This document shows positions 1 through 64,000 of a stretch of DNA of 64,000 bases, piece after piece; the first letter of the stretch is position 1, and the number at the start of each line of letters is the position of its first letter. The notes beneath the pieces were generated by a model. It worked only from the letters and a program-made list of their open reading frames with translations, did no database searches and was not told where the DNA came from. The translations under genes were made by a program, and so were the position numbers. This stretch comes from Micromonospora sp. Llam0 (GTDB lineage Bacteria; Actinomycetota; Actinomycetes; Mycobacteriales; Micromonosporaceae), in the NCBI RefSeq assembly GCF_003751085.1, contig NZ_RJJY01000002.1, positions 1,364,001 to 1,428,000 of the forward strand. Reading direction: 5' to 3'.

Positions 1-175
1 CCCGCAGCACCTCGGCGACCTGCTTGATCAGCGAAAAGCGGTCAAGGGTCCGGACCCCGCGCTCGACCTTGTCCACCCAGCTTTTCGACCGGCCGATCCG
101 GTCGGCGAACACCTGCTGGGTCATTCGCCGCCGCACCCGCCACTGCGCCACCCGCCGCCCGACCGCAACACTCAC
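1..175 (-). CDS. XRE-type helix-turn-helix regulator, N-terminal part (runs off left edge)
   Basis: The start is GTG at 175, overlapping the TGA of the upstream gene (GTGA at 172-175). The visible 58 residues contain a classic XRE helix-turn-helix, including MTQQVFADRIGRSKSWVDKV and the following VERGVRTLD. The protein is probably a DNA-binding regulator. The rest of the gene lies outside the window, so its sensor region cannot be described. It is the third gene of a small coupled minus-strand set. Confidence 0.75.
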   Translation of the reverse strand, partial: MSVAVGRRVAQWRVRRRMTQQVFADRIGRSKSWVDKVERGVRTLDRFSLIKQVAEVLR

Positions 176-441
176 CGCCGGTCACCCGCCGCCGACCAGG
201 TCCAGGACACGAACCGCTCGTACAGCTCGGCCGGATCGGTGATGCCGGCCTCCTGCGCGGCCACCGGCAGCAACTCGCTGACGTCGACCGACAACGCGAT
301 CGGTTCACCGACGTACGCTTCCGCCAACTGCACCCGCCCCGGTGGGCAGGGCCACGGCGTACCGTCCGGACACACCACACACCACCACGACGGCCGCTGC
401 GGTTCGTGCACCGGCTCCCGCCCGGTTTCCGGCTTTCTCAC
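172..441 (-). CDS. Small conserved actinobacterial protein (89 aa), function unknown
   Basis: The start is GTG at 441, overlapping the stop of the upstream reading frame (GTGA, 438-441), and the stop overlaps the next gene's start. It is soluble, with no membrane segment. A Trp/Cys/Pro-rich stretch near residues 19-33 (SWWCVVCPDGTPWPC) holds a CxxC pair. The C-terminal half (ITDPAELYERFVSWTW) reads like a conserved domain. From memory, similar small proteins often sit next to XRE regulators in Micromonosporaceae; no function is assigned. Confidence 0.65.
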   Translation of the reverse strand: MRKPETGREPVHEPQRPSWWCVVCPDGTPWPCPPGRVQLAEAYVGEPIALSVDVSELLPVAAQEAGITDPAELYERFVSWTWSAAGDRR

Positions 442-883
442 GGCAGGTAGTGCCGGCCAGCGTTACCGCCCCGGCGCAGCGCCCGATCCGTCCGGGTCGC
501 CGGCCGTCGGTCCGGCGGCGGCGAGCTCACCTCGGCGTACCGGCGCCGACCCGGCACCGGATACACCACGTCCACTGGCACGTCTGCCCGCTGAAACCAC
601 TTCCCCAGCACCGCAGCCCCCTCAACAGCGAGAGTTGGAAGGGCGGCGACCCGAGGTGGCTCTCCACGTCAACCCCGAGCCGCCGCCGGCTAACCCGGTA
701 CGCGACCACGCTTGGCACGTTCGGTGACCACAACGCTACGATCAGGGCGGTGACGGTAGGACTCACCGGTAGTACGAGTAAGCAGGCCGCCAGAGCCACC
801 CCCAGAGCCCTTCGCGCCACAAACGTGAACTGCCGGTCAACGTAGGGATGCGCATGGCAGATCTCGCACGACCAATCCGCCAC
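438..883 (-). pseudogene. Small membrane protein broken by a -1 frameshift
   Basis: The first part reads from ATG at 883, with a CEIC motif at residues 6-9 and one or two hydrophobic segments (residues about 27-60). It continues to SPPFQLSLL. From about position 622 the coherent reading moves to another frame (EGAAVLGKWFQRADVPVDVV) and ends at the TGA 438-440, which is coupled to the next gene. Adding one G in the G-run near 619-625 would restore a single protein of about 148 aa. Alternatively, a separate 57-aa ORF starts at GTG 611. The 5' end overlaps the divergent XRE gene by 36 bases, so one of the two starts may be too early. Confidence 0.5.
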
Positions 884-1984
884 CGTGGAGACGTAACCGG
901 ATACCTGCTGAAGCTCATCCGGGAGTCCATTCCGCTCACTCAGGAACAGCTCGCCACAGAGCTCGGCGTCGACCGCGCGACGGTGCAGAGCTGGGAATCC
1001 GGACGTCGACCGTTTACGGCCGTGCCGTTAGGACAGGCAGTCGCCACACGGCAGCGACTCGGCAGACTCGGCGCGGATCCAACACTGCTCACCGCAGTCG
1101 AGGACGCTGTCGAGGTAGACTTCATCCTCAGTTCAGTGTTGAACGACAGGATCGAACGCACCCAGATCGCCGAGCAGCCGCTCGGCTGGTCAGTCCTCAC
1201 GCACCGCCTCACTGACCTACTACTATGGACAGTAATCGGTCAGACCCCCACCTTCATCCGAAACCCCCGGGCTCCGCAGCGCCGACGCGGACCGGTAGCT
1301 ACCAGTCCGCTACTTTCCGCCGACGAACGCCGAGCGTTCTTTGCTCATCTGCAGACGCTCGCCGAGCGTGCCGCGAGTCAACGTCACCCGCATCTGCTTC
1401 TACACCGGCAGGCATGTTTCCTGGCCGGTATGGACCCCAGCGGCGCCTCCGCAGCCTGGCTCGCCCAGAACACCGTCAGGAGCGCCCGCCGGGGGCTTGC
1501 CTTCCACACCTGGTCTCCGCAATGGTCCGACGCCCGATCCGTCGCCACCTCTTTGGCGAAGCAGGGCGATCCCGAACCGTTACGGGAATTCATCGCCAGG
1601 GCTCACCCGGACGACGCATGCGAACAGGCGGCCCTCAACTACTCAGCGTACTGGGTTGGTGAGATCCCCCACCGGCAGCGCGACGACACCTTCATGCCGA
1701 TCAACACCAGCAGTTGGTACGGAACTCGGCTCCTACGACACCTGGTGCACCGCCTGGAACCCGGCCACCCGTTCATCGACCTCAACATCCACAACCTCTG
1801 GGCACTACTCACTGCACGCCCCACACTCGTCCACGCTGACCCCGCCAGCGCCCACGCGCTCGTCGACCGCACTCCCGCTCTCCTGGAGAGCGACACGATC
1901 TCCGGCCAGTCCCGGCAGGAGCTAACCTCGGTCCTCTACAGCCTGCGTACCAACGGGTTCCCCGGCACAGGAACGAGCAGATGA
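848..1984 (+). CDS. XRE-family regulator with long C-terminal domain, partner of HD hydrolase
   Basis: This 378-aa protein has an N-terminal helix-turn-helix at about residues 14-60 (LIRESIPLTQEQLATELGV, then VDRATVQSWESGRR). About 300 mostly helical residues follow and may act as a ligand or partner domain. The start is ATG 848 (MRMADL); ATG 854 is the alternative. The stop overlaps the ATG of the HD-domain gene (ATGA, 1981-1984), so the two are translated together. The regulator probably controls, or senses a product of, the HD hydrolase. The XRE-HD pairing recurs in actinobacteria as far as I recall, but its role is unknown to me. Confidence 0.75.
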   Translation: MRMADLARPIRHRGDVTGYLLKLIRESIPLTQEQLATELGVDRATVQSWESGRRPFTAVPLGQAVATRQRLGRLGADPTLLTAVEDAVEVDFILSSVLNDRIERTQIAEQPLGWSVLTHRLTDLLLWTVIGQTPTFIRNPRAPQRRRGPVATSPLLSADERRAFFAHLQTLAERAASQRHPHLLLHRQACFLAGMDPSGASAAWLAQNTVRSARRGLAFHTWSPQWSDARSVATSLAKQGDPEPLREFIARAHPDDACEQAALNYSAYWVGEIPHRQRDDTFMPINTSSWYGTRLLRHLVHRLEPGHPFIDLNIHNLWALLTARPTLVHADPASAHALVDRTPALLESDTISGQSRQELTSVLYSLRTNGFPGTGTSR

Positions 1985-2556
1985 GCGACAACCACGATGA
2001 CACCGCCGGCTCGATGAAGTTCATCTTCGAGACCGGCGTACTCAAACGGGCGGCCCGCACCGGCTGGTGGTTCGCCGGCGTCACCCAGCCCGAATCCATC
2101 GCCGACCATTCGTTCCGTACGGCAATCGTCGGCATGATGCTCGCGGCCATGGAAGGTGCCGACCCGGCGCGCGTGACCATGCTCTGCGTCCTGCACGACA
2201 CGCAGGAGACCCGTACCACCGACCTGCCCCACATCGCGAAGCGATACCTTACCGCCGCGCCAAGCACCACCATCACCGCCGACCAGGTCGCCGGCTGCCC
2301 ACCAGCCGTTGCCGACGTCATCACCGCCGCCGTCGCCGAGTACGAAGCCGGCGAAACCCTCGAAGCGATCGTCGCTCGCGATGCCGACAAACTCGAACTT
2401 CTCGTCCAAGCCGTCGAGTACCGCCACCAGGGCATCGACAACGTCGAACGCTGGATCGACAGCTCCCGCGCCGCTCTCAAGACCGCCTCGGCCCACCGCC
2501 TCGCCGACGCCGCTCTCGCCGGACAACCACTCGCTTGGCTCGAACCACCGAAATAG
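1981..2556 (+). CDS. HD-domain phosphohydrolase (YfbR/HDDC2-like)
   Basis: This 191-aa protein carries the HD metal-binding signature: His43 (in ESIADHSFRTA), His72-Asp73 (LCVLHDTQETRT) and Asp136 (RDADKLELLVQA). The length and motif spacing fit the YfbR/HDDC2 group, whose known members are metal-dependent 5'-deoxynucleotidases; the substrate here is inferred only. The gene overlaps the upstream XRE gene by four bases. It may remove nucleotides or a signal molecule that the regulator senses. Confidence 0.8.
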   Translation: MSDNHDDTAGSMKFIFETGVLKRAARTGWWFAGVTQPESIADHSFRTAIVGMMLAAMEGADPARVTMLCVLHDTQETRTTDLPHIAKRYLTAAPSTTITADQVAGCPPAVADVITAAVAEYEAGETLEAIVARDADKLELLVQAVEYRHQGIDNVERWIDSSRAALKTASAHRLADAALAGQPLAWLEPPK

Positions 2557-2681
2557 GGCCCGCGCCCACCGACCCCATCTTGGAAGGTCGCCATGGATCA
2601 CCCGGTGCTACCGGTCTCTAGGGTCGACTTCAACTACCTACGCATCAACTGCGACTGAGTCGGATCGTCCGGAGGAGGCGT

Positions 2682-2885
2682 ATGGCACGGTCGACCGCCT
2701 ACCTAGCCTATGTGCTTCGTGGGCTTGGCGACTTCGTCACGAGACTCGCTCGCCGGGCGCGTCGTGCTCCCGAGCCGGAAGATGCTCCGCGGCTCGTGCC
2801 CGCCTACGACCCTCGCCTTCCGAAGGGTATCGCCTCGTACCGGCCGAGCCGGCTACGGCGGCGGCCCCGCCGCCTCAATAAATGA
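2682..2885 (+). CDS. Small basic protein (67 aa), unknown
   Basis: A strong ribosome-binding site (GGAGGAGG, about 2670-2677) precedes ATG 2682, which supports a real gene despite the size. The product is very Arg-rich, especially at the C-terminus (YRPSRLRRRPRRLNK). It has no recognisable domain, signal peptide or clear membrane span. A stem-loop follows 15 bases after the stop, consistent with a single-gene transcript. Confidence 0.5.
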   Translation: MARSTAYLAYVLRGLGDFVTRLARRARRAPEPEDAPRLVPAYDPRLPKGIASYRPSRLRRRPRRLNK

Positions 2886-2899
2886 CATTCACCGCAATG

Positions 2900-2947
2900 G
2901 GATGAAGGCGGGTTCCGCCTCATGTAGGCGTTGACCCGCCCTCATCC
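2900..2947 (+). terminator. Long stem-loop after the small basic ORF
   Basis: GGATGAAGGCGGGT at 2900-2913 pairs with ACCCGCCCTCATCC at 2934-2947 (13 of 14 positions). The loop contains a second 5-bp hairpin (CGCCT/AGGCG). No T-run follows, so it may be a U-less actinobacterial terminator or an RNA-stabilising structure. Confidence 0.5.
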
Positions 2948-3053
2948 CGAGATGGGGGATCAATCGTCCCGGTGCCAACTATCGCCGGGAAGTGTCAACT
3001 ATCGCTGATAGTCACATCGGAGTCTCCGCCCAGACGGTTCGCGTGGATTGTCG

Positions 3054-3362
3054 ATGGCGTATCTCGTCGCCGCAGACATGCTCAACGGCGTCGTGACCCT
3101 GTTGGCGCACCCGGACGCCAGCTACATGTTGACCGGCGCCGCGAGCGGTTGGAGCTTCGCCGTGCGCCGTACCCGCCGTCATGGTCTGCGGCTGAGCACG
3201 CCCGCTGGCCTGCCGCTGTGCCAGGTGTCCGAGGCCGACTACGCGGTGGCGGTCTGGCGCGGCGTCAGCGCGTTGCTGGCCACTCACGCACCGATCGACG
3301 GCGGACCCTTGGCAGACCTGCAGATCGCCCTCGCCGCGTTCCCCGACGGTCACCGCCGCTGA
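3054..3362 (+). CDS. Hypothetical protein (about 102 aa)
   Basis: The frame opens at TTG 3048 or ATG 3054; neither has a clear ribosome-binding site. The sequence is balanced and globular-looking (SGWSFAVRRTRRHGLRLST, then ISALLATHAP-like residues), with no known motif. It is preceded by two imperfect 16-bp repeats (2972-2987 and 2992-3007) that may be an IS scar. Codon third positions are GC-rich, which suggests a real coding sequence. Confidence 0.4.
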   Translation: MAYLVAADMLNGVVTLLAHPDASYMLTGAASGWSFAVRRTRRHGLRLSTPAGLPLCQVSEADYAVAVWRGVSALLATHAPIDGGPLADLQIALAAFPDGHRR

Positions 3363-3448
3363 CGCGTCTGCGCTCCGCCCGGCTACTACGTCCGTGACCC
3401 CGCGAACATACTGGAGGGGTACGCACCGACGTCCCCAGGAGACTGACG

Positions 3449-4732
3449 ATGAAGGTCCTGATCCTGACCCTGGGAACCCGCGGTGACGTGCAGCCGTTCG
3501 TGGCGCTGGCCCGCGAACTACAGAGTCGCGGCCATCAGGCGGTGCTGGCGGCACCTGAGAGGTTCGCTGATCTGGTCACCGGGCACGGGGTGGCGTTCGC
3601 CCGGGTGGACGACGGCCCGTTACGGGTCCTGGACAGTTCCAGGACGGTGGCCGACGCGGCCGCAGGGGGCGTCCGCGCAAAGTTCGCCCTGATGCGCAGG
3701 ATGCGGGCGATGGTCACCGCCGTGCTCGACGACTGCTGGCAGGTGGCCTCGACCGGGGCGGGCGCGGGCGCCGATCTGATCGTGCACAACGGCCAGATCA
3801 TGGCGGGTCAGCACATAGCGGAGAAACTGGGTGTGCCGTCGGTCATGGCCCTGCCGACACCGGTGTATGTGCCCACCCGGCAGTTCCCCTGGCCTGGCCA
3901 GCAGTTGTCGAAACGGCTGCCGGCGGGGCTGAACCGGTTGACCTATGCCGGGATGAAGGCAGTGACGGTGATGTTCGGTCGGACCGTGGACCAGTGGCGC
4001 ACCGGCCTCGGCCTGCCACTACGACGCGGCAGGCACGATCCGCTGCGCCGTGCGGACGGCACGCCTGCTCCCGTACTGCACGCCGTGAGCCCAGCGGTAC
4101 TGCCCCGCCCCACGGACTGGCCGCCGACGGCCCGCGTCACCGGCTACTGGTTCGTTGACGCGGCGACAGATGCGACGAGGGCCGTACCCGAGCCGGTGGC
4201 CGCCGCCCTGGATCACGGCGACGAGCCGGTGGTCTTTGTCAGCTTCGGCAGCATGGCGGGTCCGGATCCGGTGGCCACGACGCAGGAGGTGGTGCAGGCG
4301 TTGCGGCTCGCTGGCGTCCGTGGCGTTCTCGCCACCGGCTGGGGCGGACTGCAGGAGACACCGTCGGCGGGAGACGTGTTCGTGGCCGGGGACCTGCCCC
4401 ACCACGTCGTGTTTCCCCGGATGGCGGCGATCGTGCACCACGGTGGTGCCGGCACCACCGCCGCCGCGATCCGAGCGGGCCGACCGCAGATAATCTGCCC
4501 TTTCGTCGCGGACCAGCCGTTCTGGGGCCGCCGGATGCAGCAGCTGGGTGTCGCACCGGAACCAATCGACCAGCGGAACCTGACCGCCCACGGGTTGGCC
4601 GCCGCGATCCGCCAGGCCCTCGACGATCCGGCGATGATCGCCGCCGCGCGTCGGCTGGGCGAACAGGTCCGCGCCGAGAAGGGCGTCGTCGTCGCGGTCG
4701 ACCTGCTGGAGCAGATCGCCGAGGAGCGATGA
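3449..4732 (+). CDS. GT-B glycosyltransferase (GT1/GT28-like, MGT type)
   Basis: This 427-aa enzyme is predicted to move a sugar from an NDP-sugar to a small lipophilic or antibiotic-like acceptor. The N-terminal motif (LTLGTRGDVQPFVALA, residues 6-21) matches the GT28/MGT acceptor domain. The C-terminal donor-binding signature (HHGGAGTTAAAIRAGRPQII, about residues 331-350, then PFVADQPFWG) is well preserved. A ribosome-binding site (AGGAG) lies just upstream of ATG 3449. A MerR regulator follows at once, so the pair may be a drug- or metabolite-inducible detoxification unit. The acceptor cannot be told from sequence. Confidence 0.85.
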   Translation: MKVLILTLGTRGDVQPFVALARELQSRGHQAVLAAPERFADLVTGHGVAFARVDDGPLRVLDSSRTVADAAAGGVRAKFALMRRMRAMVTAVLDDCWQVASTGAGAGADLIVHNGQIMAGQHIAEKLGVPSVMALPTPVYVPTRQFPWPGQQLSKRLPAGLNRLTYAGMKAVTVMFGRTVDQWRTGLGLPLRRGRHDPLRRADGTPAPVLHAVSPAVLPRPTDWPPTARVTGYWFVDAATDATRAVPEPVAAALDHGDEPVVFVSFGSMAGPDPVATTQEVVQALRLAGVRGVLATGWGGLQETPSAGDVFVAGDLPHHVVFPRMAAIVHHGGAGTTAAAIRAGRPQIICPFVADQPFWGRRMQQLGVAPEPIDQRNLTAHGLAAAIRQALDDPAMIAAARRLGEQVRAEKGVVVAVDLLEQIAEER

Positions 4733-4752
4733 GGCGGAGACTCCAGGTTGTC

Positions 4753-4783
4753 TTGACCTTGTCGCAGCGGCAACGTTTCTACT
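4753..4783 (+). promoter_or_regulatory. MerR-type promoter/operator upstream of the MerR gene
   Basis: A -35-like TTGACC (4753-4758) and a -10-like TCTACT (4778-4783) are 19 bp apart, the stretched spacing typical of MerR-controlled promoters. Inside the spacer an imperfect dyad, ACCTTGTCGC-A-GCGGCAACGT (4756-4776), matches at 8 of 10 pairs. The start codon is only a few bases downstream, so the transcript would be nearly leaderless. Autoregulation by the MerR protein is inferred. Confidence 0.55.
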
Positions 4784-4789
4784 GGTGGC

Positions 4790-5461
4790 ATGCGGATCGG
4801 CGAGCTTGCCGCGCTGGTCGGGGTCTCCACCCGGACCGTGCGCCACTACCACCATCTGGGGTTGCCGCCCGAACCGGAGCGGCTGTCCAACGGCTACCGG
4901 GAGTACCGGCTGCGGGACGCGGTCGCCCTGGCCCGGGTACGCCGGTTGACCGAGCTGGGGCTCTCGCTCGACGAGATCCGTGACGTACTCGCCGACGACC
5001 AGGGCCGGGAGCTGCGCGAGGTGCTCACCGAGCTGGACGCCGATGCCACGGTCTCCGAGGAGATGCCGACGGTGCTGCGCCGCCTGCCGGCCGACGGATC
5101 GGCGTTCGCCGCAATGGACCGGGAGATGCTGGCGCTGCTGGACACCCGAGTCGCGCCGGAGCACCGCAGCGAGTTCAGCGCGCTGTTCCAGCCGCTGACC
5201 GAGCCGGCGATGCTGGCCCGTACGCAGGAGTTCTACCGGCGGCTCGACGAGATCGCCGGCGCTGACCCGGCCGACGCGCGGGTGGCGGCGCTCGCCGCCG
5301 ACCTGGAGGGCTTCCTACCGGCCGAGATGACCGGGGCGATCGTCACGAACGCGGGCGACGCGGCAGGTATCCAGTGGCTGACCGCCATCGCCGGTGAGTT
5401 CTCCCCCGCCCAGGCCGAGGTGTTCCGGCTGCTCCTCGCCCGGCTGCGGGGCCAGCGATGA
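4790..5461 (+). CDS. MerR-family transcriptional regulator
   Basis: This 223-aa protein has the MerR winged-helix DNA-binding domain at residues 1-70 (MRIGELAALVGVSTRTVRHY, then NGYREYRLRDAVALARVRRL). A helical dimerisation arm and a C-terminal effector region of about 110 residues follow; no metal-binding Cys cluster is seen, so it is likely to sense an organic compound. A dyad with 19-bp promoter spacing lies just upstream. The stop overlaps the next ATG (ATGA, 5458-5461), placing a broken membrane-protein gene in the same transcript. Confidence 0.85.
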   Translation: MRIGELAALVGVSTRTVRHYHHLGLPPEPERLSNGYREYRLRDAVALARVRRLTELGLSLDEIRDVLADDQGRELREVLTELDADATVSEEMPTVLRRLPADGSAFAAMDREMLALLDTRVAPEHRSEFSALFQPLTEPAMLARTQEFYRRLDEIAGADPADARVAALAADLEGFLPAEMTGAIVTNAGDAAGIQWLTAIAGEFSPAQAEVFRLLLARLRGQR

Positions 5462-6165
5462 CGGCGCAGTCGGGCAGCGGGGCGGCGGCCCGGACCGGCG
5501 GCGGGACGCCGGTGGAGCAGGTCGGCGGCCTGCGACGGGTCGGAGTGGTGCTGCGCCGGCTGGTCGGATTCGAGGGTGCCGGCCTGGTCAGCATCTGGCT
5601 GTGGGTACGCCGTCGCCGCCACGGCGTACCGGAGTCGGCGACGGCGGTGCCTATGCCGGGGCGGTGGCGTCGACGATGTGATGTTCCTGGTGGTGTCGAT
5701 CGTGGAGCTGGTCGTCGTGGAGATCCTGCTGCGGGCGGTCGGTGCCCCGGCCCCGCTGCGGTACGCGATCCTGATCGTCGACGCGTACGGCGTACTGATC
5801 GCTCTGGCCGTGATCGCCGCGACCGTGACCCGCCCGCACGTGATCGGGCCCGACGAGGTCCGGGTCCGGTCCGCCGCGTTCCTGGACGTCCGGGTGCCCC
5901 GCCGGCTGGTCACCGGGGTCCGCATGGTGCGCAACTACAACGAGCAGGGCACCATTCGGGTCGACGGTGACGTGCTGATCGTGTCGGCGATCGCGCAGAC
6001 CAACCTGGTGGTCGAGCTGGCCGAGCCGCTGCGGGTGGTCCGCCCGTTGGGCCGGCTCGCACATGTACGGACGATCCGGTTCTTCGCCGACGATCCTGTT
6101 GCCGCGCTGTCGGCCTGGTCGACTCGATGCGGCACGACATGCGGACCTCACTGGCGCAGAGCTGA
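5458..6165 (+). pseudogene. Membrane protein gene with about three frameshifts
   Basis: The coherent reading starts at ATG 5458 (MTAQSGSGAAARTGG), coupled to the MerR stop. It changes frame near 5635 to AYAGAVASTM, then near 5678 to MFLVVSIVELVVVEILLRAV, which holds the main membrane segments. It changes again near 6108 to LVDSMRHDMRTSLAQS and ends at TGA 6163. The protein would have two or three hydrophobic segments and a PH-like soluble tail. The multiple indels point to decay or to sequencing errors in this spot. Function unknown. Confidence 0.55.
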
Positions 6166-6232
6166 GCTACGCCGAGACCAGCAGAAAGCTCTCATTCCGG
6201 ACCCCGTTTGGCCAGGGCTCCGGGCTCCCGTC

Positions 6233-7222
6233 TCAGGGTTTGGTGGGGATGTTGAGGAGGGACTGGCCGGTTGGGGTAAGGACGTGTAGGACGCTTTGCC
6301 TGCGGCGGGTGGTGGTGATGAGGCCGGCGGCGCGGAGCACGGTGGAGTGTTCGCTGGCGCTGCTGAGGCTGATCTGGGCAGCGGCGGCGAGCTCGCCGGT
6401 GGTACAGCCGGGTTGGTGGGCGATGACGTGCAGGACCGTCGCGCGGGTGCGGCCCAGCAGCGCGACGATCCGTCGGGGCGCCGCCGGGGCTGTCGGTATG
6501 GGTGCGCCGAGGTCTGGGGGCGCGTCGTGGTGGGTGGGGTAGTTCAGCCAGGGCTGGGGTTCGGCGTCGCAGTCGATGCTGGGCATGCCGGAGCCGAAGA
6601 CCGTGGGGATCAGCAGTAGCCCGCGGCCGTTGAGGTGCAGCTCGCCAATGAGCCCGGAGTGGATCTCCAAGACAGGCGGGTTCCAGCGGATCTGCGGTGG
6701 ACACAGGTTGCGCAGCAAGTGGTCGATCCCGTGGTCGAGCAGATCCCGGGCCCGGGCGGCTCGGTCGACGGCGACGCGGGCGGTCACTTGGTCCCAGTAC
6801 GGGGCGACCAGCGTGGCATGCAGTTGGCCGAGGGCGTCAGCGATCCGCTGGAGGACCTGTGGGTCATCTTCGAGTCGGCGTGCCCAGCCCGGCACCGGCC
6901 GTTCCTCGGCGAGCTGGGTCATCTCCCGGCGGATCACCAGCCGGGAGGTGGACCGGATCTGCTCCAGGCACTCCTGCATGCCCTCAAGCCGTGCCGGGGA
7001 TAGGAAGTCCGGCGCGTAGCCACGAGCCGGCGCCAGGTCGAAGACCAAGCGGGCCTCGGCCGGCAAGCGCGGGACCATCGGGCCCTTCCAGGGGACATGC
7101 CGCATCAGCGAGGGCTTCCACAGCCCACGGACCACCCGCATGGTCTCCACCAGCGGCGCCGGCGACCCGATCATCCGGGTACGGCCAAGGTCCTCTGCGG
7201 TGAAGTGGATTCGGTAGACCAT
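6233..7222 (-). CDS. ArsR-type winged-helix transcriptional regulator
   Basis: The protein is 329 aa from ATG 7222 (MVYRIHFTAED); an upstream ATG at 7291 would add 23 residues but lacks support. The N-terminal 220 residues form a long actinobacterial domain of unknown ligand. The C-terminal part (VLHVIAHQPGCTTGELAAAA then ISLSSASEHSTVLRAAGLIT) is a winged helix of the ArsR/HTH_20 type. The gene has no obvious operon partner and borders the IS cluster. Confidence 0.75.
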   Translation of the reverse strand: MVYRIHFTAEDLGRTRMIGSPAPLVETMRVVRGLWKPSLMRHVPWKGPMVPRLPAEARLVFDLAPARGYAPDFLSPARLEGMQECLEQIRSTSRLVIRREMTQLAEERPVPGWARRLEDDPQVLQRIADALGQLHATLVAPYWDQVTARVAVDRAARARDLLDHGIDHLLRNLCPPQIRWNPPVLEIHSGLIGELHLNGRGLLLIPTVFGSGMPSIDCDAEPQPWLNYPTHHDAPPDLGAPIPTAPAAPRRIVALLGRTRATVLHVIAHQPGCTTGELAAAAQISLSSASEHSTVLRAAGLITTTRRRQSVLHVLTPTGQSLLNIPTKP

Positions 7223-7359
7223 CCGTGACCCTTCCGATCCAGGGATCAGCACCAGCCTCCTCGACAGCATCGATAGTGGCCTTTCGGCCAAGACCGAAAC
7301 AAGGCGACAGCGGATACCCGACGGCCCGATGGTGGTCTCAGCACAGACGGAACCCCCGT

Positions 7360-7603
7360 CTAGTGTCCTGAGTCGTTAATTCGTTGGTAGATTGCTGGTA
7401 TGGGTGATGGACGTGGTCCGAAGCTGGCGCCGCTGGAACTGACCGCTGAGGAGAGGGGGGGAGTTGCAAGGGCTGGCTCGGCGGCCGAAGACGGCGCAGG
7501 CGTTGGCGACGCGGGCGCGGATCGTGCTGGCGTGTGCGGAAGGCCTGTCCAACAGCGAGGTGTCGCGTCGGCTTGGGGTGTCGCTGCCGACGGTCGGCAA
7601 GTG
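7360..7603 (+). repeat. Left arm of a 244-bp inverted repeat
   Basis: This arm is the reverse complement of 8164-8407. It encodes the first residues of the IS630 transposase a second time, on the plus strand (MQGLARRPKTAQALATRARI). The arms diverge at 7604/8163, right after the codons for LGVSLPTVGK. Confidence 0.85.
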
Positions 7604-8404
7604 TCGGGGTTGCCCGGTCGATGGTGCGCAGGAAGCGCAGGAACTCCTGGTGGCGGTGTTTGCGCTGCGTCTGGCCGATGACCTTGCCAGTGGCCACGTC
7701 CAGCGCGGCGAACAGGCTGGTCGTGCCGTGGCGGACGTAGTCATGGGTCACCCGGCCGGGCACGCCCGGCATCATCGGCAGCATCGGCGCGGTCCGATCG
7801 AGCGCCTGCATCTGCGACTTCTCGTCCACGGCGAGGACCATGGCGGCCTCGGGTGGGTCCAGGTACAACCCGACGATGTCGCGGACCTTGTCCACAAACA
7901 GCGGGTCGGTCGACAGCTTCCAACTGTCGACCAGGTGCGGCTTGAGCCCGAACGCCCGCCAGATCCGCGAAACCGCGGTCTGGTTCAGCCCGACCGCCTT
8001 GGCCATGGACCGGGTCGACCAGTGGCTGTCCCGATCGGATGGTGGTTCTTCGAGCGTTCTCGTGATCACCGCCTCGACCTGGGCGTCGCCGATCTTCCGT
8101 GGCGCGCCCGGGCGCGGTTCGTCGCGCAGCCCGTCCACCCGATCGGCCACGAACCGCTTGCGCCACTTGCCGACCGTCGGCAGCGACACCCCAAGCCGAC
8201 GCGACACCTCGCTGTTGGACAGGCCTTCCGCACACGCCAGCACGATCCGCGCCCGCGTCGCCAACGCCTGCGCCGTCTTCGGCCGCCGAGCCAGCCCTTG
8301 CAACTCCCCCCCTCTCCTCAGCGGTCAGTTCCAGCGGCGCCAGCTTCGGACCACGTCCATCACCCATACCAGCAATCTACCAACGAATTAACGACTCAGG
8401 ACAC
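7363..8404. mobile_element. IS630-family element rearranged into a fold-back structure
   Basis: The ends begin GTGTCCTGAGTCGTTAA and are flanked by TA on both sides (7361-7362, 8405-8406), as expected for IS630/Tc1 insertion. The 244 bases at each end are inverted copies of each other (7360-7603 and 8164-8407). The left end therefore carries a second copy of the transposase 5' region instead of its 3' region. The internal 560 bp is unique transposase sequence. This is a derivative that cannot make a full transposase. Confidence 0.8.
7604..8303 (-). pseudogene. IS630 transposase missing its C-terminal third
   Basis: The frame from 8303 encodes a helix-turn-helix region (LSNSEVSRRLGVSLPTVGKW) and the first catalytic Asp region (MVLAVDEKSQMQALDRTAP), up to FLRTIDRATP. 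There it runs into the inverted duplicate, and the remaining codons are antisense of its own start. The second Asp and the Glu of the DDE triad are therefore absent. An intact family member would be roughly 340-360 aa; about 233 genuine residues remain. Confidence 0.8.
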
Positions 8405-8407
8405 TAG

Positions 8408-10163
8408 ACCCGTCTTTCGCACATGCGGTTGGGTGGTCGTCGGTCATGGCCAGCGGGGTTGGGTGGGGTCGACGTGGAGTAGTCGCAGGAGTCGGGTTTG
8501 TAGAGGCCCGGGTGTGGGGATGGTGGCTGCTTCGTTCGGGGGCGCGGGGATGAGTCGGAGTTCGCCGAGTGCTTGCAGGATGAGCCGTCCGGTGGGCTTT
8601 CGTGGGCGGCGGTCGTTGATGTAGAAGCCACGTATCTCGGTGTCGGGGGCGAGGTTGCGGCGGACTTCGCGTTCGATGAGGCAGAAGATGAGCAGGGCCA
8701 GGCAGATCACGGTGATCAGGGCGGTGATCCGGCGGTTGTTGCGTAGGAAGATCGGTGCGACGGCGAGGGGGCCTTTGAACTCGCTGTAGCGGCGTTCGAC
8801 GGTGGGTTGGTCCTTGTAGCGCAGGAACACGTCGGTGGCGTCGATGTCGGCGGGCAGGTTGGTCAGCAGGGCGTACCAGCCGTCGGCGGCGGCTTCGGCG
8901 TCGAGGGCTGCCTGGTCGAAGGTCCAGGCGAACGTCGGTTTGCCGGTGTCGTCGGTGGTGATCGTGGTGTGCAGGTGTGCGCTGATGCGGCGGCGGCGGG
9001 CGATCGCGGTGGCTTTGGTGGTGACGGCCTCGATGGTGCGGTGGTGGCGGGTGCCGGCGGTACGGGTGAGGGTGTCCAGTTCGGTGCGGGCCTGGGCGAG
9101 TCTGAGCGCGCGGGCCTTGGCCTGGGCGGTGGCGTTGGCGGTGGAGTGCACCAGGATCCGCCGTAGGGTGTGTACCGGGTCCTTCTTGCGGGGGCCGGTC
9201 AGGTCCATGGTGTCTTCGTCGACCCGGTAGGTGCACCGTTCGGTGTGTGGTCTGCCCTCGTCGCGTTCGGCGACGTAGTCCACGATCGTGGCCCGGGACG
9301 GGTCGAGGCCGGCGAACAGCCCGTCGGGGACCCGGGACGCGGCCAGGGGCGCGATGAAGGTGACCTGCTCGGTGGTCATCGCGGTGACGTTGGGGTAGGA
9401 GATGAGTTTCGAGTCGCCGACCAGCAGGAAGTTGCGGGGTGTGGCCAGGGCTTGCAGAGCGCGCATGGTGTCGGTGACCTGGGCGATCTCGGCGGCGTTG
9501 CCGTCATAGGTCCGGCTGAGGACGGGGACGGCGCCGTCCGCGGTGACGGCGAGGCCGGCCTGGATCTGTTTGAGGTCGGTGCGCCGGTCTTTCGGGTGGC
9601 CGTAGGCAGGGGTGGGGTACTCGTCGTCGACGTGGTCGTATGCGCCGTACAGCGAGATCGAGGTCATGTCCCAGTGGCAGCGGGTGACGTCGATGCCGAA
9701 TGCCGTGATCGCGGTCGCGCCGATTGATCCGACGACCTGGTCGGCCTGATCGGCGAGGGCGTCCAGGGCCCGGCCCAGCCGGTCGTCGTTGAGCAGGTCG
9801 GGATCGATGTCGTAGACCTCTTCCACCGCCCACGCGTGGGCCCAGTCGGCCACGGCGACCATCGCCTTCGGACTGGTCAGCCGGTTCGCGATCAGCGCCT
9901 CGATGACCTGCCCGTGGCTGATGGAGGCGACCTCCCGTATCGGGCAGGCCCGGTCCACCACACCCGCGATGTCCAACCGGCGGGAGAAGTCCGCGATGAC
10001 CGGCAGCGACCCCAGCTGCTTCTCCACCCGACCCGTCGCGGCGACCCGCGTCCGAGGCCGCCGCGCCACCCGTCGAGGCCCACCAGATCTACTCATGGAT
10101 CAGCAACGAACCAGCCGCACGCCCGCAACGCAAGTCACTCAACCGCATGTGCGAAAGACGGGT
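8408..10163 (-). mobile_element. IS1634-family element, copy 1 (complete)
   Basis: The terminal inverted repeats are ACCCGTCTTTCGCACATGCG at 8408 and its complement ending at 10163. CTAG flanks both ends (8404-8407 and 10164-10167), consistent with a 4-bp target duplication. The left neighbour is the IS630 end; the right neighbour is the C-terminal half of a radical SAM gene. Copy 2 at 15082-16812 looks identical over the shared length. Confidence 0.85.
8444..10096 (-). CDS. IS1634-family transposase, copy 1
   Basis: This 550-aa DDE transposase of the IS4/IS1634 type appears intact. Visible family features are the first Asp region (AFGIDVTRCHWDMTSISLYG), the second Asp region (NFLLVGDSKLISYPN), and the YREK-like region (DQPTVERRYSEFKGPLAVAP) that supplies the Glu. 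It is nearly the full length of the element. The protein is identical to that of the second copy, so both copies are recent. Confidence 0.9.
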   Translation of the reverse strand: MSRSGGPRRVARRPRTRVAATGRVEKQLGSLPVIADFSRRLDIAGVVDRACPIREVASISHGQVIEALIANRLTSPKAMVAVADWAHAWAVEEVYDIDPDLLNDDRLGRALDALADQADQVVGSIGATAITAFGIDVTRCHWDMTSISLYGAYDHVDDEYPTPAYGHPKDRRTDLKQIQAGLAVTADGAVPVLSRTYDGNAAEIAQVTDTMRALQALATPRNFLLVGDSKLISYPNVTAMTTEQVTFIAPLAASRVPDGLFAGLDPSRATIVDYVAERDEGRPHTERCTYRVDEDTMDLTGPRKKDPVHTLRRILVHSTANATAQAKARALRLAQARTELDTLTRTAGTRHHRTIEAVTTKATAIARRRRISAHLHTTITTDDTGKPTFAWTFDQAALDAEAAADGWYALLTNLPADIDATDVFLRYKDQPTVERRYSEFKGPLAVAPIFLRNNRRITALITVICLALLIFCLIEREVRRNLAPDTEIRGFYINDRRPRKPTGRLILQALGELRLIPAPPNEAATIPTPGPLQTRLLRLLHVDPTQPRWP

Positions 10164-11345
10164 CTAGAGACGCCAACAAGGTCCGCGTCGACGGCACCCA
10201 CACCGCGTGGCCGAGGTTCGCCGGCAAATGGCCCATCTGCGCCGCGCCCGAGGCCCGCGCGCACACGCCCAGCTCATCGGCGGCGAGGTCAGTTTGCTGC
10301 CGCCCGACGACCACGCCGCCGCGCTACAGGTGATGCGCGAACACGGGCGCGAGCCGATGAGCATGACCCACGGCGACTTCGACTACCACTACTTGCGTAC
10401 CCTCGCGATCGGCCCGGGCGGTCGGCGCCGGCTACGCCGGCTGTCGTTCGCCGCCCACATCGACTCGCTGATGCGCGGCCGGCGCGGCGCCCCCCGACCT
10501 CGCACCGAGACCGAGCTTGCGCCGTTGCGCCGGCAGTTCGCCGACATGTTCCACCGGTTGCGCCGCGAGTACGGCGTGCGCGCCTACCTGGCCCACAACA
10601 TGACCGTCACCCACGCAACGTCGACCAGATCGCAGCGGTGATCGCCGAAACCCACACCATGGGCTACGCCATGATGTCTTTCCAGCCCGCCGCCGCCATT
10701 GGCGACGAACGCCGTTGGAAGGAGGACTACCGGTCGTTGACCGGCGATCAGGTGTGGGCTGAGATCGAACGCGGCGCCGGCACCAGACTGCCCTGGCGTG
10801 CCCTGCAGATGGGCGACGGACGCTGCAACCGCACCGCCTTCGGCTTCTTCCTCGGCGACCGGTGGATCCCACTGATCGACGACCAGCGTCCGGTCGACCT
10901 CGCCGCCCGCGACGCGTTCCTGCGCCACCTCGGTGGCGTCAACGTCGGCGGCACCCCGCCCCAGCTGCTGGCCGTCCGCCTACTGCGCGCCCTCGTTTCA
11001 CATCCCACCGCTACCTGGACCGGGCTTCGCTGGGCGGCTGGGCTGATCCGCCGTGCCGGTCTCCGCCCGTTGCTGACCCGTCGGGTCCGCCCGATGACGT
11101 TCGTGATGCACAGTTTCATTCCCGCCGATCAGGTCCGTCCGGCGTGGGCGCTGCTCGAGCAGGGCGCCCTCAGCAGCGATCCCGCCGTACGGGCAACCCA
11201 GGACCGGCTGCTGGCCTGCTCCTACACCATGGCCCACCCCGAGCGGGATCGGCTCGTCCCCGCCTGCGTGCAGCACGCCGTCCTCGACCCTGCGGAGAAC
11301 GACGCACTACGCCGGCTACTTCCCCTGCACGGGGTCGCCGGGAAG
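10164..11345 (+). pseudogene. C-terminal fragment of a radical SAM protein, cut off by IS1634
   Basis: Right after CTAG the codons read SRDANKVRVDGTHT. The frame is lost near 10205 and resumes as AEVRRQMAHLRRARGPRAHA. It shifts again near 10617 (MTVT to RNVDQIAAVIAETHTMGYAM) and continues with IGDERRWKEDYRSLTGDQVW. The matching N-terminal half, ending in the cysteine motif and YHS, lies on the opposite strand at 16813-17052 beside the other IS1634 copy. The gene is non-functional. The end of the fragment merges into a truncated recombinase gene. Confidence 0.75.
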
Positions 11346-11383
11346 CCTGCGCGGCAGGGGGCGGGCCACGACACGGCCGGACG

Positions 11384-12265
11384 ATGCGGGTGCGTCGGTG
11401 GGCAGCCCGAGGCTTCTCGTGGCCCTGCCGGCTCCCGGTGAGGTTCCGTGTGCCGGTCGCCCGTCGGCTGCTGCGCGGGGTTCCCCGGCGGCGCCCCGCT
11501 CGGGGGCTGCTGTCGCACCTGGATGCTCGTTCGTCGCCTGGGCCGTCGTCGCTGGTACGGGTGCGTCGCCACCGCGGGCACCAGCGGCCGCCGGTGCTGT
11601 TGCCGCAGCAGATTCAGGCGATCCTGGACGGCTGCGCGGTCTACGACAGCGCCGCCGGCCGATGGGTGGGTAACCTACGTGACCGGCTGCTGTTCGCCAC
11701 CCTTGCCGAGAGCGGGATGCGGCTGGGTGAGCTGCTCGGCATGCGGATCAGCGACTTCGTGATGGGCCGGGGCGGCACGCCGTTCGTGGAGATCGTGCCG
11801 CGGGACGACAACCCGAACGGTGCCAGGGTGAAGATGATGCGTCCACGGCGGGTCTACGTGGGTGCGGACCTTGAACGGTTGTTCGCCGACTATCTGACGC
11901 ATCTGGCGTGCCGGGCGGCCGAGGTCGGGGCCGCGGTGAACGTGGACTGCCCGCTGTGGGTGAACCTGGACCGGCCGCCGTTGCTGGCGCCGCTGCGGGA
12001 GGGCACGATCCGGGACAAGGTCACCGCGCTCAAGCGCCGCGGTATCGGACCGCCGGGGTGGACCCCGCACTGGCTTCGGCACAGCCACGCCACGGCTCTG
12101 CTGCTCGGTGGAATCCCCGACTGGGTGGTCTCCCGCCGGTTGGGCCACGCCCATGTGCAGACCACCCTGGACCTTTACGGCTGGGTCAGCGAGGACGAGG
12201 CCTTACGCGTGGCCGCGAATTGGAAGAAGTACACCGATGGCTGGCAGGTCGCTGATGGCCGCTGA
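11384..12265 (+). CDS. Tyrosine recombinase, catalytic part (TnpA-like), 5'-truncated
   Basis: The C-terminal catalytic domain of the phage-integrase family is present. It shows the first Arg (LAESGMRLGELLG), the HxxR box (TPHWLRHSHATALLL), the second His (SRRLGHAHVQTTLDLY) and the nucleophile Tyr in that last motif. The N-terminal core-binding domain is missing or unrecognisable, because the gene abuts the radical SAM fragment around 11345-11400; ATG 11384 is a nominal start. The stop overlaps the next recombinase start, as in Tn554-type tnpA-tnpB pairs. The protein is probably inactive. Confidence 0.65.
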   Translation: MRVRRWAARGFSWPCRLPVRFRVPVARRLLRGVPRRRPARGLLSHLDARSSPGPSSLVRVRRHRGHQRPPVLLPQQIQAILDGCAVYDSAAGRWVGNLRDRLLFATLAESGMRLGELLGMRISDFVMGRGGTPFVEIVPRDDNPNGARVKMMRPRRVYVGADLERLFADYLTHLACRAAEVGAAVNVDCPLWVNLDRPPLLAPLREGTIRDKVTALKRRGIGPPGWTPHWLRHSHATALLLGGIPDWVVSRRLGHAHVQTTLDLYGWVSEDEALRVAANWKKYTDGWQVADGR

Positions 12266-13707
12266 AAACTATTCCCGCCCGCGGGTCGCCGCGGTTGCGG
12301 GCGCGGACACCAGCCCGGTCGCCCGGCTGCTGGCGGATCTGCCCCCGCAGTGGCGCGGCGAGATCATCGGTCCAGGCATCGTCGACTGGACGGCGCGTAG
12401 CGGACGTGGGCGGATGACGGCGTTGCGGCTGCACCGGCTGCCCGAACGGCTACGGGTCGAGCTGGCGTGGATGGCGCATTGGCAGTACCTCGACGGTGTG
12501 GGCGTGCACGTGGCCGGCATCAACCAGCTCGCCGCGGTGCTGGCCGGGGCCGCGGACGCGAAGCGGGCGGTCCCCGTTTCGTTGCGGGATCTGGACTTCG
12601 CTGCCGCGTCCAGGATGGTCAGCGTCTGGTTCGAAGCGCGTCACCAGCGGCTGCCCGCCCCGGTGAGCCTGCGCAGCCTGCGTCCGCTGTTCGGTTATCC
12701 ACGGCTGGCGCTAGCCGCCCGGCTGCACGAGGGGCCGTGGTGGGAGATGGACACCTGGTATCCGCGCTGCGACCCACGGATACCGCTGCGGGAGCGTGAA
12801 CCCTCCGCCGGCGTGGGATGCACGCCGGGCGCCATCGTCGTGCCGTGGCTTCGAGACGCCGCCAAGTGGGCGCTGGCGATGATGCTGCAGGCAGGAGCGC
12901 TGACCTGGAGCACGGTCCGCGGCGACCGCATCCAGTGTCTGCTGCGTTTCGACCGCTGGCTGGCGACCCTGCCCGACCCGGCCCAGGTCGTCGGTGACCC
13001 GCGCCGGGCCGCAGGGTTCGCCGCCGGGTTTCGTCAGTGGGCCGCCGATCCGGCCAACCGAGCCAGCACTGCACGGGGCCGCCCACCGACCAGCAACGGC
13101 ACCAACCAGGACATACGGGCCGTGGCTCAGCTGATGGCGTTCGTCGTGGACCATCAGAAGGACTACCGGCGGTGCTTCGGCCCGTCGCCGTGGGACGCGC
13201 TCACCGAGGGACACCCGGCGGTGTGGTCGCGCCAGATCATCCGTGCACGCCCAGTACGGCGCCTCGATGCGACCCGCTATGTCGACGACCACGCGTTGGC
13301 GCAGATCACCACGCACCTGGCGGTGCTGGCAGCCCCGAAACACGAGACCGTGACGGTGACCATCGACGGCACGCAGAAACAAGCCGCGGGGTGGGGCGCG
13401 CCACAGGTGATGCGGATGCTCCTGCTGCAGATCCTCACCGGCCGCCGGCTCAGCGAGATCTGCCTGACCGAGTTCGACTGCCTGTCCCCGGCCACCAGCC
13501 GGGCTGTCGAGGTCGCCGACCACGAGCGGATTGCCCGGTTCCGTTACGGGCAAAGCAAAATCGACCAGGCCCCGGACACGATCCTGGTGGACGCTGAAGT
13601 CGTCGCCGTGATCACCGAACAGCAGCAGTGTGTCGGGGTACGGCCTGGAGTGCAGAGCTATGTACAGCTGATCTTGCAGAGGTGCGCACCGTTTGTCCGT
13701 CGTCTGC
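12255..13707 (+). pseudogene. Second recombinase of a Tn554-like pair (TnpB-like), cut by IS256
   Basis: ATG 12255 (MAAENYSRPRVAAVAG) overlaps the stop of the preceding recombinase. About 484 residues remain: a long N-terminal region, then the start of the catalytic domain with the first Arg (QILTGRRLSEICLTEFDC). The frame enters the IS256 left end at 13708, so the HxxR box and the Tyr are lost. Coupled large recombinases of this kind mobilise Tn554-family transposons, so this is the relic of such an element. Confidence 0.75.
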
Positions 13708-15081
13708 GGGAGTGTCAAGTTAACGGCTGATCTTGGTTGTTGAAGTGGTCAGAGGTTGGCCGGGGTGAGCCGGCCCTCGAAGGCGATCTGGAACGCGTTG
13801 AGAGGTGCCTTCCACCGGATGGTCCACCGGCGGCGGCCGTTGCCGGTCGGGTCCAGACTCATCAACGCCATGTACACGCACTTGAGCGCGGCCTGCTCGT
13901 TGGGGAAGTGCCCGCGGGCGCGGACCGCTTTGCGGATCCGGGCGTTGACGGACTCGATCGCGTTCGTCGAGCAGATGACCTTGCGGATCTCCACGTCGAA
14001 CGCGAGGAACGGCACGAACTCGGCCCAGGCGTTCTCCCACAGCTTCACGATCGCCGGGTACTTCCGCCCCCAGGCCTCGGCGAACTCCAGGAACCGCTCC
14101 GTCGCCGCGTCCTCCGTCGGCGCGGTGTAGACCGGCTTGAGCGCTCGGGCGATCTTCTCCCAGTCCTGCCGCGCCGCGTAGCGGAACGAGTTGCGCAGCA
14201 GGTGGATCACGCACGTCTGCACGATGGTGGCCGGCCACACCGCCTCGACCGCCTCCGGTAGGCCCTTGAGCCCGTCGCAGACGAGCATCAGCACATCGGC
14301 CACGCCCCGGTTCTTCAGCTCGGTGAGCACGTGCAGCCAGTGCTTCGCGCCCTCACCGCCGTCACCGGCCCACAGGCCGAGGATGTCCCGGTGGCCGTCG
14401 ACGGTGACCGCCATCGCCAGGTAGATGGGCCGGTTCGCGACCTTCCCGTCCCGGATCTTCACATTGATGGCATCGATGAACACGACCGGGTAGACCGGGT
14501 CGAGTGGCCTGTTCTGCCACTCGGTCATCCCGTCGATGACCTTGTCCGTGATCGTCGAGATCGTCTGCTTCGACACCTCGGCGCCGTACACCTCGGCCAG
14601 GTGCGCGGCGATCTCCCCGTGCGTCAGCCCCCGGGCCGACAACGACAGCACGAGCTCGTCCACCCCGGACAGCCTGCGCTGGCGCTTACGCACGATCTGC
14701 GGCTCGAACGTCCCCGCGACATCCCGGGGGACCCGTACCTCGACCGGGCCGACGTCGGTCAGCACGGTCTTCGTCCGGGTGCCGTTACGGGAGTTCCCGG
14801 TGCCCTTGCCGGCCGGGTCGTGCTTGTCGTAGCCGACGTGGTCGGTGATCTCGCCCTCCAGGGCGGACTCCAGGACCCGCTTGGTCAGCTGCTGCAGCAG
14901 ACCGCCCTCACCGGTGAGCTTCAGCCCGTCACCGCGTGCCCGGTCCACCAGCAGCGCGATCAACTGCTCATCCGTGGCCGTACCCACCGACCCGCCTGCG
15001 GGCTCCTGCTCGATGGTGGTCTCGGTCGTCATCTGGCGCATCTCCCTTGATCAGCAGATCCGCCGTTAGTTGTACACACCC
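13708..15081 (-). mobile_element. IS256-family element
   Basis: The ends match as imperfect inverted repeats: left GGGAGTGTCAAGTTAACGGC at 13708, right (reverse strand) GGGTGTGTACAACTAACGGC ending at 15081. No 8- or 9-bp direct repeat is seen (left flank TCGTCTGC, right flank GTGGTCGT). The element therefore marks a rearrangement junction rather than a clean insertion. It truncates a recombinase gene on the left and the end of IS1634 copy 2 on the right. Confidence 0.8.
13749..15041 (-). CDS. IS256-family transposase
   Basis: This 430-aa protein appears complete and of normal family length. The DDE residues are visible: Asp in YPVVFIDAINVKIRDGK, Asp in DVLMLVCDGLKGLPEAV, and Glu in CSTNAIESVNARIRKAVR. 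The start is ATG 15041, with a second in-frame ATG at 15032. Nothing indicates that it is inactive, so it could still move itself or related ends. Confidence 0.9.
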   Translation of the reverse strand: MRQMTTETTIEQEPAGGSVGTATDEQLIALLVDRARGDGLKLTGEGGLLQQLTKRVLESALEGEITDHVGYDKHDPAGKGTGNSRNGTRTKTVLTDVGPVEVRVPRDVAGTFEPQIVRKRQRRLSGVDELVLSLSARGLTHGEIAAHLAEVYGAEVSKQTISTITDKVIDGMTEWQNRPLDPVYPVVFIDAINVKIRDGKVANRPIYLAMAVTVDGHRDILGLWAGDGGEGAKHWLHVLTELKNRGVADVLMLVCDGLKGLPEAVEAVWPATIVQTCVIHLLRNSFRYAARQDWEKIARALKPVYTAPTEDAATERFLEFAEAWGRKYPAIVKLWENAWAEFVPFLAFDVEIRKVICSTNAIESVNARIRKAVRARGHFPNEQAALKCVYMALMSLDPTGNGRRRWTIRWKAPLNAFQIAFEGRLTPANL

Positions 15082-16812
15082 GTGGTCGTCGGTCATGGCC
15101 AGCGGGGTTGGGTGGGGTCGACGTGGAGTAGTCGCAGGAGTCGGGTTTGTAGAGGCCCGGGTGTGGGGATGGTGGCTGCTTCGTTCGGGGGCGCGGGGAT
15201 GAGTCGGAGTTCGCCGAGTGCTTGCAGGATGAGCCGTCCGGTGGGCTTTCGTGGGCGGCGGTCGTTGATGTAGAAGCCACGTATCTCGGTGTCGGGGGCG
15301 AGGTTGCGGCGGACTTCGCGTTCGATGAGGCAGAAGATGAGCAGGGCCAGGCAGATCACGGTGATCAGGGCGGTGATCCGGCGGTTGTTGCGTAGGAAGA
15401 TCGGTGCGACGGCGAGGGGGCCTTTGAACTCGCTGTAGCGGCGTTCGACGGTGGGTTGGTCCTTGTAGCGCAGGAACACGTCGGTGGCGTCGATGTCGGC
15501 GGGCAGGTTGGTCAGCAGGGCGTACCAGCCGTCGGCGGCGGCTTCGGCGTCGAGGGCTGCCTGGTCGAAGGTCCAGGCGAACGTCGGTTTGCCGGTGTCG
15601 TCGGTGGTGATCGTGGTGTGCAGGTGTGCGCTGATGCGGCGGCGGCGGGCGATCGCGGTGGCTTTGGTGGTGACGGCCTCGATGGTGCGGTGGTGGCGGG
15701 TGCCGGCGGTACGGGTGAGGGTGTCCAGTTCGGTGCGGGCCTGGGCGAGTCTGAGCGCGCGGGCCTTGGCCTGGGCGGTGGCGTTGGCGGTGGAGTGCAC
15801 CAGGATCCGCCGTAGGGTGTGTACCGGGTCCTTCTTGCGGGGGCCGGTCAGGTCCATGGTGTCTTCGTCGACCCGGTAGGTGCACCGTTCGGTGTGTGGT
15901 CTGCCCTCGTCGCGTTCGGCGACGTAGTCCACGATCGTGGCCCGGGACGGGTCGAGGCCGGCGAACAGCCCGTCGGGGACCCGGGACGCGGCCAGGGGCG
16001 CGATGAAGGTGACCTGCTCGGTGGTCATCGCGGTGACGTTGGGGTAGGAGATGAGTTTCGAGTCGCCGACCAGCAGGAAGTTGCGGGGTGTGGCCAGGGC
16101 TTGCAGAGCGCGCATGGTGTCGGTGACCTGGGCGATCTCGGCGGCGTTGCCGTCATAGGTCCGGCTGAGGACGGGGACGGCGCCGTCCGCGGTGACGGCG
16201 AGGCCGGCCTGGATCTGTTTGAGGTCGGTGCGCCGGTCTTTCGGGTGGCCGTAGGCAGGGGTGGGGTACTCGTCGTCGACGTGGTCGTATGCGCCGTACA
16301 GCGAGATCGAGGTCATGTCCCAGTGGCAGCGGGTGACGTCGATGCCGAATGCCGTGATCGCGGTCGCGCCGATTGATCCGACGACCTGGTCGGCCTGATC
16401 GGCGAGGGCGTCCAGGGCCCGGCCCAGCCGGTCGTCGTTGAGCAGGTCGGGATCGATGTCGTAGACCTCTTCCACCGCCCACGCGTGGGCCCAGTCGGCC
16501 ACGGCGACCATCGCCTTCGGACTGGTCAGCCGGTTCGCGATCAGCGCCTCGATGACCTGCCCGTGGCTGATGGAGGCGACCTCCCGTATCGGGCAGGCCC
16601 GGTCCACCACACCCGCGATGTCCAACCGGCGGGAGAAGTCCGCGATGACCGGCAGCGACCCCAGCTGCTTCTCCACCCGACCCGTCGCGGCGACCCGCGT
16701 CCGAGGCCGCCGCGCCACCCGTCGAGGCCCACCAGATCTACTCATGGATCAGCAACGAACCAGCCGCACGCCCGCAACGCAAGTCACTCAACCGCATGTG
16801 CGAAAGACGGGT
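15082..16812 (-). mobile_element. IS1634-family element, copy 2 (one end missing)
   Basis: It looks identical to copy 1 from GTGGTCGTCGGTCATGGCC onward, but the first 25 or so bases, including that terminal repeat, are replaced by the IS256 end. The right end is intact (GACGGGT at 16812) and is followed by CTAG (16813-16816), then the N-terminal half of the broken radical SAM gene. It lies in the same orientation as copy 1, so the two form 1.7-kb direct repeats spaced 6.7 kb apart. Confidence 0.85.
15093..16745 (-). CDS. IS1634-family transposase, copy 2
   Basis: This 550-aa protein is identical to that of copy 1, with all DDE motif regions present. The coding region is untouched, but the element has lost one terminal repeat. 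The protein could be made and act on copy 1, while copy 2 itself can probably no longer transpose alone. Confidence 0.9.
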   Translation of the reverse strand: MSRSGGPRRVARRPRTRVAATGRVEKQLGSLPVIADFSRRLDIAGVVDRACPIREVASISHGQVIEALIANRLTSPKAMVAVADWAHAWAVEEVYDIDPDLLNDDRLGRALDALADQADQVVGSIGATAITAFGIDVTRCHWDMTSISLYGAYDHVDDEYPTPAYGHPKDRRTDLKQIQAGLAVTADGAVPVLSRTYDGNAAEIAQVTDTMRALQALATPRNFLLVGDSKLISYPNVTAMTTEQVTFIAPLAASRVPDGLFAGLDPSRATIVDYVAERDEGRPHTERCTYRVDEDTMDLTGPRKKDPVHTLRRILVHSTANATAQAKARALRLAQARTELDTLTRTAGTRHHRTIEAVTTKATAIARRRRISAHLHTTITTDDTGKPTFAWTFDQAALDAEAAADGWYALLTNLPADIDATDVFLRYKDQPTVERRYSEFKGPLAVAPIFLRNNRRITALITVICLALLIFCLIEREVRRNLAPDTEIRGFYINDRRPRKPTGRLILQALGELRLIPAPPNEAATIPTPGPLQTRLLRLLHVDPTQPRWP

Positions 16813-17052
16813 CTAGAGTGGTAGCAGCAGGTTGCAGCGGGGGAAGACCCCGTGGGTGCCCTCGCAGCCCAGCGCGTTGCGGCCGAGTAGTTGCGCCTGG
16901 GTGCGGACGTGCTCGGGCAACTCAGCCCATCGGCGGGCCAGTGCAGCTGCCAACTCAGGGTCGACTGGCCGGGTGACCCGCTCCCATCGGCGCAGCGTCC
17001 GCCACCAGCGGCGGCGGACACGAATTTCCTGCTTGTCGGTCGCGGTATCCAT
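16813..17052 (-). pseudogene. N-terminal fragment of the radical SAM protein split by IS1634
   Basis: ATG 17052 is preceded by GGGAGG and starts MDTATDKQEIRVRRRWW. The frame continues to LLGRNALGCEGTHGVFPRCN and then breaks. The expected CxxxCxxC cluster is reduced to CNL followed directly by TGC-TAC-CAC-TCT, out of frame. An earlier deletion of a few codons thus removed a cluster Cys before the IS inserted at the CTAG. Joining 16813-17052 to 10164 with one CTAG gives CYHSRDANKVRVDG, which fits a continuous protein. Confidence 0.75.
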
Positions 17053-17260
17053 CCTGCCTCCCTCACCCCACATTAGGCGCGCTGTATGTCGGGCTTGCCA
17101 GCCATGGCGGATCGGACCAGGGCGCGTCGACTCGGAAGCAGAATGATTGCGCTGCCCTGGGGCGTTCTGGAAGCAAGCTCACAGTTCCGCACGCCCCCAT
17201 CGGGCAGCATGAACCGGCACTGCCCGCACGGGCGACGCCGACGGCGAGGAAGGACGATGC

Positions 17261-18709
17261 GTGGACGAGTGGGATCTGGCGATCATCGGTGGCGGTACGG
17301 CCGGCATCGTGGCGGCCAAGACCGCCGGCCGGTTCGGCGCGCGGGTGTTGCTGGTCGAGTCCGCCCGCACCGGGGGTGACTGCCTGTGGACCGGGTGCGT
17401 GCCGAGTAAGTCGTTGATCGCCGCCGCGCATGCCGCGCACACCGTCCGTACCGCTGCCCGGTTCGGGGTGCACGCCGGCCCGCCGAAGGTGGACGACGCC
17501 GCGGTGCTGGCGTACGTGCGGGCGGCCATCGCCCGGATCGAGCCGGTCGACTCGCCAGCGGCGATCAGCGCGGACGGGGCACAGGTCGTGACCGGCCGGG
17601 CGGAGTTCACCGGCCCCGGCAGCCTGCGGGTGACCGGGGCCGTCGGTGAGCGTGCGGTGCGGTTCCGCTGGGCGGTGCTCGCCACCGGTGCCGCCCCGGC
17701 CGTACCGGATCTGCCCGGTCTGGCCGAGGCTGATCCGCTGACCACCGAGACGCTGTGGGACCTCGACGCGTTGCCGGAACGGGTGGCGGTGCTCGGGGGC
17801 GGCCCGGTCGGCTGCGAGCTGGGCCAGGCCCTCGCGAGGCTCGGTGTGCGGGTCACCATCGTGCAGCGGGCCGACCGGCTGCTGACCAAGGAGGAGCCGG
17901 AGGTCGGTGCCCTGATCGCCGAACGGCTGCGCGCCGAGGGGGTGGCCGTGCTGTCCGGGGCGGACGTCGAACGCGTCGACGGCGGCACGGTGCAGCTGAC
18001 CGGCGCGGATCCGGTCGTGGTCGACCGGATCCTGGTCGCCACCGGCCGGCGACCCCGCACCGGCGGGTTGGGACTGGCCGCCGCCGGGGTGCGTTGCGAC
18101 GAGCGGGGCCACGTCGTCGTGGACGGGCTGCTGCGGACCAGTAACCGGCGGATCTTCGCCGCCGGTGACGTGACCGGGGTGCTGCCGTTCACCCATGTCG
18201 CCGGGGTGCAGGGCGGCTACGCCGCAACGAACGCGCTGCTCGGGCTGCGCCGCCGTGTCGACTACGCGGCGATTCCGTGGGTGACGTTCACCGACCCGGA
18301 GGTGGCACACGTCGGGGCGACCCTCGCCCAGGCCCGCCGCCGCCACGGCGACCGGGTCCACTACCGACGGTTGACGCACGAGCACGTCGACCGGGCGATC
18401 ACCGACGGCCGCCCGGACGGGTTCACCCTGCTGGTGATCGGCCCGGCCGACCGGCTGCTGGGCGCCACTGTGGTGTCGCCCCGGGCCGGGGAGTCGATCG
18501 CCGAGTTGGCCGCCGCGATTCGCCGGGGCGCGAAGGTGCGCGACGTCGCCGGCACCGTGCACGCCTATCCGACGTACGCCGACGGGCCGTGGAACGCCAG
18601 CCTGGCCCAGGTCCGGGCGGACCTCGCCGGGCCGCTGCTCTCCCGCGCCATCGGCGGCCTGCGCGGCCTGCGCCGCGCCCTGCACCCGGTCCGGGGTGAC
18701 CGCCGATGA
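17261..18709 (+). CDS. FAD-dependent pyridine nucleotide-disulfide oxidoreductase
   Basis: This 482-aa flavoenzyme is related to dihydrolipoamide dehydrogenase and mercuric reductase. The FAD-binding motif (LAIIGGGTAGIVAAKTAGRF, residues 5-24), the redox-active Cys41/Cys46 pair (GGDCLWTGCVPSK), the NAD(P) motif (VAVLGGGPVGCELGQALARL) and the second FAD motif (IFAAGDVTG) are all present. It has no N-terminal HMA domain and no C-terminal CC pair, so it is not a classical MerA. The C-terminal His-Glu region is replaced by HAYPTYADG. It starts at GTG 17261 and its stop overlaps the next gene. It probably reduces a small disulfide or an electron carrier for the operon's unknown pathway. Confidence 0.85.
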   Translation: MDEWDLAIIGGGTAGIVAAKTAGRFGARVLLVESARTGGDCLWTGCVPSKSLIAAAHAAHTVRTAARFGVHAGPPKVDDAAVLAYVRAAIARIEPVDSPAAISADGAQVVTGRAEFTGPGSLRVTGAVGERAVRFRWAVLATGAAPAVPDLPGLAEADPLTTETLWDLDALPERVAVLGGGPVGCELGQALARLGVRVTIVQRADRLLTKEEPEVGALIAERLRAEGVAVLSGADVERVDGGTVQLTGADPVVVDRILVATGRRPRTGGLGLAAAGVRCDERGHVVVDGLLRTSNRRIFAAGDVTGVLPFTHVAGVQGGYAATNALLGLRRRVDYAAIPWVTFTDPEVAHVGATLAQARRRHGDRVHYRRLTHEHVDRAITDGRPDGFTLLVIGPADRLLGATVVSPRAGESIAELAAAIRRGAKVRDVAGTVHAYPTYADGPWNASLAQVRADLAGPLLSRAIGGLRGLRRALHPVRGDRR

Positions 18710-19494
18710 TCCCCGACGAGACTCGGCCGGTGACGACCGAGGCCGAGCCCGTGGGGATCGAGACCGAGCCGGTGACGAGCGAGGCCCGGCCGGTGCCGAT
18801 GTCCCGGCTGGCGCGGATCATCGCCTCACCGTGGCCGAGGCTGGCGCTGTTGACGGGTTTCCTGACCGGCGCGGCGACGCTGCTCGCCACCGGGGGCGGC
18901 CTGAACGTGGAGACGCTGCGCGCCGGGGTCGCCGACGCCGGGGTCTGGGGGCCGGTCCTGTTCGTCGTCGGCTACGCCGTCGGCACCGTGCTGCTGGTGC
19001 CCGGGGTGCTGCTGACCGCGACGGCCGGGCTGCTGTTCGGCGTGGTCGGCGGCTCGGTGGTGGTGCTGCTCGGGGCGACGCTCGGCGCGGTGGCGTCGTT
19101 CCTGCTGGGCCGGGCGTTGGGCCGTCCGGCGGTGGAGCGGCTCGTCGGTGGCCGGCTGGACCGGCTGGACGGGTTCCTCGCCCGCCGGGGACTCGTCGCG
19201 GTCGTCGGCCTGCGGCTCGTACCGTTGGTGCCGTTCGCGCTGTTCAACTACGGGTCGGGGGTGACTGCGGTGCGGCTGCGCGACTACACGCTCGGCTCGG
19301 CGATCGGCATGACTCCCGGGATCGTCGCCTACACGGCGGTCGGTGGATCGGTCACCGACCCGACGTCTCCACAGTTTCTCATCGCCCTGACCGGTCTGGG
19401 TCTGCTGTCGCTGACCGGGCTGCTCGCCGCCCGCCGGGTTCGCCGCCGCGAGACGCGGGTCCGCCGCCGCGAAACCGGGGTCGACGCGCGGTGA
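18706..19494 (+). CDS. TVP38/TMEM64 (VTT-domain, DedA-like) membrane protein
   Basis: This 262-aa inner-membrane protein has about 40 N-terminal residues with a short repeat (PVTTEAEPVGIETEPVTSEA), then about six hydrophobic segments. The VTT signature is visible around residues 95-170 (VLFVVGYAVGTVLLVPGVLL and FNYGSGVTAVRLRDYTLGSA). Known VTT proteins act in lipid scrambling or envelope homeostasis; E. coli YdjX/YdjZ belong here. It overlaps the genes on both sides by four bases. Confidence 0.85.
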   Translation: MIPDETRPVTTEAEPVGIETEPVTSEARPVPMSRLARIIASPWPRLALLTGFLTGAATLLATGGGLNVETLRAGVADAGVWGPVLFVVGYAVGTVLLVPGVLLTATAGLLFGVVGGSVVVLLGATLGAVASFLLGRALGRPAVERLVGGRLDRLDGFLARRGLVAVVGLRLVPLVPFALFNYGSGVTAVRLRDYTLGSAIGMTPGIVAYTAVGGSVTDPTSPQFLIALTGLGLLSLTGLLAARRVRRRETRVRRRETGVDAR

Positions 19495-20114
19495 TCGACG
19501 CGCGACTGCGTCCGGTGCTGGCCGGGCCGCTGGACCGCCTCGCCGCCGGCCTCGACCGGCCGTGGATCACGCCCGGTCGGCTCACCGCCGCCGGGCTGGC
19601 GTTGGGGCTGGCCGCCAGCGTCGCCGCGGCGGCCGGGCTGTGGTGGTGGGCGCTGGCCGGGTGGCTGCTGTCCCGGTTGGCCGACGGCCTCGACGGGCCG
19701 CTGGCCCGCCGCCGCGACACTGCGTCGCCGCTGGGCGGGTTCCTCGACATCGTCGCCGACTTCACCGTGTACGGGGCGTTCGTCGCCGGGGTCGCCGTCG
19801 GCGTCGACGGCTCGGCCACGCCGTTCCTGGTGCTGCTGGTGGCCTACTACGTCAACGGGGCGGCCCTGCTGGCGTACTCGTCGATCGCCGAACGGCTGGG
19901 CCGCGACCGGGGCGACGAGCGGTCGCTGCACTTCCTCGGCGGGCTGGCCGAGGGCGCCGAAACGGTCGCCGTACACAGCCTGTTCTGCCTGTTTCCCGGC
20001 GTCGCCGGGCCGATCGCCTGGGTGTGGGCCGCCGTGGTCGCGGTCACCGCCGGGCAGCGTGTCGTGTACGCCGTGCGTACCCTGTCCGATCCTGACTGGA
20101 GGCCCACCCGATGA
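19491..20114 (+). CDS. CDP-alcohol phosphatidyltransferase family membrane enzyme
   Basis: This 207-aa protein starts at GTG 19491 (GTGA overlap). It carries the family catalytic motif DG-x2-AR-x8-G-x3-D-x3-D as DGPLARRRDTASPLGGFLDIVAD (read from the motif at about residues 70-92) and several membrane spans. The family transfers a phospho-alcohol from CDP-lipid or CDP-alcohol to an acceptor; the substrate here is unknown. It corresponds in position to E. coli ynjF beside an ABC importer. Confidence 0.85.
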   Translation: MIDARLRPVLAGPLDRLAAGLDRPWITPGRLTAAGLALGLAASVAAAAGLWWWALAGWLLSRLADGLDGPLARRRDTASPLGGFLDIVADFTVYGAFVAGVAVGVDGSATPFLVLLVAYYVNGAALLAYSSIAERLGRDRGDERSLHFLGGLAEGAETVAVHSLFCLFPGVAGPIAWVWAAVVAVTAGQRVVYAVRTLSDPDWRPTR

Positions 20115-21343
20115 TCCGACGATGGCGTGCCGTGGTCGCGCTGACCGCCGCCGGGCTGCTCGCCACCGCCTGCGGCGGCGAGCCCGGCGGGGCCGATCCC
20201 GCGCCGGGCGATTTCGCCCAGGTGCAGCGCGAGGCGCGCGGGCAGACCGTCAACCTGTTCATGTACGGCGGCGACGACGGCGCCAACCGCTACATCGACG
20301 AGGTCGTCGCCCCGGCCGCCCGCCAGCAGCTGGACGTCGGGATCAACCGGGTGCCGGTCACCGACACCGCGTTGGCGGTCAACAAGGTCCTCGGCGAGCG
20401 GCAGGCCGGTCGCGCCTCGGGCGGATCGGTGGACCTGGTGTGGATCAACGGGGAGAACTTCCGCACCGGCAAGCAGGCCGGGCTGTGGCAGTGCGGCCTG
20501 GTCGAGGTGCTGCCCAACATGCGCTACGTGGACTGGTCCGACCCGGCGGTCGCCAACGACTTCGGCACCCCGGTCGACGGCTGCGAGGTGCCGTGGAGCC
20601 GGGCCCAGTTCGCGTTCGTCTACGACTCGGCCCGGGTCGACGACCCGCCGAGCACGCTCACCAGTCTGCTGGACTGGGTCCGTGCCAACCCGGGCCGGTT
20701 CACCTATCCCGCGCCGCCGGACTTCACCGGCTCGGTCTTCGTCCGGCACGTCCTGGCCGCCCAGTCCGGCGGGCGCGACCAGGTCCCGGACGGGTTCGAC
20801 CAGGCCGCCTACGACCGGCTCACCCCTCCGCTGTGGCAGACCCTGCGCGAGCTGCGGCCCGCGCTGTGGCGCGAGGGTGGGACGTACCCGGCCAACGAGA
20901 AGGAACTCAACGACCTGTACGCCAACCGGCAGGTCGACTTCACCATGACCTACGGCCCGGCGCAGGTCACCAGCCTGGTCGAGCGGGGCCAGTTCCCGGC
21001 CACCACCCGCACCCTGCTGCTGGACGAGGGGACCATCGGCAACACCAACTACCTGGCCGTGCCCGCCAACGCCGCCAACCGCCCGGCCGCCCTGACACTG
21101 GCCGACCTGATGCTGTCGCCGGAGTTGCAGTACGAGAAGGCCAGGCCTGGCGGGTGGGGGCAGTACCCGGCCGTCGATCTGGACAAACTGGACGTGCAGT
21201 GGCGGGACCGGTTCGCCGCCCTGCCCACCTCGCCGCAGGTGCCCGGCTACGCCGAGCTGTCCCGCAACAGCCAGCCGGAGCTGCGCGCCGACTGGCTGCC
21301 GCCGCTGGAGGAGGGCTGGCGGCGCGAGGTCCTGCAACGGTGA
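20111..21343 (+). CDS. ABC importer substrate-binding lipoprotein (YnjB-like)
   Basis: This 410-aa protein begins with a lipoprotein signal (MIRRWRAVVALTAAGLLATA, then Cys21 in the lipobox LATAC). The mature part is a periplasmic-binding fold of the iron/thiamine/polyamine type (NLFMYGGDDGANRYIDEVVA near the start; NFTMTYGPAQV-like central region). It is the first of four overlapping ABC genes. The length fits YnjB (about 390 aa) rather than a typical sugar-binding protein. The ligand is unknown. Confidence 0.8.
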   Translation: MIRRWRAVVALTAAGLLATACGGEPGGADPAPGDFAQVQREARGQTVNLFMYGGDDGANRYIDEVVAPAARQQLDVGINRVPVTDTALAVNKVLGERQAGRASGGSVDLVWINGENFRTGKQAGLWQCGLVEVLPNMRYVDWSDPAVANDFGTPVDGCEVPWSRAQFAFVYDSARVDDPPSTLTSLLDWVRANPGRFTYPAPPDFTGSVFVRHVLAAQSGGRDQVPDGFDQAAYDRLTPPLWQTLRELRPALWREGGTYPANEKELNDLYANRQVDFTMTYGPAQVTSLVERGQFPATTRTLLLDEGTIGNTNYLAVPANAANRPAALTLADLMLSPELQYEKARPGGWGQYPAVDLDKLDVQWRDRFAALPTSPQVPGYAELSRNSQPELRADWLPPLEEGWRREVLQR

Positions 21344-22203
21344 ACCACCACCGTCGTCGTACCGGGCTGCTGCTGGTCCTGCCCGCGCTGGCCGCCGTCG
21401 TGCTGCTCTTCGGCGGCGGCCTCGGCTACGGCCTCGCCCAGAGCCTGGGTCTGGCCGGTTTCACCGACGCCCCACCCGGCCTGGCCGCGTACCGGCAGGT
21501 GACCGAGGGGCCGGCGTTCGTCGACGGGCTGCTGCTCAGCCTGTGGATCTCCACCGTGGCCACCGTCCTGGCCGTCGTCATCGGCGTCGCCGCCGCCCTT
21601 GCCCTGCGCCGCACCGCCGGCGGTCGGCGGACCGCCACGTTCCTCGCCCAGCTGGGGCTGCCGGTGCCGCACCTGATCGGGGCGGTCGCGATCGGGCTGC
21701 TGCTGGCCGACTCCGGGCTGCTCGCCCGGACCGCTCACGCGATGGGTGTCCCGCTGCCCGCCCTGGTCGCCGACCCGTACGCGATCGGCGTGATCGTCGA
21801 GTACGTCTGGAAGGAAGCCCCGTTCGTGCTGATCGTGGTCCTCGCCGCCCTGGGCGGCCCGGTCGGCGAACACGAACAGGTCGCCGCCACCCTCGGCGCC
21901 AGCCCTCGTCAGGTGCTGCGGCGGGTGACCCTGCCGCTGCTCGCCCCGTCGATCCTGGCCGTGGCGGTGCTGATCTTCGCGTTCACCCTCGGCGCGTACG
22001 AGGTGCCGGCGCTGCTCGGCCGCGCCTACCCGCAACCGTTGCCGGTGCTCGCCTACCAGCGGTTCACCGCCGCCGAACTGTCCGGCCGCGCCGAAGGGGT
22101 CGCGGTCGCGCTGCTGATCGCGGCGGTGGCGGTGGCCGCCGCGGGGGCGTACACCTGGGCCAGCCGGCGGGCCGTCGGCGACGTCACCGGGGCGAAGCGG
22201 TGA
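21340..22203 (+). CDS. ABC importer permease 1
   Basis: This 287-aa integral membrane protein starts at GTG 21340 (GTGA overlap) and has about six hydrophobic segments. The EAA loop that contacts the ATPase is seen in HEQVAATLGASPRQVLRRVT followed by LPLLAPS. The two permeases together match the two halves of the single large YnjC of E. coli. It would form the channel with permease 2. Confidence 0.85.
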   Translation: MNHHRRRTGLLLVLPALAAVVLLFGGGLGYGLAQSLGLAGFTDAPPGLAAYRQVTEGPAFVDGLLLSLWISTVATVLAVVIGVAAALALRRTAGGRRTATFLAQLGLPVPHLIGAVAIGLLLADSGLLARTAHAMGVPLPALVADPYAIGVIVEYVWKEAPFVLIVVLAALGGPVGEHEQVAATLGASPRQVLRRVTLPLLAPSILAVAVLIFAFTLGAYEVPALLGRAYPQPLPVLAYQRFTAAELSGRAEGVAVALLIAAVAVAAAGAYTWASRRAVGDVTGAKR

Positions 22204-23003
22204 CCACGCTGGCCCGCCCGGCGGTGGTGATCCTCGCCGGGCTCTGGGTCGCCGGACCGCTGCTGCCGCTGGCCGTGCAGGCCTTCACCGACCAGTGGTT
22301 CTACCCGGATCTGTGGCCGGGCCGATGGTCGTTGGCGGGCTGGCGGCAGGCGCTGGGCCCGCAGTCGCGCCTGCCCGAGGCCGTCGCCACCTCTATCGGC
22401 ATCGGGGCCGCTGTCGCCGTACTCGCCACCGTGCTGGGCGCCGCCGCCGGGCGGGCGCTGGCCTGGCACCGGCTGCCCGGCCGGCGGCTGATCGAACTGG
22501 TCCTGCTCGCCCCGGTGCTGGTGCCGCCGTTCGCCGTCGCGATGGGCGCCCAGACCGTGTACCTGCGCGCCGGCCTCGCCGACTCGGTCGCCGGGGTGGT
22601 GCTGGCCCAGCTACCCGCCGCCACCGCGTACGCCACCCTGCTGCTGTCCGGGGTCTGGGCCGGAGTCGACCCCGACCTGGAACGGCAGGCCCGCACCCTC
22701 GGAGCCGGGCCCTGGCGGGCAATGCGCGCGGTGAGCCTGCCTCAGCTGCGCGGCGGCCTGACCGTCGCCGCGATGTTCGCCTTCCTTGTCTCCTGGAGCG
22801 ACTACCTGATGACCCTGCTCATCGGCGGCGGTGTCGTCACCACCGTGCCGCTGCTGCTGTTCGCCACCGCCGCCGGCAGCGGCAACCAGGCCGCCACCGC
22901 CGCCATCGCCCTGGTCGCCATCGCCCCGCCCCTGCTGCTCACCGCCCTCGCGGCCCGCCAACTCGCCGGCCGCGACACCGCCCGGCTCGGAGTCGGACGA
23001 TGA
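22200..23003 (+). CDS. ABC importer permease 2
   Basis: This 267-aa membrane protein starts at GTG 22200 with a four-base overlap. The EAA-type loop is present (LERQARTLGAGPWRAMRAVS then LPQLRGG), and there are about six membrane spans. It pairs with the upstream permease and the downstream ATPase, and is in the same family as the polyamine/thiamine/iron permeases (BPD_transp_1). Confidence 0.85.
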   Translation: MTTLARPAVVILAGLWVAGPLLPLAVQAFTDQWFYPDLWPGRWSLAGWRQALGPQSRLPEAVATSIGIGAAVAVLATVLGAAAGRALAWHRLPGRRLIELVLLAPVLVPPFAVAMGAQTVYLRAGLADSVAGVVLAQLPAATAYATLLLSGVWAGVDPDLERQARTLGAGPWRAMRAVSLPQLRGGLTVAAMFAFLVSWSDYLMTLLIGGGVVTTVPLLLFATAAGSGNQAATAAIALVAIAPPLLLTALAARQLAGRDTARLGVGR

Positions 23004-24040
23004 CCACCGACGTCACCATCGACGCCCTCGACCACACCTACCCCGGTGCCGCCGCACCGACCCTGCGCCGGGTCAGCCTGGAGGTGCCGGCCGGCACCCG
23101 TACCGCGATCCTGGGCCCTTCCGGCAGCGGCAAGTCGACCCTGTTGTCGATCGTCGCCGGGCTGACCGCGCCCACCGGCGGCGACGTACGGTTCGCCGGT
23201 CGCAGCGTTCTGCGCCAGCCGGCGCACCGCCGCGACCTCGGCGTGGTCTTTCAACGTCCGCTGCTGTTCCCACACCTCACCGTCAGCGAGAACGTCGCCT
23301 TCGGGCTGCGGATGCGCGGCACCGACCGCACCGCCACCCGGCGACGGGTCGGAGAGCTGCTCGACGCCGTCGCGCTCGTCGACTACGCCGGACGACGCAG
23401 CACCGCGCTCTCCGGCGGCCAGCAGCAGCGGGTCGCCCTCGCCCGGGCGTTGGCCGCCCGGCCGGCCGTGCTCCTGCTCGACGAGCCGTTCAGCGCCCTC
23501 GACCCGCAACTGCGGGCCAGCATGCGCACCCTCCTCGCCGACCTGCACCAGCGGGAGGGCACCACCACGCTGTTCGTCACCCACGACCGCGACGACGCCG
23601 TCGACGTCGCCGACCAGGTCGCCGTCCTGCTCGACGGCCACGTCGCCCAGCACGCCCCACCCGCCGACCTGTTCCGCCGATCCGCCACTCTCGCCGTCGC
23701 CCGCTTCCTGGGCGGCGCGGTCAACGTCGTCGCCGGCTCCGCCCGCCCGGGCCGCTTCGACTGCCCCCTCGGCAGCCTGCACCTGGACACCGACCACCGG
23801 GGACCCGGCCTGCTGCTCATCCGACCGGAGGCGATCGTGGTCGCCGACGACCAGCGGGGCGACAACGTCGTCCCGGCGACCGTTACCGCCGTCACCGACC
23901 GTGGCACCCACCTCGACGTGCGGGCCACCAGCTCGGGGCTCACCCTGCAGATCAGAGTCGGGCCGGCGACCCCGCTGCGGCTCGGCGACGAGCCACTGCT
24001 CTGGCTACCCCCGGCCCATCTCAGCGTCGTGACGCCGTAG
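23000..24040 (+). CDS. ABC importer ATPase (YnjD-like)
   Basis: This 346-aa nucleotide-binding subunit has Walker A GPSGSGKST (about residues 38-46), a Q-loop (VVFQRPLLFPH), the signature LSGGQQQRVALARALA, Walker B (AVLLLDEPFSALDPQ) and an H-loop (LFVTHDRDD). A C-terminal TOBE-like regulatory domain follows (LLLIRPEAIVVADD). It ends the seven-gene operon 17261-24040, all joined by four-base overlaps, so the parts are probably made in fixed proportion. Confidence 0.9.
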   Translation: MTTDVTIDALDHTYPGAAAPTLRRVSLEVPAGTRTAILGPSGSGKSTLLSIVAGLTAPTGGDVRFAGRSVLRQPAHRRDLGVVFQRPLLFPHLTVSENVAFGLRMRGTDRTATRRRVGELLDAVALVDYAGRRSTALSGGQQQRVALARALAARPAVLLLDEPFSALDPQLRASMRTLLADLHQREGTTTLFVTHDRDDAVDVADQVAVLLDGHVAQHAPPADLFRRSATLAVARFLGGAVNVVAGSARPGRFDCPLGSLHLDTDHRGPGLLLIRPEAIVVADDQRGDNVVPATVTAVTDRGTHLDVRATSSGLTLQIRVGPATPLRLGDEPLLWLPPAHLSVVTP

Positions 24041-24165
24041 GTCCACCGGCCTGTGGCCCGAAGCGTGAACGACAACGCCAGTGTCGTGCCTTCTTCCACG
24101 ACGACGGCGAACGCCTGCTCACGGTACCGCTTCACCAGACGCAGGACGCAGCACTGGCCGCAGCC

Positions 24166-24819
24166 TCATGGTGGAGGGGGGTCACCGGCGACCAGGCCAT
24201 CTTCACGCACTCGGTTGGCGAGGTCGAGTTTGGTGTAGGTCGGTCGGCCTACGGACCGGTACTTTTCCTTCACCCGTTCCAGGTAGTGCTTGGCCGTAGC
24301 AGGCCGAATGCTGGTGCGCCGTGCCGCAGAGTCCAACGTCATGCCGGATGCGTACGCAACCAGCAACCGCAGTTCCTGGTCGGACAGTCTCGGCTTGTTG
24401 GGCCGGCTGTCGTGGGCTATGGCGAAGGCCAGTTCGCTGGGAAACATCTGTTGGCCGCGATGGATGTCGCGGATCATCGCGGCCAGTTCGGCCAAGTCAT
24501 GATTTTTGGTCAGATACCCGGCGGCACCTGCGGCGTGGGTGGCCAGCATGTGCGCCGGATCGGCCATGACAGTGGCCACGAGCACCTTGGGGCCGGCCCG
24601 GATGATCCGGCGCACGTTGGTGGCCGGATCGGAATTGTCGGCCAGCATAAGATCGAGAACGACGACGTCGATGGTGCCCATGTCGCGTTGCATCAACTGA
24701 TCCACTGATTCGACGGTAGCCACCAGACGAAGATCAGGTGCACTGTCAACCCACGCGGTCAGGCCGGAAATCAACATACGATCGTCGTCCACGGCTGCGA
24801 TCGTGATCACTGCGGCCAC
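24166..24819 (-). CDS. LuxR-type response regulator
   Basis: This 217-aa protein has a receiver domain (acidic pocket Asp11-Asp13 in VDDDRM, phospho-acceptor Asp56 in DVVVLDLMLAD). A C-terminal LuxR-like helix-turn-helix follows (LVAYASGMTLDSAARRTSI and ATAKHYLERVKEKY). It overlaps the end of the histidine kinase gene upstream on the same strand. The pair sits beside the ACP/ketosynthase cluster and may control it; that link is inferred from position only. Confidence 0.85.
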   Translation of the reverse strand: MAAVITIAAVDDDRMLISGLTAWVDSAPDLRLVATVESVDQLMQRDMGTIDVVVLDLMLADNSDPATNVRRIIRAGPKVLVATVMADPAHMLATHAAGAAGYLTKNHDLAELAAMIRDIHRGQQMFPSELAFAIAHDSRPNKPRLSDQELRLLVAYASGMTLDSAARRTSIRPATAKHYLERVKEKYRSVGRPTYTKLDLANRVREDGLVAGDPPPP

Positions 24820-25946
24820 TTCAGCTCCACGCAGGTCCCATCGCCGGGGACGGAATGCACCGAGGCCGTTCCCCCCACTTCTCGCATTCTAGCTATGATC
24901 GAGGTTCGTATTCCAGTTCCAGGAGTTGTCTCATCGACGGGTTCGAAACCCACGCCACGATCGACGATGCGGACCACGACCGCACCGTCCTCCATGCCCG
25001 CGGTCAACCAGGCCTCGCCGGTGCGAGCGTGGCGGTGTGTGTTGTTGAGGGCCTCTCGGCAGGCCATCGCGATCGCGGTGACCGCTCGTCGATCTATAGA
25101 AGACGACAGCGGTGCGAGCAGCGGGTGCAGCCGTAGGCCGATGCCCGTGGCGTCCGCTGCCACCGACGCCAGCGCGGCTGGCAGGCTGTCGGACGCCACG
25201 GTGCCCCCTTGCATGATGGTCCGCAGATAGGTGGCGTCGCGGGCGGCCAAGGCTCGGACCTGGTCGGAGTTGGCATCGAGCCGGCCGCTAGCGATCGCGG
25301 TCAGCGTGGCCAGTGCCGTGTCGTGCACTACGCGCCGACTCTCCGGGGCATCCCACTGGGTCTCGCCAGCGTCTTCGCAGCGGCCGATGGTGTCGTCGGT
25401 GGCCAACAGCGTCCGGCGAGTCGCACCGGCCACCAGAGCGATGACGACGAGGGTTGCCGTGTGCGCCGCGACCTGAGGCACCGTGATGTCAACGGCGTCG
25501 GCAGGGTGAAGGGCGAGCAGTAGCGGGATGGTGACCAAGCTGGCGAGCGCAACCATGACAGCGCGGGTCGACAGTGCCCATCCGGCGACGATCGCCGCGC
25601 AGTGCAGGCTGCCATAGCTGAACGCCAGGTCCTCCCAGCCGCCGGCGAGCGCCAGCAGGCCGATGCCTGCGGCGAGGCCGACATCGAGCACGGCGAGGGG
25701 TTGCCGGAAGGCGGCATGCCGCCAGGCGTCCCATAGCAGGATGCATCCCCAAGCCGTAGTAAGGGCCACCGCGATGGACATGGATGTGCCGGGCCGAGCG
25801 GAGCCCTCGGCAAGCACCGTGGCCAGGCTGATCGCCCGGTGTACTCCGACTATCAGCATGACCAGCCGGAATATGCGCGGCATGGCATCGATGCTGGCCG
25901 TGACGTCGGCTGCCGGCCGCATCGGACGAGCAAGCAATGTGGACAT
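24807..25946 (-). CDS. Sensor histidine kinase (NarL/LuxR-partner type)
   Basis: ATG 25946 (MSTLLARPMRPAADV) has AAGGAG upstream; a more upstream ATG at 26048 is less likely. The protein is 379 aa, with five or six N-terminal membrane segments, a dimerisation helix with the likely phospho-acceptor His in RRVVHDTALATLTAI, and an HATPase domain (N-box REALNNTHRHAR, G-boxes DRGVGFEP and GTGIRTS). It has no large extracellular sensor domain, so it may sense a membrane signal. It overlaps the response regulator gene by 13 bases. Confidence 0.85.
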   Translation of the reverse strand: MSTLLARPMRPAADVTASIDAMPRIFRLVMLIVGVHRAISLATVLAEGSARPGTSMSIAVALTTAWGCILLWDAWRHAAFRQPLAVLDVGLAAGIGLLALAGGWEDLAFSYGSLHCAAIVAGWALSTRAVMVALASLVTIPLLLALHPADAVDITVPQVAAHTATLVVIALVAGATRRTLLATDDTIGRCEDAGETQWDAPESRRVVHDTALATLTAIASGRLDANSDQVRALAARDATYLRTIMQGGTVASDSLPAALASVAADATGIGLRLHPLLAPLSSSIDRRAVTAIAMACREALNNTHRHARTGEAWLTAGMEDGAVVVRIVDRGVGFEPVDETTPGTGIRTSIIARMREVGGTASVHSVPGDGTCVELKWPQ

Positions 25947-26176
25947 CTGCGATGACTCCTTGAAGCACGTTCTGCGGCGCCGAAGACCGCTGTCTACCGA
26001 GGAAAGTACGACCGACGACCGGAGCCGTATGTGGGCGGCATTACACAACGCGCACCTGATACCTCGCCGTCAGACGAATGTCAACGACGGTAATCGGCCG
26101 TCTACTGCCGGCCGCAGCGAATTTCTAGCGTGTCGGTGCAGGCGCACAGCGCCGATCCGAATCGAGGAGGTTTGCT

Positions 26177-26593
26177 ATGGCTGACGGTGGGATCACCGAT
26201 TACGTCGCGGTCCTGCGCCCCGCACTGGCCGAGGCGGTGGGACTCGAAGAGAGCGATATCGAGCCGTCGGCCACGATCCTCGGCGATCTGGGCGCGGAGT
26301 CGATTGACCTGTTGGATGTCCTGTTTCGAGTCGAGCGGGTGGTGGGTGTGAAGATCTCGGCGACCGAGATCGCCGACCTGCTGCAGGGTGACCTCAGCGA
26401 CGATGAGTTCGAAGGACCTGGCGGGATCGTGACCGCAGCCGGCCTGGACCAGTTGCAACGGGTGCTGCCGCAGATCGACAAGGCGGAGCTCGCCGGACGT
26501 CTGGTCGCCGACGACATCATGAACCTGTTCACGGTGGAGAACCTGGCGTACCTGGTGGCCCAGCGTGCGGCGATGGCAGCAGATGCCCGCTGA
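26177..26593 (+). CDS. Acyl carrier protein, long form (138 aa)
   Basis: The phosphopantetheine site is the Ser in LGDLGAESIDLLDVLFRVER (about residues 34-53). The protein is longer than a usual ACP (about 80 aa). An insert after residue 70 (LSDDEFEGPGGIVTAAGLDQ) precedes a C-terminal helix (FTVENLAYLVAQRA). The ribosome-binding site GAGGAGG precedes ATG 26177. It opens the biosynthetic cluster and is followed at once by its own holo-ACP synthase. It would carry the growing chain for the KS, KR and dehydratase proteins. Confidence 0.85.
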   Translation: MADGGITDYVAVLRPALAEAVGLEESDIEPSATILGDLGAESIDLLDVLFRVERVVGVKISATEIADLLQGDLSDDEFEGPGGIVTAAGLDQLQRVLPQIDKAELAGRLVADDIMNLFTVENLAYLVAQRAAMAADAR

Positions 26594-27002
26594 CGGCGCG
26601 AGCCCGGTTCCGCGCGTGCTGGTCGGCACCGATCTGGTGGCCATCGACCGGTTGGCGTCGATGCTGACCGCACAGCCGGATCTTGCCGGCGAGGTATTCA
26701 CCGAGCGCGAGTTGTCCTACTGCAGCGGCCGGCGTCGACGCCACGAGCATCTGGCGGCCCGGTTCGCCGCCAAAGAAGCGGTGTTCAAGGCGCTCGGCAC
26801 TGGCCTGGCCGGCGGGGTGGGCTGGCGTGATGTCGAGGTGGTCAACGCGGCCAGCGGTCGACCCAGGCTGCGCCTGGCCGGTGCGGCACGGTCGGTGGCG
26901 GGCACGGCAGGGGTCCGGTCGATGGAGATTTCGCTGTCGCACACCGCACACCTGGCCATCGCGTTCGCGGTGCTGGTATGCGACGGGGCGGTGGCGCCGT
27001 GA
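26583..27002 (+). CDS. Holo-acyl-carrier-protein synthase (AcpS-like)
   Basis: This 139-aa protein starts at ATG 26583, inside the end of the ACP gene. The family motifs VGTDLVAIDRL (residues 14-24) and RFAAKEAVFKALG (about 60-72) hold the Mg-binding Asp and Glu. It transfers 4'-phosphopantetheine from CoA to the ACP Ser. A dedicated synthase inside the cluster suggests that the long ACP is not served by the housekeeping enzyme. Confidence 0.9.
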   Translation: MPADGASPVPRVLVGTDLVAIDRLASMLTAQPDLAGEVFTERELSYCSGRRRRHEHLAARFAAKEAVFKALGTGLAGGVGWRDVEVVNAASGRPRLRLAGAARSVAGTAGVRSMEISLSHTAHLAIAFAVLVCDGAVAP

Positions 27003-27766
27003 CGCTCAAAGGCCAGGTGGCTCTGGTGACCGGCGCGTCGCGCGGCATCGGTCGCGCCACCGCTGTGCGGTTCGCGGCGCAGGGCGCCAGCGTCGCCGTG
27101 AACTACCGATCCCGTAATGACGAAGCCGCAGAGGCCGTCAAGCAGATCGAAGACCTCGGCGGTGCCGCGGTCGCCATCCAGGCGGACGTATCCGATCCGG
27201 ACCAGGCAGCCGCCCTGGTCGAGCAGACCAGACGGGAACTGGGCGGGCTCCACTACCTGATCAACAATGCCGGGACCTCCCGGGACAGCCTCATCTTCGA
27301 TCTCGACGTCGACGAGCTGTGGCAGGTGATGCGAGTCAACCTCGGCGGGGTCGTCAACATGACCCAGGCGGCGATGAGCCATCTCATGTCACAGCGGGAC
27401 GGCTCCATCGTGAACGTGTCGTCGATGATGGCACAGCGCGGCTGGACCGGCGAATCGGCGTACGCGGCATCGAAAGGCGCGATAAACGCGTTCACCCTGG
27501 CCAGTGCGGTTGAGCTGGCCCGGTTCAAGGTCAGGGTCAACGCGGTGCTGCCTGGCTTCACCCGTACCGAGCTGGTCGGTCCACGCCTCGACGGCGAGAA
27601 GGGCAGGGCGCTCGCGCGCCAGATCCCGCTGCGCGGCTTCGGCGACGTGGAGCAGATCGCACAGGTCATCTCCTACGTGGCGCAGTCGCCGTACATGACC
27701 GGTTCGCTGGTCCCGGCCGATGGTGGCTTCGGCGCCCAGCTCGGCATCGGCCGGATCGGCGGATGA
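26999..27766 (+). CDS. 3-oxoacyl-ACP reductase (FabG-like)
   Basis: This 255-aa short-chain dehydrogenase starts at GTG 26999 (GTGA overlap with AcpS). It has the NADP motif TGASRGIG (about residues 12-19), the NNAG motif, and the catalytic Ser, Tyr and Lys (NVSSMMAQRG..., YAASKGA). It would reduce the beta-keto group after each condensation. The length and motifs are those of an active KR. Confidence 0.9.
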   Translation: MTLKGQVALVTGASRGIGRATAVRFAAQGASVAVNYRSRNDEAAEAVKQIEDLGGAAVAIQADVSDPDQAAALVEQTRRELGGLHYLINNAGTSRDSLIFDLDVDELWQVMRVNLGGVVNMTQAAMSHLMSQRDGSIVNVSSMMAQRGWTGESAYAASKGAINAFTLASAVELARFKVRVNAVLPGFTRTELVGPRLDGEKGRALARQIPLRGFGDVEQIAQVISYVAQSPYMTGSLVPADGGFGAQLGIGRIGG

Positions 27767-27770
27767 CACC

Positions 27771-28226
27771 ATGCGTTTCCAGCTGATCGACCGGATCGAG
27801 GCCTGGCAGCCGGGCTGCGGGATCACCGCGCGGAAGGTGACCGCGGCCGCGGAGGAGTTCTGGTACGCCGACTCGGCCGGCTGGATCGTGATGCCGCCCG
27901 AGCTCGTGCTGGAGGTTGTCTGCCAGGCAGCCACCTGGCTGATCATGCTGAGCAGCGGGTTCGAGCGCCGCGCTCTGCTGCTGGCGGTCGGCGAGATGAC
28001 CGTCCACGGCTGCGTCGAGCCCGGCGACGTGCTCACCGTGACCGCAACCGTCGCATCCAGCATCGCCGACGCCATCGTCGTTGACGGTCGGGTGGAGGTG
28101 GAGGGCCGGACCGTCCTGGAAGCCTCCGGGATCATGTGCGCCCTGCGCGAGGCGGAAACGTTGCAAGCCAGGCATGACGTCGAGCGGATGGCTCGCTGCC
28201 TGCTACGTACGGAGGTGCGGGGATGA
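27771..28226 (+). CDS. Hotdog dehydratase-like subunit A (Glu kept, His lost)
   Basis: This 151-aa hotdog-fold protein aligns without gaps to the FabZ active-site region. Where FabZ has the catalytic His there is Asp34 (FWYADSAGWIVMPPELVLEV); the catalytic Glu is kept (Glu48, fourteen residues later as in FabZ). FabZ active sites are made from the His of one subunit and the Glu of its neighbour, so this protein can only supply the Glu. It probably pairs with the second hotdog protein at 29455. The start ATG 27771 lies four bases after the KR stop. Confidence 0.8.
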   Translation: MRFQLIDRIEAWQPGCGITARKVTAAAEEFWYADSAGWIVMPPELVLEVVCQAATWLIMLSSGFERRALLLAVGEMTVHGCVEPGDVLTVTATVASSIADAIVVDGRVEVEGRTVLEASGIMCALREAETLQARHDVERMARCLLRTEVRG

Positions 28227-29458
28227 GGCGTGTGGTAGTCACCGGCATCGGGGCGGTCACGCCGTTGGGTAACGATGCCGAGGCGACGTGGCGTGCTCTC
28301 GCCGAAGGCCGCAGCGGCATAGGGCCGCTGACCACGTTCGACACCTCCGGCTTTCCGGTACGGATCGGTGGACAGGTACATGACTTCCCGCCACCGAAGC
28401 GCCTTCCCGAGGGCCTGAACTGGCGGCACCTGTCCAGGGCGGGCCAGTTCGGCGTCGTCGCCGCCGCCGAGGCGATCCGTGCCTCGGGCGTGCGCCCCGA
28501 GTCGGTCAGCGATCGCCGCGGCGTGGCCATGGGGGCCAGCATGGGTCGACCCGATCTGCAGATGCTGGTCGACATAGGGCACAGCGGGAAGATCGAGCGG
28601 CAGCCGCCGTCGCGCACCCTGGCCGGTAACCAGAATTTGCCCTGCGCCGCGATGACCCGGATGCTGAACGCGAGCGGGCCGCTGATCGGGACCAGCACCG
28701 CCTGCTCCGGCTCGGGCCACGCCATCGGCGAGGCGATGCGGGTAATCCAGGATGGTGACGCCGACCTGATGCTGGCCGGCGGCTACGACTCGCTGACCAG
28801 TTGGCTCGACGTGCTGGGGTTCAGCTTGCTCGGGGCGCTGGCCAGCGGAGGCGAAGACGAGCCGCAGCGTGCGTCCCGGCCCTTCGACGCCCGCCGATCC
28901 GGATTCGTGCTCGGCGAGGGCGCGGTCGTGTTCATGCTGGAGGAGTTGGCGCACGCCCGAGCCCGTGGCGCGGAAATCCTCGCGGAGTTGCTCGGCTACG
29001 GCTCCACCCTCAACGCCTGGCGCATCACCGACTCGCCACCGGACGGCTCGGGCGCGATCGAGGCCATGCAGGCGGCCCTGGCCGACGCCGACCTCCACGC
29101 TGATGCCGTCGACTATGTCGCCGCGCACGGCACCAGCACGCCCGGCAACGACGTGTCCGAGACCAGGGCGATCAAGAAGGTGTTCGGCAACCACGCGTAC
29201 CGGCTCTTGATCAGCTCACCGAAGTCGATGTCCGGGCACCTGACCGCCGCCGCGGCCGGGCTGAACCTGCTTGCCGCGATCGGCGGAATCCGGCACGGCA
29301 TCGTCGCGCCGACGATCAATCTGGACCGCCCCGGCCACGGGCTCGACCTGGACTACGTGCCCCACCGCGCCCGCCCCGCTCGGATCCGCACGGCCATGGT
29401 CAACGCTTTTGCGTTCGGTGGCAGCAACACGGTTCTCGTCGTGGGAGCGCAGCGATGA
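28223..29458 (+). CDS. Beta-ketoacyl-ACP synthase (FabF-like, complete triad)
   Basis: This 411-aa condensing enzyme has nucleophile Cys161 (GTSTACSGSGHAIG), His302 (AAHGTSTPGND) and His339 (MSGHLTAAA), the full KAS II triad. It is coupled to the upstream dehydratase by ATGA and to the next hotdog gene by another four-base overlap. It would extend the chain, perhaps together with the Cys-less homologue at 29808. Confidence 0.9.
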   Translation: MRRVVVTGIGAVTPLGNDAEATWRALAEGRSGIGPLTTFDTSGFPVRIGGQVHDFPPPKRLPEGLNWRHLSRAGQFGVVAAAEAIRASGVRPESVSDRRGVAMGASMGRPDLQMLVDIGHSGKIERQPPSRTLAGNQNLPCAAMTRMLNASGPLIGTSTACSGSGHAIGEAMRVIQDGDADLMLAGGYDSLTSWLDVLGFSLLGALASGGEDEPQRASRPFDARRSGFVLGEGAVVFMLEELAHARARGAEILAELLGYGSTLNAWRITDSPPDGSGAIEAMQAALADADLHADAVDYVAAHGTSTPGNDVSETRAIKKVFGNHAYRLLISSPKSMSGHLTAAAAGLNLLAAIGGIRHGIVAPTINLDRPGHGLDLDYVPHRARPARIRTAMVNAFAFGGSNTVLVVGAQR

Positions 29459-29811
29459 CACCGCTGGACCGGGTGCTGGAGATCCAGCCGGGCAGACGCG
29501 GGGTGGCCATCATGAACATCCCGGCGACGCTGTCGCTGTTCGACAGCCACTTTCCCCGATTTCCGGTACTGCCCGGAGTGCTGCTGCTGCAAGCCATGGC
29601 TCGGCTGTCGTCGCGCGTTGTCGGCGACGGCTGGCGGTTGCGTGCGGCGCACCGCATCCAGTTCAGGCGTTTCGTTCAACCGGGCGACCAGGTGGTGATC
29701 ACCGCCGAGGTCACCGCGGACACCGATGAGGTGATCGAGTTGAGAGCCAAGGCCCAGATCGCGGACAGCACGGTAGCGACCGCCCGCCGGCTGGTTCTGG
29801 AGCGGGTATGA
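29455..29811 (+). CDS. Hotdog dehydratase-like subunit B (His kept, Glu changed to Gln)
   Basis: This 118-aa protein carries the FabZ signature FDSHFPRFPVLPGVLLLQAM. The catalytic His is present (His32), but the catalytic Glu is Gln46. This mirrors subunit A, so a heterodimer would have one complete His/Glu site. It is shorter than FabZ (about 150 aa). It lies between two KS genes with four-base overlaps on both sides, consistent with tight stoichiometry. Confidence 0.8.
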   Translation: MTPLDRVLEIQPGRRGVAIMNIPATLSLFDSHFPRFPVLPGVLLLQAMARLSSRVVGDGWRLRAAHRIQFRRFVQPGDQVVITAEVTADTDEVIELRAKAQIADSTVATARRLVLERV

Positions 29812-31082
29812 GCAGGCGGGTGGTGATCACGGGGATCGGGCTGCTCACCGGCCTTGGCGAGGGCGCCGCAGCCAACTGGGACGCCCTGCTGGCCGGACGC
29901 AGTGCCATCGCCCGGTTGACCGGCTACGACCCGTCGCCGCTGCACAGCCAGCTCGGCGCGGAACTCGCCGGGTTCGACCCGCTGCGGTTCGCCTCCCGCA
30001 AGGCGCTGCGCATGCTCAACCGTGGCGACCAGCTCGGGCTGGCCGGGGCGACGCTGGCCGTCGCCGACGCAGGACTCGACACCGGCACCGAACTCGGCCA
30101 CCGCACCGGGCTGTTCCTCGGCGGCGGCAAGGAGATCTCCCGCCTCGACGACCTGATCGCCAACCTGTCGGCCATTCGCGCCGAGGGCGGCACCGCCGAC
30201 CTGCTCAAGCTGGGCCGCACCGCCTCCTCGGTGCTGCCGCCCCTGTTCTTCGTCGAGGGGCTGCAGCCGGCCGCGGTGTTCCATGTCTCGGAGAAGTTCG
30301 GCATCCGCGGCCCCAACTGCTTTTTCGCCGGTACCGCCGACAGCGGCGCCCGCGCCATCGGGCGGGCGATGCGCGCCATCCGGCGTGGCGAGGCCGACCG
30401 CGCCATCGCCGGCGGCTACGACGATGCCAGCGGCTGGTGGTCGATGTCGAAGATGGACGGTCTCGGGGTGCTCTGCACCGACAACGACGCCGGGTCCGCC
30501 GCATTCCGGCCGTTCGACAGCCAGCGAAGTGGCTCGGTGCTCGGCGAGGGCGCCGCCATCCTGGTGCTGGAAGAACGGAACACCGCACTGGCCCGGGGCG
30601 TGCCCTGCTACGCCGAGCTGATCGGCTTCGGGGAGGGCAACGACTGCCGGCCCGCACCCAGCCCCGATCCACAGGGACGCGGCGTGGCTGCCGCGATGCG
30701 CCGGGCGCTCGACGACAGCCGACTCGAACCCGGCGCCCTGTCCTATGTCGCCGCACACGGCAGCGCCACCTGGGCCGGCGACATCAGCGAGGCACGCGCC
30801 ATCCGGCACATCCTGGGCCCGGCCCAGGTGCCGGTCAGCACCGTGAAGCCGCAGACCGGCCACCTTGTCGGCGGCGCCGGCGCACTCAACGTCGCCGTCG
30901 CCGCGCTGGCACTTCGACACGGGGCGGCACCGGCGACGCTGAACCTCGACGATCCCGACCCCGGATGCGACCTCGACCACATCCGGCGCGAGCCGATGTC
31001 GGCCCGGCTACATCATGCTCTCGCGCTGGCCCGCGGCTTCGAAGGCCAGGCCACTGCGCTCGCCCTCACCACCGCGCACTGA
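29808..31082 (+). CDS. KS-like protein without active Cys (chain-length-factor-like)
   Basis: This 424-aa KAS II homologue has Ala177 where the nucleophile Cys should be (GPNCFFAGTADSGARAIG); the two His are kept (His317, His352). Cys-less partners of this kind act as chain-length factors in type II polyketide synthases, or as decarboxylating KSs. It most likely pairs with the complete KS at 28223. A second Cys in the GPNC position is not aligned with the catalytic one. Confidence 0.85.
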   Translation: MSRRVVITGIGLLTGLGEGAAANWDALLAGRSAIARLTGYDPSPLHSQLGAELAGFDPLRFASRKALRMLNRGDQLGLAGATLAVADAGLDTGTELGHRTGLFLGGGKEISRLDDLIANLSAIRAEGGTADLLKLGRTASSVLPPLFFVEGLQPAAVFHVSEKFGIRGPNCFFAGTADSGARAIGRAMRAIRRGEADRAIAGGYDDASGWWSMSKMDGLGVLCTDNDAGSAAFRPFDSQRSGSVLGEGAAILVLEERNTALARGVPCYAELIGFGEGNDCRPAPSPDPQGRGVAAAMRRALDDSRLEPGALSYVAAHGSATWAGDISEARAIRHILGPAQVPVSTVKPQTGHLVGGAGALNVAVAALALRHGAAPATLNLDDPDPGCDLDHIRREPMSARLHHALALARGFEGQATALALTTAH

Positions 31083-31095
31083 AAGGCAGCCGCAG

Positions 31096-33282
31096 ATGCA
31101 ACGAACAGTGGTCACCAGCATGGGTGCGGTCACCGCCCACGGTGCGGGCGTGCCCCACCTGTGGCATGGGCTGCTGCAGGGCCACGTCGCTATCCGACCG
31201 GTGTCGAGCCTCGACCTGACCGGCCACCGCACCGCGCTAGGCGGCGAAGTCGACTGGCCGCGGCGGGCCGGCCGCGACACCGCCCTCGACTACGCGCTCG
31301 CCGCCGCGCACGAGGCGATGGCGGACACCGGCATCACTGTCGCACCACACCGATGGGGTGTCGTACTGGGCACCTGCAACGCCGGCTTGCGCAGCGCCGA
31401 GCACGCCTGGCAGGCCGAACAGGCCGGGCGTCAACCCGACTGGCGCCACTACCTGGCGATTCAGCCACAGATCCTCGCCGAAGCCCTGGCCGCCGAGTTC
31501 GGGCTCCAGGGACCGGTCTTGTCGGTGAACACCGCCTGCGCCTCCGCCGCGCACGCCATCGGCCACGCCCTGGACATGATCAGGTCCGATCAGGCGGACG
31601 CGATGCTGGTCGGCGGCACCGACGCGTTCACCAGGACAGTGTTCGCCGGATTCAACAGCCTCGAATCGCTGTCCCCCAAGCCGGCCGCCCCATACTCCAA
31701 GCAACGCCAGGGCCTGAGCCTGGGCGAGGGCGCCGGCATGCTGGTGCTCGCCAAGCTGGCCGTCGCTCAGGCTGCCGGCGCTTCCATCCTGGCTGAAGTG
31801 CTCGGCTACGGGCTGTCCGCGGACGGCTACCATCCCACCGCCCCCCACCCGCAGGGCGAGGGCGCAGCCCGAGCCATCACCGCCGCGCTGGCCGACGCCG
31901 GTGTCGCCGCCGGGGCCGTGGACTACATCAACGGTCACGGCACCGGCACCCTCAAGAACGATGCCGCCGAAAGCAACGCGGTACGCGCCGCCCTCGGCAC
32001 CCATGCCGAGAAAACGCCGTTGAGCAGCACCAAGTCGATGGTCGGTCACCTGCTCGGCGCGGCCGGAGCGGTAGAGGCAATCGCCACCGTGCTCGCCGTG
32101 CAGCATCAGACCGCGCCACCGACGGCCAACTTCGCCGACCCCGATCCCGGTTGCGGGCTTGACCCGGTGCCCGGCGCCGCCCGCCAGATGCCCATCGAGG
32201 TAGCGTTGTCCAACAACTTCGCCTTCGCCGGCGCCAATGCCACCGTCGCCTTCGGCGCCTACTTTCCCGAGGCCGACCCGGCCGAACGTGCCGCGCCCGA
32301 GGACGTCGTCGTCACCGGCATCGGCGTGCTCGATCGCGGCGACGATCTGCACGTGGACCTCGACCTGGACGGCGTCCTGCCGGCCCGCCAGCGTCGCCGC
32401 CTGGACCGGCTCAGTCTCCTCGCCATCGCCGCCGGCAGCCAGGCCCTGGCCGACGCCGGCCTGCGGGTCGACGCCGACAGCGGCGACCGGATCGGCGTGG
32501 TCCTCGGCTCCGGCCTCGGGCCGGTCGAGAGCATCGAAAGGTTCGCCATTCCGGTACTGGCCGAGGGGCCGGGCGCCGCGAATCCGGGCCTCTTCCCCAA
32601 CACGGTGCACAACGCCGCCGCCGGTCAGGTGGCGATGCATCTGGGTACCCGCGGACCGACCTCCACCATCGCCGCGTCCCACGCCGCCGGCACGGCCGCC
32701 CTGTGCGTGGCCCACGACCTGCTGCGAGCCGGGCGAGCCGACGCCCTGCTGTGCGTCGGCGTCGACACGCCATCCGAGCTGACCAGACGGGTGTACGCAC
32801 ATCTGCCGCTGCTCAAGCGGCTGCGGCCGGCTGAAGGCGGTGTGGCGCTGGTGCTGGAACGCCGCTCGGTCGCGCTGGCACGCGGGGCCCGCATCCTGGC
32901 CACCGTCGCCGGACGCGCGATCACCTCGGACGCCATCGGCATCGGACGGTGGGATCGCGACGGAGCCGGGATCGAGCGGGCCATGCGCTTCGCCCTGGCC
33001 CAGGCTGCAATACCGGCTCGCGATCTGTGCGGGGTGTGGACCAACACCATCGGAGTGGCCGCGGTCGACCGTCCCGAGGACCGGGCGATCCGGCGGGTGA
33101 TCGGCGCTGCCGGCGTGCCGATCCACCGGCCCAGCCGGCGACGGGCTCAACCGATTGGCGTCCGTGCGCTGGAAGCCGTCGCGCTCGCCCTGCAAGCCGA
33201 CCAGGGCCGCTTCGTGCTGATCAACAGCTCCTCGCTCGGCGGCACACACGTTTCCCTGATTTTGAAGAGGACCGAGAAGTGA
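31096..33282 (+). CDS. Fused ketosynthase and KS-like (chain-length-factor-like) protein
   Basis: This 728-aa protein is two KS folds in one chain. The first (residues 1 to about 390) has Cys148 (NTACASAAHAIG), His281 (NGHGTGT) and His318 (MVGHLLGAAG). The second (from about residue 400, VVVTGIGVLDRGDD) has His529 in place of the Cys (STIAASHAAGTAALC) and lacks the HGT His. A fused KS-CLF is unusual, since these are normally separate subunits. The start ATG 31096 follows 13 bases after the previous stop. Confidence 0.85.
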   Translation: MQRTVVTSMGAVTAHGAGVPHLWHGLLQGHVAIRPVSSLDLTGHRTALGGEVDWPRRAGRDTALDYALAAAHEAMADTGITVAPHRWGVVLGTCNAGLRSAEHAWQAEQAGRQPDWRHYLAIQPQILAEALAAEFGLQGPVLSVNTACASAAHAIGHALDMIRSDQADAMLVGGTDAFTRTVFAGFNSLESLSPKPAAPYSKQRQGLSLGEGAGMLVLAKLAVAQAAGASILAEVLGYGLSADGYHPTAPHPQGEGAARAITAALADAGVAAGAVDYINGHGTGTLKNDAAESNAVRAALGTHAEKTPLSSTKSMVGHLLGAAGAVEAIATVLAVQHQTAPPTANFADPDPGCGLDPVPGAARQMPIEVALSNNFAFAGANATVAFGAYFPEADPAERAAPEDVVVTGIGVLDRGDDLHVDLDLDGVLPARQRRRLDRLSLLAIAAGSQALADAGLRVDADSGDRIGVVLGSGLGPVESIERFAIPVLAEGPGAANPGLFPNTVHNAAAGQVAMHLGTRGPTSTIAASHAAGTAALCVAHDLLRAGRADALLCVGVDTPSELTRRVYAHLPLLKRLRPAEGGVALVLERRSVALARGARILATVAGRAITSDAIGIGRWDRDGAGIERAMRFALAQAAIPARDLCGVWTNTIGVAAVDRPEDRAIRRVIGAAGVPIHRPSRRRAQPIGVRALEAVALALQADQGRFVLINSSSLGGTHVSLILKRTEK

Positions 33283-34385
33283 GCGCCAGGATCCTGGCCA
33301 CCGGAAGCTATCTGCCGGGTGAGCCCATTGACAACGAGCAGTTGGAGAAACTGTGCGGCCCGCTGCCAGCCGACGTGCTCGCCGGACTCGGCGTAGCGCG
33401 GCGGCACTGGCTCGTGGATCCCGCCACCGGCGAGCACATCATCAGCAACAGCCGGATGGCTGAAGCTGCCGCACGAGTCGCGCTTGCCAAGGCTGGTCTG
33501 GCACCGCAGGACGTCGATCTGATCGTGTTGTCGACGGCCAGCCCAGAATATCATCTGCCGACTGCGGCCAGCTACGTCCAGGAGCATCTCGGCCTGCAGC
33601 GCTGTGCCACGATCGAGCTGCGGGCCGGCTGCGTCGGTGCGGTGCAGGCCCTCGACATCGCCCGTCGGCAGTTGGCCGACGGGACCTTCCGGACCGCGTT
33701 GGTGATCGGAGCCGAGGCGATCTCGCCGCTGCTCGTGCCCATGTATCAGGGGCTGGACCCGTTGGGCGTGCGGATGCGAGACCGGATGAGCCTGTACAAC
33801 TTCGGTGACGGTGCCGCCGCCGTCGTGTTACGAGCCGACCCGGCCCGCGGCACCGGCCCGGAGCGGGCCCCGGGCCTGGGTGCCTGCGTCTTCGGCACCG
33901 CCTGCCTGGGCGGCGGACGCAAGCCGGGGATGCGGGTCGTCGGCGGTGGCACCGACCTGCCGTACTCCCGGCAGTTGGCGCGCAAGCGGCTGATGGACAT
34001 CCAGCTTGACGCCTCAGGCGTGGCCGGGCTGGGCCCGCAGGTGTTCGTGACCGCGCTGCGGGACATGCTTGACCGTACAGGCTGGCAGTTATCGGACATC
34101 GACGCGTTCGTGCTGCCCGAGGGCAACGCCGAATACTTTAGCAGCGAGTTGGCCGCCGCCGGGATGTCTCGGCAGGATCACGAGCTGGTCCAGCGCAGGG
34201 TGGTCGAGAACCTCGCCGATGTGGCCGCGACCGGATCACCGGCGGTCCTGCTGGCCCTCGACGCGGGTGTGGCACAGGGACGGATCCGTCCTGGGGATAC
34301 CGTACTGCTGCTAGCCATCGAGGCCAGCCGCTACGTCTATGCTGGCCTGTCCCTGCGCTGGGGTGAGCCGATGGTGGCCAGGTAG
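33279..34385 (+). CDS. KAS III-like acyl-ACP/acyl-CoA condensing or transfer enzyme
   Basis: This 368-aa thiolase-fold protein starts at GTG 33279 (GTGA overlap). Cys118 is the likely nucleophile (ELRAGCVGAVQALDIARR). The His-Asn pair of FabH is not preserved: the usual HQAN region reads PEGNAEYF, and the second Asn is absent. It may start the chain from an unusual acyl unit or transfer the finished chain to an acceptor, as some KAS III-like acyltransferases do. It is the last gene of the ACP-KS operon. Confidence 0.8.
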   Translation: MSARILATGSYLPGEPIDNEQLEKLCGPLPADVLAGLGVARRHWLVDPATGEHIISNSRMAEAAARVALAKAGLAPQDVDLIVLSTASPEYHLPTAASYVQEHLGLQRCATIELRAGCVGAVQALDIARRQLADGTFRTALVIGAEAISPLLVPMYQGLDPLGVRMRDRMSLYNFGDGAAAVVLRADPARGTGPERAPGLGACVFGTACLGGGRKPGMRVVGGGTDLPYSRQLARKRLMDIQLDASGVAGLGPQVFVTALRDMLDRTGWQLSDIDAFVLPEGNAEYFSSELAAAGMSRQDHELVQRRVVENLADVAATGSPAVLLALDAGVAQGRIRPGDTVLLLAIEASRYVYAGLSLRWGEPMVAR

Positions 34386-34389
34386 CCGG

Positions 34390-34818
34390 TCAGCGACCGG
34401 CACCGAGCCGCCGCACCGCGGCGATCGAATCCAGCGGCCGCAACATCACCGTCAACGCGCAGATCCGGCCCGCACGGTCGAGCTCGATGATGTCGACGCC
34501 GTTCAGCTTCGCTCCGCGAACGCCCACAGCGTCGAACAGCAGGACATGCGTCTCGGCCGCACGGCGATCGGCGCCGCCCGCGCTCGGGCCAACATGCCCG
34601 ACATAGCGCAGCAACTTGAAGTTGGACATCGCGGACCACAGCACCATGCTGATCGCCCGTACCCCCTGAACCGGCTTGGCCGCTCGGGGGCTGTTGAACC
34701 GCACGTCCTCGGCGAACAGCCCGTCGAGCGCATCGAAGTCGGCGTCCTGCATGGCGCGACGGAAGCGCGCCACCGTGGTGTCCAGGTGAGCCCGGGTTTC
34801 TCGCGGAGGCAGGTTCAT
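34390..34818 (-). CDS. SnoaL-like / NTF2-fold protein
   Basis: This 142-aa protein has the start of an NTF2-like cone fold (ARFRRAMQDADFDALDGLFA then EDVRFNSP). Family members include polyketide cyclases, ketosteroid isomerase-like enzymes and binding proteins. It lies convergent to the KS operon, four bases from the KAS III stop, and divergent from the sulfotransferase. It may act on the cluster product; no catalytic residue assignment is possible. Confidence 0.7.
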   Translation of the reverse strand: MNLPPRETRAHLDTTVARFRRAMQDADFDALDGLFAEDVRFNSPRAAKPVQGVRAISMVLWSAMSNFKLLRYVGHVGPSAGGADRRAAETHVLLFDAVGVRGAKLNGVDIIELDRAGRICALTVMLRPLDSIAAVRRLGAGR

Positions 34819-34952
34819 CGGCGTGGTTCCTCTCTCACCGGGTCAGACTCGCGGCTGCCCGGCTCGCTCGCATCACGTCGGTTCGGCCGTATTGACAATC
34901 GGCCGTACATGCCCATCGACGCCCGGAATGGCATTGAACTGGAGGAGCCCGC

Positions 34953-35828
34953 ATGATCGTCCGCTACCGGACCTCACTGGAAGACAACAGCCGCTGGCAG
35001 AACCTGCGTTTCCGCGACGGCGACATCGTCATCAGCACGCCGGCCAAGACCGGCACCACCTGGGTACAGATGATCTGCGCCCTGCTCATCTTCCAGTCGG
35101 CCGATCTGCCGGCACCGCTGGCCGCGCTGTCACCGTGGTTGGACACGCGGCTACGGCCGCCCGGTGCGGTGTGCGATCACCTTGAGGCCCAACGCCATCG
35201 ACGGTTCATCAAGACGCACACGCCACTCGACGGCATACCGTTCGACCACCGGGTCACCTATGTCGTGGTGGGTCGCGACCCCCGGGATGTGGCCGTGTCG
35301 CTGTACCACCACCGCAACAACCTCAAACCCTCCATTTTCGGGGCCCCGAGTGCCCGGCGCCAATCGATCCCGCCCAGCTTCCCGCAAAGCCTGCTGTCCT
35401 GGCTGAACAACGACGACGCGCCGCAGCACAACCTGGTCACGCTGAAGGGAATGGTCTGGCATCTGGCGGACGCCTGGTCACGCCGTCACCAGCCCAACGT
35501 GGCGCTGGTGCACTACCACGACCTGCGCCGCGACCTTCCCGGGCAGATGAGATGGCTGGCCGGCCTGCTCGGCATCGATGTCGCGGAAACCATGTGGCCG
35601 ATATTGGTCAACGCGGCCACTTTCGAACGGATGCGGCAGCGCTCCGCCTTACTCGCGCCGGACGCCGACATCCTCGACGACGCCGGGCGGTTCTTCCGCA
35701 GCGGACCATCCGGCGGCTGGCGAACGTGGCTTACCGAACAAGACCTGGACCGGTATGACAGGCGCCTCGCCGAACTGGCCGATCCCGAACTCATCGGCTG
35801 GCTGCACGCGGAAGTGGCGCCTTCCTGA
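34953..35828 (+). CDS. PAPS-dependent sulfotransferase
   Basis: This 291-aa cytosolic sulfotransferase has the 5'-phosphosulfate-binding loop ISTPAKTGTTWVQM (about residues 27-40), the 3'-phosphate-binding motif VVGRDPRDVAVSLYHH, and the C-terminal RSGPSGGWRTWL (similar to the RKG-GDWK motif). It moves sulfate from PAPS to an alcohol or amine. Placed after the KS cluster, it may tailor its product; alternatively it is a neighbour by chance. GGAGGA upstream supports ATG 34953. Confidence 0.85.
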   Translation: MIVRYRTSLEDNSRWQNLRFRDGDIVISTPAKTGTTWVQMICALLIFQSADLPAPLAALSPWLDTRLRPPGAVCDHLEAQRHRRFIKTHTPLDGIPFDHRVTYVVVGRDPRDVAVSLYHHRNNLKPSIFGAPSARRQSIPPSFPQSLLSWLNNDDAPQHNLVTLKGMVWHLADAWSRRHQPNVALVHYHDLRRDLPGQMRWLAGLLGIDVAETMWPILVNAATFERMRQRSALLAPDADILDDAGRFFRSGPSGGWRTWLTEQDLDRYDRRLAELADPELIGWLHAEVAPS

Positions 35829-35958
35829 GAACGGGAAGAGCGCCGCCAGAAGTTGACCAATGACGGCTGTCCGGTGGCCGGGAGTTCGCTCGGCCAGGTC
35901 AGTTCCCCCGCCGACAACGGCCAGGCCTGATCGCAGGCGTTTCACCAGGCCGGCTCGG

Positions 35959-36551
35959 GGTAGGCCGTCGCCATGCGACGTCTTCTCAGCGCAGCGCTCG
36001 CCGGCGCTGCCGGCTCCAGCGCCCTCAACATCGTCACCTACCTGGACATGACGCTGCGCGCCAGACCCGCGAGCCAGACACCCGAACAGACCGCCGACCG
36101 CCTCACCAGCACCCTGCACGTCGACCTCGGCGACGAGCAGACCGCCGCCAACCGGCACGCCGGAATCGGCCCCCTACTCGGATACGCCGCCGGCATCGGC
36201 GCCGCCGCCCTGTACGCCCTCGCCGACCCTGCCCGCCCCCGCTGGGCCACCGCCACCGCCGCGCTCACCGCCACCGCGATGATCGCCGCAGCCACGCCGA
36301 TGACCCTGCTCAAGGTCACCGACCCGCGCACCTGGAGCACCGCCGACTGGGTGACCGACCTGATACCCCACCTCGCCTACGGCGCGGTCACCGCCACGAC
36401 CTACCGGGCCCTACGGTCCTGACCCGCGGACCGGGACCTCGGTCCGGTCATCGGCAGCCGCCGGTCGGGTGCCAGAGCGTGTCGGGAACCGACCGTCCGG
36501 ACGTCGTCCCCACCAGAGCACGCCGGCCACGGCGAGCAGCGCGACCAGCGC
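35959..36551 (+). repeat. 593-bp inverted duplication, left copy
   Basis: This segment recurs in inverted orientation at 61086-61678 with only a few mismatches. It holds a complete small membrane-protein gene and the 3' end of a CcdA gene. The copies enclose a 24.5-kb redox/metal island, so recombination between them would invert that island. This copy is likely to be the source, because here the CcdA gene is whole. Confidence 0.85.
35973..36422 (+). CDS. Small membrane protein (149 aa), copy 1
   Basis: It has four hydrophobic segments: AALAGAAGSSALNIVTYLDM at the N-terminus, HAGIGPLLGYAAGIGAAALY in the middle, ATAALTATAMIAAATPMTLL, and a C-terminal one near LIPHLAYGAVTATTY. No catalytic motif is seen. 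An identical protein is encoded at 61215-61664. Its 3' end overlaps the convergent CcdA gene by a few bases. The function is unknown; it may be an envelope protein linked to the redox genes. Confidence 0.7.
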   Translation: MRRLLSAALAGAAGSSALNIVTYLDMTLRARPASQTPEQTADRLTSTLHVDLGDEQTAANRHAGIGPLLGYAAGIGAAALYALADPARPRWATATAALTATAMIAAATPMTLLKVTDPRTWSTADWVTDLIPHLAYGAVTATTYRALRS

Positions 36552-37334
36552 AGCCGAGAGGGTGACCGCGCCGGTCTGGGACAGCACCTCGGCCAGCCAG
36601 CGCTGCACCACGGCCGCGCCGTCCACGACGACGTCGCCGGACGCCGCGCCGCGCAACACCCGGGTCTCGTACCACCCGTACCAGGCCACATAGCCGCCGG
36701 CGACCACCAGCAGGAGGCCACCGGCCCGCGACAGCAGCGGGGCCGCTCGCCGGGCCCGGCGGATCAGGCCGTCCCGAGCCAGCGCGACGGCCACCGCCGC
36801 GACCGCCACGGTCAACCCCATGCCCGCCGCATACGCCACGAGCAGCCCGGCACCGGCGGCGACGGAACCGGCCCGGAAACTGGTCACCACGATGGCCAGG
36901 AACGGTCCGACGGTGCAGGACAGTGACGCTACCGCGTACGCCGCGCCGAAGGCGGCCATCGACGGCAGTGACCGGCTCACCGCCGGCCCCCGACCGGCCG
37001 CCACGCCCAGGCCGGGCAGCGTCCGGCCGGCCAGGAGCCAACCGCCGAGGCCGAGCAGCAGGACGCCCATGACGACGGTCACCCATGGCAGGTGACGCTG
37101 TATGGCACCGCCGGCCGGGGCCACCAGCAACCCGAACACACCGAACACGGCGACGAACCCCACGGTCATCGCTGCCGTCGTAACCAGCGCACGAAGCACG
37201 GCAGCCCCCCGTCCGGCGCTGCCGTCACCGACGACCAGGAACGACAGGTACGCCGGCAGCAACGCGAATCCGCACGGGTTGACCACCGCGAGCATCCCGG
37301 CGGCCACCGCCAACGCGAAGGGCGTCTCATTCAC
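36411..37334 (-). CDS. CcdA/DsbD-like transmembrane thiol transporter, copy A
   Basis: This 307-aa protein has six to eight membrane segments. The first redox Cys is in VVNPCGFALLPAYLSFL (about Cys21) and the second in VASLSCTVGPFLAIVVTSF, the pattern of CcdA. CcdA proteins carry electrons from cytosolic thioredoxin to extracytoplasmic thiol proteins. It lies directly downstream of a TlpA-like lipoprotein gene (3-base gap), its likely partner. A close paralogue is at 44193-45089. Confidence 0.85.
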   Translation of the reverse strand: MNETPFALAVAAGMLAVVNPCGFALLPAYLSFLVVGDGSAGRGAAVLRALVTTAAMTVGFVAVFGVFGLLVAPAGGAIQRHLPWVTVVMGVLLLGLGGWLLAGRTLPGLGVAAGRGPAVSRSLPSMAAFGAAYAVASLSCTVGPFLAIVVTSFRAGSVAAGAGLLVAYAAGMGLTVAVAAVAVALARDGLIRRARRAAPLLSRAGGLLLVVAGGYVAWYGWYETRVLRGAASGDVVVDGAAVVQRWLAEVLSQTGAVTLSAALVALLAVAGVLWWGRRPDGRFPTRSGTRPAAADDRTEVPVRGSGP

Positions 37335-37337
37335 CGG

Positions 37338-37853
37338 TCAGCCCACCAGCCCGTCGATCCGCCGCTTCAGCTCGTCGGGCTCCAGATAACCCCGAGCGGC
37401 CACGACCCCGTCGGAGTCGAGCAGGACGAACGTAGCCTGCGCCGTCACCCCCAACCGCTGCCACACCACCCCCTGGGCGTCAGCGAGCTGCGGAAACCCG
37501 TCGATGCCGGTCAGGGCGACGAACTCCCGCATCGCCTTCCGCTCGCCGAGTCCCGCCACACCCACCACCGTGGCACGGTCGACGTACTCGGTCGCCAGGG
37601 TCTTCACCGTCGGCGCCTCGGTCGCGCAGGTCGAGCACCACGGAGCCCAGAACCACAGCACAGCCGGTCTGCCCCGCAGCCGATCACCGGAGAACGTGGC
37701 TCCATCGACGGTGGCGACAGTGAAGGTCAGATCCACCGCCGCACCCGGGGAAGCCCCAGCGCCGCTGGTGTTCGGTGCCGCACCCTCGCCGCACCCGGCG
37801 AGAGCCAACGCGACCACAAGCACCAGCGCCGCACACACTCGCCGAATCACCAT
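37338..37853 (-). CDS. TlpA/ResA-like thioredoxin-fold lipoprotein, copy A
   Basis: This 171-aa protein has a lipoprotein signal peptide with lipobox ALAGC (Cys21). The mature thioredoxin fold holds the redox motif WFWAPWCSTCATEAP. It is predicted to sit on the outer face of the membrane and to reduce or oxidise disulfides, with electrons from the adjacent CcdA. Its paralogue at 45091 has WCPTC. Confidence 0.85.
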   Translation of the reverse strand: MVIRRVCAALVLVVALALAGCGEGAAPNTSGAGASPGAAVDLTFTVATVDGATFSGDRLRGRPAVLWFWAPWCSTCATEAPTVKTLATEYVDRATVVGVAGLGERKAMREFVALTGIDGFPQLADAQGVVWQRLGVTAQATFVLLDSDGVVAARGYLEPDELKRRIDGLVG

Positions 37854-37934
37854 CGATACTCCCGCCTGTCGTTCTGGCTGTGGTAGGCCACCCGCCCCCG
37901 GTCGAGCTCCGAACGGCGAATCCGGGATGGTCTG

Positions 37935-38741
37935 TCAGTCGCCGGTTTCAGCGGCGAGCCGGTCCCGGTCGAGCAGGGTGATCCGACCCCGGCCGAGCCG
38001 GAGGAGACCGCGCTCGGCGAACTCCCCGAGGATCTTCGTGGTCGTCTCCCGGGAGGTGCCCGCCAGAGCGGCGATCTGCTCGTGGGTGAGCCGGACCTGC
38101 TCCGCGCGCGCGGTGAGCGGCCGCCTGGCCGGCGGTGCCGCCAGTTGCAGCAGCAACCCCGCGATGCGCTGCGGCACGCTCTTGAACACGCTTTCGGACA
38201 GCCGGCGTTCCATCGCGAGCAGGCGCTGCCCGAGGATATCCGTGATGCGGGCGGCGATGCGCGGGTCGGACAGCAACTGCTCCTGTACGCAGGCGCGGTT
38301 CAGCACGCAGACCACCACCTCGTCGAGCGCCTCGGCGTAGTTGTCGTACATGTGCTGCCCGAGCAGGATCATCTCCCCGAAGATCGTCCCCGGGTTGATC
38401 AGGGAAGTGGTCAGGGCCCGCCCGTCGGAGGAGATCCGGAACAGGCGAACCCGGCCGGCCTTGAGGATGAACAGGGTTTCCACCGGGTTCGGAGGGGAGT
38501 ACAGCATCTCCCCCGGACGGTAGGTCCGCGATGGGGCGATCGCGGCGATCGCGTCCATCTCCGCCGGCGACAGATCCCGGAAAATGTCGACCTGACTCAA
38601 GCACCACACCTTGTCCTGATACACGGCGGCGCGCTCCATGGCGGCGACCTCCTCACGACGTCCGGGCGCCCAGGGCGGCGGTGCGGCACCCCAGGGCGGC
38701 TGGTCAAGCACGTCGAGGCTGTCTCCCAAACAGTACGACAT
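37935..38741 (-). CDS. CRP/FNR-family transcriptional regulator, copy A
   Basis: ATG 38741 (MSYCLGDSLDVLDQPPWGAA) is chosen because the paralogue at 60152 shares homology from this point; an upstream ATG 38870 would add 43 residues. A cNMP-binding-like domain (PGEMLYSPPNPVETLFILKA) and a C-terminal winged helix (LTHEQIAALAGTSRETTTKI) are clear. Conserved Cys residues near the N-terminus (SYCL, WCLSQVDIF) occur in both paralogues and could bind a metal or sense redox state. It is divergent from an AhpD-like gene, its likely target. Confidence 0.85.
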   Translation of the reverse strand: MSYCLGDSLDVLDQPPWGAAPPPWAPGRREEVAAMERAAVYQDKVWCLSQVDIFRDLSPAEMDAIAAIAPSRTYRPGEMLYSPPNPVETLFILKAGRVRLFRISSDGRALTTSLINPGTIFGEMILLGQHMYDNYAEALDEVVVCVLNRACVQEQLLSDPRIAARITDILGQRLLAMERRLSESVFKSVPQRIAGLLLQLAAPPARRPLTARAEQVRLTHEQIAALAGTSRETTTKILGEFAERGLLRLGRGRITLLDRDRLAAETGD

Positions 38742-39132
38742 CGGCAGGTCAGCGCCACGTGACGGCGCTGACGCGAGGTCCGACCGTGCGGCACGCGCTG
38801 CGCTGGTGGGGATCGGACGATCGGGGCTCGTCATCGACGAGCCGTTCCCAGCCGGGCCGTGTTCACGCAACTCCCAGGTGGCGAACCGGGCCTAGAGTCG
38901 CGGGTCGATCGCGCGGGACTGACCGCTGTAGCGCTGCCGGTGGCCATGCCGGTACCTCCGCGTCGACGACTCCCTCGGACGGCACCGACGGTAGGCGCGC
39001 ATCCGGTTCACGTTCGGTAAGCCAGCACACACAACGCACCGCCGGCAGCAGGTGCGTAAGCCGCCTTACAGACGCTCTTCGGCCGAGCGGGGACCGTAGG
39101 CGACGTCAACACGTCAACGAGAGGAGCCGAGG

Positions 39133-39675
39133 ATGCCCCGCGTCCCCGCACACACCCTGGACGACGCGCCCAAAGCCGCCCACGACATGCTCACCGCGCT
39201 GCGCGAGCGGTTCGGCAAGGTGCTGAACGTCCACGGCGGGATGGCCCACTCCCCCGTCGTGCTCGCCGCCTACACCGGCGTCCAAGCCGCCATCGCCGAG
39301 CACGGCAGCTTCGACGCCCGCACCCGGGAGGCGATCGCTCTCGCGGTCAGCGCCGTCAACGAGTGTGCGTACTGCCAGGCCGCCCACACGGTGGCCGCGC
39401 GCGGCGCGGGCCTGAGCCCCGACGAGGCGCTGGCGGCACGGGCCGGCACGCCGATCGAACCCCGCCTCGACGCGCTGCTAGTTGTGGCTCGGCAGGCCAC
39501 CACCGCGCGGGGCGAGGTCGACGAGCCGACCTGGCAGCAGGCCCTGGACGCCGGATGGAGCGCCGAGGAACTCACCGAGCTGTTCGCCCACGTGATGGCC
39601 AACATGTTCACCAACTACTTCAACCACTACGCCGGCACGGAGCTGGACCTACCGGCCGCTCCGCCGACCTCCTGA
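39133..39675 (+). CDS. AhpD/carboxymuconolactone decarboxylase-family protein, copy A
   Basis: This 180-aa protein has the AhpD-type redox motif ECAYCQAAHTV (CxxC with the following His), typical of alkylhydroperoxidase-like CMD proteins. The family reduces peroxides or relays electrons. The ribosome-binding site GAGAGGAG precedes ATG 39133. It faces a CRP-type gene and is followed by an HAD-gene remnant. A broken paralogue lies at 48490-49029, next to an intact HAD gene in the same relation. Confidence 0.85.
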   Translation: MPRVPAHTLDDAPKAAHDMLTALRERFGKVLNVHGGMAHSPVVLAAYTGVQAAIAEHGSFDARTREAIALAVSAVNECAYCQAAHTVAARGAGLSPDEALAARAGTPIEPRLDALLVVARQATTARGEVDEPTWQQALDAGWSAEELTELFAHVMANMFTNYFNHYAGTELDLPAAPPTS

Positions 39676-39739
39676 CGAGGCGTGCTCACGGCGGTGCTCC
39701 GGGCACGGCACTGGTGCCCGGAGCACCGCCCGAGGAGCA

Positions 39740-39890
39740 CGACCCGCAGCCCGGCCCACCGGAGCAACGCCGAGACGACCTCGACGCCACCGTTGGTCAG
39801 CGTCACCGCAGGCACACCGGCCTCGCGCAACGTCCGCAACGCCGGTTCCACGTCCGGATGCGGGTCCAGCTCCCACATCGCGTCCAGCAC
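39740..39890 (-). pseudogene. Fragment of an HAD-family dehalogenase-like gene
   Basis: The frame reads ELDPHPDVEPALRTLREAGV and TLTNGGVEVVSALLRWAG, matching the central part of the complete HAD gene at 49228. Both ends are lost, one of them at the IS481 fragment starting near 39905. It lies beside the AhpD-like gene, just as the intact HAD gene lies beside the second AhpD-like gene. Confidence 0.7.
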
Positions 39891-39921
39891 CTGTACTTGC
39901 CGAAAAGGTCATCCGGGCAGG

Positions 39922-40176
39922 TCAGGCGGCATGTTCGTATTCGTGGAGGATGCCGCCGAGGCGGTCGCGTCGGTGGATGTTCAGGTGGATGAGACGGTCC
40001 GGGTCGGTGATCGGTTCGGGCAGTGGCGCGAGTGGCCGGGCGTTGGCGATGCCCTGATGAGGGCGATGCTCGTTGTACAAGACCTCGTACTCGCGGAGCG
40101 CGTGTAGCAGGTGCCGCTGGTGGAGGATCAGGGTCTGGTCGAGGACCGCTTCGCCCTGATTATCAGAACACCGCAC
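39922..40176 (-). pseudogene. 3' end of an IS481-like transposase
   Basis: The C-terminal part of a DDE (integrase-core) transposase remains: HALREYEVLYNEHRPHQGIA, then a tail ending GGILHEYEHAA. The 5' part is absent. A related but non-identical 3' end occurs at 62117-62208, with the same downstream sequence GTCATCCGGGCAGGTCAGG. Two different insertions of one IS family are likely. Confidence 0.7.
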
Positions 40177-40537
40177 ATGCGCTCATCTGCCGCGATCCGG
40201 GCGTCGGCCGACCGCATGCTGGGAACTGAGCGTAGGCGTTGGCGCGAGGACAGGTGGGCCGATGTTCAGCGGCACGCCGTTCCTCGGGGGCACAGGGGGA
40301 TTCGGGTGGAGGCTGTGGGTGCTCCTTGGGTGCTCGGATGTTTCGGTGTGTGGATGGACTGACTGCCGGGTGCCCGGATTCTGACCCAAAGCAGCTGCCT
40401 GTTCGGTCGTGGCGGTCCGCACTTGCCGCGAGGACCAGCACCTACGCCGCTGGACGCAACGTCAACCGCTAGGACCACCGCGACAGGGTTGGTCAGTTGG
40501 TCACCGAGTGTATATAGTCCGCATTCGTCTTGATTTG
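40177..40537. other. Gene-free stretch
   Basis: No ORF with convincing codon use or a ribosome-binding site is seen. The sequence sits between an IS481 remnant and a tRNA-Lys 3' end, and is probably scar DNA from repeated insertions. Confidence 0.4.
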
Positions 40538-40583
40538 CTGACTTTTAATCAGTAGGTTCGGGGTTCGAGTCCCCGGCGGCCCA
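40538..40583 (+). other. 3' part of a tRNA-Lys(TTT) gene, likely attachment site
   Basis: The sequence CTGACTTTTAATCAG forms the anticodon stem-loop with anticodon TTT. It is followed by a T-arm (TCGGGGTTCGAGTCCCCGG) and the acceptor 3' strand GCGGCCCA. The 5' half of the tRNA is not present upstream. A partial tRNA of this kind is the usual att scar of an element integrated into a tRNA gene. Confidence 0.75.
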
Positions 40584-41204
40584 CAGAAAAAGGCCCTTGA
40601 ACTGCAAGTATATGCGGACATCTAATTGATGTGTGCCGACGGCTCGTGGGTTCTTCGCAGCGTCTGAACGGCGAACGCCCGCAACGGGCAGGGGGTGGTG
40701 GTCGACGATGGTGAGTGCCTGCGCGGCCAAGTCGTCGCCGCCGGCGGTGCCGATGTCCGCTGGTGGTGTGCACGGCGCCGCCGCCGGCCACGGCCAACCG
40801 CGACGGCGGTGGCGAGGATGCGGCGGCGGGGCAGGACGGTAACTCATCGGCGGCGGCCTTTCGTCGCGGCCGGCGTACCCGGCTCGACGCCTCGGTTGGG
40901 GCTCGGCGTCGTGGTACCGCTCGGCGTCCTGCTGGGGTGCGGGGTTGGTGCGGCACGCCGCGGACGTGGTCCGGCGGCGCAGTAGGACCGCAATCGCCCA
41001 CACGGTGGCGGCGGTGGTCAGGCCGACGGCGAGGGCGATCCCGCCGATCGCGGCGCCGCTGAGGCCGGCCAGGACACCGGCGACGATGAGCAGGTGCACG
41101 GTGCAGCAGGCGGCCATGGCGCCGGCCCCGCCAGCGATGGCGACCGAGGGGCTGGCGGAGCTGCGCTCGGGTGGGCCGTCGGTGGGCGGTGGCACGATGC
41201 TCAC
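40545..41204 (-). CDS. Small Cys-Cys membrane protein (mercury-transporter-like), 3' end uncertain
   Basis: GTG 41204 overlaps the ArsR stop (GTGA). The credible part is residues 1 to about 80: a membrane segment with a Cys pair (AGAMAACCTVHLLIVAGVLA) and a second one (AAIGGIALAVGLTTAATVWA). A Cys pair in a membrane helix is the pattern of MerT/MerC-type mercury carriers. After about residue 80 the frame is low-complexity and finally runs antisense through the tRNA fragment, so the true end is probably lost by a frameshift or by insertion. Confidence 0.5.
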   Translation of the reverse strand: MSIVPPPTDGPPERSSASPSVAIAGGAGAMAACCTVHLLIVAGVLAGLSGAAIGGIALAVGLTTAATVWAIAVLLRRRTTSAACRTNPAPQQDAERYHDAEPQPRRRAGYAGRDERPPPMSYRPAPPPHPRHRRRGWPWPAAAPCTPPADIGTAGGDDLAAQALTIVDHHPLPVAGVRRSDAAKNPRAVGTHQLDVRIYLQFKGLFLWAAGDSNPEPTD

Positions 41205-41578
41205 CCTTCCGGCCGGGGGGCAGGGGCGATCCGCACACACGCGGCCAGGGCGGTCGCGTTGTCGGCGGCCAGAGACCGGGCCAGCACGATCAGGTCGGCC
41301 ACCCGGGGGTCGGTGACCTGGTGGAACGTGCGCCGCCCGTCGCGGCGGGCCGCCACGTAGCCGCAGTCGGCCAAACAGGCAAGGTGGGTCGACACGCGGC
41401 CCTGAGCCAGCCCGACGTGCGTAACGCATTCGCCGACGGTGTGCGGCTCGTGCAGCAGGAACTCCAGCAGCCGCAGCCTGGTCGGGTCGGCCAGGGCGCG
41501 GAAGAACTTGGCCACCATCGCCACCCCCTCGTCCTCGATGGGCAGCAGCGCCCCGATCGGCGCCGAACGCTGGCTCAC
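41201..41578 (-). CDS. ArsR-family repressor of the mercury-resistance genes
   Basis: This 125-aa winged-helix repressor has ADPTRLRLLEFLLHEPHTVG then ECVTHVGLAQGRVSTHLACL. Cys residues in ECVTHVG and HLACLADCGYV are candidate Hg-binding ligands. As in the Streptomyces mer system, an ArsR-type protein rather than a MerR type is divergent from merA. Two operator-like repeats lie in the 100-bp gap. The Cys-Cys membrane gene follows with a four-base overlap. Confidence 0.85.
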   Translation of the reverse strand: MSQRSAPIGALLPIEDEGVAMVAKFFRALADPTRLRLLEFLLHEPHTVGECVTHVGLAQGRVSTHLACLADCGYVAARRDGRRTFHQVTDPRVADLIVLARSLAADNATALAACVRIAPAPRPEG

Positions 41579-41601
41579 CTCACCACCCCAATTTCTGGAA
41601 T

Positions 41602-41654
41602 CATCCGGATAACCAGATGCTAGCGTAGGACCTGTTCATCTGGATAGCAGGATG
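41602..41654. promoter_or_regulatory. Twin operator-like repeats between ArsR gene and merA
   Basis: CATCCGGATAACCAGATG (41602-41619) and CATCTGGATAGCAGGATG (41637-41654) are near-identical 18-mers, 35 bp apart start to start. Each has CATC/GATG inverted half-sites. The spacing puts them on nearly the same face of the helix. ArsR binding that shuts off both divergent promoters is inferred. The second site ends just before the merA ribosome-binding site. Confidence 0.65.
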
Positions 41655-41678
41655 GTTCCGGCTGTGGAGGAGACCGTG

Positions 41679-43100
41679 ATGCGGTACGACCTGGCGATCA
41701 TCGGCTCCGGCGGTGGGGCGTTCGCGGCCGCGATCACCGCCCGCCGCCGGGGCGTGTCTGTGGTGATGATCGAGCAAGGCACGGTCGGCGGGACGTGTGT
41801 GAACACCGGGTGCGTGCCGTCCAAGGCGCTGCTGGCCGCGGCGGAGGCCCGCCATGTCGCCCTTGACCACCGGTTCCCCGGCGTGGCCACCAGTGCCGGT
41901 CCTGTGGACTGGCCGGCCCTGGCCGGAGCCAAGAACGACCTGGTCGAGGCGATGCGGGCGGACAAGTACGGCGACCTGGCCGCCGAGTACGGCTGGCAGA
42001 TCCTGGCCGGCACCGCCCGGTTCTCCGGCGATCCGGACGCACCGCTGCTGGAGGTCGACCTCGCCGACGGCGGCACCCAGACATTGGAGGCGGCCCATTA
42101 CCTGGTGGCGACCGGGTCGGCGCCATGGGCCCCGCCGATCGACGGCCTCGCCGACGCCGGGTATCTGACCTCCACCACCGCGATGGACCTCGACCACCTG
42201 CCCGCTTCGATGATCGCCATCGGGGGCAACGCGATCGGGCTGGAACAGGCCCAGCTCTTCACCCGCCTCGGGGCCCAGGTCACCGTCATCGAGGCCCTCG
42301 ATCGGTTGGCTCCGTTCGAGGAGCCGGAGATCTCCCAGGTGATCGAGGAGGTGTTCGCCGATGAGGGCATCGCCGTACACACCGCGGCGACGGTCACCGC
42401 CGTCGGCCGGGACACCGCCGGCTACCGGGTCGCGGTGACCCTCGCCGGTGGCGACGTCAAGGAACTGACCGGCGAGCAGCTGCTGGTGGCCACCGGCCGC
42501 CACCCGGTCACCGCCGGGCTGAACCTCGACCTCGTGGGCGTCGAGGTCGGCGACCGGGGCAAGATCGTCGTCGACGCCGGCCTGCGCACCACCAACCCGA
42601 GGATCTGGGCCGCCGGGGACGTCACCGGCCACCCCCAGTTCGTGTACGTTGCCGCCGCGCACGGCACACTGATCGCCGACAACGCCTTCGACCGCACCGA
42701 GCGCGGCGTCGACTACGCCACCCTGCCGCGGGTCACGTTCACTACCCCGGCCATCGCCTCGGCCGGCATGACCGACGCCCAGGCCATCGCGGCCGGGCAC
42801 CGGTGTGACTGCCGGGTCCTGCCGCTGGAGTATGTGCCCCGGGCGGTGGTCAACCGGGACACCCGCGGCCTGGTCAAACTCGTCGCCGACGCCGACACCG
42901 GCCGGCTGCTGGGCGCGCACGTCATCGCCGAGGGCGCCGGTGAGGTGATCGCCACCGCGGTGTACGCGCTGGCCAACCACATGACCGTGGCGAAGATCGC
43001 CGACCTGTGGTGCCCGTACCTGACCATGGCCGAGGCGCTCAAACTCGCCGCCCAGACATACACCCGCGACGTGTCCAAGCTGTCCTGCTGCGCTGCCTGA
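41679..43100 (+). CDS. merA: Mercuric reductase
   Basis: This 473-aa flavoenzyme reduces Hg(II) to Hg(0) with NADPH. ATG 41679 follows GGAGGAG by seven bases; the upstream ATG 41652 lies inside an operator. The active-site Cys40/Cys45 pair (GGTCVNTGCVPSKALLAAAE), the FAD motif (LAIIGSGGGAFAAAITARRR), the NADPH motif (MIAIGGNAIGLEQAQ) and the C-terminal Cys-Cys pair (VSKLSCCAA) are all present. It lacks an N-terminal HMA domain, as Streptomyces MerA does, and has the same length. It is divergent from the ArsR repressor. Confidence 0.92.
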   Translation: MRYDLAIIGSGGGAFAAAITARRRGVSVVMIEQGTVGGTCVNTGCVPSKALLAAAEARHVALDHRFPGVATSAGPVDWPALAGAKNDLVEAMRADKYGDLAAEYGWQILAGTARFSGDPDAPLLEVDLADGGTQTLEAAHYLVATGSAPWAPPIDGLADAGYLTSTTAMDLDHLPASMIAIGGNAIGLEQAQLFTRLGAQVTVIEALDRLAPFEEPEISQVIEEVFADEGIAVHTAATVTAVGRDTAGYRVAVTLAGGDVKELTGEQLLVATGRHPVTAGLNLDLVGVEVGDRGKIVVDAGLRTTNPRIWAAGDVTGHPQFVYVAAAHGTLIADNAFDRTERGVDYATLPRVTFTTPAIASAGMTDAQAIAAGHRCDCRVLPLEYVPRAVVNRDTRGLVKLVADADTGRLLGAHVIAEGAGEVIATAVYALANHMTVAKIADLWCPYLTMAEALKLAAQTYTRDVSKLSCCAA

Positions 43101-43182
43101 ACCCCGCGCCGCCGCGACGCGACCGTGAGACGACGACGGGGCGACGCGCGATGCGCATCAGAGATCTGGTCGAGGATCTGGC

Positions 43183-43222
43183 CATCACCCGGGTTGCCGG
43201 GTACCCGGCAACCCGGGTGATG
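43183..43222. repeat. 40-bp perfect palindrome downstream of merA
   Basis: CATCACCCGGGTTGCCGGGT is followed directly by its exact reverse complement, with no spacer. The RNA would fold into a 20-bp hairpin. It lies 83 bases after the merA stop and could end transcription (no T-run follows), bind a dimeric protein, or be a recombination scar. See the findings. Confidence 0.8.
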
Positions 43223-43439
43223 GAGCCGGTCAGCACCCGCCTGTACCAGTTGGAGTCACCGCAGAATCGGGCCCGCGAGGACGCTGCCCGCCCCGGCGCG
43301 CCCTACCGGATCGTGGCGCGATCAGCTCACCGGTGCATCCCGCAGGTGCCCTGTCCGCAGCGGTACTCCACATCGGACAACAGCTTTATATGAGAGACCA
43401 AGAAGGAAAGCCATGACCGACGCCAACAGCGCCACCCCG

Positions 43440-44080
43440 GCCAATCAAACAACGCTCGGTTGATCTCGCGACGATCCGGCGGCGCGGCATCGGCGAAATG
43501 CCGCTGAAGACGATCGCGAGCGTCGCGGCGTGCCACAAGGTCGTTCGCGCCGCGCTCGACCAGCCGGTGCGCGGCCCGCCATTGGGGGAACGCCGTCGCA
43601 TCATCCAACGGTGTGCCTGCACCGATGACCGCACCAGGGGCGCCGATGTCCGCGCCCGCGTCCAGCAGACGCGTCGAGCAACTCGACGTCGTCGCTGCTG
43701 GCCGCCCAGTGCAGCGGCGTCTCGGTATGCGGCCCGGTGAACCGGACGTGCACGTCGGCGCCCGCGGCGACGAGCGCGGCGACGGTGGTGGCACCGTTGG
43801 GATAGTGACCTGGCCAGTCGGTCACCACGTGCAGCAGGGTGCGGGACATGCCACCGTCCGGACGGCTGTCGTGGTCACCCGGCCGGGCGGTGGCCAGCCC
43901 CGGCTGCCCGGCCAGCCGCCGCCGCGGCCGGGCCACGTCACCGGTGCGGATTGCGGTGACGGCGGCAACGGCGAGCGGGTCCTCGGCGTCGAGGACCAGC
44001 ACCTCCGTACGGCCGGCCACAGCCACACCCCTACCGTCGAGGCGGCCCGGAACCGTCACGCCGTGCCAACCCTTGGCTAC
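43440..44080 (-). pseudogene. Ankyrin-repeat protein gene with frameshifts
   Basis: The readable parts are TLLHVVTDWPGHYPNGATTV, VAALVAAGADVHVRFTGPHT and ETPLHWAASSDDVELLDA. An extra T near 43676 then shifts the frame to LLDAGADIGAPGAVIGAGTP. A further break near 43545 separates LVERGA(RTTLWHAAT) from DRLQRHFADAAPPDRREINR. Three ankyrin-type repeats are visible. The protein would be a small cytosolic binding protein; it cannot be made intact. Confidence 0.65.
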
Positions 44081-44192
44081 TCGTCGAGGTCGCTCCCCGG
44101 CGCGAATGCGCGGGTGCGGGACCACCCTGGCCGTGCCAGTACCGCGCGACCGGTGGACGAGGGGGCCCGCTGCCAGGCCGGGTGAGCCTCGC

Positions 44193-45089
44193 TCAGTCGC
44201 GCGGCCTCGCGGTGCCGGTCGGGGCTGGCTCCTGGCGGGGGCGGCGATGGCGGCGTCGTTGACGCATCCAGCCCACGGCGGCGCCGGCCAGGAGGGCGGC
44301 CAGGACCACGGCGAGGATTCCTGCGCCGGCGCGGTCGAGCAGGGTGGCCAGCCGGCGCTGGGCGACGGCGGCTGTGTCGATGATCGGGTCGCTGGTCGTT
44401 GTGCCGTGCAGGATGCGAATTTCGAACCAGCCGTACCAGGCCACGTAGACGCCGGCGGCCAGGAGCAGCGCGCCGCCGAGGCGGGACAACAGTGGTGCGG
44501 CGCGGCGGACCCGGCGTAGCACGCCGTCGCGGGCGAGCGCGACGGTGAGGGCGGCGACGGCGACGGTCAGTCCCATCCCGGCCGCGTACGCGAGGAACAG
44601 CCCGGCCCCGGCGACGATCGAGCCGGCGCGGAAGCTGGTGACCACGATGGCCAGGAACGGGCCGATCGTGCACGACAGCGACGCCGCCGCGTAGGCGGCG
44701 CCGAACAGCACCATCGACGGCACCGACCGGCGCACCGTCGGCGCGCGCGAGCCGGTCAGCCGCAGGCCCGGCAGCTGGCGGCCGGCCAGCAGCCAACCAC
44801 CGAACCCGAGCAGCAGCACACCCAGGATGATGGTGACCCAGGGCAGGTGCCGCTGCACCGTACCGGCGACCGGTGCCAGGACCAGCCCGAACAGGCCGAA
44901 CACGGCGACGAACCCGGCGGTCATCGCCGCGGTGGCTGCCAAGGCCCGGGCCACGGCGGCCCCGCGGCCGGTCGTGCCGTCGCCGGCCACCAGCAGCGAC
45001 AGGTAGGCCGGCAGCAGCGCGAACCCGCACGGGTTGACCGCGGCGAGCATGCCGGCGGCTACCGCCAGGCCCAGCGGTGCCTCACCCAT
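44193..45089 (-). CDS. CcdA/DsbD-like transmembrane thiol transporter, copy B
   Basis: This 298-aa paralogue of 36411-37334 has the same topology and Cys positions (AVNPCGFALLPAYLSLLVAG; AASLSCTIGPFLAIVVTSF). It is immediately downstream of a TlpA-like gene (1-base gap). The two CcdA copies are clearly similar along their length, showing that a CcdA-TlpA unit was duplicated or acquired twice. It is predicted to bring reducing power across the membrane. Confidence 0.85.
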   Translation of the reverse strand: MGEAPLGLAVAAGMLAAVNPCGFALLPAYLSLLVAGDGTTGRGAAVARALAATAAMTAGFVAVFGLFGLVLAPVAGTVQRHLPWVTIILGVLLLGFGGWLLAGRQLPGLRLTGSRAPTVRRSVPSMVLFGAAYAAASLSCTIGPFLAIVVTSFRAGSIVAGAGLFLAYAAGMGLTVAVAALTVALARDGVLRRVRRAAPLLSRLGGALLLAAGVYVAWYGWFEIRILHGTTTSDPIIDTAAVAQRRLATLLDRAGAGILAVVLAALLAGAAVGWMRQRRRHRRPRQEPAPTGTARPRD

Positions 45090-45090
45090 C

Positions 45091-45624
45091 TCAGCCGGCC
45101 AGCAGCGGGTCGAGCACGTCGGGCAGCTTGTCGACGTCGGTGTGGCCGCGCGCCACGACCGTGCCGGTGCGGTCGAGCACCACGAAGGTGCTCTGTTCGG
45201 CCATCTTGAACCGTTTCCACACGACGCCCTGCTCGTCTGCCAGTTGCGGGAACCCGGACAGCTTGGCCATCTTCACGAAGTCGTGCATCGCCGACTCCTG
45301 GTCCAGCCCGGCCACCCCGACGACGGTGACCTTGCCTTGGTATTTGGCCGCCAGGTCGGTGACCGGCCGGGCCTGCTGCAGGCAGGTGGGACACCAGGGG
45401 GCCCAGAACCACAGCAGCGCGGGCTTGCCGGCCAGGCTGTGACCGTCGAAGCTGCCACCGTCGAGGGTGGCCGCGGTGAAGTCGTAGCTGCCGGTCGGTG
45501 TGTCGGCGGCCCCAGCGGCCGAACTCCCCGACGTCGCCGCCTGCTGGTCCGAGCCGGTCGCGCAGCCGGTCACGACCAGCGTGCCGACGACCATCAAGGC
45601 GAGTAGTGCCCGCCGTACCTTCAT
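45091..45624 (-). CDS. TlpA/ResA-like thioredoxin-fold lipoprotein, copy B
   Basis: ATG 45624 (MKVRRALLALMVVGTLVVTG) has GGAG upstream; the Cys after TG is the lipobox Cys. The protein is 177 aa with the redox motif WFWAPWCPTCLQQAR. It is paired with CcdA copy B. The WCPTC motif is closer to standard TlpA than the WCSTC of copy A. Confidence 0.85.
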   Translation of the reverse strand: MKVRRALLALMVVGTLVVTGCATGSDQQAATSGSSAAGAADTPTGSYDFTAATLDGGSFDGHSLAGKPALLWFWAPWCPTCLQQARPVTDLAAKYQGKVTVVGVAGLDQESAMHDFVKMAKLSGFPQLADEQGVVWKRFKMAEQSTFVVLDRTGTVVARGHTDVDKLPDVLDPLLAG

Positions 45625-45752
45625 TGGTGCTCCATTCGTCCGCCGACCGGTCAGCGTGCCGCAGCCTGGCACCCATCTTCCGTGATCCAGCTCACTGACA
45701 CACCCGGCGTTACCGACTACCGGAGGGGCTGGCGTTCTCGCGTGGGGTCGGT

Positions 45753-46535
45753 GTGGGCGCCGCTACGGTGGCTAGGGTGCGAGATGACCGGTGGCCGCGT
45801 TATCTGACCGACTTCCACGCCCGGAATCCGGGAATCACCGAGCAGGTACTCGAGCGCGCCCGTAGCGGGCCGGGGGACCCGTACGACTGGGTCGCCTCGG
45901 TGGCGCCGCCCGGTGCTCGGGTGCTGGATGTCGCGTGCGGCAGCGCGCCGCTGTGAGCGCGGCTGCCGGGCCGGACCTACCTCGTCGGGGTGGACGCGTC
46001 CGCCGGCGAGCTGTCGGCGGCCCGCGGCCGGGGTGCGGGGCCGCTGGTGCGCGCCTCGGCGGCGGCGCTGCCGGTGGCGGGCGCCAGCGTGGAGGTGGTG
46101 GTGTGTTCGATGGCGTTGCAGGTGCTGGCGCCGCTGCCGGCCGTGCTCGCCGAGATCACACGGGTGCTGGTGCCCGGGGGCCGGCTGGTGGCCACGTGGC
46201 CCGACCGGGGGCCGCTGCGACCCGGTGATGTGCTCGTCCTCGCCGGGCTGCTGGCGGTGTTGGGTCGCGGCCTGCGGTATCCGAACGACGCCGCGTTGCG
46301 GCGGCTGCCGGACCTGCTCACCGGCGCCGGGCTGAGGCTGGTCGACGACGAGCGACGCCGCTTCGGGTACCCGCTGCTCGACGCGGCGGCGGCCGACCGG
46401 TTCCTGGCCTCGCTGTACCTGCCGGACCTGCCCGGCTACCGGTACCGAACGGCACGAACGGCGCTGCGGGGGTTGGCCCGTGCCCGCCTCACCGTGCCGG
46501 TACCGGTCCGGCGGATCGTCGCCGTGCGACGGTGA
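45753..46535 (+). pseudogene. Class I SAM methyltransferase with one in-frame TGA
   Basis: The frame is continuous except for TGA at 45954-45956, right after the SAM-binding motif I region (ARVLDVACGSAPL). It then continues as ARLPGRTYLVGVDASAGELS, with later motifs intact (ITRVLVPGGRLVATWPD). In relatives as I recall them this position is often Trp, so a TGG to TGA change is likely. Without readthrough the product stops at residue 67, inside the SAM domain. GTG 45777 is an alternative start. Confidence 0.7.
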
Positions 46536-46615
46536 CGGCACACCACGACGTCGAGTGGGCTGCCGGAGAACCGGGATGGGCTTGGTGCCTGGCGACGGTG
46601 CGGTCGCCCCGGGGG

Positions 46616-47578
46616 CTATCCGGCCTGCTGCTCGGCCGTGCGCTGGTAGCTGTCAAGGATCGCCTCCATATCCGCGCCGCCGCGTTCGGCGTGGAGGCGG
46701 GCCAGCGCCGCCAGCCCCGGGACCCGCCGCAGCCGGGCGTCGAACCGGATGGTGACCTGTGTGCCGCCGTCGACCGGCGCCACGCTCCACGCGCCGGTGA
46801 ATGTCCGGAACATCGCCCGGTACGCGGCGGGGTAGGTCGACACGTCGACGTCCATCACGTACCGGTCATGGGGTTGCCAGAGGGTGCACGTCTCCTGCCA
46901 GTCGCGTGCGGAGCTGTCGACGCAGCGGCGTCGCGCCCCCTGGCCGGCGCCGGAGATCACCGTCGTGACGGCCAGGGTGTCGGTGTGCCGGTGGTAGCCG
47001 TCGAGGTCCGAGATGATCTCCCACACGTCGGGCAGTGGAGCCCGGATGATGCGGCTGCGTTGCAGGGTCAGCCGGTTGAGCTGCCGCTGCTTGCGCGGCG
47101 ACACGGTGCCGTGCTCGACCAGGTGCCGCAGGTCCGCCAGCAGGTGCTGCCCGGTCCGCCCGACGCGGGCCAGCAGCCACCACCGGGCCAGCTTCCCGAG
47201 CGCGCCGCGCACCTGGAGCTGGGCCTGGAACTCCGCCCGGCAGCGGTGCGGGCCCAGCGCCGTGATCTGCCACCGGTTGCGGGCCAGCGTGACGAACCCG
47301 GGCAGCCCGCTCGCCTGGTAGGTGAGCGACCGGGCGGCCTCGTCGTACTCCACGATGGTCTCGGTGGCCTCGGGCACCAGCGCGATCCCGGTGTGGCAGA
47401 CCCGACCCGGCACCGGCGCCCCCACGGCCGGCAGGGTGCCTGCGGGCGCCGCCGGCAGCGCGGCCGAGGCCGGGATCGCGGTGGCCCACTCGCCGATCCG
47501 GTCGAACCGGCCGGCCACCACCTCCCAGACCTGGTCGGCGGGCGCGTCGATGATTATGTGGTCGGTCAGCGAGAACAT
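46616..47578 (-). CDS. Tandem SRPBCC (START/cyclase-like) protein
   Basis: The 320-aa protein starts at ATG 47578 (MFSLTDHIIIDAPADQVWEV). Two SRPBCC domains are visible, the first opening with that motif and the second with SRIIRAPLPDVWEIISDLDG. The fold binds hydrophobic ligands and includes polyketide cyclases. The gene is divergent from an XRE-family regulator, with an inverted repeat between them. The ligand is unknown. Confidence 0.75.
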   Translation of the reverse strand: MFSLTDHIIIDAPADQVWEVVAGRFDRIGEWATAIPASAALPAAPAGTLPAVGAPVPGRVCHTGIALVPEATETIVEYDEAARSLTYQASGLPGFVTLARNRWQITALGPHRCRAEFQAQLQVRGALGKLARWWLLARVGRTGQHLLADLRHLVEHGTVSPRKQRQLNRLTLQRSRIIRAPLPDVWEIISDLDGYHRHTDTLAVTTVISGAGQGARRRCVDSSARDWQETCTLWQPHDRYVMDVDVSTYPAAYRAMFRTFTGAWSVAPVDGGTQVTIRFDARLRRVPGLAALARLHAERGGADMEAILDSYQRTAEQQAG

Positions 47579-47613
47579 GTCATCGAGGATGGGCGGCGGG
47601 CCGGCGCCGCGTC

Positions 47614-47632
47614 GATTCCCGAACAGGGAATC
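47614..47632. promoter_or_regulatory. Inverted repeat between the SRPBCC gene and the XRE gene
   Basis: GATTCCCGAACAGGGAATC has perfect 7-bp arms around a 5-bp centre. It sits in the 87-bp divergent intergenic region and is a likely operator for the XRE-type protein, which would then control itself and the SRPBCC gene. Confidence 0.55.
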
Positions 47633-47665
47633 GGCAGACCGCCGGCCGGCCGGGATACTGGCGTC

Positions 47666-48460
47666 ATGGACAACGCCACCGAGGCGGCGGTCAGCCCGTT
47701 CGGGGCTCGGCTGCGCCGCTGGCGCACCCACCGCGGCCTGAGCCAGCTCGCCCTCGCGACGTCGGTCGGCTCCACCGCCCGCCACGTGTCGTTTCTGGAG
47801 ACCGGACGCTCCCGCCCCAGCCGGCAGATGGTCCTGCGGCTCGGCGAGGCGCTGGGCGTGCCCCTGCGCGAACGCAACCAGCTCCTGCACGCCGCCGGCC
47901 TGCCGGTCGCCTACCCGCAGGCCGACCTGGGTGACCGCGACCTGGCCCCCTATCTGGCCGCCGTCGACCGGCTGCTACAGGCCCACCTGCCCTACCCGGC
48001 CATGGTCATCGACCCGTACGGCACGGTGCTGCTGGCCAACCGAGCCTGCCACGCCCTGTTCGGCGCCGACATCGTCGGTGCCGACCTGACCCGCCGGTTC
48101 CTCGCCGACCCGGCCGCCCGGCACACCATCGCCAACTGGCCCGAGGTTGCCTGGGCCGGCCTCGACCGGCTCCGCCACCAGCTTGACCGCACCCCGTTCG
48201 ACCAGCGGCTCAGGCGACTGGTCGAGCGGGCCGAGACCACGCTGTCCGGCGTGCCCCGCCCGCACCGGCCATCCACCGACCCGGTGGTGTGTCCGTGGTT
48301 CCGCGTCGGCGACCAGGTCGTGAAGACCATCGGCATCGCCGCCCGGTTCGAGTCCGCCGCCGAGATCACCCTCGACGAGCTCCGTATCGAGCTGATCTAC
48401 CCGCTCGACGCCGACGCCGACCGCGTCCTCAGGAATCTCGTGAACGCGGCCGACCGCTAG
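47666..48460 (+). CDS. XRE-family regulator with MmyB-like ligand domain
   Basis: This 264-aa protein has an N-terminal XRE helix-turn-helix (RTHRGLSQLALATSVGSTAR then HVSFLETGRSRPS, about residues 20-55). Its C-terminal domain resembles MmyB (YPAMVIDPYGTVLLANRACH and ADPAARHTIANWPEVA), a fold reported to bind lipophilic ligands such as fatty acids. It is divergent from the SRPBCC gene, consistent with a shared hydrophobic effector. Confidence 0.85.
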   Translation: MDNATEAAVSPFGARLRRWRTHRGLSQLALATSVGSTARHVSFLETGRSRPSRQMVLRLGEALGVPLRERNQLLHAAGLPVAYPQADLGDRDLAPYLAAVDRLLQAHLPYPAMVIDPYGTVLLANRACHALFGADIVGADLTRRFLADPAARHTIANWPEVAWAGLDRLRHQLDRTPFDQRLRRLVERAETTLSGVPRPHRPSTDPVVCPWFRVGDQVVKTIGIAARFESAAEITLDELRIELIYPLDADADRVLRNLVNAADR

Positions 48461-48489
48461 GCCGCGGACCCCGGCAGCAGCTTCGGAAG

Positions 48490-49029
48490 TCAGCTCGGAT
48501 CGGGTGCGGGTGGGAAGTCCAGGTCGGTGCCGACGTAGTGGTTGAAGTAGTTGGTGAACATGTTGGCGATCAGGTACGCGAACAGCGCCGCGAGCTCCGG
48601 CACGGTTCAGCCTGCCGCGAGGGCCTGCCGCCAGGTCGCCTCGTCGACCTGGCCGACGTGCGTGACCGCGGCGCGGACGACGGCCAGCAGCGCGTCGAGT
48701 TTCGGCTCGATCGGCCGGCCGAGGCGGGCCGCGACGGTTTCGTCGAGGTTCATGCCGGCGCGCTGCGCGGCGGCGGTGTGCGCGGCCTGGCAGTAGCCGC
48801 AGTCGGCGGCGGCGACGGCCAGCGCGGTCGCTTCGCTGGTGCGCGGGTCGAAACTGCCGTGTTCGGCGATGGCGGCCTGGATGCCGCTGTAGGCGGCGAG
48901 GACCACCGGGGCGTGCGCCATCTCGCCGTGGATGTTGAGGACCTTGCCGTAGCGGTCCTTCAGTGCCACGAGCAGGTCGCGGCTGGCGTCAGGTGCGCTG
49001 TGCAGGTCGTGTACCGGAACGCGGGGCAT
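48490..49029 (-). pseudogene. AhpD-like gene, copy B, with one in-frame TGA
   Basis: It encodes 179 codons in one frame with the redox motif DCGYCQAAHTA. A TGA at 48607-48609 interrupts it after RQALAAG; the paralogue at 39133 has Trp at this place (LDAGWSAEELTELF). Beyond it the frame continues to NMFTNYFNHYVGTDLDFPP and a normal stop. A single base change from TGG would explain it. Without readthrough, the conserved C-terminal NYFNHY region is lost. Confidence 0.75.
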
Positions 49030-49227
49030 CGTTCGGGGCTCCTCATGACTTCAGCCGGGGTCTGGTCGTCGTTGACCGTCTCCCCGCCCGCCAGGCGCGG
49101 TCTGTGAGCCCGCACACAGTAGGGGGCCAGCCCGCGACGGGGCCTACCGACCGATTGGCCGATCAACCCGCGCCCCGGCTACCGGATGCGGAGGATCACT
49201 GCGGTGCTGCCGGCTGCGGGAACCGGT

Positions 49228-49899
49228 TCACCGGCGAGTGGCCAGCAGCGCGTCGACGAGGGTGGCCCGGTCGGGGGCGGAGAACCCGGCTGCCTGGAAG
49301 ATCGCCGGCCAGTGCTGGCCGGCGCGGTTGACCCAGGCGGCGCGCAGGCCGGCGGCGGTGGCGCCGGCGCAGTCCCCAGGGTGCGCGGCCACCAGTGCCA
49401 GCGATCCGGGGTCGACGGCGAGTTCGGTGGCCGCGAACCGGTACGGTTCGGCGGCCGGTTTCCAGCGGCGTACCGCGTCGACGGACAGATTGGCGGACAG
49501 ATACCGGCCGAGGTTGGCGCGGTGCAGCAGCGCCTGGACGACCTCGACGCTGCCGTTGGTCAGCGTGGCCGTGGCGATGCCGGCGTCGCGCAACGCGCGC
49601 AGTGCCGGTTCGACGTCGGGATGCGGGTCGAGATCCCGCATCGTCGCGACGATCATGGCGACCGCGTCATCCTCGACGGAGGCGCCGAGCCTGCGGAGGG
49701 TTTCCGCGGCGACCTCGGCGAAGGGCCGGTAGCTGCCGAGCGCGGTCAGGGCGAACCCGTCGCGCAGCAGCCGGGCGAACCATACCGGAACCAGGCTGGG
49801 GTCGAGGCCCGCGTCGGTGAACGCCGGTCGCAGCCGGTCCAGCGTGAACAGAGTTTCGTTGACGTCGAACACGACAGCGTCAACCGGGGCGATGTTCAT
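49228..49899 (-). CDS. HAD-family type II haloacid dehalogenase-like hydrolase
   Basis: This 223-aa protein starts at ATG 49899. It has the nucleophile Asp in VVFDVNETLFTLDRLRPAF, the Thr/Ser motif TATLTNGSVEVVQALL, the Lys region (VRRWKPAAEPYRFA) and a final acidic region (LALVAAHPGDCAGATAAGLR), where the usual first Asp is replaced by His. It hydrolyses a C-halogen or phosphate bond in known relatives. A fragment of a close homologue is at 39740-39890. Confidence 0.8.
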   Translation of the reverse strand: MNIAPVDAVVFDVNETLFTLDRLRPAFTDAGLDPSLVPVWFARLLRDGFALTALGSYRPFAEVAAETLRRLGASVEDDAVAMIVATMRDLDPHPDVEPALRALRDAGIATATLTNGSVEVVQALLHRANLGRYLSANLSVDAVRRWKPAAEPYRFAATELAVDPGSLALVAAHPGDCAGATAAGLRAAWVNRAGQHWPAIFQAAGFSAPDRATLVDALLATRR

Positions 49900-50154
49900 C
49901 GGTTCATGCTCGTGCAGGCCGGCCGTACCCGCCACCGGGTCATCCCTGCCCGCCAGGTCGAGGGCGGCCGTGCCGGAGAGCAGGCCGCGGGGAGCGTATG
50001 CATGCCTGTCCGGACAACCCGCCCGGCCGCCATCTACCGCGCGACGACCGACTCCGACCGGCGCTGCTCGACGCAGGCCAGGACACGGAAGCCACTGCGG
50101 GGCGCGGTCGGGCAGCGGGGTTGGCGCCGGCGGGGCATGGTTGGCTGGGCCGCG

Positions 50155-51505
50155 CCATGGCCACCTCACCGCCGCCCGCCGCCTCGACCGTCCAGCCTCC
50201 AGGGCGGGGGTTGGGCGCGGTGCTGGGCGCCCAGTCGCTAATACGGACCGGTCGGCCGCCAGCGGGCTGGTGGTGGGCGCGTACTTCGCGGCGCTGCGGG
50301 CGGACGGGGTGGCGGTGACGTCGCTGCTGCTGGGCATTGGGCGGGTTGGGATTTGCCACCGAGTTGCTGGTGGTGCCGCTGGCCGGGGCGGGCAGCGACC
50401 GGTACGGCCGCCGGGTGTTCCTGGTCGTCGCGCCGGTGCTGGCCGCGGCCGGGATCGCCGTGTTGCCGGGCGCGTCGCTGCTGGCCGCCGTCCCGTCGCT
50501 GGGGCTACTGGCGGCGGTGGTCGGCGTGTCCCGGCTGGTGGAGGGAGCCGGCAGTGCGATGGCCGCACCGGCGACGCTGGCCTGCTGGCCGACGGCACCG
50601 AGGGCGACCGGCTGCGACGGGGCCGGCTGATGAGCTTCTACGAGCTGTCCTCCACGGGTGGCATCGCGGTGGGCGCAGCGGCCGGTCCGCTGCTGTGGGC
50701 CGCCGCCGGCCTGTGGTCGTTCCCGGCGATCGCGGCCGGGTACCTGGCCGCCGCCGCACTGGCGGCGATGTTCGTCGGATCCGGATTCGTCGGATCCGGC
50801 CGCGGGCCGGGAGCGAGGCCCGCCCGTCGCGGTGGGCGGCCGGCGGTGGCGGCCCGACGGGGCTGGCGGCTGATCTTCGCCGACCGGCGGCTGGCGGCGT
50901 TCCTGCCGGCCTGGGTCGCCGTGAACGCCATTCTCGGCACGTGGGTGACCGCGCAGATCACGTTCGTGTTGGCGGGGCCGCGTCGGGTAGCGGGGCAGCG
51001 GTTCGTCGGCGCCTTCGCCGGCCACGAAACCGGGCTGTCCGCGCTGCTGGGCGGGTACGTGCTGGTCTTCGCCGCGTGCACGGTGGCGTGGGCGTTCCTG
51101 GTCGGCCGGGCACCGACCCGCCTGGTGCTGGCCGCCGCGGTGGCCGGGGCGGGGCTGGCGTCAGCCGCGTTGATCGGGCTCAACCACGGCGGCCCGTTCG
51201 GGCTGCTGGGGCCGCTGGCGCTGGTCGGGATGTTCCTGGAGGCAGGGTTCGCCCCGGCCGCGTTGACCTACCTCGCGGACACGTCGGCTGATTTCGCCGC
51301 CGACCGGGGCCTGGTGATGGGCGTCTACTCGGTGGTGCTCGGCTTGGGCTACCTGGCCGGCAACCTGCTGGGTGGGGTGTTCGCCCAGTCGACGGCGTTC
51401 GACGGCCTCGCCATCCAGACGATCATTCTCGCGGCGGTCGGGCTGGTCTCGGTCGCCACCCTGCCGCCCGGGCGGAGCCGGCCGGGTTCGGTGCCGGTTC
51501 CGTAA
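50155..51505 (+). pseudogene. MFS transporter gene with several frameshifts
   Basis: Coherent pieces in different frames are AASGLVVGAYFAALRADGVA, then (from about 50337) GLGFATELLVVPLAGAGSDR, then (from about 50580) MSFYELSSTGGIAVGAAAGP to the end near LPPGRSRPGSVPVP. Together they give about twelve membrane segments and a typical loop (AGSDRYGRRVF). At least three indels interrupt it. The start is uncertain. Confidence 0.65.
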
Positions 51506-51550
51506 CCGCGCTCACGGTCGGCGGCGGCGAACCCGGCTAACGTCGTGTTC

Positions 51551-52024
51551 ATGTGGTTACGGTTCGTCCTCGGCGGTGTGTACACGGCGATGGCCGCCGG
51601 TCAGGCGGTCTCCTGGGAGCGGATGCCGGCGATCCTCGCCGCCTACCGGGCGGTCCCCGCGCCGGTGCTGCCGTGGCTGGCCGGGGCGTTGATCGCCGCC
51701 GAGGCGGTGTGCGGGGTGTGGCTGCTGAGCCGGCCGCGCTCTGTGACCCTCGCCCCGGTGTGGATCTACACGGCGGTGACCGTGGTGTGGGCGGTGCTCG
51801 GTGTGCAGGCCCAGCTGCGCGGGCTGCCGGTGGCCAACTGTGGCTGTTTCGGGGTGTACCTGGCGCAGCGGCTGAGCTGGTTCGTGCTGGCCCAGGACGG
51901 GCTGCTGCTCGGCTACGCCGTGCTGATGGTGCGCGCCGCTCACCGCGCGAACCGGTCACCCGGTGCCGGAGCACCGATCCGTCCCCGCCGGATGAAACAG
52001 GACGAATCAACCAGAAACGTGTAG
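51551..52024 (+). CDS. MauE/DoxX-like membrane protein
   Basis: The protein is about 157 aa from ATG 51551 (GTG 51545 is possible), with four hydrophobic segments. A conserved Cys motif (GLPVANCGCFGVYLAQRLSW) sits in a loop near residues 95-115, as in MauE-type proteins that take part in disulfide or quinone-linked redox work. It lies in a run with DUF427 and FAD-reductase genes and may link them to the membrane. Confidence 0.75.
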   Translation: MWLRFVLGGVYTAMAAGQAVSWERMPAILAAYRAVPAPVLPWLAGALIAAEAVCGVWLLSRPRSVTLAPVWIYTAVTVVWAVLGVQAQLRGLPVANCGCFGVYLAQRLSWFVLAQDGLLLGYAVLMVRAAHRANRSPGAGAPIRPRRMKQDESTRNV

Positions 52025-52033
52025 GAGGAGATC

Positions 52034-52360
52034 ATGACGGTGCGCGCGGTGTGGAACGGCACGGTCATCGCGGAGTCGGACGACACGGTGGTGGTGGAGG
52101 GTAACCACTACTTCCCGGCCGGCGCACTGCGCCGGGAGTACTTCAGCGACAGCTCGACGCACACGTTGTGCCCGTGGAAGGGGCTGGCCAGCTACCACAC
52201 GGTCACCGTGGACGGGGTGAGCAACCCGGACGCGGCCTGGTTCTACCCGCACCCCAGCCTGCTGGCCAGGAAGGTCCGCAGCCGGGTGGCGTTCTGGCGC
52301 GGGGTCGAGGTGCAGGTCGTGGCCGACGAGCCGGCCGGCGGGACGGGGGTGTCGCGGTGA
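52034..52360 (+). CDS. DUF427 protein
   Basis: This 108-aa protein has the family core VRAVWNGTVIAESDDTVVVE and the STHTLCPWKGLASYHTVTVD motif. The ribosome-binding site GTAGGAGGAG precedes ATG 52034. The family is small and soluble with no settled function. The stop overlaps the GTG of the next FAD oxidoreductase, so they are translated together. Confidence 0.85.
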   Translation: MTVRAVWNGTVIAESDDTVVVEGNHYFPAGALRREYFSDSSTHTLCPWKGLASYHTVTVDGVSNPDAAWFYPHPSLLARKVRSRVAFWRGVEVQVVADEPAGGTGVSR

Positions 52361-53574
52361 CCGAACAGGTCGACGTCGTCGTGCTGGGTATGGGCCCGGG
52401 CGGTGAGGAGGTCGCCGGCCGCCTCGCCGAGGCCGGCCTGACGGTGGTCGGCGTCGAGGTGAACCTGCTGGGCGGGGAGTGCCCGTACTGGGGGTGCGTG
52501 CCGAGCAAGATGATGATCCGCGCCGCCGGTCTGCTGGCCGAGGCCCGTCGGGTCGACGGGATGGCCGGACACGCCGACGTGCACCCGGACTGGGCGCCGG
52601 TCGCGGCGCGGATCCGCGACGAGGCCGCCGACGATTGGAACGACCAGGTCGCGGTGGACCGGTTCGTCGGCAAGGGCGGCCGGTTCGTCCGCGGCCGGGG
52701 CCGGCTGGGCGGACCCGGCCGGGTCACCGTCGGGGACACCGTGTTCGAGGCGTCCCGGGCGGTGGTGGTGGCCACCGGCACCGCGCCGGCGATACCGCCG
52801 ATCGGCGGCCTGGCCGGCACCCGCTATTGGACCAACCGCGAAGCGGTCGAGGCCAGGACCCTGCCCGGGTCGCTGATCGCGCTCGGCGGCGGCGCCGTCG
52901 GCCTGGAGTTGGCGCAGGTGTACGCCCGGTTCGGCGTCACCGTGACGGTGATCGAGGCCCTGGATCGGCTCCTCGCCGGCGAGGAACCCGAATCGTCGGC
53001 GCTCGCCCGCGACGCGCTGACCCGCGACGGCATCACCGTGCACACCGGCACGTCAGCCGTCGACGTCGGCCACGGCGGCGAACGGTTCACCCTCACCCTC
53101 GACACCGGCGGCCAGGTGAGCGGAGAGGCGCTGCTGGTCGCCACCGGCCGCCGCGCCGACCTGGTCGCGCTCGGCGTCGACACCGTCGGGCTCGACCCGA
53201 CCGCGACGGCGATCGCCGTTGACGAGCGGATGCGCGCCGGCGACAGGCTGTGGGCGGTCGGCGACGTCACCGGACAGGGCGCGTTCACCCATGTCGCGAT
53301 ACACCAGGCCGGCATCGCGGTGCGTGACATCCTCGGCGAACCCGGCCGGCCGGCGGACTACCGGGCACTGCCGCGGGTGACGTTCACCGACCCGGAGATC
53401 GGCGCGGTCGGGCTGACCGAGGCCCAGGCCCGCCAGCAGGGTCTCGCCGTCGCCGCAGGGGTGGCGTGGGTGCCGTCGTCGGCGCGGGGCTGGATCCACA
53501 AGGCCGGCAACGACGGGTACGCCTACCCGACCTTCCACCGGGCGATCGAAGACGCCCTGCGCGCCCTGCCCTAA
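52357..53574 (+). CDS. FAD disulfide oxidoreductase with an internal deletion
   Basis: This 405-aa protein starts at GTG 52357. It has Cys42/Cys47 (GGECPYWGCVPSKMM), FAD and NAD motifs (VVVLGMGPGGEEVAGRLAEA; LIALGGGAVGLELAQVYARF) and AVGDVTG. In the dimerisation domain the chain jumps from GWIHKAGNDG straight to YAYPTFHRAIEDAL; about 40-50 residues usual for the family are missing while the frame is kept. The His-Glu end (PTFHRAIEDA) remains. The enzyme may be unable to dimerise properly, or may have an altered partner. Confidence 0.8.
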   Translation: MTEQVDVVVLGMGPGGEEVAGRLAEAGLTVVGVEVNLLGGECPYWGCVPSKMMIRAAGLLAEARRVDGMAGHADVHPDWAPVAARIRDEAADDWNDQVAVDRFVGKGGRFVRGRGRLGGPGRVTVGDTVFEASRAVVVATGTAPAIPPIGGLAGTRYWTNREAVEARTLPGSLIALGGGAVGLELAQVYARFGVTVTVIEALDRLLAGEEPESSALARDALTRDGITVHTGTSAVDVGHGGERFTLTLDTGGQVSGEALLVATGRRADLVALGVDTVGLDPTATAIAVDERMRAGDRLWAVGDVTGQGAFTHVAIHQAGIAVRDILGEPGRPADYRALPRVTFTDPEIGAVGLTEAQARQQGLAVAAGVAWVPSSARGWIHKAGNDGYAYPTFHRAIEDALRALP

Positions 53575-53680
53575 CGCCGAGCCGGGCAGAACAGTCCTGC
53601 GCGATCAGCGACGGTTTGACCCAGCAGCAGCGGGCCAACCGGACAAGAACCAACCGCCGCAATGTGAGGAGCACGCGCCG

Positions 53681-55318
53681 ATGACCGCTGTCGAACCCGT
53701 CCCCGTCCCTACTGGCGAGGGCTCGCCGCCGCGTAAGCGGGACCGTGACGAGGTTTTCGTCGAGTACACCAAGTCGATCTGCCCGGTGTGCAAGGTGGTG
53801 GTCGACGCCCAGGTCAACATCCGCGACGGCAAGGTGTACCTGCGCAAACGCTGCCGCGAGCACGGCACGTTCGAGGCCCTCGTATACGGCGACGCGCAGA
53901 TGTACCTCGACAGCACCCGGTTCAACAAACCCGGCACCATCCCGCTGACCTTCCAGACCGAGGTCAAGGACGGTTGCCCGTCGGACTGCGGGCTGTGCCC
54001 GGAGCACAAGCAGCATGCCTGCCTGGGCATCATCGAGGTCAACACGGGCTGCAACCTGGACTGCCCGATCTGCTTCGCCGACTCCGGCCACCAACCCGAC
54101 GGCTACTCCATCACCCTCGAACAGTGCGAACGCATGCTCGACACCTTCGTCGCGTCGGAGGGTGAGGCCGAGGTGGTGATGTTCTCCGGCGGCGAACCCA
54201 CCATCCACAAACAGATCCTCGCGTTCATCGACGCCGCCCAGGCCCGCCCGATCAAGGCGGTCAACCTCAACACCAACGGCATCCGCCTGGCCTCGGACAA
54301 GCGCTTCGTCGCCGCCCTCGGCCAGCGGAACAGGCCGGGCCGGGCGGTCAACATCTACCTGCAGTTCGACGGCCTCGACGAGCGCACCCACCGCGCCATC
54401 CGCGGCCGGGACCTGCGCGAGATCAAACAGAAGGCCCTCGACAACTGCGCCGCGGCCGGGCTGACCGTCACCCTGGTCGCCGCGGTAGAGCGTGGCCTCA
54501 ACGACCACGAGCTCGGCGCGATCATCGAATACGGGCTGGCGCACCCCGCGGTACGGTCGGTGTCGTTCCAGCCGGTCACCCACTCCGGCCGGCACGTCGA
54601 GTTCGACCCGCTCACCCGGCTGACCAACTCCGACATCATCCACGGCATCGCCGCGCAACGCCCCGACTGGTTTCAGCCGAAAGACTTCTTCCCGGTGCCG
54701 TGCTGCTTCCCGACCTGCCGCTCGATCACCTATCTGCTGTCCGAGGGCACCCCCGGACAGCCCGACTTCGCGGTGGTGCCGATCCCGCGGCTGCTCAACG
54801 TCGAGGACTACCTCGACTACGTCTCCAACCGGGTCGTACCAGACTACGCCGTCCGCGAGGCCCTGGAAAAACTGTGGTCCGCGTCGGCGTTCATGGGCAC
54901 CGACACCACGACCGACCGGCTCACCCGGGCCGCCGCCGCCCTGGACTGCGCCGACGCCTGCGGCATCAACCTGCCCGAGGCCGTCGCGAACCTCACCGAC
55001 CGTGCCTTCATGATCGTCATCCAGGACTTCCAGGACCCGTACACCCTCAACGTCAAACAGCTCATGAAATGCTGCGTCGAGGAGATCACCCCGGACGGCC
55101 GGCTGATCCCCTTCTGCGCCTACAACTCGGTCGGCTACCGGGAACAGGTCCGCGAAGCCATGTCCGGCGTGCCGGTCGCCGACGTGGTGCCCAACGCGGC
55201 GCCGCTGCAAACGGTCCTGACCGACTCGCCGTACGGGTCGAAGATCGCCGCCACCGGCCACGGTGACCGGGCCGCGATCGCCCCGGACACCACCAACGTG
55301 GGAAGGCGGATCCGGTGA
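53681..55318 (+). CDS. Radical SAM enzyme of the Tes/MJ0619-like family
   Basis: This 545-aa protein has the radical SAM cluster Cys124-x3-Cys128-x2-Cys131 (NTGCNLDCPICFADSGHQ). Further Cys motifs occur before it (SICPVCKVVVDA, CREHG, GCPSDCGLCPEHKQHAC) and late in the chain (CCFPTCRS, KQLMKCCVEE). This pattern resembles archaeal tetraether lipid synthase and related MJ0619 proteins, as I recall them, which carry extra FeS or metal sites. The start is ATG 53681. It is coupled to an ArsM-like methyltransferase. It may modify a lipid or a metalloid compound; the substrate is unproven. Confidence 0.8.
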   Translation: MTAVEPVPVPTGEGSPPRKRDRDEVFVEYTKSICPVCKVVVDAQVNIRDGKVYLRKRCREHGTFEALVYGDAQMYLDSTRFNKPGTIPLTFQTEVKDGCPSDCGLCPEHKQHACLGIIEVNTGCNLDCPICFADSGHQPDGYSITLEQCERMLDTFVASEGEAEVVMFSGGEPTIHKQILAFIDAAQARPIKAVNLNTNGIRLASDKRFVAALGQRNRPGRAVNIYLQFDGLDERTHRAIRGRDLREIKQKALDNCAAAGLTVTLVAAVERGLNDHELGAIIEYGLAHPAVRSVSFQPVTHSGRHVEFDPLTRLTNSDIIHGIAAQRPDWFQPKDFFPVPCCFPTCRSITYLLSEGTPGQPDFAVVPIPRLLNVEDYLDYVSNRVVPDYAVREALEKLWSASAFMGTDTTTDRLTRAAAALDCADACGINLPEAVANLTDRAFMIVIQDFQDPYTLNVKQLMKCCVEEITPDGRLIPFCAYNSVGYREQVREAMSGVPVADVVPNAAPLQTVLTDSPYGSKIAATGHGDRAAIAPDTTNVGRRIR

Positions 55319-56127
55319 CCGAACCCACCCGAACCACACCACAGGCGCAGGAGGCGAAGGCGTGCTGCGCCGCCACGTACGGCTCCGACGTGGTGGCGCT
55401 GCTGCTCGGCGGCTCCTACCACCCCGGCGGTCTCGGGCTCACCCGCCGGCTGGCCGACCGGCTCGACCTGCGCCCCGGCCAGCACGTGCTGGACGTGGCC
55501 AGCGGCCGAGGCGCCACCGCGCTGCTGCTGGCCCGCGAACACGGCGCGACGGTGACCGGGGTGGACCTGTCGACCGCCAACATCGCCCTCGCCACCGGCG
55601 CGGCCCAGGCCGCCAGCCTCGCCGCGCAGGTCACCTTCCGGACCGGCGACGCCGAACACCTCCCCGTCGACACCGGCGGGTTCGACGCGGCGGTGTGCGA
55701 GTGCGCCTTCTGCACCTTCCCCGACAAGCCGACCGCCGCCAACGAACTGGCCCGTGTCCTGCGGCCGGGTGGGCGGCTGGGCATCACCGACGTCACCGTC
55801 GACCCCGACCGGCTGCCCGCCGAGCTGACCGGGCTCGGCGCCTGGATCGCCTGCGTCGCCGACGCCCGCCCCCTGCCCGAGTACACCGCCCTGCTGACCG
55901 CCGCCGGGCTGCGGGTCACCCACACCGAACGCCACGACGCCGCGATGCTGGCGATGATCGACCAGATCGAGGCCCGGCTCAGCCTGGTCCGGATGACCGC
56001 CCGGGCCCGGGCCGAAGCCCTCGGCCTGGACTTCGACCGCGCCCCCGCCGTGCTCTCCGCCGCCCGCGCGGCCATCACCGACGGCGTCCTCGGCTACGCC
56101 CTGCTCACCGCTCAGAAACCGGAATGA
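55315..56127 (+). CDS. ArsM-like SAM-dependent methyltransferase
   Basis: This 270-aa protein starts at GTG 55315 (GTGA overlap with the radical SAM gene). The N-terminus has a Cys pair (EAKACCAATYGSDVVALLLG) followed by YHPGGLGLTRRLAD. The SAM motif is QHVLDVASGRGATALLLARE, and a third Cys pair region is ECAFCTFPDKP. Paired Cys of this kind are typical of arsenite-type methyltransferases, but the exact ArsM Cys set is not seen. It probably methylates a soft metal(loid) or the radical SAM product. Confidence 0.75.
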   Translation: MTEPTRTTPQAQEAKACCAATYGSDVVALLLGGSYHPGGLGLTRRLADRLDLRPGQHVLDVASGRGATALLLAREHGATVTGVDLSTANIALATGAAQAASLAAQVTFRTGDAEHLPVDTGGFDAAVCECAFCTFPDKPTAANELARVLRPGGRLGITDVTVDPDRLPAELTGLGAWIACVADARPLPEYTALLTAAGLRVTHTERHDAAMLAMIDQIEARLSLVRMTARARAEALGLDFDRAPAVLSAARAAITDGVLGYALLTAQKPE

Positions 56128-56258
56128 GACGGCCGCGCCTGCCCGGGCGGCGGTCATCGGCGACCTACGCACCGTACCCTGGGCGACGTCACCCCGGGCG
56201 AACCGTGACACCGCTGGTCACCGCAACTGTCCACCTCGCCGATGTGAAGGGCTGACCC

Positions 56259-56514
56259 GTGGCTGACTACGACCTTGTCGTCATCGGCGGCGGGGCCGCC
56301 GGACTCGGCGCGGCCCGCGCCGCCGCCCGAGCCCGGGCACGGGTGCTGCTGGTATCCGATGGGCCGCCGGGCGGGGACTGCACCTTCACCGGCTGTGTGC
56401 CGTCGAAAACCTTGATCGAGGCCGCCGCCCACGCGGTGCCGTACCCGGCCGCCGCGCAACGGGTCCGCGACGCCGTCGCCACCATCGCCGCCACCGAAAC
56501 CCCGGAAAAGTTCC
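56259..56514 (+). pseudogene. FAD disulfide oxidoreductase, N-terminal part cut by IS110
   Basis: GTG 56259 opens MADYDLVVIGGGAAGLGAAR with the FAD motif and the redox pair GGDCTFTGCVPSKTLIEA. The frame is cut after ETPEKF at 56514 by the IS110 element. The rest of the gene resumes in frame at 58068 (RAEGIDVV when rejoined). Before insertion it was a complete enzyme like that at 17261. Confidence 0.85.
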
Positions 56515-56732
56515 CTCGCTGCTCTTTGAGCGGGCCCGTTCCGGGCTGAAAATGATCGCGGCCGCTCGCTGACGCCGTGTGCGCTTGGTCTTCGAGGCCG
56601 TGGAAAAGTCGGGTGTGGGGAGCTGCGACATGGGCCCTTCAATGTTGCTTCGAGCACGCGGATCAGCTTCGCTTTCGACTCCAGCAGCTCCCGCGGGCGG
56701 CCATCCTGTGACCGACTGGGTGGAAGGACCGG
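56515..56732 (+). ncRNA. Possible bridge (seek) RNA region of the IS110 element
   Basis: In IS110-type elements the non-coding end upstream of the transposase encodes a guide RNA with loops that pair with target and donor DNA. Here 218 bp without a good ORF fill that place. No structure was computed, so this is assigned by position only. Confidence 0.4.
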
Positions 56733-57986
56733 GTGTTGGAGTCAAGTCAGGACAACGAGGAGATCATCGAGCGGATCGCGGCGCTCGACATTGGCAAGGC
56801 CGAGCTGGTGTGTTGCGTGCGGATCCCGGGCCAGGGACCTGGAGGGCGGCGACGGCAGGAGGTGTCGACCTACTCCACGATGACCCGGTCGTTGCTGACG
56901 ATGGCCGACCGGCTGCGGGAACTGGGCGTGACCCGGGTCGTGATGGAATCGACCTCGGACTACTGGAAGCCGGTGTTCTACCTGCTCGAAGCAGCCGGCG
57001 TCGACGCATGGCTGGTTAACGCCAAGGACGTGAAGCATCTACCCGGACGTCCGAAGACCGACCGGCTCGACGCGGTCTGGCTGTGCAAGGTCGCCGAACG
57101 GCAGATGATCCGGCCGAGCTTCGTACCGCCGGCGCCGATCCGCACTCGCTATCGGGTCGATCTGATTGCCGCCCGGACCGCCGAACGCAGCCGGGTCGAG
57201 AAGCTGCTCGAGGATGCCCAGATCAAGCTGAGCGTGGTGGCCAGCGACATCTTCGGAACCTCCGGACGGGAGATGATGGCCGCGCTGATCGCCGGGCAGC
57301 GCGACCCGAAGATCCTGGCGCAGATGGCCCGCAGTCGGCTACGCGCGAAGATCACCCAGCTGGAGGACGCGTTCGTCGGCCGGTTCAGCGAGCATCACGG
57401 GTTCCTGCTCACCAGGATGCTGGCCCGCATCGACGCGATCACCGCGGACATCGCCGAGGTGAACCAACGTATCGAACAGCAGATCGGTCCCTTCGGTGAT
57501 GTCGCGCGTCGTCTGGACGAGATCCCCGGCGTTGGTCCGGCCACCGCTCACGTGATCATCGCCGAGGTCGGCGTCGACATGAGCAGGTTCCCCACCCCGG
57601 CCCATCTCGCATCGTGGGCGCGCTTCGCTCCAGGAGTCAAGGAATCGGCCGGCAAGAGCAAGGGCTCCGGCTCCACCGGCCACGGTAACTCCTACCTGGC
57701 CAGAGTCCTGGGCGAGGCGGCCGTCGCCGCCGGTAAGACCGACACCTTCCTCGGCGAACGCTATCGGCGCATCGCCCGACGCCGCGGCAACAGACGCGCC
57801 ATCGTCGCTGTCGGCCGCTCCATCCTGACCATCGTCTGGCACCTGCTCCGCGACCCGGCAACCCACTTCAACGACATCGGCTCCGGGTTCTACGACACCC
57901 GCGTCAACCCCGAACGCCGCAAACGCAACCACATCCGCCAACTCGAAGCCCTCGGCTACACCGTCACCCTCGCCCCAGCCGCCTGA
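56733..57986 (+). CDS. IS110-family transposase (DEDD recombinase)
   Basis: This 417-aa protein appears intact. The N-terminal RuvC-like residues are visible (Asp in RIAALDIGKAELVCC, Glu in VVMESTSDYWKPV, the Asp pair in PKTDRLDAVWL). The C-terminal Tnp_20 domain contains LDEIPGVGPATAHVIIAEVG and the Ser-rich catalytic region ESAGKSKGSGSTGHGNSYL. The true start may be the GTG or ATG near 56733. Confidence 0.9.
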   Translation: MLESSQDNEEIIERIAALDIGKAELVCCVRIPGQGPGGRRRQEVSTYSTMTRSLLTMADRLRELGVTRVVMESTSDYWKPVFYLLEAAGVDAWLVNAKDVKHLPGRPKTDRLDAVWLCKVAERQMIRPSFVPPAPIRTRYRVDLIAARTAERSRVEKLLEDAQIKLSVVASDIFGTSGREMMAALIAGQRDPKILAQMARSRLRAKITQLEDAFVGRFSEHHGFLLTRMLARIDAITADIAEVNQRIEQQIGPFGDVARRLDEIPGVGPATAHVIIAEVGVDMSRFPTPAHLASWARFAPGVKESAGKSKGSGSTGHGNSYLARVLGEAAVAAGKTDTFLGERYRRIARRRGNRRAIVAVGRSILTIVWHLLRDPATHFNDIGSGFYDTRVNPERRKRNHIRQLEALGYTVTLAPAA

Positions 57987-58067
57987 CCGACCCAGATCAA
58001 GAACCCGTCCCGGCTCCGCCGGGACGCTGCCGCCTGCCCACTCACCGTCCATTTTCGGATCAGCTAC

Positions 58068-59182
58068 GGGCGGAGGGCATCGACGTGGTGCTCGGCCGCG
58101 CCCGGTTCACCGCCTCCACCCGGATCGAGATCGACGGGCAGAACATCACCGGGCGCAGGTTCGTCATCGCCACCGGCGCCGCCCCGCTCATCCCACCGAT
58201 CCCGGGACTGACACAGGTGCCGTACCTGACCAACGAGACCGTCTTCGACCTGTCCGAGCCGCCGGACTCCCTGGCCGTGCTGGGCGGCGGCGCGATCGGC
58301 TGCGAACTGGCCCAGGCGTTCGCCCGGTTCGGCACCCGGGTCACCGTCGTAGAGGCCCTGGACCGGCTCCTGGCCAAGGAAGAACCGGAAGCCTCGGCCG
58401 TCATCACCGACGTGTTCGGCCGGGACGGCATCGACGTGCGCGTCGGGTGCCGGGTCGACGAGATCGCCACCGACCCGGGCGGTGGGGTGCGGCTGGCACT
58501 GGGCGACGGCGCCACCGTCGCCGTGCAGCGGCTGCTGGTCGCGGTCGGGCGTACCCCGGTCACCGACGGCCTCGACCTGCCGGCCGCGGGCGTGGCCGTG
58601 GACGAGCGCGGCTACATCGCGACCGACGACCACCTGGCCACCACAGCGCAGGGCGTCTACGCGGCCGGGGATGTCACCGGGCGGATGCCGTTCACCCATG
58701 CCGCCTTCGCGATGGGCCGCCTGGCCGCCGGCAACGCCCTCACCCGTCGTGGCCGCAGGCGCCGCTACGACCCGGCCGCCACCCCCTGGGTCACCTTCAC
58801 CGACCCGGAAGTCGCCCGAGTCGGGCTGACCGAAGCCCGAGCCGCCGCCCACCGCGGACGGGTGGCATCACTGCCGATAGCCGACATGGACCGCGCCATC
58901 GCCGCCGACCGCACCGACGGCTTCGTCAAGCTGCTCGCCGGGCCCCGCCCGCTGCTTCGCAACCTCGGCGGCGGGCGGATCCTCGGCGCCACCATCGTCG
59001 CCGCCCGCGCCGGGGAGATGATCCACGAACCGGCCCTGGCCATGGCCACCCGGATGTTCACCGGCCGGCTCGCCGCCACCACCCACGCCTATCCCACCTG
59101 GTCCTACGCGGTGCAACTCGCAGCCGCCCAGTTCTTCATGCCCGTCAACGGCCGGCAGGCCCGCCCAGCCCGCCAGCAGTAA
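58068..59182 (+). pseudogene. FAD disulfide oxidoreductase, C-terminal part after IS110
   Basis: It continues the gene begun at 56259: AEGIDVVLGRARFTASTRIE, the NAD motif LAVLGGGAIGCELAQAFARF, the second FAD motif GVYAAGDVTGRMPF, and the end of the dimerisation domain (THAYPTWSYAVQ). The total would be about 457 aa. It is closest in style to the enzyme at 17261 (the same HAYPT end). It is untranslated unless an internal start such as GTG 58085 is used. Confidence 0.85.
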
Positions 59183-59305
59183 CCGGACCAGTCCCGACCA
59201 GCGCGAGGGCGGGCCGCGGCACTGCACAACGCCAGCACGGTTGTTCGGGGTGTGCCCCACCGCGTGCATCTCGCCGCTGGCATCGACCCGGTCCGGGTCC
59301 AGCCA

Positions 59306-59536
59306 TCACACCTCCGGCTCCGCCAGATGCGACAGCAGCCCGTACCGGTAGGCGGCCACCACGTACGCCGCGCTCGCCAGCAGCGTCGAACCGACCACCA
59401 GCGCCGCCGCACCACCGTCGAGGAGCCCAGCCGCAACGTGTCGCTGACCCGCACCGCCGCCCGGCTCGGAGCCGCCCACGCCGCACGGCCTCGGCCGGAC
59501 CCGCTCCGCCCGCGCTCTCGTGTACGTCCGAGTCAT
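59306..59536 (-). CDS. Small single-span membrane protein (76 aa)
   Basis: A very strong ribosome-binding site (GGAGGAGGTGACC) lies directly before ATG 59536. The protein has a basic N-terminus (MTRTYTRARAERVRPRP), a Gly-rich linker and one membrane helix (ALVVGSTLLASAAYVVAAYR). It is divergent from the membrane protein at 59692. Function unknown. Confidence 0.55.
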   Translation of the reverse strand: MTRTYTRARAERVRPRPCGVGGSEPGGGAGQRHVAAGLLDGGAAALVVGSTLLASAAYVVAAYRYGLLSHLAEPEV

Positions 59537-59691
59537 GGTCACCTCCTCCATCCGTGTCTCGCCCAGCTGACTAACCGCAGAGACGCACTTTCCCCCGCGC
59601 TGAGGTCGCGTTGTGTGTGCCCGCTCACCGACGCCGTAGCCCCGCGACACCTACCGTCACCGGCAGATTCCCAAGTTGCGAGGAGGAAACG

Positions 59692-60138
59692 ATGACAACC
59701 GCAAGCACCTCGCCGGCCATCACCGCGCTGCCCACCCGCCTGGTCGCCGGCGTCGCCGGTGGCCTGGCCGGAGGCGTGATGTTCGGCATCCTGATGCAGA
59801 TGATGAACATGATCGGCATGGTCGCCATGCTCGTCGGCAGCGACACCGCAGCCGTCGGCTGGCTGGTCCACCTCGCCATCTCGGCGTTCATCGGCGCCAC
59901 CTACGCGCTGCTGTTCGCCCACTGGGCCACCGGCCTCGCGCCCGCCGCCCTGCTCGGCATGGGCTACGGAATCGTGTGGTGGGTGCTCGGCGCGCTGCTG
60001 CTCATGCCCGCCACACTCGGCATGCCCACCTTCACGTTCAACAACACCGCCTGGCAGTCGTTGATGGGCCACCTCATCTACGGCCTCGTCCTCGGAATCG
60101 TCTACGCGCTCCTGCGGCCCCGGCTGCGGCACTCCTGA
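59692..60138 (+). CDS. Four-span membrane protein (148 aa), unknown
   Basis: GAGGAGGAAAC precedes ATG 59692. Four hydrophobic segments are visible (LVAGVAGGLAGGVMFGILMQ at residues 17-36; VGWLVHLAISAFIGATYALL; GMGYGIVWWVLGALLLMPAT; LMGHLIYGLVLGIVYALL). Conserved His, Asn and Trp residues near the membrane edge could bind a cofactor. It lies 13 bases upstream of the CRP-type gene, probably in the same transcript. Confidence 0.7.
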   Translation: MTTASTSPAITALPTRLVAGVAGGLAGGVMFGILMQMMNMIGMVAMLVGSDTAAVGWLVHLAISAFIGATYALLFAHWATGLAPAALLGMGYGIVWWVLGALLLMPATLGMPTFTFNNTAWQSLMGHLIYGLVLGIVYALLRPRLRHS

Positions 60139-60151
60139 CCCGCCGACGACC

Positions 60152-61075
60152 ATGGCCGTCCACCCCGGCGCCGCCGCCGCGTGGCTCGCCGCCCCCGGGC
60201 CCCGGCGGCCGGCCGCCGCCGCCCTTCACCCCGGCACGCCGGCCCAGACCGGCACCAGCACCGACGTGGCGTCGTATTGTCTGGTCGACGGGCTCGACGC
60301 CCTGTACCAACCCGCCTGGGGCACGGCACCGCCACCATGGGCACCCGGGCGACGCGAGGAGGCCGCACACGTGGAACGCATCGCGGCCGGTTTCGACCGC
60401 ACCTACTGCCTGTCCGAGGTCGACATCTTCACCGACCTGTCGGCCACGGAACTGGACGCCATCGCCGCCATGACGCCGATGAAGACCTACGCCGTCGGCG
60501 AACTGCTGTATTCGCCGCACAACCCGGTCGAAACCCTGTTCATCCTCAAACAAGGCCGGGTACGCATCTTCCGCGTCGCCGCCGACGGCCGCGCCCTGAC
60601 CACCGCCCTGATCACCCCCGGCACGATCTTCGGCGAGATGGTCCTGCTCGGCCAGCACATGTACGACAACTACGCCGAAGCCCTCGACGAAGCCGTCGTC
60701 TGTGTCCTCGACCGCTCCTGCGTCCAGCAGCATCTACTGTCGGATTCGTGCATCGCCACCCGCATCACCGAAATCCTCGGCCAACGCCTCATCGAGATGG
60801 AACGCCGCCTGTCCGACACCGTATTCAAGTCCGTACCCCAACGCGTCGCCGGCACCCTGGCCACCCTCGCCGGCCAGCAACGCCGCCTCGGCGTCGGCCC
60901 CCGCACCGCCCAGGTCGCCCTCACCCACGAACAACTCGCCGCCCTCGTCGGCACCTCCCGCGAAACCGCCACCAAGACCCTCGGCGAACTCGCCGACCGC
61001 GGCTTGATCCGACTCGGCCGAGGCAAGATCACCATCCTCGATCCGGTCGGCGTCGCCGCGGAAGCAGGAGACTGA
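60152..61075 (+). CDS. CRP/FNR-family transcriptional regulator, copy B
   Basis: This 307-aa paralogue of 37935-38741 keeps its conserved N-terminal block (ASYCLVDGLDALYQPAWG; APPPWAPGRREE; TYCLSEVDIFTDLS), with Cys residues in the same places. It has a cNMP-type domain (VGELLYSPHNPVETLFILKQ) and a winged helix (LTHEQLAALVGTSRETATKT). The first 45 residues from ATG 60152 are Ala/Pro-rich, so the true start may be later. Directly after the stop comes the inverted repeat with a CcdA tail. Confidence 0.85.
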   Translation: MAVHPGAAAAWLAAPGPRRPAAAALHPGTPAQTGTSTDVASYCLVDGLDALYQPAWGTAPPPWAPGRREEAAHVERIAAGFDRTYCLSEVDIFTDLSATELDAIAAMTPMKTYAVGELLYSPHNPVETLFILKQGRVRIFRVAADGRALTTALITPGTIFGEMVLLGQHMYDNYAEALDEAVVCVLDRSCVQQHLLSDSCIATRITEILGQRLIEMERRLSDTVFKSVPQRVAGTLATLAGQQRRLGVGPRTAQVALTHEQLAALVGTSRETATKTLGELADRGLIRLGRGKITILDPVGVAAEAGD

Positions 61076-61085
61076 CCGCCTCAAG

Positions 61086-61226
61086 GCGCTGGTCGCGCTG
61101 CTCGCCGTGGCCGGCGTGCTCTGGTGGGGACGACGTCCGGACGGTCGGTTCCCGACACGCTCTGGCACCCGACCGGCGGCTGCCGATGACGGGACCGAGG
61201 TCCCGGTCCGCGGGTCAGGACCGTAG
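61086..61226 (+). pseudogene. C-terminal tail of a CcdA gene
   Basis: The codons ALVALLAVAGVLWWGRRPDG and RFPTRSGTRPAAADDGTEVP match the end of CcdA copy A, with one residue change. The upstream part of the gene is absent; the fragment begins ten bases after the CRP stop. It marks where the duplication was joined. Confidence 0.8.
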
Positions 61227-61664
61227 GGCCCGGTAGGTCGTGGCGGTGACCGCGCCGTAGGCGAGGTGGGGTATCAGGTCGGTCACCCAGTCGGCGGTGC
61301 TCCAGGTGCGCGGGTCGGTGACCTTGAGCAGGGTCATCGGCGTGGCTGCGGCGATCATCGCGGTGGCGGTGAGCGCGGCGGTGGCGGTGGCCCAGCGGGG
61401 GCGGGCAGGGTCGGCGAGGGCGTACAGGGCGGCGGCGCCGATGCCGGCGGCGTATCCGAGTAGGGGGCCGATTCCGGCGTGCCGGTTGGCGGCGGTCTGC
61501 TCGTCGCCGAGGTCGACGTGCAGGGTGCTGGTGAGGCGGTCGGCGGTCTGTTCGGGTGTCTGGCTCGCGGGTCTGGCGCGCAGCGTCATGTCCAGGTAGG
61601 TGACGATGTTGAGGGCGCTGGAGCCGGCAGCGCCGGCGAGCGCTGCGCTGAGAAGACGTCGCAT
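61215..61664 (-). CDS. Small membrane protein (149 aa), copy 2
   Basis: It is identical in protein sequence to 35973-36422, with the same four hydrophobic segments. Complete identity together with a degraded neighbour suggests a recent duplication. The upstream sequence differs from copy 1, so it may be expressed differently or be silent. Confidence 0.7.
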   Translation of the reverse strand: MRRLLSAALAGAAGSSALNIVTYLDMTLRARPASQTPEQTADRLTSTLHVDLGDEQTAANRHAGIGPLLGYAAGIGAAALYALADPARPRWATATAALTATAMIAAATPMTLLKVTDPRTWSTADWVTDLIPHLAYGAVTATTYRALRS

Positions 61665-61856
61665 GGCGGCGGCCTACCCCGGACAGCCCAGATGAAACAG
61701 CGTCGTGAGCAGGAGCGCCTACGGGTCGGCTTCCTCAGCCGGGGGTCGGGACAGCGCGCGGTGGGCGGGGTGGTGATCTACGGGGTGACCACACTGAGGT
61801 GGGTTGAGGGCAGCCGGAGGGGCGTCGTGGCGGGCGCCGGCGCCGCCCAGGAACCA

Positions 61857-62093
61857 TCCTGACCTGCGGCTGCGGCACCGTCGCCACCTGGGCGGCCCGG
61901 CACTGGACCATCCGCGGCGACCCGGGAGTTCCACCTCTCCGGCAACCTGGCCACCATGGCACCCGGACTGCCGTACGCTATCGCGATGCAGCCCGCGTAC
62001 CCCGGCCGGCAGGTCATCGCCTTCGTCGGCGACGTCGGGTTCGCGATGCTGATGGCCGAGTTCCTCACCGCCGTCCGGCACGAGCTTGTTCCT
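61857..62093 (+). pseudogene. Fragment of a ThDP-dependent enzyme (PoxB/IlvB-like)
   Basis: The readable part is CGCGTVATWAARHWTIRGD, then after a one-base shift near 61921 REFHLSGNLATMAPGLPYAI and AYPGRQVIAFVGDVGFAMLM. This is the cofactor-binding end of pyruvate oxidase/acetolactate synthase-like enzymes; the usual GDGGF is changed to GDVGF. It ends at the IS481 remnant. The upstream 61680-61856 holds no gene. Confidence 0.65.
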
Positions 62094-62116
62094 GCCGAGA
62101 ATGTCATCCGGGCAGG

Positions 62117-62208
62117 TCAGGCGGCATGTTCGTACTCGTGGAGGAGGCCTCCGCGGCGGTCACATCGGTGGATGCTCAGGTGGATGAGACGGTCCGGGTC
62201 GCTGAGCG
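62117..62208 (-). pseudogene. 3' end of an IS481-like transposase (second remnant)
   Basis: The frame encodes PLSDPDRLIHLSIHRCDRRG and ends GGLLHEYEHAA, similar but not identical to the remnant at 39922-40176. Both are followed by GTCATCCGGGCAGGTCAGG at the IS end. It interrupts the ThDP-enzyme fragment. Confidence 0.65.
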
Positions 62209-62248
62209 GACGGCGGTGGAGGTGATCCGTACGATCGCATCGGTCGGC

Positions 62249-62898
62249 TCATCGATCCTCGGATCGGGGACCTCTGTGACGCGTACGTCCCGTATGCCCT
62301 ATCGCCGCGGAGAACCCGCCGTTGACGTCAACGACTGTCTCGGAGTCGCCCACTTCGCGCTGCAGGGCAATGATGTTCGTCTCGGTCTCGGCGACCTCCG
62401 CGTCCAGCTTCGCTATCTCAGCCGCTCGACGCCGCTCCTCCATAGCAGGGATGCATGTCCGGTCCTGTAGCCCGGTCCGCTCGGCGATCCGGGCCGTGAG
62501 GAACGACTGCTGCTCCAGCGGCGCCAGGCGCGACTGATGACGACCCTCGTCGTATCCAGCCGCTCGTGCCTGCCGCTCCCGCTCAGCCTGCTCTTCCTCG
62601 AACTCCGCTTTCCAGTAGGCGAGCCACTCCTCAAACTCCTGCGGGGTCGTCTTCCGGAAGCCCGGCTCCGCGCGAGTCCACTCCCCTACCACCGCCAACG
62701 CTGCCTCCAGATCCGCAGCGCGCTCCGCCTTCACCCACCGGTTCCATCTGGCCTCACGGTGTACCTCGATAAATAGAGACCTCGCGGCCTCGAACTCGAC
62801 TGCGGTCGCCTCGGCCCCGGGACAGGCTTCCACAACAGCCCGTCGATCTCGACGATGACAGGCTCGTCAGGCTGCACGACGGGGCCGGCGATCGACAT
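62249..62898 (-). pseudogene. Coiled-coil protein with a frameshift near its start
   Basis: ATG 62898, after GGAGG, opens MSIAGPVVQPDEPVIVEIDG then LLWKPVPG. At the G-run near 62815-62822 the coherent frame moves to AEATAVEFEAARSLFIEVHR and runs to the stop at 62249. The middle is rich in charged helices (EFEEWLAYWKAEFEEEQAER; RRAAEIAKLDAEVAETETNI), suggesting a coiled coil. If the shift is a sequencing error, this is an intact protein of about 215 aa. Confidence 0.5.
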
Positions 62899-63159
62899 GG
62901 GCTGCCTCCTGGGGTACGCGAGTATCGCGGATGCGGCACATCACGCAACGAGCCTGCCGCCCATAGGCCACGGCCCACCGGTCCGACCTGGCCCAACAAC
63001 ATCCGATGCCATGCCGTTCCCCATCCGGATGTCCCGGGCCGCCGCACAGTCCAGGCCGTGTTGCCAGGCGGTTCCAGTTCTTGCGGCGGCGACTTGGTCC
63101 GCACCGCCTCTTGAAGGCCCGTTTGTACGCAGCGGCGAGTTCTTGGTGCTGGTCCTGGC

Positions 63160-63467
63160 TTATCGCCCTGCCCAATGCCGGTAGGTGTCGATCCACGCGG
63201 AGCCGTCCGGTGCAGGAGTGGGTAGCGGCAGGTCGAGCAGGTCGATCTTCTGCCGGTGCCGGCCCCGGCTGCAGACCGCGACGATACGGCAGTCAGGTCG
63301 ACCTTCTGCACGGTGGCCTCAATGCCGAGGACGGCGGTGGCGCACGGCACCGCCAGATGCTCTTCGATCATGGTGAACAGCCCGGTGAGCTGTTCGTCGT
63401 CGCCGTACGTGTCGACCGTGGCTTCCTCGATCATCGCCTCGAGCGCGGCGTTCCGGTTCGGCGTCAT
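63160..63467 (-). pseudogene. Small conserved actinobacterial protein, frameshifted
   Basis: ATG 63467 opens MTPNRNAALEAMIEEATVDT and YGDDEQLTGLFTMIEEHLAV, then TAVLGIEATVQKVDLT. A one- or two-base loss near 63295 separates this from DCRIVAVCSRGRHRQKIDLL and DLPLPTPAPDGSAWIDTYRH to the stop at 63160. Rejoined, it is a protein of about 102 aa that is, from memory, common in actinobacteria and often labelled calcium-binding. The 62899-63159 gap before it shows no gene. Confidence 0.55.
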
Positions 63468-63632
63468 CGGCGCAGGAATCGGTTCGGTGCCGGGTGTCCA
63501 TAAGCCCGATACGCGAGGATGGTCGGCTTTACCCATCAAGTCTGCCCCGACTTCTAGGCAGGGGCAGGCGACGGACCCCTGCGGTCAGGCAAGTTCGCGA
63601 AGGTCGATGCCTAGATGATCGATTCCAAGGGG

Positions 63633-64000
63633 TCAGTGGTCGAATGCGGTCAGGGAGCGCAGGGTCGGTTGGCCGGTGTGCCAGTTGTGCCAGATCGCGG
63701 CGGTCAGGGCGAGGACGCGTTGCAGGACCCGGACGGCGACGCCGGTGATGGTCCGGCCGCCGTGCTGTTCGAGGTCGAGTTGGCTTTTGAAGGTCTGGTT
63801 GACTGATTCGATGGTCTGCCGGACGGCGCGGAGCAGGCCCCGGCCGGGTCGTGCGGGTTCGGTGCGGTACGCGGGGCGTACGACGGTGACATCGTTGTCG
63901 TTGAGCCAGATTTCGGTGTCGCGGTCGCGGTAGCCCTTGTCCACGACCAGGATCACCCCGTCGGGGTGGTGGAACATGCCGGGTTGCAGGGTGACCAGGT
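63633..64000 (-). CDS. IS982-like transposase, C-terminal part (runs off right edge)
   Basis: The visible part reads HPDGVILVVDKGYRDRDTEI, VRPAYRTEPARPGRGLLRAV, then RQTIESVNQTFKSQLDLEQH, with the late Asp and Glu of the DDE triad, ending SLTAFDH. The pattern fits IS982/IS5-type elements; IS982 is preferred. The start lies beyond the window. Confidence 0.7.
   Translation of the reverse strand, partial: LVTLQPGMFHHPDGVILVVDKGYRDRDTEIWLNDNDVTVVRPAYRTEPARPGRGLLRAVRQTIESVNQTFKSQLDLEQHGGRTITGVAVRVLQRVLALTAAIWHNWHTGQPTLRSLTAFDH

Follow-up and report, generated by a model that had tools for sequence, protein, structure and literature searches.

A predicted split-site dehydratase pair of FabZ-like proteins in a type II polyketide synthase-like operon of Micromonospora

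The DNA analysed here, referred to as the window, is a stretch of 64,000 nucleotides from the genome of Micromonospora sp. Llam0 (contig NZ_RJJY01000002.1, positions 1,364,001 to 1,428,000). It contains an operon (Table 1) that is an actinobacterial type II polyketide synthase (PKS)/fatty acid synthase (FAS)-like cluster with two pairs of ketosynthase (KS) and chain-length factor (CLF). Two FabZ-like hotdog proteins, here named A and B, are encoded in it on either side of the ketosynthase KS1, and the genes for A, KS1 and B each terminate in an ATGA that overlaps the start of the following gene. A scan of the nine operon proteins revealed no clear separate enoyl reductase and no dehydratase candidate other than A and B; the product may be a polyene-type or partly reduced chain. 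The active-site Cys of KS1 was present in 42 of the 43 homologous loci examined (L004-L050), the remaining one being a gap, and CLF1 has no Cys in the 39 loci examined from the same set, one of them a gap. Relatives of the KS2-CLF2 fusion occur in most of the fetched loci. Upstream, on the opposite strand, lie a response regulator and a histidine-kinase-like gene (24166-26048, -), and SnoaL-like and sulfotransferase genes follow downstream (34390-34818, -; 34953-35828, +).

Table 1. Genes of the operon in the window, and fused open frames at other actinobacterial loci (positions within each locus)
Feature	Position	Strand	Remarks
Acyl carrier protein (ACP)	26177..26593	+	
AcpS-like phosphopantetheinyl transferase	26565..27002	+	
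FabG-like ketoreductase	26978..27766	+	also matches the related PF13561, as SDR proteins do
A, FabZ-like hotdog protein	27771..28226	+	151 aa; D34 (His position), E48 (Glu position); putative Glu donor, subunit A
KS1, FabF-like ketosynthase	28223..29458	+	active Cys; between A and B, 4-base overlap on each side
B, FabZ-like hotdog protein	29455..29811	+	118 aa; H32 (His position), Q46 (Glu position); putative His donor, subunit B
CLF1, ketosynthase-like, chain-length-factor type	29808..31082	+	Ala replaces Cys
KS2-CLF2 fusion	31096..33282	+	728 aa; KS2 with active Cys; the CLF2 half lacks the Cys and both His
KASIII-like ketosynthase	33279..34385	+	start GTG
Fused open frame, L098	1495-2409	-	B'-like half (His), then A'-like half (Glu, no His)
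Fused open frame, L101	370-1917	+	B'-like half (His), then A'-like half (Glu, no His)
Fused open frame, L103	1537-3270	-	B'-like half (His), then A'-like half (Glu, no His)
Fused open frame, L108	1447-3018	-	B'-like half (His), then A'-like half (Glu, no His)

In the active site of FabZ, the His of one subunit pairs with the Glu of the other. Translation and alignment to the solved FabZ 4h4g place Asp34 and Glu48 of A, and His32 and Gln46 of B, on the FabZ His and Glu positions, confirming the residues named in the first-pass annotation of this DNA. The 14-residue spacing that it had likened to FabZ is also that of the dyads H54/E68 of E. coli FabZ (PMC9842644) and His133/Glu147 of P. falciparum FabZ (PMC2698920), as given in the available parts of the two papers. 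Both monomers are modelled by AlphaFold2 with the FabZ fold (pLDDT 91.5 for A and 88.6 for B), and in the 8.9-Mb genome the FabA/FabZ family PF07977 matches A and B only. The two proteins share the fold of FabZ homodimers and align with them over the whole domain, but whereas each FabZ subunit carries the complete dyad (13 of 13 FabZ-type rows), A and B have one of its residues each.

This division of the dyad is reciprocally conserved among homologues. The Glu column of A holds Glu in 74/74 aligned A proteins, and the His column of the same proteins is occupied by D 34, T 15, G 13, A 4, N 2, V 2, S 1 and E 1, with a gap in 2. The B alignment, which covers 120 of 169 matches and includes P0002 and P0076 (both being the window's B), has His in all 121 aligned proteins, 11 of them ordinary FabZ, and at its Glu column, again among the matches listed, E 57 (11 of these FabZ), G 27, D 19, Q 8, A 7, R 2 and H 1. 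Weighted column entropies were computed over 71 of the 74 A proteins (at least 140 aa) and over 107 B proteins (at least 110 aa, excluding P0076 and the 11 FabZ rows). They are 0 at both E48 of A and H32 of B, as against 2.29 bits at D34 (rank 117 of 151 positions, median 1.37) and 2.25 bits at Q46 (rank 77 of 118 positions, median 1.57). Since entropy is nil at the first two positions and above the median at the other two, the residue pattern is more than chance. Asp34 of A and Gln46 of B are themselves unconserved. The rest of each half-site is also kept, namely C51 (nearly so), Q52 and W56 in A and HFP..P..PGV in B. A FastTree phylogeny of B, built with the Glu column left out and with the 11 FabZ rows absent from the entropy set added back, requires no fewer than 15 switches between Glu and non-Glu states and 24 among residue types.

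A reading of A as merely inactive is disfavoured by the invariance of Glu48. Such constraint on the Glu of A makes sense only if a His comes in trans, B being the His donor encoded beside it, and B could dispense with its own Glu since A provides one. At the His column of A, Asp is the most frequent residue (34/74), and the YbaW hotdog subfamily is described as having Asp at the FabZ His position (PMC2698920, available text), which might suggest that Asp34 stands in for the catalytic His, making A an Asp/Glu enzyme in its own right. That column is one of the more variable ones, however, and the length of the A loop also varies among homologues; on these grounds Asp34 was rejected as a substitute base, and we find the reading barely credible.

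The first-pass annotation had asked whether the two changes co-occur in homologous pairs, and had named another His or Glu in the active site of homologues as evidence against its proposal. The loss of His from A and the invariance of its Glu are borne out, with a His lying exactly 14 residues before the Glu only sporadically (2 of the 61 A proteins taken from loci, and 6 of 72 homologues). On the side of B the correspondence is partial, as the full His/Glu dyad is kept in 46 of the 110 B homologues among the matches listed. These 46 favour a reading in which a B homodimer is the enzyme, acting through His32 alone or with another residue, while A has no catalytic part and serves as a partner or scaffold for the ACP, the ketosynthase or the substrate. 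So does the tolerance of non-acidic residues at E68 of E. coli FabZ, where saturation editing recovered H54 as Q, V or Y and E68 as A, D, F, L or V, so that neither residue may be strictly needed (PMC9842644). In the available text of that study Gln is absent from the recovered E68 list, and its authors consider the recoveries difficult to reconcile with an essential function of the two residues and ascribe them partly to incomplete depletion. The mycobacterial FAS II dehydratase HadAB offers a further parallel, one subunit being described as carrying both catalytic residues while the other binds substrate (PMC4491049, available text). A B homodimer would, however, leave unexplained both the invariant Glu48 of A with its surrounding motif and the frequent loss of Glu from B, in which His is never lost, and we judge it unlikely to be the enzyme. 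The earlier expectation that neither protein alone should dehydrate may hold at most for members like the window's pair, because so many B homologues retain the full dyad; those that do could work as homodimers.

The distribution of the two genes points to a functional pair. Across 394 genomes of the class, the 13 with strong matches to A are also the 13 with strong matches to B, under cut-offs that were chosen after gaps in the E-values were visible (strong A at most 3.5e-55, next 1.3e-13; strong B at most 6.9e-39, next 8.9e-29). The paired-locus listing comprises 56 pairs, three of which are the window itself (L001, L002, L087), and genomes may repeat in it, so counts were made on L004-L050. 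B was found in 45 of these 47 actinobacterial A loci, and all 45 paired loci have both the Glu of A and the His of B (45/45 each), with E 23, D 15, G 5 and Q 2 at the Glu column of B. One of the two loci lacking B (L022) is on a 3.4-kb contig that breaks off near the expected position of B. The other, from a Streptomyces metagenome contig (L033), carries A at 644-1411 and KS1 in two frames; B was not detected on its 9.4 kb, and its state possibly reflects decay or misassembly.

Gene order is A-KS1-B in 41 of the 47 loci. In four Nocardia loci (L015, L021, L029, L040; 8001 to about 8880) A directly adjoins B, without KS1 and CLF1; relatives of KS2-CLF2 and KASIII lie there on the opposite strand. 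Counting ATGA alone, as GTGA and TTGA can arise by chance, gene ends overlap in this way in 33/47 cases for A, 28/43 for KS1, 26/44 for B and 17/39 for CLF1, against a background of 5/41 for FabG and 7/38 for KS2-CLF2, and translation may be coupled across these overlaps. In five actinobacterial genomes, B-profile matches of about 1e-27 to 1e-29 occur without a strong A (genomes G055, G215, G275, G307 and G368; loci L104, L105, L107 and L127-L131), and the three that were read (L104, L105, L107) have His/Glu and look like lone FabZ-type proteins. An A homologue is present in 13 Streptomyces plasmid records, and in Streptomyces sp. NBC_00335 (L134) the core cluster is carried by a linear plasmid of 297 kb, in the neighbourhood of FabD, AMP-binding, FAD-enzyme and efflux genes.

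Aryl polyene synthases provide a precedent for a split-dyad dehydratase, and A/B would be an actinobacterial counterpart of it. ApeI:ApeP is described as a heterodimeric dehydratase with a single active site (PMC8041823, available text), and the solved structure 6QSR, titled 'The Dehydratase Heterocomplex ApeI:P from Xenorhabdus doucetiae', has ApeI as chain A and ApeP as chain B. The earlier analogy with this system proved apt, in that the polarity of His and Glu is the same: among the rows available (5 ApeP and 5 ApeI out of 7 each), ApeP lacks the His and keeps the Glu in 5/5 and ApeI keeps the His in 5/5, and the E. coli proteins show these same states. Both pairs are also encoded in operons of the same kind, with KS-CLF, ketoreductase and ACP. 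They differ in that the Glu position is occupied by Asp in 5/5 ApeI rows, as in E. coli, whereas this column drifts freely in B, and in that several kb separate apeI from apeP whereas A and B flank one ketosynthase. Profile comparisons gave a mixed picture. The ApeP model PF22817 has no match to A at E up to 0.1, with E. coli ApeP scoring 141.2 bits. On the ApeI model PF22818, B (P0002) reaches 18.1 bits against a cut-off of 28.5, and yet this model is given as a precomputed match for the window's P0076 and its homologues. ApeI (6qsr_A) is not among the best 50 rows for B, which is uninformative either way.

The comparison with HadAB that the first-pass annotation had also drawn holds in part. 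HadAB, too, is a heterodimeric hotdog dehydratase with one active site, but its dyad is not split, HadB carrying both catalytic residues in a hydratase-2 motif, according to the available text of PMC4491049. At the FabZ positions no such arrangement was found in the window's pair, since A lacks the His and B an acidic residue. AmcE, a cispentacin decarboxylase, is likewise a FabZ-like hotdog protein with a conserved His, from a type II PKS-like cluster; it was first taken for a dehydratase, and no partner is described for it in the available text of PMC10698177. This raises the alternative that A:B has a composite site with another chemistry, such as decarboxylation, hydration or isomerisation. 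B does match the cispentacin decarboxylase model NF058663, yet weakly, A and B scoring 18.9 and 51.3 bits, far under the cut-off of 140, and FabZ models score B higher (71.5 and 68.4 bits). As the operon combines KS-CLF and FabG, with A and B as its sole dehydratase candidates in the scan described above, a different chemistry appears very unlikely.

Related pairs were detected at other actinobacterial loci (L097-L111), which may be highly reducing type II PKS clusters. Here a protein A', with Glu and no His, accompanies a protein B' with His and either Glu or Asp, so that the polarity is that of A and B. The A'/B' genes differ from A/B in being adjacent or fused and not flanking a ketosynthase, and B' keeps an acidic residue (E 36 and D 8 in the fusions). 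A search with L098 as query gave 228 matches from 8000 candidates scored, and 44 of the 120 matches listed were single chains of 250-345 aa; in 44/44 of these the first half has the His and the second half the Glu, and in none of the 44 does the second half have a His 14 residues before its Glu. The four fused open frames of Table 1 are, on their residue pattern, predicted natural single-chain split-site dehydratases. In a 92-row tree (137 columns; 34 of 89 inner branches open), one branch with support 89 has A and A' together on the same side, and one with support 87 does so for B, B' and ApeI. ApeP fell apart from A, and a single clade of A, A' and ApeP was not recovered, though it is not rejected either (p-AU 0.355). 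The quick search behind this tree was not exhaustive, and a better tree was obtained with B and B' constrained to group than without constraint, so that the quick tree is not the best one.

Planctomycete-type clusters (L051-L079; e.g. L051:7866-8513 and 9763-10356) have two FabZ-like genes each. Read on the B profile, 27 loci with both copies combine one copy with His/Gln (26) or His/His (L077) with another that has His/Glu (27), and in four loci that were inspected the copies are separated by FabG and ACP and followed by two ketosynthases. Judged by these residues, the arrangement would be a third kind of unequal FabZ pair.

Taken together, these data make it very probable that A and B form a heterodimeric FabZ-type 3-hydroxyacyl-ACP dehydratase with one composite site, His32 of B plus Glu48 of A. 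B would contribute the loop HFPxxPVLPGV with His32, and A the helix motif ExxCQ around Glu48, the two residues meeting across the dimer interface to make one working site, while the pseudo-symmetric site, built from the A loop around Asp34 and Gln46 of B, would be dead and free to drift. The heterodimer would then dehydrate ACP-bound 3-hydroxy intermediates delivered by the operon's KS-CLF and FabG. The proposal of one full and one dead site was already made in the first-pass annotation, and it gains support from reciprocal conservation, same-genome co-occurrence, gene order and overlaps, from fusions of related pairs with the same polarity, and from the solved ApeI:ApeP complex. Points against the composite site are the L033 contig without detectable B, the few A proteins with a His at or near the FabZ spacing, the lack of a PF22817 match for A, and the chemistry described for AmcE in the available text of PMC10698177. 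That heteromery is obligate in the window's organism seems likely.

In a literature search whose matches were mostly judged by their listing, subscription papers lying outside its scope, we recognised no report of this A/B pair, and the available text of PMC12141560 and PMC13311259 holds nothing on it. Where databases name homologues of A and B, they annotate each singly, mostly as 3-hydroxyacyl-ACP dehydratase, and reciprocal conservation provides a simple sequence rule by which split-site dehydratases can be spotted. Expressing A or B alone could fail, because neither carries a full dyad here. It is possible, although we hold it less likely than not, that the splitting of the dyad between paralogues is a ratchet that evolution has entered repeatedly, with ApeI/ApeP and the actinobacterial pairs A/B and A'/B' as instances and the planctomycete Gln-for-Glu pairs as an incipient one. 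One copy would lose its His, the partner's then dispensable Glu would be lost repeatedly, and the freed second site may take a new role, for example in docking the ACP or the ketosynthase whose gene lies between those of the pair. The states found at the Glu position of B (Glu, Gly, Asp, Gln, Ala, Arg) form a natural series on which to test if Glu is required on just one of the subunits; the tolerance described for E. coli FabZ in the available text of PMC9842644 makes this question more pointed.
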